Made by a program: the position numbers and the translations under genes
Shown: one piece after another, positions 1 through 64,000 of the stretch
Layout of the letters: each line of letters starts with the position of its first letter
Numbering within the stretch: the stretch's first letter is position 1
Notes under the pieces: model-generated
Seen by the model: only the letters and a program-made list of their open reading frames with translations
The model's database searches: none
What the model was told of the DNA's origin: nothing
Origin: Sordaria brevicollis
Lineage: Eukaryota; Ascomycota; Sordariomycetes; Sordariales; Sordariaceae
Reading direction: 5' to 3'
Length of the DNA stretch: 64,000 nt
NCBI GenBank assembly: GCA_033439795.1
Contig: JAUTDP010000009.1
Coordinates: 992,001 to 1,056,000, forward strand

Positions 1-1097
1 ACCACGCATGATCAGTCTATTCCCTCCCGTACGTGAATGGACTTTACTGTCTTTTGGTCTCCCCATCCGCTGCGTCTCTCGCTGTCTCATTGTCTTCCCA
101 ACCACTGGGAACAAATACCCGTCCCCCATCTATCTCCATTCTAATACAATCCATCAACATTTTCAGAAACCATCTTTTCTTTACCCATAACCATCTGTTT
201 CTGAAACTACACATCCCCTGTGAAAGAAATATCATCATCAAGGTACCCTCCCAGAGAAAGCTCTAGGCAATCCCATCGGTCGAGGTAGCGGTCGTACTGA
301 GTTCAAGTCCACCAAGTCAAAAAGCTCAGCCAAATTATCTCGATTTCCGCCATCAAGTCTGAACAACGCCGTGTGATCTAACAACGCCGCAGGGTATCAT
401 CATCATGCAAAAGTGAACATCAGAAATGCCCATAACCGCCAATATGCTAACCGTAGACTCATTCATGATCATCAAACATGAGAAGCAATCGACAAAGTTC
501 CAGTAAAGGCATGCCGACTGTGAGTGTAAAAATACGGTAGTTCGTCAAAGTGTCATTGCCCTGATACCAAAGGGCCATTCATTGCTTGTACGTTCAGCTT
601 CCCAGGAGGGATGCTTACTAGTACAAAGCTGCATTCATTACGTCTGAGGGTCGGTCGGCAACTGAGGCCAACTTACTGCTCGAAAGACGCGACTTCATTG
701 TCAAGGAGGTCCGCCTGGCTACTGCGCCAGTTTATCCATCCGAGACGACATCATATCAAGGAGTTTCAACCTCTCGATCTCGACGGTCTACTATTCCGAG
801 AAACATCATTGAGCTCGTTTTAGGGCTGATTGCCCCACAAACAAGGCGAAAACCAACCCATGGTGAGCTATTCCATTCCCAAGGAGAGGTTGCCCGGACA
901 CCACGGTGCGGTCAACGTCATGGAGGCCAGAAACTGCTCCAAGAGCAGCTCTAATGCGAAGAAAACAAGGGAAGGGAAAACGAGAAAAATACTGAAGAAA
1001 AACAACGGAAAACGAACCGACCGGAACACAGAAATAAACACAAACACTGGCATACCCCAACGCAGACAGACATCGACACGCAACATCCACCCAAAGG
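1..1097. other. Intergenic, no gene seen
   Basis: I see no supported gene here. Open frames are short, overlap on both strands and show no domain. The right part should hold the 3' untranslated region of the minus-strand ATPase gene that ends at 1098. Confidence 0.5.
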
Positions 1098-3807
1098 CTA
1101 GGCAGCCATGATGCTCTGACCTCCATCGGCGGTGGTTCTGTTGCGAATGCGTATCTTGAGCACGCCGTGAGCCAGCCTCTTCACCGTCGCAGACGCGGGT
1201 GACGCAGTCGAGGGGGGAGAGGCAGGCTTTTTCGTTTCATCCGAAGGGGTGGCGGTAGGAGGTGCCGTTTCCTGTTGTTGCTTGTCGCTAGTCGGTACAC
1301 CCAAATTAATATGCTGTAGCTGAGATTGCAAATCATCGACAGTTCCGGCATCTGGCTTGGTTGCGGCTGTTGACGTCGAGGAAGTTTGAGCATTAGCCCT
1401 CTGCACACCCACAATTGCGCTCGGCGCAAACACTAACGCCTCACCAACTTTCAGAGCCACGATTTTGGCGAAGAGTTCCATGGCAGGATCGTTGTGGCCC
1501 AGAGACAATGCATTGACACCATCAGTGTCGATGTCCTCAGCCCTACTCTGAGTCATCGCCAAGGCCTTCTCCAACATCCTCCCACCCTTGCTAACACCAG
1601 CTAAGTGCTTAGACAGAGCCCTTAGCCAGTCGGGACTGGTGAAGCGATGCACAATTGTGACGCTGCATAGGTCGAGGAGCTTGGGTGAAATTGTGGGCTC
1701 TTGAGTTGAAATGATGACACGAGCTCCCAGATGACGTTGAAGGCGGATGGTTTCGAGGAGACGGTCTGTCAAGGTGCGACACTCAGCTGAGCCAGTGTCC
1801 GTGCTCATGTATTTGTGAGCCTCGTCGAGGGCAATGACACGGCCGATGCTATTAGGGTCCTGTTCAAGAAACAGGGACAAGCAGATGTTGAACAATGAGC
1901 AGGCCATCTCTGCAGTTACGCAGGGGCACGAAAGGTCAACAATAGTGAGCATACCAGCGTGAGGAGCCCAGCTGTTGCCTGAAGTTACTTTGGCCGATTT
2001 CCTGGCTTGGCCTGGATTGTATGCCTTGGCCTGTTGCTCAACCATGAAACTTTCCAAAGTGTCAAGACGCTGTTTGAGCGGAGCCAGCTGATGTTCTGTA
2101 AGATCCTCAGCAAACATGTTGCGCTTGAAGGCGGCGTAGTCGAATGAGCCCCCATGGGCTTGCTGCTGAATGCGCAAATCACGCAGGACACGGTTGAGCA
2201 CATGGAGGTAAAGCGGCATGGAGGAAGCGGAGCTGACTGCCATCAGGTCCAGCATACGCCTGGTGTCCAGGTCCGACTGGTTGAGGCGAAGCTCCTCGAT
2301 CATGATGTTCGGGAACCGTCCATACAGCTTGCGCATCGTGCGGATGTTTGTCGGCGGGCACAGCACGCGCACTTTGATATTTGGATTGGAAGACAGCCAG
2401 GCTGCTTCGCAGGGAGATCCACCGGTGTCAGATATGAAAGTGTCATAATGGAAAACGATCCCTAAAGTACAATTATTATTATCTTCCATATATCCTAAAA
2501 AAGCCAAAGAAGGGGGGGGGGGGGGGGGGGGGGTTGTGGTTACCAGTTAAGGGATGAGGTAGTACCGTCGCATCGCATGGCGCGATTGCGTTCTCAAGGA
2601 GGCAGGAGAGTGTGTGGCTCTTGCCAGAACCCTGGCTACCACAGATGAAGAAGCTGGACGGTGCCGCAATGTTCCAGAAAATGCGCGGATCCGAGCTGGC
2701 TGACCCGTCTGAGTCAAGGGAGCCAATATCACCACCAAGCAAACCGTACTGGGTAAAGGGTTTTTGACCCTTTGCAGTTTTGGTGATTTGGTTGGCGTAC
2801 TTGCGCACTGGCTCAGTGAACAGCGGAGTGGTCGATATTTCGTTCAATTCATCCTGGTCCGGGCGGTGCTCGAGGAGACGCAAGTGAGTCTTTGGAATAG
2901 GGTGTTCATTTTCACTTGCTGATTCGCAATCGCTGGTAGTATTGCTTTGCCCGCCACTGGTGCTTCCTTGGTCGGTACTGGCGCTCTTCGATACGGAGCT
3001 GGTGACCGATGCCGAAAGGAAGCCCGTATTAGGCGTCGAGGCACTAGGAGCCACAACTAGGGCAGTTTGGGAGGCGGTTGGCGTGGGAGGAACACTCGGC
3101 TGGGAGGTCGCCATGCTGAACGGACCGAAGCTACCAAAGGGAGACGGCTTTTGGGTAGGAGGGGTGGCCTTGTTGATACCAGATGTACCTGTGTTGACGA
3201 CGCCGCTGTTGCCAAAAACACCGCCGCCAAAGCCAGGGCCGTTACTGGAGACGGTGCTGCTGCTGGTAGTGTCGTTTGCCTTGACGTTACTAGTCGCTGG
3301 AGTTTTGACGAGACTGCTGTTGCCGAAGAAACTGGAGGTGACGGTACCTCTGCTAGAGGTATTGTTTGACTTGACGTTGCTAGCCGCTAGGGGTTTGACG
3401 GGATTGTTGTTGCCAAAGGGACTGACGGTGCTTGTTGTCCCAAGCAGAGTACCAGTTCCACTACTATTGCCTCCAAAGAGGCTGCCGGTGGTGTTGCTGA
3501 CCTTCACACTACCGGTTGTATTGCTGTTGGCAGTGTTGGTGTTACCGAAGCCAAAAACAAATATTTTTCTGCCTGCCTGATAGTCTGCCAGTCTGAGCTC
3601 TTCCTGTGAGAACTGTATGAAGGGTTGCTGGGCTGAGATGTTTTGCAAGGAGTCGGATGCGATGCGGCCACCAACTTCGACAGCGTTGATAGGAGTAGGA
3701 GTAAAGGGGACAAATCCTGTGCCAGGACAATGCGGTGAGGCGGAAAGTTGCGCCTGAGTGTGCGCGGAAGAGTGCGTTGGAGGCGGCTTGGTCTTTTTGG
3801 GAGCCAT
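1098..3807 (-). CDS. P-loop ATPase with FG-rich N-terminal region, function unknown
   Basis: Two exons: 3807-2544 and 2461-1098, with an 82-nt intron (2462-2543). The lengths add to 2,628 nt, an exact 875-residue frame. The start chosen is the ATG of MAPKKTKPPP; the frame stays open upstream to 4068, which would add about 87 residues. The N-terminal half is Ser/Thr/Asn-rich with scattered FG pairs (FGFGN, LFGGN, SPFGNN, SFFGNS, GFGGGVFGNS, PFGSFGPF), like FG nucleoporins. Walker A is GSQGSGKS at about residues 390-397 and a Walker B-like IALDEAH lies near 630. A long helical ATPase domain follows, with an ISTQEP motif downstream as in HerA/TraG-like P-loop proteins. The splice site at 2462 was chosen over a closer AG because it joins PLTG directly to IVFHYDTF. 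Cellular role is unknown; the ATPase call is firm, the FG comparison is by eye. Confidence 0.8.
2512..2533. repeat. 22-nt G homopolymer inside an intron
   Basis: An uninterrupted run of 22 G on the + strand (C on the coding strand) lies in the only intron of the ATPase gene. It is close to the 5' splice site, which leaves little room for a normal branch point between the donor and the run. Confidence 0.95.
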
Positions 3808-4029
3808 CTTGACGACTGACGATGGTGATCCCGATATATATAGTCGATGACGCTCTTCCGTTTGAGGGGGACTGAATGAGAAGAGAGTGCGCTCAAGGAT
3901 ACGTAACGGAAGACAGACGTGTGTCTTGGGCCTTGCGCATGAGAAAGAATGTTGAAATGTATGAGGCCACAGAAAAGAATGGAAACGCACATCTTCAAAC
4001 GAAATGTTGGTGTTGTGGGGGAGACTGTG

Positions 4030-4063
4030 GTACGGTGGCCCAGGGCGTTCTTCGTAACACATC
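4030..4063 (+). repeat. 34-bp inverted repeat, left copy, at the edge of the AT-rich island
   Basis: The 34 bases beginning GTACGGTGGCCCAGGGCG recur exactly, in inverted orientation, at 15939-15972. The two copies sit just outside the two ends of the AT-rich block. This copy lies about 225 bp upstream of the ATPase start codon. It shows no RIP damage. Confidence 0.95.
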
Positions 4064-5529
4064 CACAAAAGTGAAATTCTACCACCTATAGGTCATAGCC
4101 CCGTACCCATGTAAGTCTAGCAAAATTCAATTCCGCGCACATCCTTTTCGCACATTACATCTCACCCCGCACTTTTCTTTCTCGAATAATTATCTATTAC
4201 TATTATTATATCGCGCTAACTCCCTTATAAATATATTAATTAATATAAAATAATATTAATTAATACTTATTGTAATTTAATAAATTTATCGCAATTAGAA
4301 CTATACTTACGCCGAATAAATTTATTCCGTTTAAACCCCCCCTACCGGCGCCGAGCCCTTTTATTCTATAGAATTATAAGGGTAAGAGTTTGGGTAATAA
4401 AAGTACCGCCCCGGATAAAATTTAGGAGTAAGAGACTCCTTAGGAAGATATTTTACGCTTTATATTTAAAAAATTAAAGTAAAATAAAATTTAAGAAATT
4501 AAAAATTTATTAACCGAATATAAAGTAAAAAGATATTAATTAAATACTATAATCGGTAATTAAAGGAGATTAAATTTAATTAATATCGATAAATTATTAT
4601 TAAATTTATTATATTTAAAACCTATTCGAATAATAATAAAAATTATATTACGAATTTAAAATAGATTCGTATAAAATATTATATAGCCGTAGTTTTATAC
4701 TTATTTATAAAGTAGGTTAATATTTCCGATTATAAAAAGTATAAGGTAATTAATATTCCCGGGCCTTTTAATAAGTATATCGTTAAAAATTTCGCTATTT
4801 ATAAAAGTACTTATACCTATTACTCTTAAAAGGGCGTTAATAAAAATTATTCTTTGCGTATTAATAAAATTATATTTTAATCGTTTTTAATTATTATTTA
4901 CTAATTATATTTATAGAGTGGGAGGAGAAGAATACGGCGCCTACGAAAATTTATTTCTCGGAGGAGAATATCGTCGGTATTTTAATTAGAGTTTTAAAGA
5001 AGGCTTTTCGCTAAATTAAAGCGTATAAGAAGGAAATTGAAAATAATCTTTAAATATAACTTAATAATAAATAGTATAATACCTTTAAAGGTACTTTTCT
5101 AATTCTTAATTTATTTTTATCTTTTATCTTTTATTTTTCATCGAAATAATAATTTTTATTCTATTATTATTTTATTTTATTTATTTTTTATTTATTATAA
5201 ATATAATAATTTTCTAATTTATTTTTATTATTTATTTCTTTATAGTTCTTTAAAATATTAATTTTTATTTTATATTAAATTATTATTTTTTATTCTTCTC
5301 AAGAATAATAATCTTACATTTATTTTTTTCCCTTTTCTTTTATTATTCCTTAAAATATTAATTTTTATACCATTTTTATTCATTGTTTTTATTCTTTATG
5401 AAAATATTAATTATTGTAATGTTTTTAACCTTTTTATTAATTTATTTATAAAGAATAAAGTACATATTATAAAAGTATAGAAATAAATCTTATTATATCT
5501 AAAATATTATTATTATTATTATTATTTTG

Positions 5530-5604
5530 TTTTTATTTCCTAAATTAAAATAGTAAAAATAATAATATTATTAATTTTTATTATTTTAATTTAGGAAATA
5601 AAAA
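5530..5604. repeat. 75-bp near-perfect palindrome in the AT island
   Basis: Arms of 23 bp (5530-5552 and 5582-5604, starting TTTTTATTTCCTAAATT) are exact reverse complements. The 29-bp spacer is itself nearly self-complementary around AATAATATTATT. The arms contain CC/GG, so this is more than random A/T matching. Confidence 0.85.
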
Positions 5605-6240
5605 TACATAAAACGATAAATATATTATATAAAGAATAAGAATAATAATAAAAAGGAAAAGAAATAGCAAAGAGATTATAAATATAAGATTTATTTATAT
5701 ATTTTATTTTTATTTCGAATAAAATCCTTATTATATTTATTATTTTTTATAATTCCCAAAAGAATTACAAATTTGTAATAACGTTTAAAAATATATAAAT
5801 TATTATAATATTAATAATATTATTTAAATTTAATATCGAATTTGATTTTATTATTTTAATATTATTATATTTATTATTAATATTATTATTAATATATAAT
5901 ATAATAATATACAAATTAATATATAAATTTGAGAAATTAAGATTTTAATATATTATATATATATATAAAGAGACGCGCTATTTATATAATTTTTAAATTT
6001 TATTTATATAATACCCTACTTTAAGTTTTTTTTGGGATAAATCTTTAAGAAAAGGGTATTTAAATATAAAATCTATATTATTAAGACCGTTAATTTTTTT
6101 TATATATTTTAGGGTTTTTACTAAAATATTGAAAAATAAGAAAATAAACAATTATATAACTATTAAATAAATATTCTATAATAATAATAAAAAAATCTCA
6201 AAATAAAAATGATAGTAATAATAATAATAATGATACTATA

Positions 6241-7080
6241 AGGTATATAAGTAAAGAAATATATATTAAAGGATTAAAAGAAAAATAAAGAAGGTATAAA
6301 ATTAAAAGTAAGAATAAAAGAATAAAAAAAAGGAAAAATTAGGGGGGAAATAGAAAGAAAAAATAAAGAGAAAAAGAAATAAAAAGATATAAAAAGTGAA
6401 ATATATAATAAAAATTAAAATAAGGAAGAAAAAGGGATTTATAGAAAGAATAAAATATATTTTAAGAAATTTATATTTAAAAATATTTAAAATGAGAATT
6501 ATATAAATAAATTAAATAAATAATTATAAATTCATAAAAATAATTCTTAATTAAATAAGTATAAAGAAATAAATAAATATTAGGGTAAATATATAAGTAA
6601 ATTAATAAAAAAGGAAATTAAATGAAAATTAAACATAAAATAAATTAAATAAAGAATTAAATAAATTTTAAATAAGGAATTAAATAGGAAATTAAAGAAA
6701 TAAAAAAAAACCTAATAGAAATATAATAGGGTAAAGAATAAATAAAAAATGTAAATAAAATAAGGTTAGAAAATAATAATGGAAATGAAGGGGGAAATAT
6801 TAAAAAGGCTATAAAGATTTAGAATAAATATTTGAATATAAAAGGGAAAAAAGAAAAAGAAAAAATTAAATATAAATATATAATAGAAGAGGTTTTTTAT
6901 AAAGAAAATATATTATATTAGGTAGGGAAATTGATTAATATTTTAAAATATAATGGAGTAAGAAAGTAAAGAACGTTATAGAATAATAAATATTAAAAGA
7001 ATTAAAGCATTTAAAAAATAAAGGGGAATTATATAAAAAAGATTAGTAAAGGTAAAGAAAATTAAATTTATAATTAATAA
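6241..7080. repeat. C-depleted purine-rich stretch
   Basis: By eye about 840 nt contain fewer than about ten C on the + strand but around a hundred G, in runs of A/G. A block at 5101-5400 has the opposite skew, with C but almost no G. No coding or structural RNA signal is recognised. Confidence 0.75.
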
Positions 7081-7999
7081 AATACAAAAGGCGATTTATT
7101 ATCTTCCCGGGTTTAATAAATTCCGCTCGGGGAAGAATTATTTTAATATATATTTATATATTTATTAATTTTTCATTCATAAATAATTTATTATAATTAT
7201 TAAATTATATTAAAGTGAATAATAAATTTACTTTTATATATATTTTAAATAATTATTAAATATTAAATTTAATATAATAATTATTATAAATTATAAATTA
7301 TATATAAAAGTATAAAATAATATATAAATCTTTAAAATATAATAATATTTATTATTTAAAAAATATTTATATTATTAAAAAAAAAAGAAATTATATTATT
7401 TTATTTTTTTACGTTTATATACTACTTTTATAATAAAGACTATTTAATACCCGTTATTAATATTAGTCGTATTAATTCATACCCTTTATATTCTTCTATA
7501 AATCCGGGTTAATTTTATCCTAATTTTATTAATCAATTTTAATTAATTTTAATTTTTTTTTAATTATTCAATTTCCTTTTATCGATAGTTTTACTATACA
7601 ATATTTATATTATACCTTTATAATCTTCATTATTAATATGTCTTTCTTTTTAGCCTCTGCTATTTACCCCGTTTCGAATATGCCTTACGCAATTTATATT
7701 TAGGAGCACCCCTCCTAGGAAGTATATAAACGATATAATTAGAGATTTCTTTTCGTCGTTGAATTTAATAGGAATTCTACTTCTCTTTTATTATCCTAAA
7801 ATATTGAAGAAGAATCTTCTTAACCCGCCCCTCTATTTCTTTAACCTATTTAATTTATCCGTTAACCTCCTTAACCCGTTCGACCTGTCCTTATATTTAT
7901 TTTTTATATTTAATTATCGTCTTTTAACGCCTTCGTTATTTATAGGACCCTAAATATTTCGCTATTTAACTTTATAACGTTAAATAATACCTACTTTAA

Positions 8000-10900
8000 A
8001 TAAAAAAAAATAAGATTAATTAGAATAAATTTAATAAAATAGATTTTCTAATTATATTTTCGTAGTATAAAAGAAAATTCATTTAAATAAAGGGTAATAA
8101 TAACCGGTATATTTTAAAAATATCTTTTTATTATATTCTATTTATAATATACCCCTATCCTTATTTAATATCCGCTATTTTCGAAAATTATTAAACTTTT
8201 ATTAATCGAATAATTAAATAATCGAATAAAGAGGTTAAATTAGGGATTAAAAACGTAAATATTACGAAATTAGAATTTATTAATATTAACCTATATATTA
8301 TTAGCGGTAAATATTAATTTACTAATTTCGGATTTAATAAAAAGCGGCCCGTAAATTTTAATAATATTAAAAACCGATAATTAAATAACGGTAAAATTAA
8401 GGAGGGGATTATTTTTAATATTATATTAATAATAATACCCAACGAAGAGGATATTAAAAGCGAAGTCGAAACCCCCCCGAAGAGAAGTCGGAAACGTATT
8501 ATTAATTTAATTATTATTATTTCTGCGCTTACCCCTATTTATAAACGAATAGCTTCGCTAAAAAAAAGTAAATTTATTATTATTATTAAATAGGAATTAG
8601 GTATTAAAGAGGAGGATAATATTATAATATAAGAATTAATTATTAAATAAAAGCCGGGTATTAATAAAGTAAAATCGAATAAAAAAAGTAAGTGTATTAA
8701 GAAAATATTAAATATTAGAAAGAAATAAGTAATAAATAAAAAACTAATAATAAAATAAGAATTAATCGAAAATTTTGGCTATAGTAATTCGCTACCGCCC
8801 TCTTTATAGCGACCCTTTATAATTAAAAAGGAAAAAAATAATAATAAAAACGAAGAAGAATAGTAAAAGGGAAAGGGGGATAATAATATTAACTTTTTCG
8901 ATTTATTAATTAACGATATTATTATATTTAAGAGTTTAAAGCGTAAATCGGCTTTACGTACCCTAAAGTATATATTAACTATTTTTAGGCGGTTAAATTC
9001 GATTAACGTTAATTCGCTTCGATTAGCGTTAAATAATTTAAATACGCTTTTTACTCATTCGATATATAATTATTAGTAATAAATATAAGGGATTATAGGG
9101 CGGTATATAATATTAATTATAATTTCTACGTATTTTTAAATTTAATTTAACGTATTCGAATCCTTTAATTGAAATTATTCGCGTAATAATTTTTTTATAT
9201 AAATGATTATATTCGCTTCGTACTTTGCATTATTTATTTATAATATAAAAAAAATAATATAGGGTTTTAAAAAGTAATTTTAAAATATATTTAGAATTAA
9301 TTAATTATAATTCGTATATAATACGCCCTTCGATAATAATCGCTATCCGTAGATATTCCTTTATACTTACTATTATTAAACGTTAATTATTATTAATTTA
9401 AAAAAATCACTCTTATTCTATATTAATAATTATTTTATTATTAATATTATAACCTTTAATTATATTTTATTTACTTTTAATATTATTATTCTTTTCCGAA
9501 TATTAAATTACTTCGCTATTATACCTCCTTTACGTATTAACCTTTATATTTATTATAATTTTATTATCGATATATATTCGGTTAATTAACGTTATAATAA
9601 TATTATCCTTAATTTAAAACGTTTATTTAATTTTAAAATATTTAAATAAACGTTATAACACTTTACGAAAGAGATAGGGATTTTTTCGAATCGCGGACCG
9701 CGTAATCAAATTACCGACGACTTTATTTTAAAAATTAAAGAGTTTTTCTATAAATATTCGCTAAATAATAGGGAATTTTACGAATTCCTTTTTAAAGAAA
9801 ATTTCGTAAATATTTCAATTACCGGTATAAAAATATTATAGCGTAATTTAAATTTATATTATTTTAATATTTATAAACGTCTTTACGAAAAATTCATTTA
9901 AATTCGTATTATTTTAAACGAAAAAAAGAATAAAAACGAATTCTACTATATATAGAAATTTAATAAACGCTAATTCTAATATTATTTTAAAGTTAAATAT
10001 AATTTATTTATTCTTCGCGAATTATTCTTTATTATATTTAAAAACGTTTTCTCCGAAGTAATAAAAGAACGAATTACCTTCTTATAACGATAGAAAGGAG
10101 GTTAAATAGTATTAGGTCCCAATTATTAATAATATATTAACGGATATTATAAATTTAAACCCTTTAAAATTAAAGTTTATATTAATATTAATACGTATTC
10201 TTATTATATATTATAATTTTATATTAATATTTCCGCGATTATATAGCGGTTAATTTTTAATTAAATAGTAGAAGTAATTAATAAACGTAGGTTTTTACCT
10301 ATATAAATGCAATTTAATTGTAGCGGAGAAATTAATATAAGAGCGATATTAATTTATTATATAATTTTAAATTCTTTAATATAACGACGATTTAAATTAA
10401 AACGGATTATATAAAATAAAGTAGTAATTTTTAAATACAAATTAATAAGCGAAGACTTTATAATTAAATATAATATTATATTAAAGGATTAATAATTCTT
10501 AACGTATTAAAAAAGCAATATCCTAATTTTATATAACGTTTTAATCTAGGGAATAAATACTATTAATTAGAAGATTAAAAATTAATAGAAGTATTTATAT
10601 AATAGTAGGGTATATTTCTAGAAGGTAAGTCGTTTTTCGTTGATTTTAATTACCGTTAATTTATATTAATTAATAATAATTTAACGTTATTAAAATTACT
10701 TTTAACGTTTAGAAGTAATTAATTATTAATCGAAGGCGAGGATTAAGGATTGTATTACTTTATTATATACCTTTATACCGTTTATTCGAAAAGAATTCGC
10801 CGATTTTATTAGGTAGTAAAATTCCTATTTAATTTATTAATAATATTACTACCGCTATATAATACCGGGATAACCGCGCAATTTATATTATAAATATAAT

Positions 10901-11340
10901 AAGATTAAGGCTATAAATTATTGGGTAAAGATAGATTAAAATTAATAGCGCTATTTAAAGAGCTTTACTAACCGAAATAATTTCGAACGGAATAAATATT
11001 TATTTAAAAATATAATATAATTATATAAAAGGATTATAAATACTTTTATATTTTATACGCAAAATAGCGCTAATTCTTTATTATATATATAATATAATTA
11101 TTTTCGTAAGGAGTTTAAAAAGTATTATATTACTAGTATTATACCGGCGTTATCGCTTTTTAAATTATTAAAGGGCGTTTAGGAGGAATTGAAAAAAAAG
11201 TTGAATAATATAAGTATTAATATTAATATATAGGAAAATAAAGAAGGAGAGGAGGATAATTCGATAGAGGATAATATAAATAATTAAGAAGTGTAAATAA
11301 ATAATTAAAAATATTCGAGTATAATTAATATTAATTAAAG
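8000..11340. mobile_element. Degenerate RIP-mutated element of unidentified class
   Basis: This part of the island has more C and G than its surroundings, mostly in CpG, CpC and GpG, as expected when a once GC-richer coding element has lost its CpA/TpG sites. Stops occur in every frame. I could not recognise a transposase, reverse transcriptase or terminal repeats, so class and exact ends are unknown. Confidence 0.45.
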
Positions 11341-11384
11341 ATAATAATTGAGATTTTTATTGGAATTTTGGTATTATAGTTTAT

Positions 11385-11804
11385 GAGGATGTTTAATTGT
11401 ACGGCCAAAAAATCTTTTCTTTTTCACTTTTTAAATAATATTAAATTTAAGAAAAAAACCTAAAGTAGTAAAAAATATACCGCTAGAATTCTTGAATTTT
11501 ATTTTATTAATTATTTTAAATTTCGTTATAATAATTTTAAATTTAAATTAAGCGAGCTTTAAAATTTATAATATAAAATTAAATATTTTATTTCGAAAAG
11601 ATATTTAAAGAAAAGTTAATAAAAATAAAATAATTAATTAATAAAAACTATATTATTTTAAAGAATAAAAAATTAGAAAAATTATAATATTTTATTTATT
11701 TTAAGAGTATTTTTCTTTATTTTATAAACGTAGAAAGTTTTAAAATATAATTTTTTATTTAATTATACGAAAAGAGGTTTAAAGCCGTACAATTAATCGC
11801 CCTC
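11385..11804. mobile_element. 420-bp terminal-inverted-repeat element (type 1)
   Basis: The left end GAGGATGTTTAATTGTACGG matches the reverse complement of the right end (GAGGGCGATTAATTGTACGG) with three differences in 20 bp. Adjacent 8-mers (TAGTTTAT and TAATTAAT) match at six of eight positions, so a target duplication is possible but not secure. There is no coding capacity; a non-autonomous DNA transposon is the simplest reading. Confidence 0.6.
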
Positions 11805-12097
11805 TAATTAATATATTTTTAATATTAAAAATAATTATAATTATTAAAAGTTAGAATATTCTATAAAAAAATATTTATAATTATAATATATTTAAAGGAA
11901 TATTATTAATTTTGTAAATATTTAAAAATTATTTTTTTATTTTTATACTTTTATAAATAATAATAATATATATACGGTATTTTTAAAGAATCAAAAAAAT
12001 GCCAAAAAATTAGTTTAATATTTAATTTAAATAAAAATAATTTTTAAAAATTTAATATAAAATAAAGTAAAATATAAATATAAAAAAGTAAAAATAA

Positions 12098-12501
12098 GAA
12101 AAACGTTATTTATACGGATTTAAAACGCTATTTATACGGATGTGAAATTTCTAATACTTTTACTATTTAAAAAAAAAAAATCGCGAAATATTAAAAATAA
12201 ATCTATTTTAATTATTAATTTTTATTAATATTTTTATATTACGTACTTGCATTTTACAAACCTTATTCGTTAAAATGAAATATATTTTAAACTTTTTTCT
12301 AAATTTTTTTAACTTATTTTAAAAAATAAGGAATTTAGGTTTTTTTTTACGTAGAATAGAGTTTATAGAGCCGTTTGAAATATTAAAATATAGAGCAAAA
12401 AATAATAAAAATTCTAAACTAAAAAATATATTTTTCCTATGTAAATTAATTAAATTATTTAAATAACTATAATTTTCGTATCCGTAAAAATAGCGTTCTT
12501 T
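12098..12501. mobile_element. 404-bp terminal-inverted-repeat element (type 2, copy 1)
   Basis: The left end carries AACGYTATTTATACGGAT twice in tandem, and the right end carries it once in inverted orientation. The terminal 22 bp agree at 18 positions, two of the four differences being C/T. The flanks show a perfect 8-bp direct repeat AAAAATAA (12090-12097 and 12502-12509), the duplication size made by hAT-type transposases. A second copy lies at 14245-14642. There is no coding capacity. Confidence 0.75.
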
Positions 12502-12772
12502 AAAAATAAAATTGAATTTAATATATATTAATAACTTTAAAGTAAATTTAAAAAACTATTAAAATTATTTATTTTAATTTAATTAATCTAATTTATTATT
12601 TATTATAATAAAAATTAAAAATAATTTAAATTGAATTTTATTAAAGAATTTATAAACGTTTAATTTATTATATTAAAAAAGGTTTATTTATAAAAAGTAT
12701 AAAAAATTTAATAATAAATAATTTTTTACTTTTATAAATTTTAATTAATAAATAAATCGAAATATATATAAA

Positions 12773-13178
12773 GGGGTAATTTATTTGCACCGTAGGAAAA
12801 GTCTTAGTCAACCGTAATTTAAAAAGAAAATAAAGTATAATTTTACCGAATCCGAAATTAAGAGAATAAAAAGATTATAATTAAAATTGTTAATTTTTAT
12901 TAGATTTTTTAAGCTTAAAACTTCCTTTCACTTACGTTACCTTCACTACCTTTTTCCCCTTTTAATATATTTAATTATTAAAGAATATTTTTTATAAAAA
13001 GAATAATATATATATAAGGAACGAAAATAGTAATTAGTCCTAAATATAAAATAAAATATTAGGAAAATTCCTATATACTTTATGATTTTTTACAATTTTT
13101 TTTCGACGATTTATTTGAAATTAAACTTTTAGACTATAGTTAATTAAAACTTTTCCTACGGTGCAAATAAACTAGCCC
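12773..13178. mobile_element. 406-bp terminal-inverted-repeat element (type 3)
   Basis: The left end GGGGTAATTTATTTGCACCG matches the reverse complement of the right end (GGGCTAGTTTATTTGCACCG) with two differences, and the match continues through TAGGAAAAGT. A perfect 8-bp direct repeat TATATAAA flanks it (12765-12772 and 13179-13186). This fits a non-autonomous hAT-like element. Its ends differ from those of type 2. Confidence 0.8.
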
Positions 13179-14244
13179 TATATAAATTTATAATATTTTT
13201 ATTACGTTATGAATTTTATACTTTATTTAATTAATTTACCTTTAAATTACTTTTTTTTAAAATAATATATTAATACATATAAATAATATAAATAATAATA
13301 TTCTTTATAAATATTATTTGAATAAATAATAATTTATTCTTGAAAATTATATTATATAATTAATTTACATTTTTTTTAATATTAAAATAAAATTTAATAC
13401 AAAAAAATAAATAAGAGATAAGAAAATATTTATAATTCATTTATTATATATATATTATTATTTTAAAAAGGTTATTAAATTTATTAATTTAGTTGTAATA
13501 AAATTGAAAAATATTATTTAAAGGAAACCTTTTAGAATCTTTATTTTCTTTAAAATTAATATAATAAATATTATAAATAAATAAAAAACGTGAAATTTAA
13601 TAAATTAAGGAATTATATATTTATAAACCTTATTTGAATTATAGAATATTTTAATATAACTTTAATAGTTTTAAAATATTAAATTATAAAATATAATCTT
13701 TTTTTAAAAGGCTATATAAATATAATTTTCTTCCTTTATTTTAAATAATTATAAAATATTTTAAAAATTTCAAAATCTTTTTTTTTTTTTTTTTTGAATA
13801 ATTACTAAAATTGTTCTTAAATAAAATATTTTTATTATATTATTATATATTTTAAATTTAATAGAGATTTCAATTTATATTATTAATTATATATTTTTAT
13901 AATTTAAAAAAATTTTTTTTAACTTTTTAATATAATTAATTTTTAAAATAAATTAAAATATATTAAAATATATAATATAAATTCCCACCTTTTAATTTAT
14001 AAACTAATTTAAATTAATTTTAAAAAAAATTGAATTTAATTAAGAATTATTTATAATTTTATATATAAAATAATTATTTATATATAAATAAATATATTAA
14101 TTTAAAGAAGAATAATTTATTAAAATTCCAATAAAATCCTACTTTTATAATATTTCCCTTAATTTTAAATACGTAAAAGTTTTTTATTATAATTTTTTAA
14201 TTTACGAATAAATATTTAAAATTATAAATAAATAATTTTATATA

Positions 14245-14642
14245 GAAAACGCTATTTGTACGGACTTAAAACGCTATTTATATAATATAAAATTTCCTTA
14301 ATTAAGGATATTTAGGTAAGGAAAATAATGAAAAATCGAATATAATTTTTTTAGACCTTTAATTTTTACTAAATTTTTCAAACTACTCATTATTTTTTTC
14401 CGCTTTCTATTAGCCAAAATATTTACTTCCTTAAAATTATCTATTAATTATTTATAAATAATTATTAAATATATAAAATATAGTTTTCTAAACTTTAAAT
14501 AAGGGTTTTATAATTATTTAAGGGTAGAATATAAAGAAAAAAATAATAAAAATTCTAAGCCAATTAGCGTTTTTTTCTACTTTAAATTTAAAAAGTTATA
14601 AGGGAAAATATAAAATTTAAATCCGTATAAATAGCGTTTCTC
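14245..14642. mobile_element. 398-bp terminal-inverted-repeat element (type 2, copy 2)
   Basis: It has the same terminal motif as copy 1 (AACGCTATTTRTACGGA, doubled on the left, single and inverted on the right) and shares the interior stretch AATAATAAAAATTCTAA near the right end. It is flanked by a perfect 8-bp direct repeat TTTATATA (14237-14244 and 14643-14650). The second left repeat has decayed. Confidence 0.8.
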
Positions 14643-15938
14643 TTTATATATTAATAATATTATATTTATACGGTTAAACGTTTTTAAATATTTAATTAAC
14701 GTATAATAAAAATATTAAAATTATATTTTAAAAAATAACTTTTTCCCTATTTTTTTAATCGTAAAATATTAATAACAATTAATATTTATTAAAGCAAATT
14801 AACGATTATTAACGTTAATTAAAGATGATAAAATATAATAAAATAATTGGAAATGTATATAAATAAGGAATTAAAGAAAGAGAGAATAAAAATAATTCTA
14901 GGAGAAGAAAAGGAGAATAGAAAGAAATATTTAGTAAGGTATAAATATAAAAATACGTAAAAATAATTAATATATAGGAGAGAAAATTAATAAACGAAAA
15001 GAACGAATTAAATTAAATAATTATAAATATAAAATAATTAATAATTATTTTTACCCTTAAGGTAATACCGCCTTTTAAAGGGTTACTTTACTTAGCGCTC
15101 ATTTTTACGAATTTTGAATTTATTTATATAATTATAATAATTTTATTAATTCCTCTATTTTATTTCCTCTAATTCTCTTCCTCCTAACTTTATTATATAG
15201 CGAATTATTTTTAATTTTATTTACTCCCTCTTCTCTTTAATTTATACGGAAGGAATATTTAGTAAATTACCGGTAATAATAATAATATATATACCCTAAA
15301 GGATATTTTTATTAAGGACGACGTATTTATTAATAAGGTAGTAGTAAATTATATTATTAAAATAACGATTATATTTACCTATAATATTTTTTTCGAATAA
15401 TAAATAATAATAGTATAAATTTAATAGGGGAATTCGAATTTAATTATATAATTTCGAAAACGCCGTCGATATAACGGATACGGGGTTCTTAAAGCGGATA
15501 AATTTTTATTAATATTAATTAAATTAAATAACTTTATTAGACTGGATTTAATATTATAACGATATATTATATTATTGGAAAGTAAATATTTCGCCGATTT
15601 AGAATTGGACTTTTCGATCTCGTTAGGATTTAAATAATGCGTAAAAGATTCGAATTGTAGTAGTTTAAAATTTAGGGTAGGGGGAAGGGGTTCGCCGTTA
15701 TATTTAAAAATATTTTAGTAATAAAGTCAATCGTGTTAATTGGTGTAGATTTCGGTTAGTAATAGTGGGAAGACTTGTAATATATAGTATAGGGTTAAAT
15801 TATATTAAAAATATAGTTAGGAATAAAAACGAATTATGGTATTATATACTTAATGAAGTGGAGTGTATTTAGATTTTGGGTGGGGTACGGTTTTTCTATG
15901 CGCCACTTGCCCTATAGCTGTAATTAGGGCTCAACCCT

Positions 15939-15972
15939 GATGTGTTACGAAGAACGCCCTGGGCCACCGTAC
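15939..15972 (-). repeat. 34-bp inverted repeat, right copy, at the edge of the AT-rich island
   Basis: Exact reverse complement of 4030-4063. Sequence on either side of the two copies does not match, so the shared unit is only these 34 bp. Confidence 0.95.
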
Positions 15973-17077
15973 TGTGGGGTAATTGGGCACCCGTAGGGTG
16001 GTGAGGAGTGGCAGAACTCCCAGTCCTAACGTCTTCCCTCCACAGGGAAGGAACACCGGGAATTTGGACGTCCAGGGGCAGGTACCTCGGTGTCGGTAAT
16101 GAGTTCATCGCACCTTCCCATGTCTGTTTTCCATTTAGGAAGCACGTCAATCACGATGAATAAAGATGCTTCAAGGCAGTCGCAAAGGAAGTGTCACGGA
16201 GTTTTCAACTCGAAAAAGCCGTGGTCCATACAGCGGTGTTCCATGATCCACCCAAAGAACTATCCATTCCATCGCGGGACGTTCTTTGAGGTGTCGCCTG
16301 GTTCCTTGCTTACTGCAAACAGGGCTGAATCGAGTGGACAGGTGGGTACGGGCCGTTGCTCATATCCATCCTTGCCCAACATGCAATTATCTGTCGTTTC
16401 TTTGTTTTCATGCTGATCGCCGTCCCAGCTTTGCCGGATGGGCTGAAGGACAAGAATGAAAGGAAAAGACGTTGATCTTTCTGAAAGGACACCACGAGAC
16501 GCAAATCATGAGGTATGTACATAGGTAGGGCTGGGATTTCATCGGTGTCCGTTCTGTCAAGTACCCTTCTGCCCAAACCTGCGGTGTAGCCCTGGTTAGA
16601 ATCTAGGAGAGCGCAATATATCAGAACTGAAGTGGAATGAAAGGGGCGGGGCCAATTTGCTCACCACCTTCAGTCTACCGAAATCTGCAACGCTCCCTCG
16701 CTCCTTGAATTTCGGTAGTCCCCGGCCGTTCCGTGTGAAAGTGGATCCAATAAGCACTTGCCGTCACCGGTTGAGGCCGTCTTGGCCCTATGGCGGGGGC
16801 CGGGCGCGCAGAGAGGCCCGGCGAGTGGGGAAATGAGACATTGAAGCCATCAATTCAGAATCGGGCAACAACCCAAGAAGAGACAAGTGACAACCTCCCC
16901 CGGCTGGCCGCATCTTGGGAATAACATGGAAGAATGTCCACGACCACGGAAATCAACACGGGCACATTCTTCGCATTCCCATTACCTATCAGCGGCTTAC
17001 GACGGGTATGACAGACAGAGAGCGACGCCGTGACGGCAGGGCTACCATACAAGGTAAAGGTAGGCTTTGTGCTTCCC
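15973..17077. other. Intergenic, no gene seen
   Basis: Normal base composition returns here. Open frames are short and lie on both strands. No RNA gene or domain is recognised. Confidence 0.45.
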
Positions 17078-17080
17078 CAA

Positions 17081-17392
17081 GGGTGCGTTCGGCAATCTGG
17101 GAAATGCCTTTCTGAAAAGTTCAGAAACAAAATTTCAGAAGCCTGTTCGAATGTTCAGAAACCGTTTTGGCGCAGAAATTCCACCAAAACTGGTTTCTGA
17201 AATTCTTGACCCACTTAACGACCTCTTAGCCAATTAGACAACCACATTCTTCATGAAAATTCTATAAACCATTTCCGCACCTTAGAGCTGCGGAAATTCC
17301 TTTCTGAAATCGGACAGGTTCAGGAGAGGCCAATGCGTTCCTCATGGAAAGTTCATTTCAGAAGGCCATTTCCCAGATTGCCGAACGCACCC
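17081..17392. mobile_element. 312-bp MITE with 3-bp target duplication
   Basis: The left end GGGTGCGTTCGGCAATCTGG matches the reverse complement of the right end exactly, and the identity continues to GGGAAATG before a one-base gap and the shared CTTCTGAAA. The trinucleotide CAA flanks both ends (17078-17080 and 17393-17395). Short terminal repeats beginning GGG with a 3-bp duplication suggest a PIF/Harbinger-like element, by inference. The interior has about seven copies of TTCAGAA or TTCTGAA in both orientations, possibly transposase-binding repeats. It has no coding capacity and no RIP damage. Confidence 0.85.
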
Positions 17393-17395
17393 CAA

Positions 17396-18857
17396 GTCGA
17401 GTCTGCCGCGACCATGTCGTGACTACCTGGAGCAGCTGAGGGGGGTCGTTCGGGACAAGTTCATAGGACGGAGTTATCTTCACGCTCCCACTCCGATTGT
17501 CCGCTGCTGTTCAGGTTTTATGCCAGATCACGATGCTCAGGTTTCAGAACTCCAGCGAATGAAGGGCCGACGGCGACGGATAGCTTGGCTGTTGGGATGC
17601 TGCGCGGATGCACATCTTGCCTGTAGCTAGCCTAGACCGCGCCAGTACGTGCATTTCCACTGCATATGTCCAATGCATCCTCCATTTCTGCTGTCATTTC
17701 ATCGCATCTCGTTGGTGCGCCAGACAGCAGACTGAAAGGATGAGATTATGAGATATGAGGAGATATGCCACCAGCCATTGCTGGCCTACCAAAATGGCTT
17801 ATACCTACGCTGCTAACCACTCGAACGTAACAATTTGGAACCTACTCCTATCATTTACACTCACTTTCTCCGTTGCAAATTCGTAACCTAACGCAAATTC
17901 CAACCCTGTCACCGAATTCCAAGGAAGCATGTCAACCTAGAGGTAGGCTAGGTGGCATGGGTCAACGGCGAGACGGGAGTATTATTATTAGGTACCGACT
18001 ATTAGTGCCACTGCCATTTCTGCAAACCCCCCGCTGCAGTTGGAAAAAAATGCACGAAGCCTAGACGGGCTGGACATGAGCAACAGCAGACCGTTACCTA
18101 CAGTACATATTCCCCATCTACTAGCGACTAGTTCACCCATCTTCAACGCAACTGCCCGGCTTTTGCTGTCACTGCATCTGGGGATTCCACCGACGGCGAT
18201 CGAACTGTTGCCAAGCATTTCGCTCCTTATCGATTTCAACAAGACCAACAGCACACCCCCCGGATGCCGACTGCGACATTGCGACTTTGCGAACTTCCAC
18301 GAGCTACAGGTACTGGACGAGCGGGCCTCTAGGTCTTGAAAAGGATTACCACGTACAGATTCAGACAGGATTGAAGGTCCAATTCCATCCTATCTATTCG
18401 CGCCCCGTATCGAGTACCGACTTGGCTGGAACCTACTGCGTCCCTACAGCAGCACCTACCTCTAGCTACTTGCATCCTCTCCGCATCTGCCTCACACCTT
18501 GCAGCTTAGTCCTGCTTTAGCAGCTTGTTGTTGAATCAGATCCGACTGCGTGAGTTGGGCACAAGGGCACCTCATCCGCCAGCCTGGTTTGAACAGAAAA
18601 CATATTATACGTCGACTGTCCTTTCCTCCCCTCTTCTCCGCTTCTCTCCTTCCCCTTTTTACTCAGTCGTTCCCTCGCTCCAGTCTTACCGACTTTTGCG
18701 TGCGGAGCCGTGCTGTGCTGTCCCAGTTGGAACAGCCCTTTTCGAAACCACGGCCTCATTACAAACCCACGGCGTTGCTGCGGCTCGGCGGCCTCGACGG
18801 ACTGCAGCAGTGCGTTGGGTCTCTGCGCTTTCACACACGCGTCTGCTGCACGGCGGA
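17396..18857. other. Intergenic region and leader of rrg-1
   Basis: No separate gene is seen. The last 330 bp form an open extension of the rrg-1 frame back to 18525 but read as a Leu/Ser/Arg-rich pyrimidine-tract leader, most likely 5' untranslated sequence. Confidence 0.5.
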
Positions 18858-21800
18858 ATGGTTGATCTCAAGTCCAAGCTGCGAGCCAGGCTTTCCAGGA
18901 GGAATTCCGGCATCCCCTTGCTCACGTCCAGCAAGAGCTACAACGGCACCGGCAACCATGGCAGCATCAACAGCCCCAACGACGACGCCAAGAGCGACAA
19001 GAACCTTGCACTGGAGAGCGTGCGACCGACATCGTCAGTATCCGCCGATGCCATCACCGAAGCTGGCGGAAGAGGAGGCCGGGGGTCAAAGCGGGTACTA
19101 GGAGGCGGAGGAGAAGCGTCTGCTGGCGGGTCGGGAACGGGCGCGGGAACGGGCGCGGGAACGGGGACGGGAGCAGGAGTTGGAGCCGCAAACGCTGCAT
19201 CCGGAGAGCACAAGGAAAAGGCATCGGGATTCCTAGCTCTCTTGACCGGGGCGGGCCACAGCGCAAAGACAGGTCCGCGACAAACCATCTCTCCGAAACA
19301 GCCTGCGCAAAGCATCAGGAGCGTGGACGACGCCCAGAACACGCCCGAGACACCAGGTACTACTACAGCCGGCGAGCAGAGAGAAGACGGGAGACTGAAA
19401 CAGCATGAATCGAACATCGACGACACCCTTGACCACTGTCTCGGCAAAAATGGCGGCGACAAAGACGAAGATGCGGATCTCAATGTCTCTGGTCAAGCGC
19501 CCGCGGTTGCTGACGATGCTGCCGATGCTGGCGCCGGTAGTGGTGGTGGTGCTGGGTCCGGGCATATTGGCATTCCAGGCAGCGGCGGCAGCACCCGCGG
19601 CACCACTTGCACTGACAATGACAGCAGCAATTGCGACACGGGAAGCTCACACGCGAAAGGTGCCCAGAATCATGCCGACAGCTCTGCCGCGGCAGGTGCT
19701 ACAACCAATGCGACGAACGCTAAATCTGCCAGGGGCCAGCCACCTGCAAGCTCTGTAACGAATCGCAATGCCCCTGGGGTTGGCTCCGACTGGACACCCG
19801 CTAGCGATCTGCGGCGGGTCTCAATTAGCAGCGCCAGAGTTCCTTCCAGCCTTGCCAGCATCCATGAAGATGATGACCTTGCGCATACCGCTGCCGGTGA
19901 CGAACCTCTACCGCCTCCGACAACATCCACAAATCCCACAACAATTGATGCTGCCGACCTTGACGCCACAACTCCAACAAAGACAGTTCCCCATCCCACT
20001 GCTGAAAATTCCCATCACCAACCACTCGCCGGCGCCTCTGCTCAATCTGCCACCCCCAACACCGCCGTTTCCGATATTGTGCGCAGGATCCGCCTGATTG
20101 ACCCGGCTGGGAATTTGTCGCCCTCCCAGCCCTCAACACCTGCACCAGTTGCGACACCTGCATCGCCGTCCATTTTGACGTCCAACCCGGCCGCGCCTCT
20201 TTCGCCGACTGGTACCGTACCCCTTAGCCCAAGCGCAGAAACCCCGTCAAACGCGACCTTACCCTTTTCGACGCCGACTCCTGCCCATCCTAATTCCAAC
20301 CACCCGCCTACAAATTCCACGCCCACCCCGGGTAGCCCTACCAGCGCTCGCCCCTCGTCGACCGCCCCGACGCGGCCCTCGGTCCCGCCGAGACGTCAGA
20401 GCCTTTTGCCTAGTCGCCAGACTACTCTCATCCGCACGCTCCTCGACGCGAACCAGGCCGATGAACTCGACACCGACGGCAACAGCAACGACAACCTCCT
20501 TCCTATAAGCGCCATGGTGACGCGAAAGATATGGGTCAAGCGGCCGGGCGGCTCCGCAACCCTCGTCACTATTAATGAAGAGGACCTGGTCGATGACGTC
20601 CGGGATATGATTCTCAGGAAGTACGCTAACTCCTTAGGTCGCCAATTCGATTCCCCCGACTTGACCTTGAGGATAGCTCCCAGGGAGGGGCAAGCAAGTT
20701 CACGTGTCCTAGGTCCAGAAGAACCTATGGCCCGAACCTTGGATGCATATTTCCCTGGAGGACAGACGGTGGACGAAGCTCTTGTCATCGATATCCCACC
20801 CCGTCGCACACCAAAGGAGTCGCCGAGGACAGGCCCCCCGCATGTCCCTCACGGCCTGCCGACGTATTACGAAGAGACACTTAGGCCGTCGGAAGGAGGT
20901 ACCGATTATTTCGGCCCAGGCGCCCTCGCGCATCTACCCTCTGGCATGGGAGGTGGTCCAGTCATGACAGCGCCTGTTAATGGCACGTCGCAGTCACATC
21001 CTCATACGATATCCGTTTTGGGACCAGGACACATACCCCAGGTACCTTCACCCGGAGGGACACGGCCGCGCCAGTACCGCGAAAGACCAGACCGCCCTCG
21101 CCTGGGTAGGCAACATACATCCTCGCCCACGATTCTCAACGTAGTTGGAGCCGGAGGTCACGCCGCCACGATTGCGGTGGCTTCGGCCAATCATGGTATG
21201 CAGCAATCCTCTCTCTCCAAGGTTCAGCGATCAAGGACTCATTCCGTTGCCTCCTCAGAACAATCTACGGCCGGATCCGTTCCCGGCCCCCGGCTTCAGC
21301 TACGCATGTCCCTCATGTTCCTCCGGCACCGCCTTTGCCTACTCCCCCACCTGCTGCACAGGAACCGGCCCCGGCTCTCCCGCCACAACACCCAGTGACC
21401 ACTCCACCAGCAAGGGTGGCGTCCCCTCGGCCTACGACGGCAATGGCAGCAAGACCCAAGAAGAAGAAGGCCACCCCAGATCACACACCTGCACCAGCTG
21501 TCATGCTCAGCAGTGCCGTCCCACCAATCAACGTCCTGATTGTGGAAGACAACATCATTAACCTTAAACTCCTTGAAGCTTTCGTCAAGCGACTCAAGGT
21601 CCGATGGCAAACCGCTATGAACGGCCGAGAAGCTGTCAATAAGTGGCGAAAGGGAGGCTTTCACTTGGTGTTGATGGATATTCAGCTGCCCATCATGAGC
21701 GGCCTGGAAGCGACTAGGGAGATTCGAAGGCTCGAACGCATGAACTCGATCGGTGTGTTTTCGAATAGCAACGGCAATGGAGGAAACAATGGCGGCGAGT

Positions 21801-22338
21801 CTGGAGGCGATCCTGACGTAATGCGCGAGGAGGACAAACTCGAGAATATTGAGCTATTCAAGAGCCCTGTCATCATCGTAGCCCTTACTGCCAGTTCGCT
21901 GCAGAGTGACAGGCACGAGGCCTTGGCGGCGGGCTGCAACGATTTCTTGACGAAGGTAAGCACATTTTGGAAAATCTTGTGATTTCCTATCCCCCGATGA
22001 GTGTTAGACAGTTGCTGACTGACGACAAAATCTAGCCAATTACCTATATCTGGTTAGAACGAAAGGTCATGGAATGGGGTTGCATGCAAGCCCTTATTGA
22101 CTTCGACGGCTGGAGGAAATGGAAAGATTTCGGGTCTAGCAATGGCGAAGACAAGAGGGATGCTGCTACTGCGTCCAAGGACAGCAGCGGGACGGCCAAG
22201 AAAGCCGTTGCCAGACCCAAGAGGAAGCCAACTGTGCAGAAGGAGATCACGAGCCCACATCTCACTGCACAAGCAGCGCCGACCTCCTTGGACTCACATA
22301 CTACACAGACGAGTCAGACTTCGAGTGACGATAAGTGA
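18858..22338 (+). CDS. rrg-1: Response regulator of the osmotic-stress (HOG-type) phosphorelay, Ssk1/RRG-1
   Basis: Two exons, 18858-21955 and 22036-22338; the 80-nt intron has GTAAGC, TGCTGACTGAC and CTAG. The start is the ATG of MVDLKSKLRARLSRR. About 890 residues of Ser/Pro/Ala/Thr-rich sequence include a conserved-looking block (MVTRKIWVKRPGG to IDIPPRR). A receiver domain follows: acidic pair in VLIVEDN, phospho-acceptor Asp in LVLMDIQLP, Thr in ALTAS and Lys in NDFLTK, with the intron falling between that Lys and the following Pro. The end reads ERKVMEWGCMQALIDF then WRKWKDF, typical of filamentous-fungal Ssk1. By family knowledge it takes phosphate from a histidine phosphotransfer protein and, unphosphorylated, activates the MAPKKK of the osmotic pathway. 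The frame breaks once near 21287-21291 (five C); one added base restores a 1,133-residue protein and an exact splice phase. Confidence 0.92.
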
Positions 22339-22778
22339 GGTGCCCGACGCTGACTCTGACTGGCTTTCATCGCTACAACATTTTGGCTTTGGTTGGTTGT
22401 ATCATATACCCTTCAACTGGCGGTATCTTTTTTTCTTCTTCTGGGATATTGTTTCGATTACTTAGAGGGATTTGCTTGGTGGAAACGACTACGATCACGA
22501 AAGCGCGATGAGGAGCATTATGGCTTTATCAGTGGCTGGTGCGCAACGATGTAATATGATGGGAATTTTCATTTCAGTCGGTTGGCCTGTTCAAGGGACT
22601 GAACGCCAGGCCATTGGAACCATCGGTTCTTGTGACAGGTGCGAGGTTGGAGCAAAAGAAATATGGAGGATATGAGATGAGGCGGGAGCCCAAGGTTCAG
22701 CTCAACAAACACCAATTCAGACCATGACGTGGTCTACATCTCACAACCTTTTTACCTGTCCTTCTTACTCTTGTTTTC

Positions 22779-22800
22779 AAAAAAAAAAAAAAAAAAAAAA
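22779..22800. repeat. 22-nt A homopolymer downstream of rrg-1
   Basis: Run of 22 A about 440 bp past the rrg-1 stop codon. It is genomic and not evidently tied to a gene. Confidence 0.9.
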
Positions 22801-23303
22801 TGGGCGGTAGCGTGAACTACACGAGGCATGCATACGAGGTGTCACAACCTAGCAGGTTCGCGGTGATAGCGTTTGGCTTGCTTGCTATATTTTTCTTCTC
22901 ATTATTCCACTCCGGAATCTCCCAGGCTTTTGGCACAAGATACTGCCATTTTCTTTGTCAAATTGGGAAGGTGGGCTATACAAGAAGTAATATGTACACT
23001 TGGGCTATATGTATCAAACACGTAATAATCAAGCGTACGAGTGTTTTGTCGGCTTGGAGTTGCGCCAAAATGTGAATGGTCGAACGTGGGAGACATCGGC
23101 TGGGAGTAACGACATAAACTTGTCCTTGTAGCGGAAAGTTAGTGGTGCATAATATTTCACCAAGATCACAAAGGGACAATACCCCCTTGACTTCATGGAG
23201 GCAAAAACGAATTCATCACCATCCCGTCCTCGCCTTGACGAAGACATATCCGGTGCTGATATTCATACTTGGACAAGCTGACCGAGGTACCCCCAACGCA
23301 TTG

Positions 23304-23315
23304 ACCCTAACCCTA
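23304..23315 (+). promoter_or_regulatory. Telobox-like motif upstream of mS45 gene
   Basis: ACCCTAACCCTA lies 254 bp upstream of the mS45 start codon. Two telomere-type units next to a ribosomal-protein gene recall sites of Tbf1-type factors at translation-related promoters in yeasts. Function here is inferred only. Confidence 0.35.
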
Positions 23316-23568
23316 GCTGTGACAGTGACCGTGAATCGCGCAAGACCCGCAGAGCAACCGGAAATTGCGGTTGTCATTGGCTTAGGTTGTTGAGCTCGGA
23401 GGGGCACGGTGGGCCAGCCTTGACCGGAGCTTGCCATCGACCGAATGGGACGAGTCCAGTGAGACCGAATCCACCTTTGCCGAAAAATTTCCCGCTTTCC
23501 CTCACTGGGGACAACAACGTCTTGTTTCCTCCCACCCAACCCTCCTCACCTCCCACACATTCTCCAAT

Positions 23569-24883
23569 ATGCCACCGCGGATACCCAATACTCCCTCCTC
23601 TCTCCTCTTCCAGAGCAGCGCCTGCAGCGGTAGCAGCAGCAGGTGTACGGCTTCCAGGTTGCCAACATGGGCCTCTTCGTGCTCATCTAGCTCCCCTCAG
23701 TCCGCCCTACCAACAACACATCAGCAGCAATGCTCGTCGTTTTCCACGACCGCGCCGGCGCAGGGCCAGTCCGCCCGTCGCCAGAAAATGTTCGCTTGGT
23801 TGGAAAAGTATGGAGCTCGATTTAAGCGTCACACCCGGGAAGGACCAAATGTCCTCGGCGGCATCCAAGACGGCCTCCCCATTCCCTTCCCAAATAACCC
23901 CTACTTCAAGAGTCAACCGGTCCTGTCCGAGGGATCACGCGAGATCATCTACAAGGATGTTATGGAGAAGGGTCTGCCTATCAAGGCCGTGTCGGCCAAG
24001 TACAACGTCGACACGCGTAGGGTTGCGGCCGTCATCAGGTTGAAGGAGATCGAGAAGCGCTGGATTAGAGAGGTAAGCTCGTCATCCCCCTTCATTTAGC
24101 AACGATATCGCGCCCCGCACTTCCCCCCGTGTCCCCGGCCTTCCGAATAGCCGGCGACGACACCGCTTCATATGATGAACTACAAGAAAATTCGATTAGT
24201 CTTGAAGACATACCTCATGGTTAAAACGTCCTTTTTCAACTGAAACGAAGCCCAATTCCGCTCTTTTCTCTTCTCGACGAAAATCCATCTTTTGATTGCA
24301 AGGGAACATGTTCGGCTAACCCGGTATCCGAACCATTTAGTACAAGCCTTTGGCCCGCCCTTACGCCCGCGCTGTGATGAAGATGCTTCCCCAGACCGTC
24401 CTCGGTGGTCCTAACCAGCAGCCTCACGAGTCCATCAACGACGTGTACGTGCACAGCTACACCACGCAGCAGCTGTTCGTGCCCGTGTCCGAGTCACGCG
24501 AGTTCACGCGCGAGGACGCCGCCAAGGCGTTCGGCGACCACATCCTGCCCGTCGACAAGAAGCTGCGCGTCCCCGAGCTCATTGAGTTCCAAAAGGATCT
24601 GCTCAACAAGGTCCCCGTGCAGGAGGCGAGCAAGAAGCTCCTCGAGGCGACGGCGGCGAGCGAGGCCAAGTTGGCTAAGCGCGAGGCTGAGCGCCGCAAG
24701 GCAGTCGAGGACGCCATCACCCGCGTCGTGACGAAGCGCGGCGTCGAGTTCCGCTTCCAGGAGTACAACTCCGAGAACGTGGGCCACGACGGCAGGGACC
24801 GCAACGCTGTCGGCTGGAGGTACGGTGTTCCCTTCGCCGACCGCAAGCGGTCTCAGATCAAGATCCCTACCAAGGTGGAGTAA
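23569..24883 (+). CDS. Mitochondrial small-subunit ribosomal protein mS45 (Bot1/Mrps35 family)
   Basis: Two exons, 23569-24072 and 24341-24883, joined in phase across a 268-nt intron (GTAAGC, GGCTAACCC, TTTAG) to give 348 residues. The start is MPPRIPNTPSS, followed by about 70 residues rich in Ser, Thr and Arg with few acidic residues, fitting a mitochondrial import sequence. The core has FPNNPYFKSQPVLSE and a helix-turn-helix-like stretch (GLPIKAVSAKYNVDTRRVAA, then VIRLKEIE), as I recall for the fungal mitochondrial regulator family that includes fission-yeast Bot1 and the mS45 subunit. A Lys/Arg/Glu-rich helix and a conserved-looking tail (GVEFRFQEYN, VGWRYGVPFADRKR) follow. It should act in the mitoribosome small subunit. 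Family assignment is from memory of motifs. Confidence 0.8.
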
Positions 24884-26792
24884 GATCTCTTGGGTATTTG
24901 GGGGATGTTGTTCGCCGCAAGTTGTGGGATGTTGGAGGTGAGGGATTTTCCGTTGCCCGGACATTCACACGGGCCTTCTCTGGGCCTAGCACTGAAAGCT
25001 CTTCACCGAGCTCCATGTGATGTGTGATGAGACGAACCGGGTTAAATATGCGAATTGGTTGAGAGAGGTGAATGAATGATGGGAAAGTCGATGAGGGTCG
25101 ATCGACACGCAACGCGCACATAACGACAGAGACTTCTTGAAGTGGAGAAACACAGCGTCCACCGGTCGTCATATCTTCGATATGTGCCTTTCCCATGTAA
25201 ACTTATTGCTGTTGAAGAGGCCACCTATTTGTTTATAGCAGTGTGGACCTATCTATTGTATCATTATACCAAGCCAGCCAGTCTGTTTTCTTCTTTTCAA
25301 TAACCAGTCATGTGGAAAACGAAACGAAATGATGCATGATCAAGGACCAAACGTCTTATCCATTTCGTGTCAAGCGTGTACCCGTGAAGGCCATCTCTTT
25401 TCATACTCTGACGGCCACTATCTAGCCTATACCAAACGTGTCCGGAAGTGTCAGGATGTATTTGATTTTCTTCGTTCATGCCATCCTATGCTTTCACTTC
25501 GTCCACCCAGGCTCAGTCGCATTCAACCAAAGCTGGTTGATTTCTTTTTCCAACTCGGAAGAAATGAGCATGTCGACGACGTCCACATGACGGAAGTTAT
25601 CCAACTCGACTCAAGTAAAAGCTCCATAACATCGAAAATCCAACAACCACAGCCATCAAACAACAGCTACAGTATGTTATGTACACGGACATTCAGAATC
25701 ACTTATCTCCAGATCCTTATATCCTCTCTGCTTTCCTCCTTAGAGACACCATGGTCAGGACTTGTTGCGATCTGAGCCTGATATGTATGTACAAAATCGA
25801 GTAATAGTCAAAGTAGGATTGCGTAAACAAACTCAAGAAAATTACCGATAGAGAGGGGGGAAAAAAAGGCCAAACATGGCGCTTAACTCATCATCACCAG
25901 GACCGTCATCTGGACATTGATAATTTGTTTTGGCTGTCATGTAGATAGGAATGGCATGTGTTCGGTGGCGTGTTTCGGGATAGGTTCGTAATTTCCTCCT
26001 CATCCAACTTCCTTAAAGATTAAACTAATTATTAACTCTAACGTGGATGATTGAGCGTAGAGGTGGTGCTTTCATGTTACGTATACTTGAATCAAGTAGG
26101 CTTATGTTTTTTTGTCCCAAACATCTCGAAACCCTTCGTTCATACGAACGAACACTGGTGTCTGCGTAGCCATAAGGTAAACGCCCATCTCGAGTTTTTT
26201 GTATGTATTCAACGTCATGCTTTTATTTATGTAGCTATGTGTACTAAACCAACCACATGAATCGAGATACTTGTGTCAATGAATTCTTAATGAAGATATG
26301 CAAAGGCCAATGAGCAGTTTGGCTATTCTGTATCCTGTCTATGATCCTTCAATACCCCGTTCAAAACCGTGTGAAGCTTGTCTAAATTCCAGTGAGCAAA
26401 ACGAACGCCAATCTGATTCCTAATCCTACCCTTCCATGAGTTCCTCCTCTATGATCGAGAGTTCCTATAACATCCAATTCCCAAACATGTATGTGCGTGT
26501 GAGTATGTGACTGCATACGCTTCTAATTCGAAAACAAACAGAACGGGGTATCAATAACAAATTTGTCCCTCAACCAAGGAAAAGACAAGAGAGAGAGAAA
26601 TATATGAAGCCTCTTGCCTGAAACCTTCCTTTCTCGTGCCATGCCGTGGACCGAACAATTGATGAGAACATAAGAAACCCCAACTTCTTGTATCCTGATA
26701 ACTTCACTACCCACGAGTGCTTCCAACCTGAAGTCCCATCTGAAGTACGATCAGCCCTTAACCCAACAATGCGTATTTGACCAAGCACTTCC
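24884..26792. other. Intergenic, no gene seen
   Basis: About 1.9 kb between two convergent genes. It should contain both 3' untranslated regions. Open frames are short and show no domain or splice logic. Confidence 0.5.
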
Positions 26793-28735
26793 TTAAAATG
26801 TCGACTTCATTTCCCAACCAGGCGACTGTCCTTCTCTCCGCTGCCTCTCCTCCGCTCTGATGCCCCTGGCCACGTCCAAGTTCTGTGAACCCGCGTCCAG
26901 ACCACCAGCGCCTCGTCCCCTGCTGCTCAAGTAGCTGTCTGCGTTGCCGTCCAGTTCCATCGGCGTAACCGGTCCAGGGCTTCCCAAGGGCACAAGTCTA
27001 GGAGATAGGGGCTTGTGCGTCTTGAGCGTTGCGGTCCCCAGTTGGATATTCCTCAATCCTGCGTTATCAGGTATCCTGCTCGATGGCGACAAACCGGAGG
27101 CGTTTGAGTACAGTGCCATTGATGCCTGGGCCACCATGTCTCTCTGGTATTGTTCAACTAGGCGCTTAGCTTCGGAACCTGTGCGTAGATGGCTGTTTTC
27201 TCGGCGGTATTTTAGCTGAGGTTCGGAGTGGGCAACTCCCGCAGCATCCGCTCTTGCTGAGGGTCTCCTTTGCTGGCTCGACGGGCTCGGCTGGTTTGAG
27301 TTGTTGGCCACCCGGTTTTCCCAGTTAGATGGGTAGTATTTACCCATTGGGAGTGCAATGTTGTCGTGAGCGCCTGAAGGTATGTAAGAGGACACCGGCG
27401 TATGCAAACCAGCCGACCTAGTGCCACCAACAGAGGAACCCAATGGAGAGTAAGACCGATCGTTTGCCATTGTCCGTACTCGAGAATCAGTAAGGGGAAC
27501 AGTCAAGTGTGTAGTTTCTGCCGCTTTATGTAAGGCTTTATGGCGTGCCTTGCTGGGATCAAGCGTAAAGAATGGGTGAGGTCGATGAACTCGGCTAGCG
27601 GGGTCCTCGTGGTTAGGGAAGTATCCTCTGCAGCGGTGTTAGGAGCTTTTGTTACACACGAATTCAGGGTAAAAATAAGAAAGAGCGCGGTAGAAAGAGT
27701 AACGAGGTCTTGTGACAAGATGAGGACCAGACTTACCCTTGAATATCCCCTCGAGCGGATAACGGTGATGGTGGTGTCTCGACAGGAGCGGTACTAAGTC
27801 TCCTGGTGGGCGGTAGTTCGATTGCGATAGGCTTGCTCCGAGTTACAATTTGGGACGCATTTTTGGTCTCTGATATGAAGGCAGTAGCTTGAGATTTATG
27901 GTTAACTTCTGAAGATTTTTTGTCAGCACAATGAACCCTGATGACTTGGATCACCTCTCTGCACCCCCCTTCTTGCAGCCTCCGCTATGACGCAGGAATT
28001 ACATGACTTTGGAGTGCGGGCATTGGGCACATCAGACACTCATCCCATCGCATCACCGCTTCCCCGGTGGGGGTGACCGAACTTTTTGAGTGGTGCCCTG
28101 ATGCCAGGGCAGCTGCCAAAGCAAGGGTCATGCAGGGACTTCCAGGGCAGAGAGACCCGCCAGCGTCGTGCCTAACGGCCCTGCATCGAGGCCGGAATCG
28201 TAAACTTGCGGAGCAAGAAAACCCCAGATTCCAATGCAAACCCATGTTCCGCTATGGATCACTGGAACATGGAGCCAGCGCTCAAAACGAAGCCTAAAAA
28301 GCTCCATGACGATTCGACTCAAGCGCCCAGGACCTGCCCAGCCAGTAAAAAACAGGCCCATCTGCCAGAAGGGGCACGGAATCATTGGAGCGGCAGCGTC
28401 CCGGCGGTAACCTCGGGAAGATATGTGTAGCAGATCGGGGGAATTGATGGAACCATTCCAGAAAAAAAACATAGCTTACCTCTGGTACCGAAAAGAAGGG
28501 CATCTCTGGGTGTGCCTGTCTTTGATGAATTGTAACCAGCGGAGGCCACATATGACGGCTGGATCTCCCGCACAGGCGTGTTACCCGCGGAAAAACTGAA
28601 CTGCTCCTCACCCAAGGGACTGGGGGATGGACAGGACCCGTTTGAGGAACCGGACAATGTTCTCCGAGGCATGTTGGGTCGCATGAGTTGTGACGGGGAG
28701 AATGAACGTTTCAACGAGCTTCCAAGAGTACTCAT
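26793..28735 (-). CDS. Ser/Pro-rich protein of unknown function
   Basis: Three exons inferred: 28735-28480, 27908-27737 and 27627-26793, giving 1,263 nt or 420 residues in one frame. Donors are GTAAGC and GTAAGT, acceptors CTTCAG and CTGCAG. The protein begins MSTLGSSLKRSFSPSQL and is rich in Ser, Pro, Arg and Asn throughout, with SP and TP pairs that could be kinase sites. There is no membrane segment, signal peptide or recognised domain. Near the C terminus an Ala/Gln-rich helix (VEQYQRDMVAQASMALYSN) is the only obvious ordered part. The first intron would be 571 nt, long for this type of genome, so a further small exon may be hidden in 27909-28479. I do not recognise the family. Confidence 0.65.
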
Positions 28736-31700
28736 CGCGGAATAGCAGCAACTCTGGTGCTGCCTGGGTGTAAGAGATGTGGCCGAGATGGAATTTGGGT
28801 TGTACGCAGGGCGTGTCCTTGATGTCGCTGTGATATTGCGGCAGGGACTTGATCGGTAAGGTCGTCAAAAATAATCCAAATGAATGGAGAGCTCGAGTCT
28901 TTGGTCTGAGACGATCGTGGGCTTGTGCTTTTGGTAACAAATGGTCTATCTTATATAACTACATCATCAGTAAGTTGACCAAGAATGTCAAACGATAGGG
29001 CTGGCGGTCCAGCTGGCAAGTGACGCTAGGGCATCTCAAGAGCTGCTGCACTTGCGGATAGCATCAAAGATAGCGCCCTTTCTTTGGATGCCCACTCTAT
29101 GGATGACAACATGTTTTTGAAGGCATAAGGTCTGGTTAACTGTACGTACCAGTCATCTAACAACTGTCTATTGACAGCTGGTTTATACTGGCAAATGCCT
29201 GTAATGCGCTTTGTTGAAGCAGATGGCAAGTGGTGGCGGACGCCAATATCTGGCACGCTACAGCGGAATAAGATCGGAGATAGAGGTAGTGGAAGCTTGG
29301 GCCAGTGTGGTCAAGTGGTGTAAGTCTGGGCGCTATGGCGAAGAAGGTCGAGAAAAAGCCGTCAGGTGTACGCTTTCCGTTTGCCAGCTGGTTTATCCCC
29401 TCTGCTGCGTCAAACTACCTCTGTGCTGCATATGCTGGTCGGTAGTATTTAGACGTGATGACGATATTCCAAAGCTTCAATATCCACGGGTCGCAATTCG
29501 ACTTGCTGGTGTTCTGCTGAATGGCCGACACTCGGTTGTTGGTTTCGTCACCGTGGTTACCAGTTGATGCTGCCTTTGTAGGCAGGCAAGTTGCGCGGTA
29601 GCTGTAAAGATGCGTGCCCCTGGGAAATGCCGTGACGGGGTGTCGAGCTTGGGTTTCAGGGGGTTCTAGGGGTTTGACCGCTGTCGTGAGATGAGACGGT
29701 CGCTGAAATGTCTCTCGGAATGCGGTGCCTGTAGAGGCTATCGTGAATTGCTGCGACGTGGACAGGCTTCAGCTTCGCTGGGGTCAAGCCCGTCAACTGT
29801 GCGAGGCTGCAGCAGGCCTGGCAACCACCACCCTTTCAATAAGCGCTGAAGACGGTTGCGGCATGCCCTGTGGTGACGCGGATCCGGTTGATGGTTCGGG
29901 TTGTGAGCTTGATGGGAAGAATGATCCGGATGAGTTGTTTTAACGGTTTCTTTTCTGTCGCAAGTCGAAGAGAGAAGAAGAGGAGAAAGAAGGCAAATGC
30001 GATTAGGCAGCCAGATGAGATGGTTTTGGGTTGTTCCCGTCTTGTAAAGATCGGAGAAAGACACAGTGGGTGGAGACGGGAGTCCCTGACAAAACTTTGG
30101 GAGGATCATCCCCCATAACTTCCACCTGAGGACAGCCCGCCAACCGATAGACTCGTCCATCATGTGGAAATGGAACCTGAACGCCCTTGCGGACTGCTTT
30201 AACTGGCTGACCGGTTGCCTTTTTACCCTGTTGCCTTTGAGGCTCGATCTTCTTTGACAGCAATCGCAAGGAAGGAGAGAAGGGGGCTTTCTCCACTGAA
30301 CTGGACGACTTGGCGTTCTGAGTGGATGGAAGGACTGCGAATTGCACCTCTCTCAACCGAGAATGGCAATATCACTGTCCCTCAATTAGCGGGAGCGATC
30401 CTCCCCAAACCTCCCGCCTCTCAAAGTATCACACCCACTGTAACAAGAGCTTCCCTTCAGTTTGAACCCTGAATTTCCAGCTCACACTTCTCTGCATCAT
30501 CACAAATTTCATCCCTTGTTTGAAAACCTTATCTCTGATGAACAAGAGAAAAAAAGGGGTCTGATCTTATGATTGGGATTTCAGATCTCATCAATGACTG
30601 ACAAAGACAGATATCAACCCTTCCTTGTGAACTCTCGTTGGTCCACCTTTCAAGGTCATTCAACCTGCCCGCCTGCCCAGCTGTGGAAACGAGACGAGCT
30701 TGAAAGAACCAGCCCGCTGACATTCGGGAACTTGGATCACCGAGACACCGAGTCTCGTTCTAAAGAAGTCGTAAGTGATACCTGGTTGAACTGATTGACC
30801 GCAAGGGAACCCGGTCAATGTGAATCATGGGGAAATGCTATAGAATACGATTATGTTGTACAAATAGCCCGTTTTCCGCTACACCAGATGGAAATACCAT
30901 ACCATGCCCACCCCCACTTATACTAAGCTTCGCTATAGGAAACGCAGGAAGAAAACATCCGGCTTCGCTTCAGACATGAAGCAAAACTCTTCATAACCTT
31001 CCCAGTGTCACACTTTCGAACGGTTCTTGTACACCACCATTTCCCACTTGGGAAAATGCTTGGAAGAAGACAAGACGATCTATCTTGAAGTATCTTCCCG
31101 CTTTTACCCCTCCCCCCTCCCCCCATCACCCCTCCACAACCCTCCCTGCTCCCAACCATGCTGATCGCTGCAAGTCTCGTACGACAGCCCGCCTGTGGGA
31201 ACCACTCACCACACCAACTTCCGGGTTTTGGATTTTGTGACAAGCTTGCAGAAAAGAAGAAGACCGCCGAAGTTCTTTGAGGAAAAAAATTGATCTCCGG
31301 TTTAACTATTCGAGTTGTACAATGCCCGTTTGTCGTTTGCATGGACTATATATCCCAGAATGCTGTGTAAATGCCGATGATCTTATATATTCGAAACCTT
31401 GAGAGAACGGTACCCGGATTCCAGGAGTATGGATAACTCGGCATCCCATCGTATGGCTCACTCACGGGTATGGACCACGAGGAGTGTCAAAAAACGGCTG
31501 CTGATGATGTCGTCTCGTGCCCCATCCCATTCGATGTCGCTCGTTTCCCAATTTCTTTTTATCGAGAGGCAGCCGCCGTGTGAGCAACATGTGTACGATC
31601 ATCTCAGCCAGTCAGTGTCCACGACGAGTACAGTGTCGTGATTCTTCTCTTCTCGCTGTGGTCCACGGTCCACAGCGGCAGCATCCGCTGGGTATGGCGG

Positions 31701-33822
31701 TAGCGATCAAGTCTACTCTTGACCTGCTTGAGATGACCATGAGCATCGCTCGTTTACCAGTAGTGTGCCCAGATGCTTTTCCCTGTCAGTGAAGCATGAT
31801 TAACAGTCTGGGCTTTGTTTTCGGAGGACGGTTCATCGTTCTTTCGACAGAGTGAATCTGGTAGGATAATAGAATTCCGAGGAGGCAGACTGAACTTTGT
31901 CGTCGGCGTCGTCGTGATACCTGCCGCCCTACAGCACAGTGTAAGATCGCTATTTCTCTAGGGGTATCGCCAACCCCAGGTTTTCTCCAAACCCGCCAAG
32001 CTTTGCATCGCCGACAGCGTGACGCCAACAGCGAATCCCCTCACTGGGATCGAAGACCGTCCGTCAGGCATACCTCTTTTTCCTAAGAAGACACACACAC
32101 ATAGCACAACAAAAGTTCACAACCCCTAACAACTTTTTATTGCCCTGGGTGTCCTTGTGCACCCCGCCCCGGTCCCTGGTGTGGTGCGTGGTGTGTGCTC
32201 CGGCTCAAGCCCGGATGGGGAGTGGGACAGGCGAAACGGCGGCCGGCGGGAGACGTGTGCCGATCTTCCGCTGATCCTCCTCTTTTCTTTCTTGTTCCAG
32301 CGTTTGGCACCACCATTCCATGCCGAGAGTCTGCAATGGCAATGTGTGCATGGTTTGCGTGCCGCTCGCTCGCTCGTGGTGGTTGCTTTGTTTCCAGCCG
32401 ATGTGCCAACCATCACCGCGGTTTGTTGGAAAACACAATGAAGACCCTTATAAGATGAGGAAGATAACATCTTGAAGAAAGGGGACTACATAAGTAAGCG
32501 AGATCGGGGAGTCGGCGTTCAACTCCTGCCCTACCTCGTCGATCTACTGTTCCCTTTCTCGGTCCTCTCAGTATAAGCACGTGTCTCGCATCTGAGATGG
32601 TGAGACCGCTAATCTCATTCATCTGAGATTTCGAACTCGCGCCAAAGGGATGTTGTCGTTGGGTCCCAATACCATTGACGGCGATCGTAAACCACCTAGA
32701 AAGACGAGCTCATTGAAAACTGGTCTTGAGCTGATCTAAGGCCGGCATTGCACCCCATTCGATGGGGAAGGTTTTCGAACAAAGCCAAAAGTTGAAGATC
32801 ACTGCTCGGAGATAAACCTTCACTGTTTGGAGCAGCCGTATATAAGTGGTGCTTGACTGGTTGACTGAACCCCGTTCGTCAACAACCGCATGGTTGTCCG
32901 TCGCTCGAGCGGCGGCGGCGTGGAGAAAAGCTTAGTTGTGTTTACCGCTTCCCACTTTCTGATTCTGTTTGTAACAGGATGAGCTTGTTGAAGCGGTAGA
33001 ACTTTTGCGAAAATGGTTCTAGTGCAAGAGCACACGCAAATCTTTTGACGTGTCTCCTCCAGATTCCGAAGATTGGAAACCTTTTGTCCTTCTCTTCCCT
33101 TGACCGCTGCAGGGACGCTCCTGGCTTTGATCCTAGTGGTCCCTGAATGGGCCCTGAGAAGCCCTTGCCTCGTGGCGTTTTCGGGCAGCATTCCCGAATG
33201 CGTTTCTGGGAAGCAGCAAGGGGAACGTTTTAAGATAGCCGATATAGCGGCATGACGTCATTATTTGGGTGTTCTCAGATGCCGCAGCTTCGAACTTCTC
33301 CATTCATGCCCAAAAAAGTTTGCAGAAGGAACGTACGATTATGATCTTTACTCCTGGTCAGATCTGCGTCTTTTGCGTGATCCAAGAGCATGGGCTCATT
33401 TGAGACAAACTTCTTCTGATCGAATGGGGCAGAGCGGATGCCAATTGGGTGCTGGAGGCTCTGGACGGGCGTGAGACTGGAGTATCAAAGTGTGCGAATT
33501 GACGATAATTGAACATGATTGATATTTCTACTTGAAGAACTTATCATTGCGGCGAACCCGGGAGCGTGAATGACGAAATACGGATAGTCGACGAGTATTA
33601 AAATTACTGAGTGCATAAGAGCATGCTCATCCTCGAACACGAAAACCATAACCAAATCTCCCGTATCCAAATCCATACGAAAGTCCAAAATTCCCAGTGG
33701 ACAAAGCCGAAACGCCATGTAACCAAGCCCCCAGGGTATCAAGCTGTTAATGTATACTTTCCTCCATTAGTGACGCCAACCTCCATTCCCTCCCAGTTGT
33801 CCTTCACAGCGACCGGCTTCAT
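28736..33822. other. Long gene-poor intergenic region
   Basis: About 5 kb without a gene I can support. Base composition is normal and there is no RIP signature. Open frames reach about 140 codons but occur on both strands over the same DNA, without domains. It may hold a long promoter, untranslated leaders or noncoding transcripts. Confidence 0.45.
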
Positions 33823-34426
33823 CTAGACAATAGCGCGAGAAGTAAACCGGCTTCTGGTCTCGCGATGCTTAAACCAGTAGGCCAGCGCAGAAAGCGCAAT
33901 GACGAGCCATAGAAGCATGTTAATAAGGTCCACCCAGACGGCGTGCTTCATCCGGCGGATATCACTGTTGCCCTCAGGGTTTTCGTGGAGGTACATCTGC
34001 AGAACATTAGTGAGTCTCTCAATCGTGTTTGGTGTTGGGTATACGGTTGAAGATAAACGTACGTCGGCGAAAACGCCAAAGACAGCAACCCAGAGGATGA
34101 AGAGGATAAAGTCCCACACCCATTTAAAAGCGAAACGGAGGATAAACGGGATGCAAAATAGGATGGAGCTCAAACAGGAAAGCCCGCCGATGACAACGGC
34201 AAACACCTGTGATGTCCCTTGTTAGCAAATAAGTCTGACCAGCTGGGGAAACATTAAGCTTTCGGCATACCCATTTCGAATCCGCATATTTGCTGGCCTT
34301 CCTTGCGCGGTCCAACTCAACACCGTAGAGTCCACAGACGGTCAAGCCAAAAGCGAAGGCTAGGAAGTGTAGGGTCGAGAAGTAGAGGTAGCTTTTGCTC
34401 GAAGTCAAGCCGGCTCCGAACGCCAT
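33823..34426 (-). CDS. Small four-helix membrane protein, MARVEL-like
   Basis: Three exons, 34426-34271, 34206-34063 and 33996-33823, all phase 0, giving 157 residues. Introns have GTATGC/GTACGT donors and CACAG/TGCAG acceptors; the first has a TTGCTAACA branch site. Four hydrophobic segments are clear: STLHFLAFAFGLTVCGLYGV, VFAVVIGGLSCLSSILFCIP, WDFILFILWVAVFGVFADV and VDLINMLLWLVIALSALAYW. A short basic tail ends in RSRFTSRAIV. Length, four helices and the Asp in helix 3 fit fungal MARVEL-domain proteins, which sit in plasma-membrane or vesicle membranes. The exact family is inferred, since these proteins are weakly conserved. Confidence 0.8.
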
Positions 34427-37400
34427 TTTGGTGAGGTTGTCAGAAAGCGATGCTGCTAGTCGAAGGTCTTGGCAAGTGGGTTTCGTTTTCTTCGTCTCTC
34501 GTCGTCGAGGTTTGAATGGGAGTCTTTGGGTTGAGGAGTGATTGGGCCAGAAATATCAAGGTCAAAAAGGCGTGACACGATCGAGCAGGTCGCAGCGTTG
34601 GTGATGTAAGAATCCGGTAGTCGAGGCAGTGCTGATGCAAAACTTCGAATCGTGTGGTGAAAGGTGGATTGTTGAATCTTGCGTATCGTCAACGAATGTT
34701 GGTTGGTTTTGCTAGCTTTGCGAACTCGATCGTCATTCAACGCGGGATGAAATTAAGTGCACACCGTGAGATACAAGTAGAAGAGATTGTATTCTGCGAA
34801 ACCATTACCATCAAGGTCCGTGGTGTGGAAAGAGCTTTTGTCTCATCATTCTTTCCTCATAATCAGCGATGACGTAGGGGGCTGTTACCGTTCGGATGCT
34901 ACTGGCAAGCACGGCCCTGTGTGGGTGTGCCTTATAACCGTGCCGTGCGTGCCTGCCTTTGTTGAGTGTTCACAAGCGGGCGCCAGGTGTGCGCTAAAAT
35001 TCATCCGGAATGCAGGCGCTCTCACCCGCTGAGACTCCATGTTTCAGTGCGTTTTGGGCAACTGCGATGGACTCACACCTGATGTGCCGTAGAAGGTCTG
35101 ATGGACAGCGAGCCCGGGATGGATCGAGGGGCCGGCACGCCACAACGTGATTTCGAGACAACCCGTTGGTCGTAGAAGATTTCGAAATTCCAATTGCCAA
35201 TGCCCTCTCAATGTATCTTACACTTAGAACACTCAACCTCCGTCTCATCATGCCCTCCTTGGAATCTGCACGTTTCAGATAATGGCTCCTGGGTTGGGGT
35301 TGAACCTTAGTCTAACCGCAACCCATCCTCCCATTCGGTTTTGATCCCGTTTGTTTTGACCCCGCCGTAATAAACATTAGACAAGATCACTACAAGATGA
35401 TCGTGGTCGTGTGGACTGCGCGCTCCAATGTTTCGGACTTTGTGTTAACGTTCGCAGGATTCGCCTTGACTTCAACCTTCACAGCATTCTGCCTCATGTT
35501 GGGTAGCAATATGAGCCTCGGCTCGCCGCATTTCCACTTTGGCATCAGCAGGGACACGATTCTACATCTTCAAGATTGACGTTTCTGCTACAGATATTCG
35601 ACCTTGGTGGTGCCAATTCGCTGGTGAGATCACAAGGGCAGCAATCCATCCCATGTGAACCCTGCAAGAACCTCGATTAGGAAGACGGTCAGGCTTCCAT
35701 TGGTAGCATGATCGGAATCCTAGTATGTTTGAAGGACAAACTGCCTCTATGAGCAAAGTCCCGCCCGAAGATATTGACTTTACCCGAAGCTGCTGTTGTA
35801 GATCCTCAATGTCTTCTCAATGGCAATGTGAGGCTCTGCGAGCTGTCAGAATGGCGGTTCTTGAACCTGACGGCCTGGCTATATAAAGCCAGAAGCCTTA
35901 CTAGGAATGGCTGGCTTGACTTACAAACGTATCTTAGTCGTTGACTTCCGGTCTTCGACTTCTTCTACCTACGACGGCAATATCCACGACAACTACCATA
36001 AGAATTTTGGTAGCCAATGGAGAAAATACCCAGTTGCTCCGGAGCTGGGAGTCGAAATTGAATGAGATCGGGAAGTCTGAGGGCCATGTGCTTAACACTT
36101 ACATAAACGTGAGTTCTTATCTTCTAGACGCCGCGGGACTATGCTAATCAACCTGGAGATACAAACCTCAAGATCTGAGGTCCGTAACATGGGCAAGATG
36201 CACCGTCATTCAAAATGTCTCTTGACCCTGTTTTACATCAACAGTCTATTTCATCCCATTCGATGAAGAAGCGCCGGTTGCTACACATTGTATTTCGGTA
36301 CGCACCAAAATATCATGAAGCAGCACAATAACATTGGATGATCTAAATGCTTCATCTTTCGACTAAAAAGGTTTCAGATGATCAAGAAGTCAACAAGATA
36401 TCGTCAGTCATCCAAATTGACTTGCTATCTGGACGACTGAATTCCAGTTTGGTCCCGCCAATGTTGTGGACAGCGAGGTCTATCATTAGGTTCAGGTATC
36501 GGCATCCTGCCTCGAGATATGATGACAAAAGTAAGTTTACAATCCACGAATTATCAACGGTCCGTTTTCCCCGAAATAGCTATAAGACCAAAGAAGAAGT
36601 TTGCTTCTGTTGTGCTCATAGCTTGGTGCGCTTTTGCTTTAGAACGACGTTGGCTGACTGCATTTCATTGGACAGACTTTCCATGGAAAACACAGGTGTT
36701 CGGTCAAACTTTCAACAATGCGATTCAGTCTAAGCGCATTCCAGCTTTAATCCAGCGCGCTCGACTCCAAATACTTAGCCATGGATCATAGACAGTGGAG
36801 ACAAGTGTGGTACAATGAAGGGGGCTTGGGTTTCAGGGCTTGAGGCCATCATTAGCCCCGGTCACGTCCTCTCAAGGTTGAGCGAGGGAGGGGTATCAGT
36901 GCGTCACTCATCTTCAGTGCGGTCCGATTGATCTTTTTCAAGCTCATGGAACTCAGCTGTCCGTTCTTGGATCGGTCGGTGAATGGGAGGCTGGGTAAGT
37001 TTGTTGCCGCCGCCGACGAATAGCTACACGATCTTTGCTAACACAAATTTCATGGAGAGTGGAAAAAGTACTTTCACCGAGAATAGTTCTTCCCTCTTGG
37101 GACACAAAAAAGGATTATTCTTTCTTTTTGGGGGCTTGTGTCAAGCAACACGCCTTCATCATCATATCTCCACTTATCCAAGGCTTTCCACGCTCCAATC
37201 CGGTAACTCGAACACTTCTCCATGAACCGCCAGGGCATGTGTCGTGGGCGGCGAGCATGGCTCAAGGAGGACAAGAGGGAGCCTGGAAGGCCCCGTGGAC
37301 AAAACAGCCTCTGTGTAGGCTTTCCAGAGGGAAAACAGTGACGCTGATAATCAGGATCTCGAGGTATAAGAAAGACTCTCCGGGACGATGAATTGAGAGG

Positions 37401-37510
37401 TCAAATTCACTCATCTGCACCTGGTATCAGCTTCAAGATACACTCATCAGTCTCTCTTCAAATTCTCTGTCAGTTTACACCAGTTGAGAATCGTTCAGTA
37501 CGCCTTCGAA
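34427..37510. other. Intergenic, no gene seen
   Basis: About 3 kb with only short overlapping open frames on both strands. The left end is the promoter and leader of the MARVEL-like gene. No RIP signature, repeat or RNA gene is recognised. Confidence 0.45.
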
Positions 37511-37798
37511 ATGTCTTCTAGCGGGTACAGCTCTTCCACCAAGGTACGTTTTTATCCCTAGATCATTTTTATAGCCAGCTCTGACAGTATATAGGGGGGA
37601 AATTCTTACGAGACCCTGGAACAATGGATCTGCTGCGAATGCAAATACAATAACTCGCATTGGGTAAATCAATGCCTTGGGACTAAAAGAAATGGATCTG
37701 CATGCGAACATAAACGGTGCACGTGGGGATGCAAACCGGAATCGCATGCTGTCCGCGATAGATCGCCGCCATCGTCCTCGTCGTCTTACAGGCGCTGA
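37511..37798 (+). CDS. 78-residue Cys-rich protein, possible zinc-binding, spliced
   Basis: Exon 1 is 37511-37543 (MSSSGYSSSTK). A 51-nt intron has GTACGT, CTCTGACAG and TATAG. Exon 2 is 37595-37798. The exons join in phase 0 and end in TGA, so neither exon looks like a gene alone. The product has seven Cys: ICCECK at residues 23-28, then single Cys at 38 and 48, HKRC near 50-53 and WGC near 55-57, with a final SPPSSSSSYRR tail. No signal peptide is seen. The close Cys/His spacing suggests a small zinc ribbon in an intracellular protein. I know similar small WxCCxC proteins in fungi, but no function. Confidence rests on clean splice signals and cysteine spacing. Confidence 0.65.
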
Positions 37799-40512
37799 AA
37801 GCAAAACAGCTGGGAGCTTACCAAACATACCGGCCCACGTCAAGTCGTTGACGGACTCCTCACAAGCCAACTGAGAGAGCGGACACGGCTCAACTTCTGT
37901 CGCTATCGCCAATGCCGATTCCGTTCCGAGAACCCGCCTTACCATCCATCATTCCTCCCTTTTCTCGAGTCATGGGGGTTACGGAATCTCTAGATCTTGT
38001 TTTTTCGACTCACGTCAACCATCCATACCACGGCTATCAAAATCCGGATTTGGAGTTTTTGCAAATTTGTTGTTTTGGAATGTTGGTTTCGGAAGCGGCT
38101 AAGCTGGGAATCTGATAAAGAAAGTGTTTTGGGGGGCTTTGTTTTGTTTCGTACCTGAGCTTCTGATTCCTTTTTTTTCTTATATCATCCTGATGTGTGG
38201 CGGCTACTTTGTTTACTATTTCTTTTTCGTGAAGTCTTTTTCAATTTACTGAATTTTGCTTTACGTCGAATCCTGAATTCTTGCGGTTAGCTACCTGGAA
38301 ATTTATTTGTTAATTGGTTGTAGGCGCTTCTCCTTCGCTTTCTGTGGTTATTGTGCTTTTGTCTGTTTGCAAAACTCGCTGTCTGAATATTGAGTCTATG
38401 AGTGTCTAATCATCCAACGTTAGACTGGTTGACCTCCGAATCTCGTCACGAGGAATTCCGTCTCAAACCACTACCTACAAAGATATCGGACGACAACTAG
38501 GTAATCGCAGAAAGATACAAAAGACTGCGACATACCTTGTTAGTGATGGCAAGCCATTCCCAGCGCTCGTGGCTATCAGCGAAGCGTGGTCACACACACC
38601 ATGTTGCGCGGTGGCTGAATGTACCGAGCGCCACCAACCTTTATCAACCATGAACAATGGCTGATCGGACACTCCGCGATGTTGAAGACCTATATGGCCA
38701 TTCCTATCCTTCCATTTGCGACAATACCGAAGCCTGCAACAAGCAAACGTACATCCGACGCTGAGTCACCAAGACAAAAGGCCTGGTTCAAAGCATGGCG
38801 ACGAGCAAGTTCGGGATAAATATCTCGGTCAGACACTTCTTCACGCCTTGACCAAGAACTTGAGTCCTTAATGCCCTCTTTTCCATGCCGGGCAGGCCAT
38901 CAAAGGCTAACTGCGAGGCAAAGTGACTGGGTATGCTCTGGTTCAAATCTGAGGCGGAAAACCTCTCCGAAGAGCCGCGAATGGACACACATATCCGAAC
39001 GTACAAGGATCTCCGGTGTGCGGAAAGAAGGCAGCCACGGCTTTTCACAACCTATTGGTTGCTGATTTTGAGGCAAGCTCGAGGCGAGTCTTTGGGCTTA
39101 ATGGGTTAAGGACGAATCCGATCCTTAAACGGCTGCAAGACGGTGTCTGGTGTTTTTCACACTGCTTCGCTTTAACAACAAGAGCAAGCAAGCTGCCGCC
39201 CTGTCAACAACGCAGCAGCTTCCACGGGCACATGGGCTCCGCAATCACAGTTGAGGGAGGACGTCATAGCTCCCAAGGCCCCCAAGGCAAACATACCAGA
39301 AACCCTGTCTTTCACCGATTTCTGACTGAGTTTGTGGCACCTCAGAGGGAAATGAAGCTACACGCGAGCCAAAATCGGGACTTGAGGGTCAAAACTTCTT
39401 ATGACACACACTGTCCTTTGCCTTACAGGGCTGACAGGAAGACACCACCTGGTACCTCTAGGTATGAATGAAGAGATTTTTACTTGGGTTTTGCAATTGC
39501 TTGATCTTGAACAAACAAACAGATCGAGATCAGCAAATGCAAAAGAATGGGAAGAGTCAACGACGACGGGTTGTTGTACAACGCCAAGTGCATTTTGAGC
39601 CTCAAAGGTACCTACGTACCGGGCTGTGCCTGAATAATGAGGAATTGCCGAAAAATTATAGGCCGCTCAATTATTATTATAGAAGGTCCGCTAACGGGAT
39701 TCTCGTGACCAGGCATCTGGGCACAACAACAGCAAAACTCAGACAGGAGAGAGGGTGTATAGTCCGCGAACCACTCTCCCTCATGACGAGTGACAACAAA
39801 AAACGATCGATCATTTTTTTCCCCGACAATTGAGGGATAAACTGCACATTGCACTCACCGCTACTCCGATTGATAGTGCAAATGACAATTGGACAATGGG
39901 GCTTCCAATGATGTTCCTCTGCACGATCAAAATGAACTTGGGTGCCTTTTTGATAGTGGCTGTATTACCACAAGACGTCTTTACACTAACAGTTTAAGCG
40001 GGAAAATGCGGGAAAATCTGTTAGTAGCGGTGTCAAGACCAACGTTGGAAAGCACGATGCGGTAGGGTGTGATTCGATGCGGGTTGGTGGGTGGAGCTGT
40101 CATGGAGAAGCGATTCCGACATCCGCGGCTGGTGAGAGGACGACATGCCCTTCATCTGATTAGCTTTACGCTGTGTTACGACGGCAATGATTGCATAATC
40201 TTCATACAGATGCTAAGGTAGCTGACCAGAATCGAATCTCGAAGATGACAGTTCACTGCAAGAACTCGTTCCTTCCTATAGTACTGCATTACCATCATCA
40301 TCTTCAAGAGGATCGGCACGGAAGGAACATACAACTCGACGCTAGCTGAAGGCTTGGCACTCACAGAAGGGTTCCATCAGCAACTCAGGAGCCCCTCACC
40401 CGTTACACAACAAACGACAACACATCTCACACACTCGCTCATTCACTCGGCCGCCATATACTCAACACCACGGCCCAGCTCCAAAACCGATAATCCGGGA
40501 CCTGTCATCAAA
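37799..40512. other. Intergenic, no gene seen
   Basis: About 2.7 kb with short open frames on both strands and no supported coding exon. The right end is the leader of the phosphatase gene, with CA-rich sequence before its ATG. Confidence 0.45.
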
Positions 40513-42496
40513 ATGAGTACCCAACCCTCCACCACCGCCGCCGGCGGCCACGGGGCTCCTCACCCCAGCCAGCTCCCGGGGCCGACCCCTTCCTCCTCCG
40601 TCGGCACCCTCATCCTTCCCTCCCCACCCTTCATCTCTGCCCCAGGTCTCGCCAACCTCCGCGACATTGGCGGCTACGAGATCCCATCCTCCTCCTCTGG
40701 TCCCAGTGGGAAAAAGAAGATGGTCCGAAAGGGCGTCGTCTTCCGGTCCGCAGACCCGACCAAGCTCACCGAGGAGGGGGTAACCGTGATGCAAAAGACC
40801 CTGGGCATCAAGCACGTGTACGACTTCCGATCCAAGCAGGAGTTTGGCAAGACGCCCGATACGGAACCGATAGAGTGGGAAGGAAGCAAGAGACATTTCG
40901 TGCCGGTGTTTCCGGACACGGACATGAGTCCTGAGGCAATGGCGGTGCAGATCCAGAGGGATGCGGTCAGGAGGCAGAGGTTTAGGGACTATACTGATGG
41001 TCCGGAGGTGAGTTTATCTTTCTGTTAACAGACTTTTCTTTCGTTTTGTTTGGTCTGTTTGCTTCCTCTTTTTTTTCTTTTGCCTTATGCCTTCCCTTGA
41101 GAGGCGAGCAATGGGTGGACGACAGGGAAAAGGTTGAGGATCTGGCAGAGGTGAAGACAACACGGACGCCTTGAGATAGCTACCCGTTTGGGGTGAGAGC
41201 TTGGCCAACGGCTTTGGTCTAGTATAGACTATACACCGTGAAGGTCGTGGGTGAGGTGCGAAATAATGCCCAAAGATCAAAAGAGAGTCTTGGCACACAC
41301 AAAGTCAAAAGGGATGGGCAAACCGGGCATAATGACATCGACGCAAGGCCGTGAGGAAGTCCACGATGAAAAACGTCCTGATGAAGCATCGTAGGATGGA
41401 CGGATAAAGCCGCTATGCGTTGGCGCTTGTTGGCGTCTCATGACCCTCTCGCTGTTCTCTGTCCTCCGTTACGGCCCTGCCTGCATCATAACCATGTCCC
41501 TTTTGTTGCACGTCCGCGCAGTCTGCAAAGATAGTGGCGGCTATGCAACAAGCAAGCAAGGTACAATGTACGACTTCGGGATGAGAACCTTGCTGGATAG
41601 GAGGATGTAGCTTCTGATGATGTTTTCGATTTTTCTTGGTTTCAAAATAGGCAACCAAGCTGTTTGGTGAACCAACATCAAGAGAGGCAGAAACGGCCTT
41701 TATGTTTTTGTTGCTCCTACAACATTATCTTTCATATCCGCTTTGCTTGGGAGCCCCTTCCTTTTTTTTATGTTTTTTCTTTCTTTCTTTTCCCTTCTTT
41801 CCTTCCCTTTCCTTTCCTTTTTCCATTTCTTTTTTTTTTTTTTTTTTTTTTTCCCTTTTCTTTTCTTTTCCTTTTTCCCCTCCTTCTCCCCCCCCCCCCC
41901 CCCCCCTATTCTTCTCACACCACCCCCTCTAACAACCATAACCACAGGGTTTCGTCCGCGCCTACTCTACCATCCTAGCCGGAGCCGCTGACCCCAACAA
42001 CTCCTACGCCCCCTACCGCACCATCTTTAAGCAACTCGCTTCTCTCTCTACATCCTCTACCTCACCAGTAGTAGAACCCCTCCTAGTCCACTGCAGCGCC
42101 GGCAAAGACAGAACAGGCCTCTTCATCGCCCTCCTCCTCTCCCTCCTCCACCTCCCACCGGACGTTATCGCCCACGAGTACTCCCTCACCGATTTGGGAC
42201 TGGCGCATCGCAAGTCCGCCATCGTCGACCACGTGATGCTCGACCCGGCGTTTGACGGGGACCGGGCCGCTGCCGAGCGCATGGTTTCTTCGAGGAAGGA
42301 GGCTATGTTGGCTACGTTGAAGTATATTGACGAGGAGTATGGCGGAGCGGAAACGTACGTTGTTGAGAAGCTGGGGGTGACGAAGGAGGAGGTGGAGAGG
42401 ATTAGGCAGGTTATGGTTGTTGATGTTGAAGACGAGAAGGAGGTGATTGATTGGAGACGGAATGCGGAGGTTGTTGAGAGGGTTTATCATCGTTGA
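40513..42496 (+). CDS. Tyrosine/dual-specificity phosphatase (Y_phosphatase3, MptpB-like)
   Basis: Two exons, 40513-41007 and 41948-42496, both phase 0, giving 347 residues. The start MSTQPSTTAAGGHG begins a Pro/Ser-rich stretch of about 45 residues. The family N-terminal motif follows (LANLRDIGGYE, then VVFRSADPTKLTEEG and YDFRSKQEF). The active-site loop HCSAGKDRTG is in exon 2, with Cys at about 214 and Arg at about 220. A helical C-terminal half includes EYSLTDLGLAHRK, and the end is VYHR. By family, the Cys forms a phosphocysteine intermediate; substrates can be phosphotyrosine or phosphoinositides and cannot be told here. The 940-nt intron (GTGAGT to CCACAG) is far longer than others in this window, but the protein reads across the junction without a gap. 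Confidence 0.9.
41830..41906. repeat. T23 and C19 homopolymers in a pyrimidine tract
   Basis: Within the phosphatase intron, about 150 nt upstream of the acceptor are almost pure C/T. They include 23 consecutive T (41830-41852) and 19 consecutive C (41888-41906). Confidence 0.95.
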
Positions 42497-43283
42497 CCGG
42501 AAGGTTGGATATCCGGGAGTTATTGAGTAGACGAGGTTTAAGGAGTTGATGAAGAAGGCTTCAAGGCGTCTTAAGCCATGTTGGAGAGAAGTTGTTGGAT
42601 GAGAGGACGAAGAGGTGGAGTTCGGCCAATAGTTACATATACATATATGGTTATCATAGACAATAGGTGCTCAATGCATAATAAACGTATTTTCCTCACT
42701 CCAGCCCGCAATAGCTATAGGCTAGCTATCATGTCCCAAGCAGCAATACCAAACAGACCGCGGTCAGTGTCCTCCACTTCAACCACGGAGCCCCTATGAC
42801 GGCATGTACCGCAAGCACACAACATCTCTCCGTAATTAATTTGTGAAAGCTGCTGAAGTTTCTTAAAGCCGTGAGGCATAATGTCTTGTTTTATGCCTTG
42901 CCCTTTTCACTCCTTTTTGCTTCTTCACATATCCATAGCCTTTCCATAACCTGAAGCCCAGCAGCACAAGAGTAATCACTAGATGCAAACCAATGCTCAA
43001 ACAATACCCCAAGGGGGAAATCGATACAAAATCACAAAAGCCTCCCTCCTCGCCTTGTCTCGAGCTATGCCATGTCATGCCTTATATCTTCTCTATGCTT
43101 CCGGTTTCAGGTGTTGACTTTTGATGCCCGATATACCTATGACCCAATGGTAAGAATGAGGTAGCGATCAGCGGTGGGAATAGAAGACACACCTCCTCAA
43201 TCAATACTCTAGACACTTTCTCTCAAGGACTGAGCGTAGCTCCCAAAGCTGCAAGAACCAGGGCACTTGATGCACTCAGTCAA
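42497..43283. other. Intergenic between convergent genes
   Basis: Should contain the 3' untranslated regions of the phosphatase and deaminase genes. Nothing else is recognised. Confidence 0.5.
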
Positions 43284-45386
43284 TCAAGCATCCGAGCTGT
43301 TGCCAGAGTTATCCTCAGGCTTTTCCTCGGGCTTCTCTTCCGGCTTCTCTTCCCCTTCCTGCGCCGCGGCATCCCCTTCGCCGTTTTCATCGGGCTTGGC
43401 GATGGCAGGTGCATCAGCCATGGGCCCACCAGCATGACCATCGCGCTCCATCATGGCTGCCAAGCGGGCCGCTCTGCCCTCCTTCTTCCTCGGAACAGGA
43501 GCCCGTCCGTTTTCCTGCACGTAGAACTGTCTGAGCAAGGTGACGGCCTCATCGCGTCCCCAACCACCCTCCACCTCGTAACCTGGCTCAACGTTGCCAC
43601 CATCGCCGTGCAGCTCAGGCTCGAATAGGCTTGTGGTATCCTGGCCGGGCTGCTCACCTACAGTTTCATTCTGCTTGGACTCATCGTTCTCATCACCGAC
43701 AGGCTCAGGCTCTTGACCTTCAACTCCACCAGTGGCAATGTTCAGAGCGGAAACGGGACGACGCTCCAAAGCTGGTCTCGCGATGCCCTTGCCGTTCTGG
43801 GGCGCAGGCGACGGAGGAGCTGAAGCCATCGAAAAAGGCGAGTTCTTATGAATGCGGAAAACACCACCAGTCCCGCCAAACTTGTCATTGACAGCACCAA
43901 AGTAAACCTTCTTGATGCGAAGCTGGCGAAGAAGCGAAGCGCACATGACGCAGGGCTCAACGGTAACGTAAAGGGTGCATTCGGAAATAACGGATCGGTC
44001 GACGCGGGGAGCGGGGTGGAGCTTCTGGCCGTAGGGGAAGAGGTGGCCGTCGCGGGGATCGACGTCGCCCCAAACGCTAGGTTCATCGTGGTTGCACTGG
44101 TGTTGCGCATTCTTAGGCTCAAGATCAGCGTCACCGGAGTAGGATAGAAGAGCGCAAATGGCCATGAGCTCGGCATGGCGGGTGCCATTGCGGCTGACGT
44201 TGGTTGCGTTCATGCCTCTGGCGATGACACGGTCCTTGTAAACAAGCACACAACCGACGGGCGTCTCGTTGGTCTTGAGGGCGAGTCGGGCCTATAACCA
44301 CAACTAGTTAGCAACAAATAACCTGCATGGAGATCAAGCAGCACGGGATCGTACCATATCCAAAGCCTCCCTCATGAAACCAGCATGCATTGCCCTTTCA
44401 GCAGCCTCCTCAGGCGTCTCAAGCTCCGCCTCGATTTGAGCTGCGCTACCACTGAAGCCCTCCTTCAGCTGACTAGTCTGCGAGAGTTCATGGTTGATGG
44501 GTACAGCAGGGGAGCGAACAACGGGGGCCCTGGGAAGAGAGTCGACGATATTCCAGCCGACGCTGGTGCTAGGGCCATGACCATGAAGAACATTCTGCTT
44601 GAGAAGCTGCCGAGGTTCCGCATCATTGGCGCCGTTAGCGGCGGCAGCGGCTGTGGCGTTGTTATCCTGGGCGATTTGATCCGTAGTAGCAGGGAGCGAG
44701 ACACCGGAACCGACAGCACCGACCGCGGCAACAGCAGCGGCGTCAGTCGCAATCTTTAGACGTTCGAAGTCTCCGGCGAGGGTGTTGTCAGGTTCGGCGG
44801 AGGCGGCAGTGACGGGGGTGGTATTCTTTTTGGCAGGGGCAGTCAGGGGTAGGGCGGGAACAAGGTTGGGAGCGGGGATCTTCTTGAGCGGTTGTTCCTC
44901 AGGTGCCAACGTGGCCGTGGCCGTGGCCGTGGTTGATGACGTGCGGGCCATGTCGGGTTCCGTGACGGGTAGCTTGGGGCCGTTTGCTTGTTCGGGCGTA
45001 AGCGACAGGAAAGAAGCTTGCGTTGGAGATGCGTTGGAATTGGTAGCAGAAAAGGCGTCTTGAGATTGTTCCTCGGATTGCGATTCAGATGTGGTGGTTG
45101 TAGGGGTGGAGGTGGCGGCGGTGGTGGTGGTGACAGAATTCTGATCTAGAAGTGGTTGTTGGCGGGATTGCTCAAGCTCGGGACGCAGATGTTCTTGTTG
45201 TTCTTCACCGGCGGCGGTTTGCTGAGTGGGTGGGGGCCCCTCAAGCAGCGGGATGTTCAAGTTGCCTGAGAACAAACTGAAGGCCGGTCGGAGAGTATGG
45301 TCGAGGAGGAAAATGGTGAGGGTTTGGAAAAAAGCGGAAATGCGCTGGCCAGTGGCCGCGACCGCATCCAGGAAAGTATACGCCAT
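43284..45386 (-). CDS. tad2: tRNA wobble adenosine deaminase catalytic subunit (Tad2/ADAT2)
   Basis: Two exons, 45386-44355 and 44291-43284, phase 0, with a 63-nt intron (GTACGA, TTGCTAACTAG, TATAG), giving 679 residues. The deaminase zinc site is complete: His and catalytic Glu in TRHAEL (about 383 and 385) and two Cys in VEPCVMC (about 458 and 461), preceded by NETPVGCVLVY. It converts A34 to inosine in tRNA anticodons as a dimer with Tad3. Yeast Tad2 is about 250 residues. Here a low-complexity N-terminal region of some 300 residues (Ala/Thr/Glu-rich), about 70 residues between HAE and PCxxC instead of roughly 30, and an acidic tail with EEKPEEKPEEKPED repeats are added. The ATG of MAYTFLDAV was chosen; the frame is open to 45785, but that part reads as simple repeats. 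Confidence 0.87.
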
Positions 45387-46824
45387 CCTGGAAGGTGGAG
45401 GGGCGAGTGGAAGCAGCAATCGCAGAACAACGACAACACCGGCAACGGCAGCAGCAATCGCAATCGCAATCGCCCTTTCTTTCCGGTCTATGCCTTGCAA
45501 GGAGATTGTTCCTGTAGCAAACCACTCTCTCGATGACGACGACGATGGCTTGGCCCAAAATAACAAAGGTGCAAGCTGCTTCCTCCTCCTTTCTTCCCTT
45601 TCAGCAGTAGAGGTATTCGCACCTGCCGTTTTCTTTAGTCCTGCGTTCCTTCCTTTTGGTCCCTTCCAAAGTTCACGCTTGCCGACGGTTCTTTCCTGCA
45701 CGCCCTTCAAAAGTCTCTCTCGAAGCAATTTCCACCACACCTTTACTTCCTTCCTTCCTGTGACGACGGTAACACTCCGGTCCAAACCCTATGCGCAAAG
45801 AACGATAATGAAGTTTGCTTCACTGCAACAGCAAGCACTGTCGATCGGATGACTGGACGAGTGTTGGTGATAAAGATGCTGCAGGGCAAGGGAAGGAGCG
45901 ACCTGGTCGAACCAACGGACGGACGAACACCCTTTCGGTTTCTTCGGGAAGGGAATCCCTTTCAAACTCTCCGATTTTCCCGTCGGTCAAACCCAAAATA
46001 TCCAATATTGCGGTTCCGGGCCCGGACCTTCGTTACGCTTGCTGTGTGTCTCGTGTGTCCCGTCTCTTGGGGCTGTGTGTGTGTCGATTTTGTGTGATGC
46101 CAACGATGTAGGAACTTTCTGAGACAACTTCTTTCTTCCGTCCCGTGGAAAACCAAGTGCGGCCACCGACAGATAGGTTCCGTCTAGTGGTGAGTTGTAG
46201 CCAACAAAACAACCCTATGCTATGCGAGAGTGTTTGGTATTGTTAGTTTCACACTCACAAAGAGCAAAAAAATCAGAGACAGACAAGGATTGGCAAGAAA
46301 GAAAAGGCCCACTTTGCCCCGGATACTCTCATCGCATGTACCTAGACGTATCCCTCACTCACTTCATGCTCCAAGTAAGCAGCTCACTGAAGTTTTCACT
46401 ATCTTTGTACCCTTCCACCCTCACTCCAAATGCTTTCGAAGAGGGCCATATCCTTCACCCAAGAACATAACTTACACCTACAAATAAACCCAGCTTTTAG
46501 TGCATAGAGCGCAGGATTCAAGACGAGAAACAGGAGAAATCACCTTACCTAAAAACAGCCCGTCGATATAGTAGATACCTATATATAACCATAAACGTTA
46601 TCGTCGGTAATTGTATAGAATTCTCGCGCTTATACGGCACGCCACAAAAACGCCGCCAAAAGAAAAGAGGCTCAATCGGTGCAAAAGATGGAAGCTTAAC
46701 AGAAACAAAGGGTTTTAAAACGAACGTTTCGAACCGAAACCCAGAAACAACCCAAAGAACACTACTCTCTTCAAGTCAAAAGTGGCTACAACGACGGGGC
46801 CACCAACATTAAACTTGTATTGCC
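45387..46824. other. Intergenic, promoter side of tad2
   Basis: No gene is supported. The first 400 bp continue the tad2 open frame with repeats and are probably leader. From about 46,500 on, the sequence turns A/C-rich toward the retrotransposon but lacks its features. Confidence 0.5.
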
Positions 46825-46829
46825 GTTAT
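46825..46829 (+). repeat. Target-site duplication, left copy
   Basis: GTTAT immediately before the 5' LTR, repeated at 52449-52453 right after the 3' LTR. Confidence 0.9.
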
Positions 46830-47017
46830 TATCAAATTAGAGGGTAGACTCGACTAATAGAAATAGGCTTACGTAAGGCGCCCCAGCCACCAAATTCTGG
46901 CTGCAAACCTTCCTAATAGTCTAGGCACCCCCAACTCGGGTTCCACAAAACTCTTCTAAATACACACATCGATTTTAACCCTCAATTACAATATCCACTT
47001 TACTATGCAATCTAACA
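46830..47017 (+). repeat. 5' LTR
   Basis: 188 bp, the same length as the 3' LTR with no gap. I count 11 differences between the two, all transitions and in both directions, consistent with RIP acting on each copy after insertion. Confidence 0.93.
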
Positions 47018-50000
47018 ATTAACAATCTAATTTGCAATCTCCGCGCTACGAAAACTTCAATTACACTAACTACAACTATTATCACTATTACTACCGTAAC
47101 CCACTACGTTATCAACCATATCCCAGTTAATCGACAAAAAAATCGTCGCTAAGCAAATCTACCTAAACTTTATAAACAAATTTAAAGAATAGAACAACGA
47201 ATTTATAGCTTACACTAAAGTCCTAAACCTCACCAACTATATACTAAGGGTATAGCCAGCTCCCCTTAAACCCACAGAGCTAACTATCATAAACTACGCC
47301 ATCAAGTCGTCCGCCCGCTACCGCATTGAAAAGGCTAAGGAAGCCCTCAACAACTTTAAAAATAATACCCTTACTACGCTAATCCCTCCTTACAGCGCCG
47401 ACGACATCCCCATAGGCGTAAAACTCACCGAAAAATCCTTAGAAAAATAAACTAACGACGCCACCGCCAAACTCACCGACCTTACTATCGCAGGGCTATA
47501 AAAGTATAACTACAACGTTAACATACTCAACCACCGGTCCAAAAAATACGAAACCTTCTCGAAGCACCGCGCTATACTCACCAAATAAATACATAAAACT
47601 ATTTGCCAAAATTACAAATCCAACCACTTCCGGAATAACGAAAATCTCCCCTAATAATATTCTACCCTAATTAAAGGGCTACAATACCGTCCCGAATAAA
47701 CCCTTATCAATACCCATAAGGCCTACCGCGACTACATCGACAAACCCCTTATAATAAAGCCTAAAATAGGAATAACTAAGTAAATCGACGGTTAGGAAAC
47801 TATTATAACCAAAGCCCAACTCTACGCAATCCCTAAATCCCTATTAACCACCGCCTAATTCCACGACCTTATTAAATATCTACGCCCCATTCGACCAAAT
47901 TAGGCCTCCGGCGCCTCGCGCCAACACCACCCACAAATCGTTAATAATACTCTCGACTTCCGTATTCTATCCGAGGATTTCCGCATTAAGGGCTTCAACA
48001 ATAAAACACCCGTAACTACATAAACTAAATTTAGCCGTAGAAATACTCGCGGGGCATCCTTTAAAATTAAAGGCAATACCCTCAATAAACTAAAGGACAC
48101 TAATACTAAAGTAAAGGACGCTCAACCCAATAAACCCTAACGCAATTAACGTAAAAGGAAGTACGCAATATAAATTAAAGACTCCAAATAGAACGGAAAC
48201 TCATCATCGTCATCTCGCTACAAAATCTACGAAGAAGGTACGCACATTACTAAACACTATTAGTATCTCTTTCCTAACAAAGCCCCAAACCCTCGCTAAA
48301 AGCCCAACCCTAAAATATAAACTCGAATAATTAAAAACCTCAACAACGATCCAAAACTTAAAAAGGAAATCGAAATCTAAAGAAAGGAAATAGTTAAATA
48401 ATTAATAAATCCTATCCCTAATACTAATAACCAATTTCAAAACAACTAACTCTCTAGTAAAAGTACCGCTACAAACCCTATTCCTATCCCCATTCAAATC
48501 TACAAAACCGCTATAATATAAGCAACACTCCAAGCGGGAGAAGGAAACTCTAATACTTACCCGCTCAAAAACTACACTCTTCTTAATTCTAACAACTCTT
48601 TACACATATTCAACGAAATTACGCGTTTCCTCAATTTCCATCACGCACCCCATAGCGACGACCTATAGGCTAAAGACTCACGTATTACAATCTAAGGTTA
48701 TAAGGAGGTTAATCTCATTATTAATAGAGAAAACGGGCCTAAAAAGCTACATCTCTACAATATAACCTTCTACCCTAACTTTATAACCAACCTTATCTCC
48801 TTATACCTATTATACAAACAAAATTTCTTCTAAGACTACAAACCACCCAATAACTACCTTCGTAATACAAACCAATTACTCTTTTACTATCTTAAAACCT
48901 ATTACCGCCAAACTCTACTTAAAGAGCTTCCCCATTCACTTACTCGGGCGAATTTCTACACCCATAAGAATATAATCAACTCCTATACAAGCCGCAAGCA
49001 CTACCGTAAAAACCCCCTCACCTAATATCTTAAATTAGGGCACCCTAGTCTCCAAGTACTATCCCACCTCCACAACGTATTAGGAACTAAAATCCTATTC
49101 AAGAATAAAAAGGAGGAGGACGAAGAAAACCCCAAAACCGAGCAATATAATACCTATACCTAAATAAAGATTAAATAGCAAATTAAGCGAAAACCCAAAG
49201 ACAAAGGGTATAAAGCTAAAAAACGTTTCGCTATAAACTTTCTCGATTACAAAGAAAGCTACCAAAACTACACCAACACCATATTCATCACCTATAGATT
49301 TACCGGGTATATCTAAGAATACTTCCTCTATAATCGATTCGCCACTATAATCGTAACCTACTTAAACGACCTCTTCACACTCCTTAAAATACAATTCGAC
49401 GTTATAATACGAATATTAGAATACGATAACGAAATCATAAAATCACAATTACTCCTAAACCTACTAACGCAACGCAATATAACTATAAAACCCTCTACCC
49501 CATATACCCAAATACAAAACGGAGGTACAAAACGCTCAAGAAACGTAATCAAGGATAAAGCGCGCGCTATAAATTTAGGTACTCGTTTTCCTAAGGATTT
49601 CTAACCGGAAATCGTCTTTATAACAATATATTTTAACAATCAATCCCCTAAATACCTCTACGATTAAAAATCTCCCTATAAAAGATTCTACACAACTATT
49701 ACTAAGAAAATTAATAATAATAACGACGAAATTACCCCCTACAAACCTAATATCTCCTACCTTCGAATTTATAACTATAAAATATTTATAATAACCACTA
49801 CCACTAAAAATAAATAAAATAGGCTTTAAAAAATAAACCCCAAAGCGTAAATTAAATACTTAATCGGTTATACCTCTACAGCCATTTATCGAATTTAAAA
49901 CCCTATTACTAACGAAATTATTAATACCCGCGACGTTATCTTTAATAAATACACCCTCTTTATTAATAAAGTAAAAAAGGAAGCCGAATCCCTAAAACTC

Positions 50001-52260
50001 ACCTCAAAAGAATTTACCGCCTTATTAAAAAAATACACCGCTAAAAAACAACTACTAAATAATTAATCTCCCTTCGATTTCATAATTAACCGTACCGATA
50101 TAGAAGATACGAATACTTATAACCTTCTAAATTCTCTCTTTCTCAACCCAATTTAAAAAAAGGAAATAATAAATATTAAAGAAGTGCAAACCGAAGAAGT
50201 AATTATTAAGGAGGTAGAAATTAGCATACCGCCTCTAAACCCCTTCAATAAAGCTACAAACCCAAAGGAAGACCGAATAACTATCGACTACCTTATTAAT
50301 CACGACTATCCAATACTACTAAATATACCACCACCAACTTCCTTTCTTACAAAAGTATTCGCCACAAATCGTACTAAATACGTTAAAAAGGAATTATTAA
50401 AAGGTTTCGAACCCTAAAAAATAGCATTCAACGCCGGACATCTTCACCAACCTATAACCACAACGTACAAGAAGAAAATTACCAAAGTAGAGCTACAGCG
50501 CTCCATACGCAAAAAAAGAGTAATTACCAAAAATACAATCGAATCCCTAATCGTTATCAACAAACTCCAGAGCCTCCACCGTTACCAACTACCGCCAATA
50601 CCTCGCAACCACAAGGACCTCGACAAACATCCCTTAAGCGACCTCTTTAAGCAAACCGAGCGAACTCACCTCGAAAGCCACAAGCAAATAAAAACTTAAG
50701 TAAAAATAAACCGCGACGAACCTAAAATTAAGGGCAAACAAATCCTCGATTATATATAGGTATACACTTACAAATACTTCAAGAATAACCACCTCAATAA
50801 AATTAAGACTCGTTTAATTATACGTAGAAACCAACAAACAAAGATTACAAGGTAAGAAACCTATACCTCCACCCTAGCAAAAAGGTCCTTCCGCACCCTT
50901 ATAACTATAACCGCACGCTTCAACCTTAAACTCATTTAATAGGACGCAATTAACGCCTTTGTAAACGCAATAATAAATAAAGAAATTTATATACATATAC
51001 CACTAAATTATTACATTTAGGGGAAAATATTCAAAATCCTCAAGGCACTATATAATCTTCATCGTTCCCCACTACTATAGCAACGAAAGCTCACAAGGAC
51101 ATTCAAAGCCCTAAGGTTCTACGCAATCCCTAAAAATCCCTATATTTTAATTAACAACGGTATTTTAATCTTCTATTACATTAATAATATTATCTTCTAT
51201 TACTACCCTACTAAGGAAGAAATTACCCGGCAATATATAAAGACTCTACAATCCTAATATAACTTAATTAGAAGAAAGGAGCTACAGTAGTTCCTAAGCA
51301 TTAAAGTAATCCGCGATCGCAAGGCCCGCAAAATCTAATTATTCCAACGGTTATACCTTTAAAAGATCTACAAACTCGCCAACGACAAACGTACCACCTA
51401 AATCCTAATAAACAATATCGAACTAATACCCTACAACTACAAGGCCACTAGCCAATCCATCCATCAATACTAAATCAAGATCGGGTCTATACTCTACATA
51501 ACCGTTATCACTAAACCAAATATTACCTTTACGGCCAATCGACTTACCAAACATAGCCACAACCCAAAACCAAAGCATTACAAGGCCGTAAATAAAGTAC
51601 TATATTACTTCTTTACTACCGCAAACTTAACCTTATACTATAAAGGAAATACCAAACTTCAATTTACTTTTAACGCCTCCTTTACCAATAACTCCATTAA
51701 CCGTAAAAACTCCTAAAAATTCACAGTAAAACTATATAATAGATTCATCCACTAGGGAGCCTCTAAATAATTAATAATAACCACTTCTATAACCGAAATA
51801 GAGCTCGTAGCCCTCTCCAACGTCGCTAAAGAAACACTATATATTATAAAACTACTCAAAAATCTTATACTAAAACTCTCCAACCCTACCCTAATTCTCG
51901 AATATAATAATATCTAAACACTCAAAATCCTAAACGTAGAAGTATTAAAACTAGTAACCAAATTCCGCTATATCGATATTCACTAACACTAATTAAAGCA
52001 AGAGGTATAGGCAAAGATAATTAAGGTATAGTATTTCAAGACTTTAAAAATGCCCGCAAACGGTATAACTAAGGTATTAACCGTAAAGAAACACTAGGAG
52101 TTCAGGAAATTAATAAAGATAAATTCTATACGAAACAAGGAAGGTTATTAACGGGTAAAATACCTAAGGATTAAGGAGATAAATAAAAAGGAGCAACTAA
52201 TCTTATATAAATAGCTTCAAATTTATCCATTTCAGGAAACAAACTGCATCTAAGGAGGTA
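47018..52260 (+). pseudogene. Degenerate gag-pol of the Copia element
   Basis: Recognisable remains, all on the + strand with many stops: a zinc-knuckle remnant near 47,600-47,640; the protease active-site region near 48,580-48,605; the LGHPSL motif before integrase near 49,030-49,055; the integrase core around 49,250-49,560, with a GYxxEYFL-like stretch, a DNE motif and an NGGxxR motif; and the YxDD region of reverse transcriptase near 51,175-51,190, where both Asp codons now read Asn. RNase H should follow to about 52,000. Stops come mainly from Trp TGG codons turned to TAG or TAA, and Asp or Gly codons have shifted to Asn or Ser. The longest intact stretch (50184-50417) lies between integrase and reverse transcriptase. 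Confidence 0.85.
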
Positions 52261-52448
52261 TATTAAATTAGAGGGTAAACTCGACCAATAGAAACAGGCT
52301 TACGTAAGGCGCCCCAGCCACCAGATTCTGGTTACAAACCTTCCTAATAGTTTAGGCACCCCCAACTCGGGTTCCACAGAACTCTTCTGAATACACACAT
52401 CGATTTTAACCCTCAATTACAATATCCACTTTACTGTGCAATCTAACA
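52261..52448 (+). repeat. 3' LTR
   Basis: 188 bp, homologous to 46830-47017, preceded by the purine stretch AAGGAGG as a possible polypurine tract and followed by GTTAT. Confidence 0.93.
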
Positions 52449-52453
52449 GTTAT
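52449..52453 (+). repeat. Target-site duplication, right copy
   Basis: GTTAT, identical to 46825-46829. Confidence 0.9.
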
Positions 52454-53323
52454 TCATGTTGTACCTTTGCATGTACTGCAGACTTTTTATTGGGCTAGAC
52501 CTTGAACGGAAAACTGACGGGAACCCTGGTCTCCACTTTCGTCTAATGTGTGGAGTTGGGCTGTTTTGCTTAACTGCATGGGCTTGGGAGTCTGTGCGTT
52601 TGCTATGCAAGCGTACAACGCAATTAAGCTCCGCGAGGTTGAATCCCCAATTAATTGCATAATTGTTCAGAGCCGCTCTCTATGTCCTCCAACTCTCCAG
52701 GGTACATGCTGCTAAGAGGACAAACCTGCATCACACATCCTTATCAGCTTATCGGCGAGCCAACCACGGCGACGTCCGATATTACGAACCTTCCATCATG
52801 AGCCAAATTCGGCAAAGAGGAAAGTAGATGCAAGCATAACCACAAAAAGTACTGGTAAAAGCGACTTGCACACCTAAAGTTTGCTGATCATCACCGACAC
52901 CAGTAAAACTAGTCAAGTAATGTCGAGACATACCTACAATTCCTTGTGTGAGAGTACGACATGCATCTTTACGGGTCCTGAACCTGTACCAACACAGTCA
53001 TCTTCCCCTTGAATCTTCGAGGTTGCAGCTTTCCCTCTTCCTGACTTCATATATTCATCCTCATCCATGGGGCTTTACCGGAAGGTAAGTACACTTACCT
53101 CCACAGACAAGAATCCACCACGTAAGGTCATCCAAAGAGAAAGGAGTGTCCTCCACTCAGAAGCAGTCGTCCACCACCCTCTCTTCCCATCCAGGCGGTA
53201 GTTCGAGACTCGAGAAACCAAATAATGCGACTCCGCCTTCAAGACCGCCATCCATCAGCAACATCAACAACGAAATGCATCACCGACCTCACAACCTCTA
53301 TATACTCAGTCTTCATCGTCCAT
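52454..53323. other. Intergenic, no gene seen
   Basis: Normal, unmutated sequence between the retrotransposon and the secreted-protein pair. Only short open frames. Confidence 0.5.
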
Positions 53324-53794
53324 TCATTGAGGATCGCAATACAGGATCTTGCCATGATATCCACACCCTTATGGTAGTCAACCAAAACTCAACGTCAGCC
53401 ACTGCAACTTTCTTCTCTCTAACAATAGACTTCCTTCTTGAACTCGGAAAAAAGAAAACAAACAACTTACTCCCTTTCAAAACACCCGACGAGACATCCA
53501 AAGGGTCCTTGTAAAACTTGCAGGTGCTGCCGGGTCTGTACTCGCAGTTGTCTGGGCAATTGCAAGCGAGGTCTACCCATGATGATCAAAGGATAAGAAA
53601 TAAGTCAGTGGTGATATACTTGGTATTCAAGGAGGGTTCATCTTGCTCAGTTACGTACAGGGACCACGGGCGGTGTAGATGTTGATTGGCGAGTTGATGG
53701 GTTCTGTCGAGGGGGGGATTGATGCTCCCAGGGCGTGGCTGACCATGCAGAGAGCAAAGATGGAGATTATGGCCGAGGAGGACTTGAAAAGCAT
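53324..53794 (-). CDS. Small secreted six-cysteine protein, paralog A
   Basis: Three exons, 53794-53659, 53572-53471 and 53367-53324, all junctions phase 1, giving 93 residues. Donors are GTACGT and GTAAGT, acceptors GGTAG and ATAAG. The start MLFKSSSAIISIFALCMVSH is a signal peptide with likely cleavage after the ALG around residue 23. The mature part has CNCPDNC, then GSTCKFY, then RCGYHGKILYC near the end: six cysteines, expected as three disulfides. Paralog B (54526-55059) has the same exon boundaries, phases and cysteine order, which supports both models. Role is unknown; small secreted Cys-rich proteins of fungi include signals, antimicrobial proteins and effectors. The Cys pattern does not match hydrophobins, which have eight. 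Confidence 0.82.
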
Positions 53795-53930
53795 ATTCGG
53801 TGGTGAGAACCCAGGCCGGGACAGGTTTGTTCGTGGTGTGGTGTTAGAGATGTATGTGTGAGTGTTTGAGCGTGAAGTTGGGAATTGTCGAGGTGTCGAG
53901 TTCATTGTATGGGCGCAAGACTTCGAAGGG

Positions 53931-53940
53931 TATTTATACC
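53931..53940 (-). promoter_or_regulatory. TATA box of paralog A
   Basis: GGTATAAATA on the minus strand, about 140 nt before the start codon. Paralog B has GTTATAGATACC at the equivalent place. Confidence 0.6.
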
Positions 53941-54033
53941 TCGTTTTTGACTGCTTCCGAAACTCCTCAAAGTCCCTGCCGACTCAGCAACGTATTTATC
54001 GTCGTGGAAGTTTTGTGCAACTCAATCCCCTTG

Positions 54034-54045
54034 TTGACGTCTCAA
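54034..54045 (-). promoter_or_regulatory. Conserved CRE-like promoter motif of paralog A
   Basis: TTGACGTCTCAA (written on +) includes TGACGTC, a bZIP-type core, about 240 bp before the start. The same 12 bases occur about 265 bp before paralog B. Confidence 0.5.
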
Positions 54046-54525
54046 GGGATGCGTACCTGCCGTCTGTTCTAAAAAAACGCAAAAACGCATAAAAAAAGTG
54101 AGAAATATGCCACCGCTCCCTGGGAAGTTGTGTATGCCCCGTATCGACCTCGCCTCAATCGCGTCACCGCAGTACTCTGCTTCAAGACTTGGGTGAGCCA
54201 AGAGAAAGCAAGAAGAAGAACTAGATGAGGAAGGAATGAATCATCAAGGTATCACACCTTCCACCGAGTACCAAAGACCCTCCCTCCCTCCATTCTATTG
54301 TCACATACATACATCCAGATGTCCTGTAATCATCACAGTGATCGACCGACCGACCGACCGACCGAACATTCCCATCCATTATATCCATTCAGACAGGCTT
54401 GCATTTCAGATAGCGAGCAACAAACACGTCGGTATACCAATGGCACTCTAAATAAACCACGCCAAAAAAATGAAAGTTTCGAGTCAGCCAAACTGCCCAA
54501 GCTTAAGTACCTATCCTCATACTTA

Positions 54526-55059
54526 TTAATTGCAACGAAGATAGCGACCAACATCTTCGCAGTCTAAGTAAAACCAACGCAAACCAAACGGGCCACAAAC
54601 AACCATCAGCCACTTGCGAAGTTTTGCTTTTAAGAAAGAAAGAAAGAAAGAAAGAAAGAAGAAATAGGTAATGACTTACGACCATTAACCACATATTGCG
54701 GGTCCGTAGGATTGCTAAAGTAATCGCCATAGAACTTGCAAGGGCTGCCGCGCTGGCGGTTGCAGTTGTTTGGGCAGTTGCATGCTGATACTATACATGC
54801 AAAGTGTCAGTAGTAGTGATATATACTTCGGAGGTATATTCGAGGTTTATGTAGGGCTGGTTGTAGGTGGTAGAGAGAGGTCCGTACCGGCTTCAACGGC
54901 GATCAAAAGGTGGGGCGGATTTGTATCAATGTCGGTGGCATTTGTTGTATTAGTTGAAGAGTTCGAGTTGATGGCTGCTCCGAGGGCTTGGGGGGTAACC
55001 ACCACCACCACCATGTAGAGAGTGAAGGTGGAGATGATGGCGGAGGACTTTAAAAGCAT
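54526..55059 (-). CDS. Small secreted six-cysteine protein, paralog B
   Basis: Three exons, 55059-54888, 54790-54680 and 54563-54526, phase 1 at both junctions, 106 residues. The signal peptide MLLKSSAIISTFTLYMVVVV is followed by an Asn/Thr-rich spacer of about 30 residues (NSNSSTNTTNATDIDT), with three potential N-glycosylation sites (NSS, NTT, NAT). CNCPNNC, GSPCKFY and GHCEDVGRYLRC follow, matching paralog A in order and spacing. The second intron holds a (GAAA)n run and both copies share GTGGCTGA near their branch site. A later acceptor (TTTTACTTAG) was preferred over a CTTAAAAG site because only it yields the paralogous end. Function unknown. Confidence 0.82.
54633..54660. repeat. (GAAA)n microsatellite in intron 2 of paralog B
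   Basis: About seven GAAA units; on the coding strand this is a TTTC tract. Confidence 0.9.
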
Positions 55060-55212
55060 CTTCTTGGTGATTTGGTAGTGAGAATCCAGTCTAGGTTCAG
55101 CTCAATCGGTTTCTTTCGTGATGTCAGAGAGAAGAGATTGTTGTCTGTGTTAAGTGTTAGTTCCGATGTTGTCTCGAATCATTCCCTTTTTCTGGTAGGG
55201 AAGTTCAATGAG

Positions 55213-55222
55213 GTATCTATAA
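55213..55222 (-). promoter_or_regulatory. TATA-like box of paralog B
   Basis: TTATAGATAC on the minus strand, about 155 nt before the start and aligned with the TATA box of paralog A. Confidence 0.5.
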
Positions 55223-55323
55223 CTCTTCTCTGCCGGCTTCACACACTCTTGTCATCGACTCAGTAAGAGTCGTTTTTTTTGTACCGTCGTGGAGTATTTT
55301 GCAAACCGAACCTCTTTCCTCAA

Positions 55324-55335
55324 TTGACGTCTCAA
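55324..55335 (-). promoter_or_regulatory. Conserved CRE-like promoter motif of paralog B
   Basis: TTGACGTCTCAA (on +), identical to the motif before paralog A and followed by a similar CGTCTGT/CGTCCGT stretch. Confidence 0.5.
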
Positions 55336-56682
55336 AGGAGGATGCCGTTCATGCCGTCCGTCGTCTACCGTAACAACGTTATAAATCAGGGCAAACGCCA
55401 TTACCCAGTAGGGGGAAGCCATGTAGGTATGCCCGTCTTGATGAAGCGTTAATCCAATCGGCATCACCGCCCTTACTCTACTTCGAGACGGAGGTGCAAA
55501 GCATCGGATCAGAGCCTCTATTCTAAACTTCGTGATAAAATATCCAAGGCTTGAACCAGGCTGAACCAGGGCTAGGCGGGTGACGAGTATATCAGGTAGT
55601 GTCGGTCTGGCCGGTCCGTACCGCTTTTGGCGTGCCTTCAAGTTGTTTGGCTTATCTACTTAAGGCCATGTTTGTTTTCCGTGCGCTTCTTGTGGGTGGG
55701 AAAAAGATTACATCCGACCCTTCCCAGTATCCTTTATCCAAACCACTACGACAGAATTGCCAAATGAGTTTGAGATAGTCGAGATGTGGTGCATGAGCCC
55801 TGGATTAATTCAACTTGGACTCAATTCTTCACTTGATGGTGGCAAGGAAGGGATTTTATCCCCTTGTACGGCAACCGCACGAGAACAAACACGACCTAGA
55901 AAGTAGAAGATCATGTGTTGCAACACTTACATTAAGTTTGCTCGCGTACCGTCAGCGAGATGAGTTCTTGTCAACGATACGGTGTTTTCGATACGATCTT
56001 GAGATGCCTTGTTGCGAGTCATGGTCCAAGTGTTCATGCTGGGCCGTCAAGACAACGGACTCAGCATATATGAATATATGAAACGCGAGCCTCATCATTT
56101 ACAATTCACAAGCGAAGGGAACCTCAAAACATAAAATTTTACAACGGCCTCCAAAGGGACCCACTTGTATTGATGAGATCGACACTGATGATGACCGAGC
56201 AGGTCATCCTAGATCGTGGAGAGTGAGACCCAACACCACCACATACTATGCTACATCCACCCTTGATAACATTATCCACCGTTGAGATCAAAACCCAATA
56301 TCCAAACACATTGTCCCTTTCACTCATACTCGCCCAGTCCAACCAAGTTGTCTCCATCACCAGCTGAACATCATCAAACACAAGTCAACTCCCTTTGTGA
56401 GTCCATCATTGTAAAGCATCATCGTCCAACTTCCTCCGCAAAAAACCAGAGAGAGCAAAAACGACAACATGTCTCAAGCTCAGAAAAGAAAGAAAGAAAT
56501 AGGTAACAGACTTTCTGGTCTGGGGTATCGTGGTAAAGTAAATGCAAACGCTGCAAACCGCTAAACAAACTGGGAAAAAAGAACAAACTGAATCATATGC
56601 TTCGCATGTACCAAAGAAGTCTGATGATAGGCAACAACATCGGATCACAATCTTGCTTCCAACTCCAGGTCAATGACCCGGG

Positions 56683-59074
56683 CTAGACCATGATAGATTG
56701 TCGAGATCCAGACACCATCCGGACAATGTCCAACTTCGCGACGAGCTTTCTCGCTTGTCGTGAAGTCGTGGACCCATTACAGGGTCCATGGACGGAGAAG
56801 CACCTTGTGGTGCCGGTATCAGAGGAAATTCCTGTGGAGATTCCAGTGATGGGCGACCGGGATGATGATGATGATTGTTGTTGCCAAAGTGAGAACGAGT
56901 ATATGCTGGCAATGAACAATGTGTTGACTAAGTCCAATGGACCGTTCCAGTTGTTGTTGTTGCAGTATGACCGCAAAGCAGTGACCACAAGACAAGAGAC
57001 GAGACCAAGCACGACTAGCGGGAAGGAGACCGATGAAGATGACGCGGAGGTACTGAAGCCATACGGCTTCTGACCAACCTCCATGTACTTCTTGTCTCCG
57101 GCTGCGCTTCGTTGTCGGCCAGGCAAGATTGTGGTTGTTGTGGACATTGTCGTTGTCCGGAGCGCCGAGTCGGAGGCAGAGCTGGGGCAGAGACTGCCGC
57201 TGCTGACATCTCGGGATGTTGTCGAGAAGTTTGAAGAAAGACCAGAATATCCTTGTTTCTGTTGTTGGGCAACAGAGATCTTGGATTGAACTGGTGACCT
57301 CAATCTTGAAGACCTTGTCGTCCTCTCGGGGCGAGATTGTTGTACAACGAAGGATGCTTGTTGCGTGGCGACAGGTACACCGGCATTCACAGATGCGTAC
57401 GCAACTGGTGATTGTACATGGGTGCTGCTGTCTGCGTTCATCACAGAGTTGTGATTTACGCCATGAGGTGCATGTTGAACATTCAGCGCCGGTGAGGCGG
57501 GACGCTGTGAGGCTGAAGAGATAATCACCGAGGAGTCTTGGGCTGACGCCTGTGTGATTACCCTTGTCTCATTGCCCGACGCAAGCTGGCGACGACGTGG
57601 TTGTTGTTGTTGTGGTTGTTGTACAACCGGTTGGTCAGAGATTTGCACATCAGGTGCAGCACGTGCTGTGTAGCTCGACGTCTGTTGGCCTCCGCTTCCA
57701 TCTAGTCCGCTGTATGCCTCAAGTGGGAGTCGGGAACTCGTTATCACTCCGGAGGATACGGATGGTGAAGATGGACTGGAGCGTGACTCAGTCCTGTGGG
57801 CAACGACGCTGGCATCGCCGACATATTGTTGAGCAGCATAGCCAGTGTTGAAAGGTGCATAGGACTGCGGCTGGCCAGGGCCAAGGAGCTCCTCGTCGAG
57901 AGAGAAGTCGGCAGGTGGTGAGTAGAGGTTGAAGTCGACATACTCGGTGCCGTGAGGAACGCCGGGGTTTAGGTAGGGCAGAGCCGGAGTGGCCGTGGAA
58001 ATCACTGGCTCGGTGGCAATTGCCGGTGAAGGGCGAGTGTGCACCGGAGTCTCAGGCGTAAACACCTGCGAGGGCGAGGTGGCGGATGAGGAGCTTGTGC
58101 TCTGGTAGAAGAGCTCCTGGGAAGGAGCAAACTGGTCGAAGGTACCAAGAGCAAAGTCGGGGAACGCATCCTGGTCGAAGTTCAAGTACTGGTTCCAGAA
58201 GAGGTCATCGGCGTTCTCAATTCCTTCGACAGAGGGCATGGCGAAGGCGGCAAGGTCGAAGTTCTCAAAGTTATCGGTGACGAGCAACTCAGGAGTGGAC
58301 TCGACAATGACTGGAGCAGGCGGTGGTGCTGCTTCTGCTGGCTCCTTCTTTTGCTTCTTGGTGGGCTTCGACTCGGTCGCTGCGGGAGATGTGTGCGAGG
58401 CCGCCCGCTTCTTGTGGCTGGGGTCGCAGCGGACCTTTCTCTTGCGGCACGCATCGCAGGCCTTGATGATGCGCATCAAGTGGGCATGATCCCTCTGCTC
58501 CTTGGTCTTGCATCCGCGGGAGGCAGAGTTGGTGACATCTCGGCCATCCTTGGTCATGATCCGCATGCCAGGGTGGTTGGCAAAGTCGACGACGGGCTGC
58601 TGCCGTGAGCTAGAAGCAGTGGACTTCTTGGTAGCGGAGGTGGAAGAGCGGGCATTTACTACCCTGGTAGCATCGTCGAAAGAGGCTGGGGAAGTGAAGG
58701 TGATGGGAGACTGGGTCCAAGCGCTCGAGTCGGAAATGACGGGGGAGACGTTGAAGCTGGAGGCGTAGCCAGAGTCGACAAACTGGGAAGAGCTTGCTGG
58801 AGAAGCAGTGGTGGTAGAGGCAAAGGAGGGGAGGGGACGGGATAGAACTTGAAGTTGAATCCGGTGCGCTGGGAGTAGCTGAGGAAGTCCATGGAGATGT
58901 GGGCGCGCTTGTCCTTGATGGAGGCAGGACCGGGGATGAAGGCGTTGATCATCTCGTCGAGCTCGGGGTGCCCATGGCAGGGAGCCAGGTGAGGGCCTCA
59001 CCGAGGTTGGCCTGGCAGACCGAGAAGCCCTCCATGAAGGCATTGGCCGAGTTGGTGCGGGACATGCCAGCCAT
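56683..59074 (-). CDS. Half zinc-cluster protein with C-terminal hydrophobic segments (frame broken twice)
   Basis: From MAGMSRTNSANAFMEGF the frame runs to about 58,968, continues one frame over (ELDEMINAFIPGP to FNFKFYPVP) to about 58,835, then one frame over again (FASTTTASPASSSQFVDSGY) to the stop at 56683, for nearly 800 residues. Each break sits in short G runs (C on the coding strand) and one added base per break joins the text. The motif MRIIKACDACRKRKVRCDPS has the CxxCx6C of the first half of a Zn2Cys6 cluster; the second half is absent. Long Ser/Pro/Gln/Thr-rich sequence follows, then hydrophobic stretches (SFPLVVLGLVSCLVVTAL and LVNTLFIASIYSFSLW). A membrane-tethered DNA-binding protein is one possibility. 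The frame is open upstream to 59491, so the start could be earlier. Confidence 0.7.
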
Positions 59075-61924
59075 GTGAGCTAGAGTCTCCGGGGTCTCGG
59101 GGATAGTATTCGATGGGTATGACAAAGTGTCAGAGTTAAGGTAAGCAAAGTCTCGTGACTGAGCCAGGATGGGCCAATTCGACTGGCTTTCTTTGGTGGT
59201 GATGGTTCTGGGGTGAGACTGTCGGCCAGCTTGTGGAAAGCTTGAATGCTGATGCTCAATCGACGTTGCTGTTGTCTTGCTTGTTTGTCGTGGGTTGTGG
59301 TAACTTTCCACTTGAGACTGGTGGGGTACCGGCAGGGCAGTAGGGAGATCACCGTGTCGGGGTTGGCTTGACGGCGACGGGGGATGCTCCTCAAACTGCT
59401 GCGACGACTGCCTCGTGGTTTGTCCACCAAGGTGGGTTAACACGGCTTGCTTGTGCACTTGGACACTTTTGGTTGCGTGTCGGAGAGACAAGAGGGGGAT
59501 GTCTGTCTGTCAGGGGCACTTGTGCTTGGGAACTGAAGCCGGACTGTGATGGAGGTTTCTCAATTCGATATCGATGGAAAAAGGAGGAAAGGAAGGAGAG
59601 CAGAAAGAAGCTGGCCGATGGGAGTCTTCGCCGATATTTCACTTGGACCAACAATGCAATAGCAACAAGATGACCAGTGGTTAGACGGGCAGGAGGGCGC
59701 AGCGAAGACATGGGGAGGAACGGCCGTCGCGGTCTACTGCTTTGGGACTAGCGCAATTTGGGGTAGCTACTTTATACTCTTCTTTTCTTGTGACAGCGAG
59801 CCGCATCGCAGCTGCGTCCAGTATAAGAGGACCGTCCTCCCCCGTTGAAGAGTTGTTGAATGGGCTAGCTTGATGTTTTGAAAACCGGCTTCTATAGAGA
59901 AGGCGACCAGATCTGTAGCACTTTCATCTGATTTTGAAGAGTCTTCTTTGCCATGTGTTGGCACTTGATGTTATCCACGGCCTCATCAAGCCTACAAAAT
60001 ATTGCCTCGGCTGGGGTGCCCTCAACCCGACAAGGGGGTTGACGCACCGGCCTGCATGGTCCAACACGGCGAGCGATTCTAGGTGGGTGCGACGTTGACT
60101 GGCTCCACTCGAAGCAACCCTTTCAAATGTTGCAGAGAGGGCTGGCAACTCAAACTGTGGCCTCGTGAAGACATGATGAAGAGAACGTCTCTCGTTCGTC
60201 GCATTCGTCTGACATACGGTGTGTGTGTGTCGGTTGTACCACAAGCATATTGTCGGTTTCGAATGATTGTATGCCTAAATTATGTGGGTGCCATGTCTGG
60301 TATGAGTCAATCGAGCCTTGTTTCCAAGGTGGCCGCGCAACTGGAACTGCGGAGGATTTCAGCGTGGTTGATTGATGTGATGCTGATGCTGTTGCTTTTG
60401 AAAGGTGTTTGAGAAATGGAAATACGACAGCTCCTTGCTTATCCTCGGCTTCTTATATCTTTAATATGCTATCAAGAGTGAGTTCAGATGGATCTTCCAT
60501 CCCATTGACAAAGGTTGGCTTTTGGTACAGCCCCTCCATGCCTTGAGTTTACCAATACCGTTGTTCAATGCTTTTGAGTCTAGACGAGATCTTGATATAC
60601 CTGTTGTTGACGTTTCACACCGACTTCAACCAGGCTACCTACCTGCCTCACGAGGCATTTCCCGAGGTTGAACTCTTCAGATTTCCATCTCAATTTCCAA
60701 TCCGAACCATTTGACTTTTTCGTCCCATCTCCCGTCCCATCTCTCGGCTCGTGCCTGGAGAGTGGGTTCGGTGGGGAAGCAAGCGGTCCGCCAAGCCAAG
60801 TGGAAGCCAGGCTTCGCTCTTATTCCTCTTTGCTGATTGGTCGGTTCATCCAACCTTTGAGCTTGCTTTCAGATGCTGGGTTCTTTTCTGTCCAGGGCCT
60901 CCCTCCCTCGCTGGAGCAATTGAGTCAATCGCAAACCCCTGCACCCTTTTCCTTTCGAAGCCGCTGCCGAACATCCTTCTTCTTTTCGTTTTCTCCCATC
61001 TCCAACTGAATATCAACGGCGACTTTCACTGTTTCTAGCCAACCAGATGACACAATTGCTTTCGGAAACAGAAAGCTTGTATCGATGACTCTTCAGCAGT
61101 CTTACCCGCCAATTGCCGTAATATGCCAATTCCAATCAATACGACGCCCATCCATGGGAATCGGGGAATTGGGGGAGGGAAATTGTGAATTGGGCTGTGT
61201 CCGTAAACTCGCATACGACTTCTCCCACACCACCACACAGAAACCAGCGTGTGGTGGCTGTGTGTGTAAATTCGCAGGACTCCCTCCCACTCCGGAAGAT
61301 GAGGATGTCGAGAAGAAGGCCGCCTCGTATAACAGGCACTGATAACAATAGCAAGCCACCGCTAATTACAGAGTACCGCCCAATGGTCACGAGGCTGACA
61401 AAAGGCTTCGACTTCATTGCAATGCAATGTTGAACCGCCTTTCAATCTGCCACCTGATGTGTGGTGAGAATTATTTGCACTCACTTGCCCTGCGAGGCAA
61501 GCCAGCCAGGCCAACATCGCCTGCGAGGCACTCACTTCATTCCATCCGTGCCAGTAGCTAGGTGTAGAAAGGCCATGTTCCTATGTCGCAGTAATGGATA
61601 TTTACGTCGTATGTAATATTGGCTACTTGAAGTAAGCTGAACTTCTAATGTCCTTCTTGGGACAAAGTATAAAACTCAAAAGATGTGCCTGCCTTCTTTG
61701 AAACATGGTCGTAAACCTAGTTTTGTTAGGTTGAAGATTGTTCCTATGCTCGACTGACCCGCGCGAGCGACCCTTTATATAAAAACTTTGTTACTCCATT
61801 ACTCCAACTCTGAGTTTCGTTCACCGAATCCGCCGATGATAATCGTTCTAATCAGATGCCATGAAAAGATCAACCAAACCACATTCCTTTAGAAATAAAC
61901 CCCAAAAGAAAATCCACCAGACCA
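59075..61924. other. Intergenic with leader sequences
   Basis: The left part to 59491 continues the open frame of the preceding gene and may be coding or leader. The rest has short open frames on both strands and no supported gene. The right end should hold the 3' untranslated region of the next gene. Confidence 0.45.
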
Positions 61925-63981
61925 TTAAGCAAGCAAAGGAATCCCTGAAAAATTCCTGTTCCGAACATCCTCCCCACCAACCTCCTCCTCCCCAAAGCTA
62001 TCAATAACATCACCTTCATTCCTCAAAACACACATCCCCCCAACCCCGAGAGCAATACACAACACTGAAAGCAGCGGCATATGATAGTACCCGATAACCC
62101 TCCCAACATCCAGGACAAGAGAAAGAGCAAACGTCGATGATTTCTTGGTATTCTCAGGGGCGTCTGAAGAAGAAGAAGAGGAAGAGCCCAAGGTGAAGAA
62201 GAAAAGCAAAAGCAGCAAAATGAGATAACGCGCTAGTGCGAGGCAGGGGAGGTTTGAGAGAAAGTTAAGTGATTTCGTGGAGTTGAGGATGAGGGAGAAT
62301 GTTGTTGTCGAAGTGGTGCGTTTACCCTTACTGGGTGATGATGGGATTCTGGGGAGGTAATGGTTGTGATGTTTGTGGTCGCCAAGTGGTGGCCTTGGAC
62401 TTGGGAGGCCTTCATCCTTTGTGGTTAAGGAGGAGAGCGGGTTGTGAAGCTCGTGGGAAGGGCGAGTGAATGTGGGTTTTGAACTGGCCTGGTGGTGAGA
62501 CGAGACGTCGCGTGGTTGTGATGACGCCGCAAGCGTCTGATTACTCGTGGATCCGGCGTAGCTGCTGCCACCGCCGCCGTAGGTGCCGAAAAAGTTGGGA
62601 AAGTTGGGGCTGGATCCCCAAGCATTGGGTCCGAGATATGACGGCGATGTGCACAGTAGTCCGTTGCCGAAGCCTTGCCCGGTTGGTATTGTCGATATGC
62701 CAGACACCAAACTGGGAGCGGAAGGCATCATGGTACCGTAGTACCATAACACGAGTGGCCATGAAGCTTTCTCGCACGGTCCGCACGCTTCATTTGCACA
62801 CTTTGTACAGTTCTGTGCTTGAGGTCCTGGGAAAGACCCGCAACATCCGCATCTGCTCAGGAGTCTCTCGTTGAAGAAGAGTTCGTGCTGGGTTCTGTAA
62901 TGATCAAGAAGCGAAAGGTGGCTCTGAAAGCGTGCCTCGCATTTATGTAAGTCGCTATATGTAAGATCAAAGTTCCATGGGTCGATGGCTCCTCGTTGAC
63001 ATTCCCATACGGGCCTGTTACTGGCCAGGTCGCGAGTGAGCCACCCGAGTGGCTTCTCTACATCGCCAACTGAAGATGGTGGCGAGGACAGCATTGGAGA
63101 AACGGGATACGAGGTGGTGAATGGCGTGTGTAAAGGATTCGAGTTAAGCGGGGCAGGGACAGCATATTGAGGGTTGTAGGATGGATTATAGGTTTGGTTA
63201 TTGCTTGTAGGGGCGGCTTGGCTGGACAAGAGGAGACCTTGCCTGGTATTGTTGACCAGCGTTGGACTGTCGAGCTCAAGCTCAATTTCGTCCGGTAATT
63301 GTTCATGTATGTTGATGATCGGCTGGGTAGGACAGCCGATTGTGTGGCCGCCGACACCGAGAAGCTCGTTCGGATCCTGGACTGGCGAATATGGAACCGA
63401 TGGTGTCATGGGAATATGGAGACTTGGTGAACTTGATAAGGTTACTGACAGTCTTGACCGTCTGTATGCTTGATAGTTGGCTTCCAGTTCGGTTGAATCG
63501 AAATGGGTACACTGGCAATTGACAAACTAAAGTTAGTGACCCTCTACCATTCACTACATCTTTGTTGGTAGATGGGACAACGTACTTTCACTCTACGCTC
63601 GTGACATTCTTTGCAAGCTTTAACATACTTCCGCATGAAAGCCGTTCTTAACCTCTGAGGTTCGTCTAAACCATGTGTGCGATGGCCTCGTTTCCTGCTG
63701 CGCCCGCTATCTTCAACTCCTCCGTCAGAGCCCTGTGTCGACGATGGGGCGGTACTGCCGACTGAACCGGCGCGAGATCTAGGTCGTCTGGACATTGGAA
63801 TCTCGAGGTATGGACTTTGTCCGGCGGTGTCCTGTCTTTCTCGTTCTCGCTGCCGCAGAGCTTCGCCGAGTCGCCGTCCAGGACGCTTCCATTCTTCTTC
63901 GACATCTCGCATCTGGTTATAGGCCCTTTGCATCTCTTCGCTTAGGATTGGTCTTCGTACTTCTGGGCCCTGGCCAGGCAT
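61925..63981 (-). CDS. Half zinc-cluster protein with C-terminal membrane segments (5' end may lie outside the window)
   Basis: Exons 63981-63586 and 63511-61925 join in phase 0 over a 74-nt intron (GTACGT, CACTAACTT, TGCCAG), giving at least 660 residues. The frame is open to the window edge, so the start MPGQGPEVRRPILSEE is tentative. Splicing completes KACKECHERRVKC, a CxxCx6C motif with the same spacing as the neighbour at 56.7 kb and preceded by a similar RG-T...MR stretch. Later come a Cys/His region (ECQRGAIDPW, then HKCEARFQSHLSLLDHYRTQ) like a divergent C2H2 finger, and a second Cys cluster (RCGCCGSFPG, CTKCANEACGPCEK). The C-terminal fifth has hydrophobic segments (ARYLILLLLLFFFTLG and PLLSVLCIALGVGGMCVL) around a Ser run. 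DNA binding and membrane location are both inferred. Function unknown. Confidence 0.78.
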
Positions 63982-64000
63982 GGCTGAAGGGCTTCTGGAC

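What the first reader, a model, noticed from the sequence alone, without database searches (positions are those of the whole stretch)
53324..55059. Tandem pair of previously unmarked small secreted six-Cys proteins
Both genes only appear after splicing three small exons, so an ORF-based annotation would miss them. They share signal peptide (ML-K-S-AIIS), exon phases (1,1), and the pattern CxCxxxC, GSxCKFY, GxC(x8)C. B has gained an Asn/Thr-rich spacer. I do not recognise a named family; candidates are secreted signals, defence proteins or effectors.
Basis: partly seen in the sequence, partly recalled or inferred. Interest (0 to 1): 0.75.

Follow-up and report, generated by a model that had tools for sequence, protein, structure and literature searches.

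The report
Twin NFAP2-type antifungal protein genes
Two neighbouring genes in a Sordaria mould encode small, apparently secreted proteins of a known antifungal family (NFAP2, which breaks yeast membranes); the pair is a fast-changing tandem duplicate, not a new family.

Summary
On the minus strand lie two three-exon genes, A (53794-53324) and B (55059-54526), with phase-1 introns and six cysteines. They are tandem duplicates: similarity runs into the promoters, 86.8 bits against at most 28.3 for 60 random segments. The only solved-structure match of A is NFAP2 (8rp9, E 6.5e-11); for B it is the best of four (4.3e-9). A model of A matches 8rp9 first by fold. The genome is Sordaria brevicollis. 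A is already public as hypothetical protein B0T20DRAFT_264213, with a doubtful 37-residue leader before its signal peptide; B was not found there. The only other family locus found is a RIP-degraded relic, so A and B look like the sole intact copies. Both sit on long branches. Of 100 other scored members none has the acidic residue that A carries in the CPNNC membrane motif. Verdict: new members of a known kind; expression, secretion and activity untested.

The parts
53659..53794 (-). Gene A exon 1: signal-like peptide and pro-region
   Evidence: identical to residues 38-82 of P0001; its Met is invariant in the 65 aligned members
53573..53658 (-). Gene A intron 1, 86 nt, phase 1, GTACGT...TAG, CTGAC branch-like site 32 nt from the end
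53471..53572 (-). Gene A exon 2: CNCPDNC...GSTCKFY core
53368..53470 (-). Gene A intron 2, 103 nt, phase 1
53324..53367 (-). Gene A exon 3: gamma-core GRC(x8)C and stop
53795..53905 (-). Upstream in-frame ATG and 37 codons that the public model P0001 adds to gene A; most likely 5' UTR
   Evidence: present in 1 of 65 aligned members; in B the same frame holds stops
54888..55059 (-). Gene B exon 1: signal-like peptide and Asn/Thr-rich pro-region with three N-glycosylation sequons
54791..54887 (-). Gene B intron 1, 97 nt, phase 1
54680..54790 (-). Gene B exon 2: CNCPNNC...GSPCKFY core with a 4-residue longer loop than NFAP2
54564..54679 (-). Gene B intron 2, 116 nt, phase 1, with a GAAA-type microsatellite
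54526..54563 (-). Gene B exon 3 (preferred): gamma-core GHC(x8)C and stop
54389..54447 (-). Gene B alternative last exon: GQC(x13)C; outside the GXC-X3-9-C gamma-core definition
53795..54195 (-). Upstream region of A, alignable with that of B (about 61% over 511 columns, running into exon 1)
55060..55496 (-). Upstream region of B

Best explanation
Genes A and B are tandemly duplicated members of the NFAP2 group of ascomycete cysteine-rich antifungal proteins, in the mould Sordaria brevicollis. Each is made as a pre-pro-protein, the signal and pro-segments are cut off, and a compact core of about 53 residues with three disulfides is secreted. Most likely mechanism, by analogy with NFAP2: the CPNNC and basic loop near the N terminus touches and enters anionic membranes of competing yeasts, the beta-sheet with the gamma-core holds the fold, and the membrane is broken. 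Shown here: gene structure, duplication, family membership, model fold of A. Inferred: secretion, processing, expression, disulfides (abbcac), antifungal action. B keeps the charge layout of NFAP2 (loop +2, gamma-core 0; NFAP2 +3 and 0). A has lost it (loop -1, gamma-core +2), so I expect B to be the better membrane disruptor and A to be weak or altered.
Against: No transcript or protein data, and no signal-peptide program was run. A and B have long branches (1.14 and 1.27 against a median of 0.21) and low charge (+2 and 0 against +5 for NFAP2), which may mean lost activity. The protein tree puts B away from A; holding A and B together is not rejected (p-AU 0.13) but not shown either. Foldseek E-value is 6.4e-3, with no match at E<=0.001, and mean pLDDT is 68.7, pTM 0.42. 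B was not modelled. Cysteine gap 4 (17 and 20) departs from the usual 16, and 20 occurs in 0 of 75 others.
Confidence: 0.75

Rival explanations
1. Family members that have drifted to another role (self-signalling, cell-wall or developmental protein, antibacterial), with antifungal action lost in one or both. As to gene A alone this overlaps with the best explanation.
For: Long branches; pro-region dN about equal to dS (1.09 and 1.11); A has Asp in the CNCPNNC motif that is unaltered in 97 of 100 other scored members, none of which has CNCPDNC, and its loop charge is -1.
Against: 12 of 100 other members also have loop charge -1, so low charge alone is common in the family; core dN/dS is about 0.40, so the core still looks constrained.
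Confidence: 0.3
2. One or both genes are decaying duplicates without function.
For: Fast change; B has a lengthened loop, a microsatellite in intron 2 and two possible last exons; a third copy is a RIP relic; the 500-base bins over gene B have TA/AT 1.19 with (CA+TG)/(AC+GT) 1.02 (54501-55000) and 0.83 with 0.94 (55001-55500), near or inside the range often taken as RIP (thresholds recalled), though the microsatellite and AT-rich intron add to the first.
Against: Reading frames, splice sites and six cysteines are intact in both; core dN below dS; the three bins from 53001 to 54500, over gene A and the stretch between the genes, are not RIP-like (TA/AT 0.61-0.70, second index 1.15-1.16).
Confidence: 0.15
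3. Effector or signal protein acting on a plant or animal host.
For: Small, secretion-signal-like start, cysteine-rich, near a RIP-affected repeat; some relatives are in fungi known from plants (names; habits recalled).
Against: The characterised relative is an antifungal; Sordaria brevicollis is a saprobe (recalled).
Confidence: 0.04
4. Chance exons, no gene.
For: No RNA data available here.
Against: Public annotation of A with the same exons, 103 proteins in the family search, shared intron phases and upstream similarity.
Confidence: 0.01

Closest known systems
[quoted passage not shown]
   Same: Signal, pro and core layout; C-x-C-x3-C-x7-C-x(n)-C-x8-C; GXC-X3-9-C gamma-core; model fold of A
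   Different: About 40-55% identity over the parts aligned; lower charge; gap 4 is 17 and 20 rather than 16; A has CPDNC; B has three sequons before the core
SMACR_09189 (Sordaria macrospora, P0003) and QBC32DRAFT_316262 (Pseudoneurospora amorphoporcata, P0002)
   Same: Nearest annotated relatives of A, same style of signal peptide
   Different: Both keep CNCPNNC and gap 4 of 16; one protein found for each species, no second one
Adjacent NFAP2-type pairs in Claviceps (E4U55_003860/003861, E4U43_000183/000184, E4U41_006460/006461) and Microdochium (B0I36DRAFT_359930/359931)
   Same: Two family members with consecutive locus tags and equal contig length
   Different: Locus tags only; DNA not seen. 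In Claviceps one partner is short (59-71 aa) with hardly any pro-region
PAF, AFP and BP groups of antifungal proteins
   Same: Small secreted disulfide-rich antifungal proteins (PMC11423270, passages)
   Different: No PAF, AFP or BP chain matched A, B or the family profile at E<=10 by sequence

Membership tests
NFAP2 group | Significant sequence similarity to NFAP2 | tested here: met
   A 6.5e-11, B 4.3e-9
NFAP2 group | Six cysteines, C-x-C-x3-C-x7-C, then GxC and a last Cys | tested here: met
   A and B (preferred exon) as in 75 of 75 other six-Cys members for gap 3; gaps 1 and 2 are alike by selection
NFAP2 group | 16 residues between the fourth and fifth cysteine (usual, not defining: 68 of 75 other six-Cys members) | tested here: not met
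   17 in A, 20 in B
NFAP2 group | Gamma-core GXC-X3-9-C | tested here: met
   A GRC-x8-C; B GHC-x8-C with the preferred exon; the alternative B exon (x13) would not meet it, nor do 12 of 70 other scored members, which have x12
NFAP2 group | Signal peptide and pro-region before the core | tested here: inconclusive
   By alignment only: inner Met invariant in 65 rows, shared ALGA-type end; no signal-peptide program was run
NFAP2 group | Fold of 8rp9 | tested here: met
NFAP2 group | Cationic, pI about 9, net charge +5 (a trait of NFAP2 itself, not of the group) | tested here: not met
   A +2, pI 8.24; B 0, pI 6.71; but the median of 75 other six-Cys members is +1, pI 7.79
NFAP2 group | Disulfide pattern abbcac | not testable with these tools
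   Pattern established for NFAP2 (PMC10273333, passages)
NFAP2 group | Anti-yeast, membrane-disrupting activity | not testable with these tools
   Needs protein
NFAP2 group | Placement in the NFAP2 tree | tested here: inconclusive
   A groups with P0002 and P0003 (96/92, 99/83); B is placed elsewhere on a weak fork (96/53); both long branches. No PAF, AFP or BP rows were included
PAF / AFP / BP groups | Sequence similarity to solved members | tested here: not met
   No such chain at E<=10 for A, B or the profile; sequence comparison only

The most novel reading that the evidence does not exclude
After the ancestral-type NFAP2 gene of this lineage was destroyed by RIP (relic on contig C1), the tandem pair became the sole carrier of the trait and split it: B keeps the basic membrane loop, A moves the charge to the gamma-core, and the two secreted proteins act as complementary partners or have separate targets.
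Probability: 0.1. Interest if true: 0.5.

Novelty: new member of a known kind. Interest (0 to 1): 0.33.

Why it matters
NFAP2 is under study as an anti-Candida protein; its first paper says that none of the 35 homologs it found had then been isolated (PMC5025423), and I did not search for later ones one by one. None of the 103 proteins carries a precomputed Pfam domain, so members pass as 'hypothetical protein'. This locus gives two natural, strongly diverged variants side by side, which can test how much of the charge and of the CPNNC motif the activity needs, and it shows a public gene model whose start puts 37 residues before the secretion signal.

Tried and rejected
Pfam: no family for A or B at E<=1; over 65 members only scattered weak hits, best DUF6520 at 0.0027, matched by 4 of 65, taken as chance (no cut-offs shown there). 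NCBIfam: none for three members. Rfam and tRNA scans of the window: nothing. Synteny with Sordaria macrospora: tried through one neighbour protein; of its 11 hits only 3 bear a name and none of these is S. macrospora, so untested. The VIA second look listed no other antifungal-protein chain. Paper searches for SMAC_09189 and for 'Sordaria brevicollis' with 'antifungal protein' found none; NFAP2 with Sordaria, and NFAP2 with Claviceps, found only the 2016 paper; S. brevicollis with genome and RIP gave one paper, unrelated by its title; two duplication searches listed 1 and 2 papers, none on this pair by title; a search on RIP strand bias listed two papers, not opened. A 2026 paper on gamma-core peptides (PMC13369176, passages) uses NFAP2 as its one NFAP2-group entry. 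The supplement of the 2016 paper, which lists its 35 homologs, could not be read, so I cannot say which Sordaria protein it held. Dropped rows: of 103 homologs plus NFAP2, 3 lack the CxCx3C motif and were not scored; 72 of 105 rows, A and B included, gave a gamma-core; 76 rows with six cysteines and at most 115 aa entered the tree; 65 of 103 homologs entered alignment A3.

Full report
What is there. The stretch 53324-55059 holds two genes on the minus strand. Splicing three short exons each gives A (93 aa) and B (106 aa), every intron GT-AG and phase 1. Aligned, they share M-L-x-K-S-S-A-I-I-S, the ALGA end of the signal-like peptide, ACNCPxNC, GSxCKFY and GxC-x8-C. The DNA match runs through the upstream region and into exon 1 (about 61% over 511 columns, E 8.3e-21) with a second piece at exon 2 (70 bases, 70%); with the two gene stretches it scores 86.8 bits against at most 28.3 (mean 19) for A against 60 random segments of the window. 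So this is a true tandem duplication.

Whose genome. The public protein that equals A from residue 38 on is B0T20DRAFT_264213 of Sordaria brevicollis; its contig length, 3,329,525, is that of the window's contig C27. Its 37 extra residues come from an upstream ATG. They are absent from the 64 other aligned members, the inner Met is invariant in the 65, and the same frame of B holds stops. The public start is therefore most likely wrong. B was not found in the protein database by two profiles that contained B itself (only proteins of 0.55 to 1.75 times the query's length are candidates).

Cysteine spacing and the last exon of B. Among 75 other six-Cys members gaps 1 and 2 are 1 and 3 by selection, gap 3 is always 7; gap 4 is 16 in 68; gap 5 is 8 in 47, 12 in 12, 9 in 8, and never 13. 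The first choice also fits the GXC-X3-9-C gamma-core. The alternative acceptor has a CTGAC branch-like site 36 bases upstream, while the preferred one has CTGAT 42 bases upstream, so both may be used.

Other copies. Searching the whole genome with P0002 and with NFAP2 gave A, B and one more place, C1:2288035-2288148. Read in three frames it is a relic: the N-terminal frame holds an in-frame stop, and where relatives read CNCPNNC the relic has tyrosines in place of the three cysteines and a leucine in place of the proline, the type of change that RIP makes (recalled). It lies in DNA of 17-31% GC with TA/AT 1.1-1.5 and (CA+TG)/(AC+GT) 0.1-0.7. The three bins 53001-54500, over gene A and the gap between the genes, look like ordinary DNA (GC 0.46-0.50, TA/AT 0.61-0.70, second index 1.15-1.16). 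Over gene B the picture is less clean: 1.19 and 1.02 at 54501-55000, 0.83 and 0.94 at 55001-55500; mild RIP of B, or an effect of its AT-rich intron and microsatellite, cannot be told apart here. A and B thus appear to be the only intact family genes in this genome; a six-frame search can miss very diverged exons.

Evolution. A and B end on branches of 1.14 and 1.27 changes per column against a median of 0.21. A groups with P0002 and P0003. B goes elsewhere on a weak fork; keeping A and B together costs 14.8 log units but is not rejected (p-AU 0.13), nor is the four-row clade with P0002 and P0003 (0.24). I weigh the shared upstream DNA and exon layout above this tree of 88 columns. Between A and B, dN and dS are 0.149 and 0.366 in the signal, 1.09 and 1.11 in the pro-region and 0.49 and 1.22 in the core (Nei-Gojobori, few sites): the core looks constrained, the pro-region free.

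Likely action. In NFAP2 the active stretch is NNCKHKKGSGC, not the gamma-core (PMC5845869, passages); CPNNC can enter lipid bilayers in simulations and binding prefers anionic lipids (PMC11351017, abstract); yeast cells take up propidium iodide within 10 minutes at lethal dose (PMC5025423). B has loop charge +2 and gamma-core 0, much like NFAP2 (+3, 0). A has -1 and +2. CNCPNNC is unaltered in 97 of 100 other scored members; the three exceptions are CQCPKNC, CQCPNNC and CSCPNNC, and CNCPDNC is seen only in gene A and its public entry. A loop of -1 occurs in 12 of 100 others, and the A-like combination (loop <= -1, gamma-core >= +2) in 2 of the 70 others with a scored gamma-core, so A is unusual but not alone. 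I expect B to act as NFAP2 does, and A to be weak or changed. Secretion, expression and activity are inferred.

Verdict. New members of a known kind, with modest added interest from the RIP relic, the fast divergence, the start error in the public model and the adjacent pairs that locus tags suggest in other fungi.

Noticed in passing
window 46830-52452: Repeat element of LTR-retrotransposon form (Copia-like by my reading; no domain search run) with 192-bp end repeats 93.75% alike, apparently between GTTAT direct repeats, about 0.9 kb beyond the 3' end of gene A.
   Followed up: partly
window 46830-52452: RIP-like change in this element is almost one-sided: TG 14 against CA 365 dinucleotides, G 10.6% against C 25%, while the AT-rich block 4001-16000 is two-sided (CA 93, TG 122).
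   Followed up: partly
L009 / G000:C1:2288035-2288148: RIP-degraded relic of an NFAP2-type gene; by the NFAP2 search it scores above A and B (58% over 36 residues, E 9.9e-7).
   Followed up: partly
window 53795-53905 (P0001): Public model of gene A starts at an upstream ATG, which puts 37 residues before the signal-like peptide.
   Followed up: yes
P0059 (protein, no locus): An NFAP2-type protein is annotated in Daedaleopsis nitida, a basidiomycete (recalled), and groups with two Coniochaeta proteins (97/81): transfer or contamination.
   Followed up: no
P0035/P0057, P0047/P0063, P0040/P0088, P0064/P0085 (proteins, no loci): Consecutive locus tags on equal contig lengths suggest adjacent NFAP2-type pairs in three Claviceps species and in Microdochium trichocladiopsis.
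   Followed up: partly
window 4001-16000: 12-kb AT-rich block (GC 12-21%), RIP-like.
   Followed up: no
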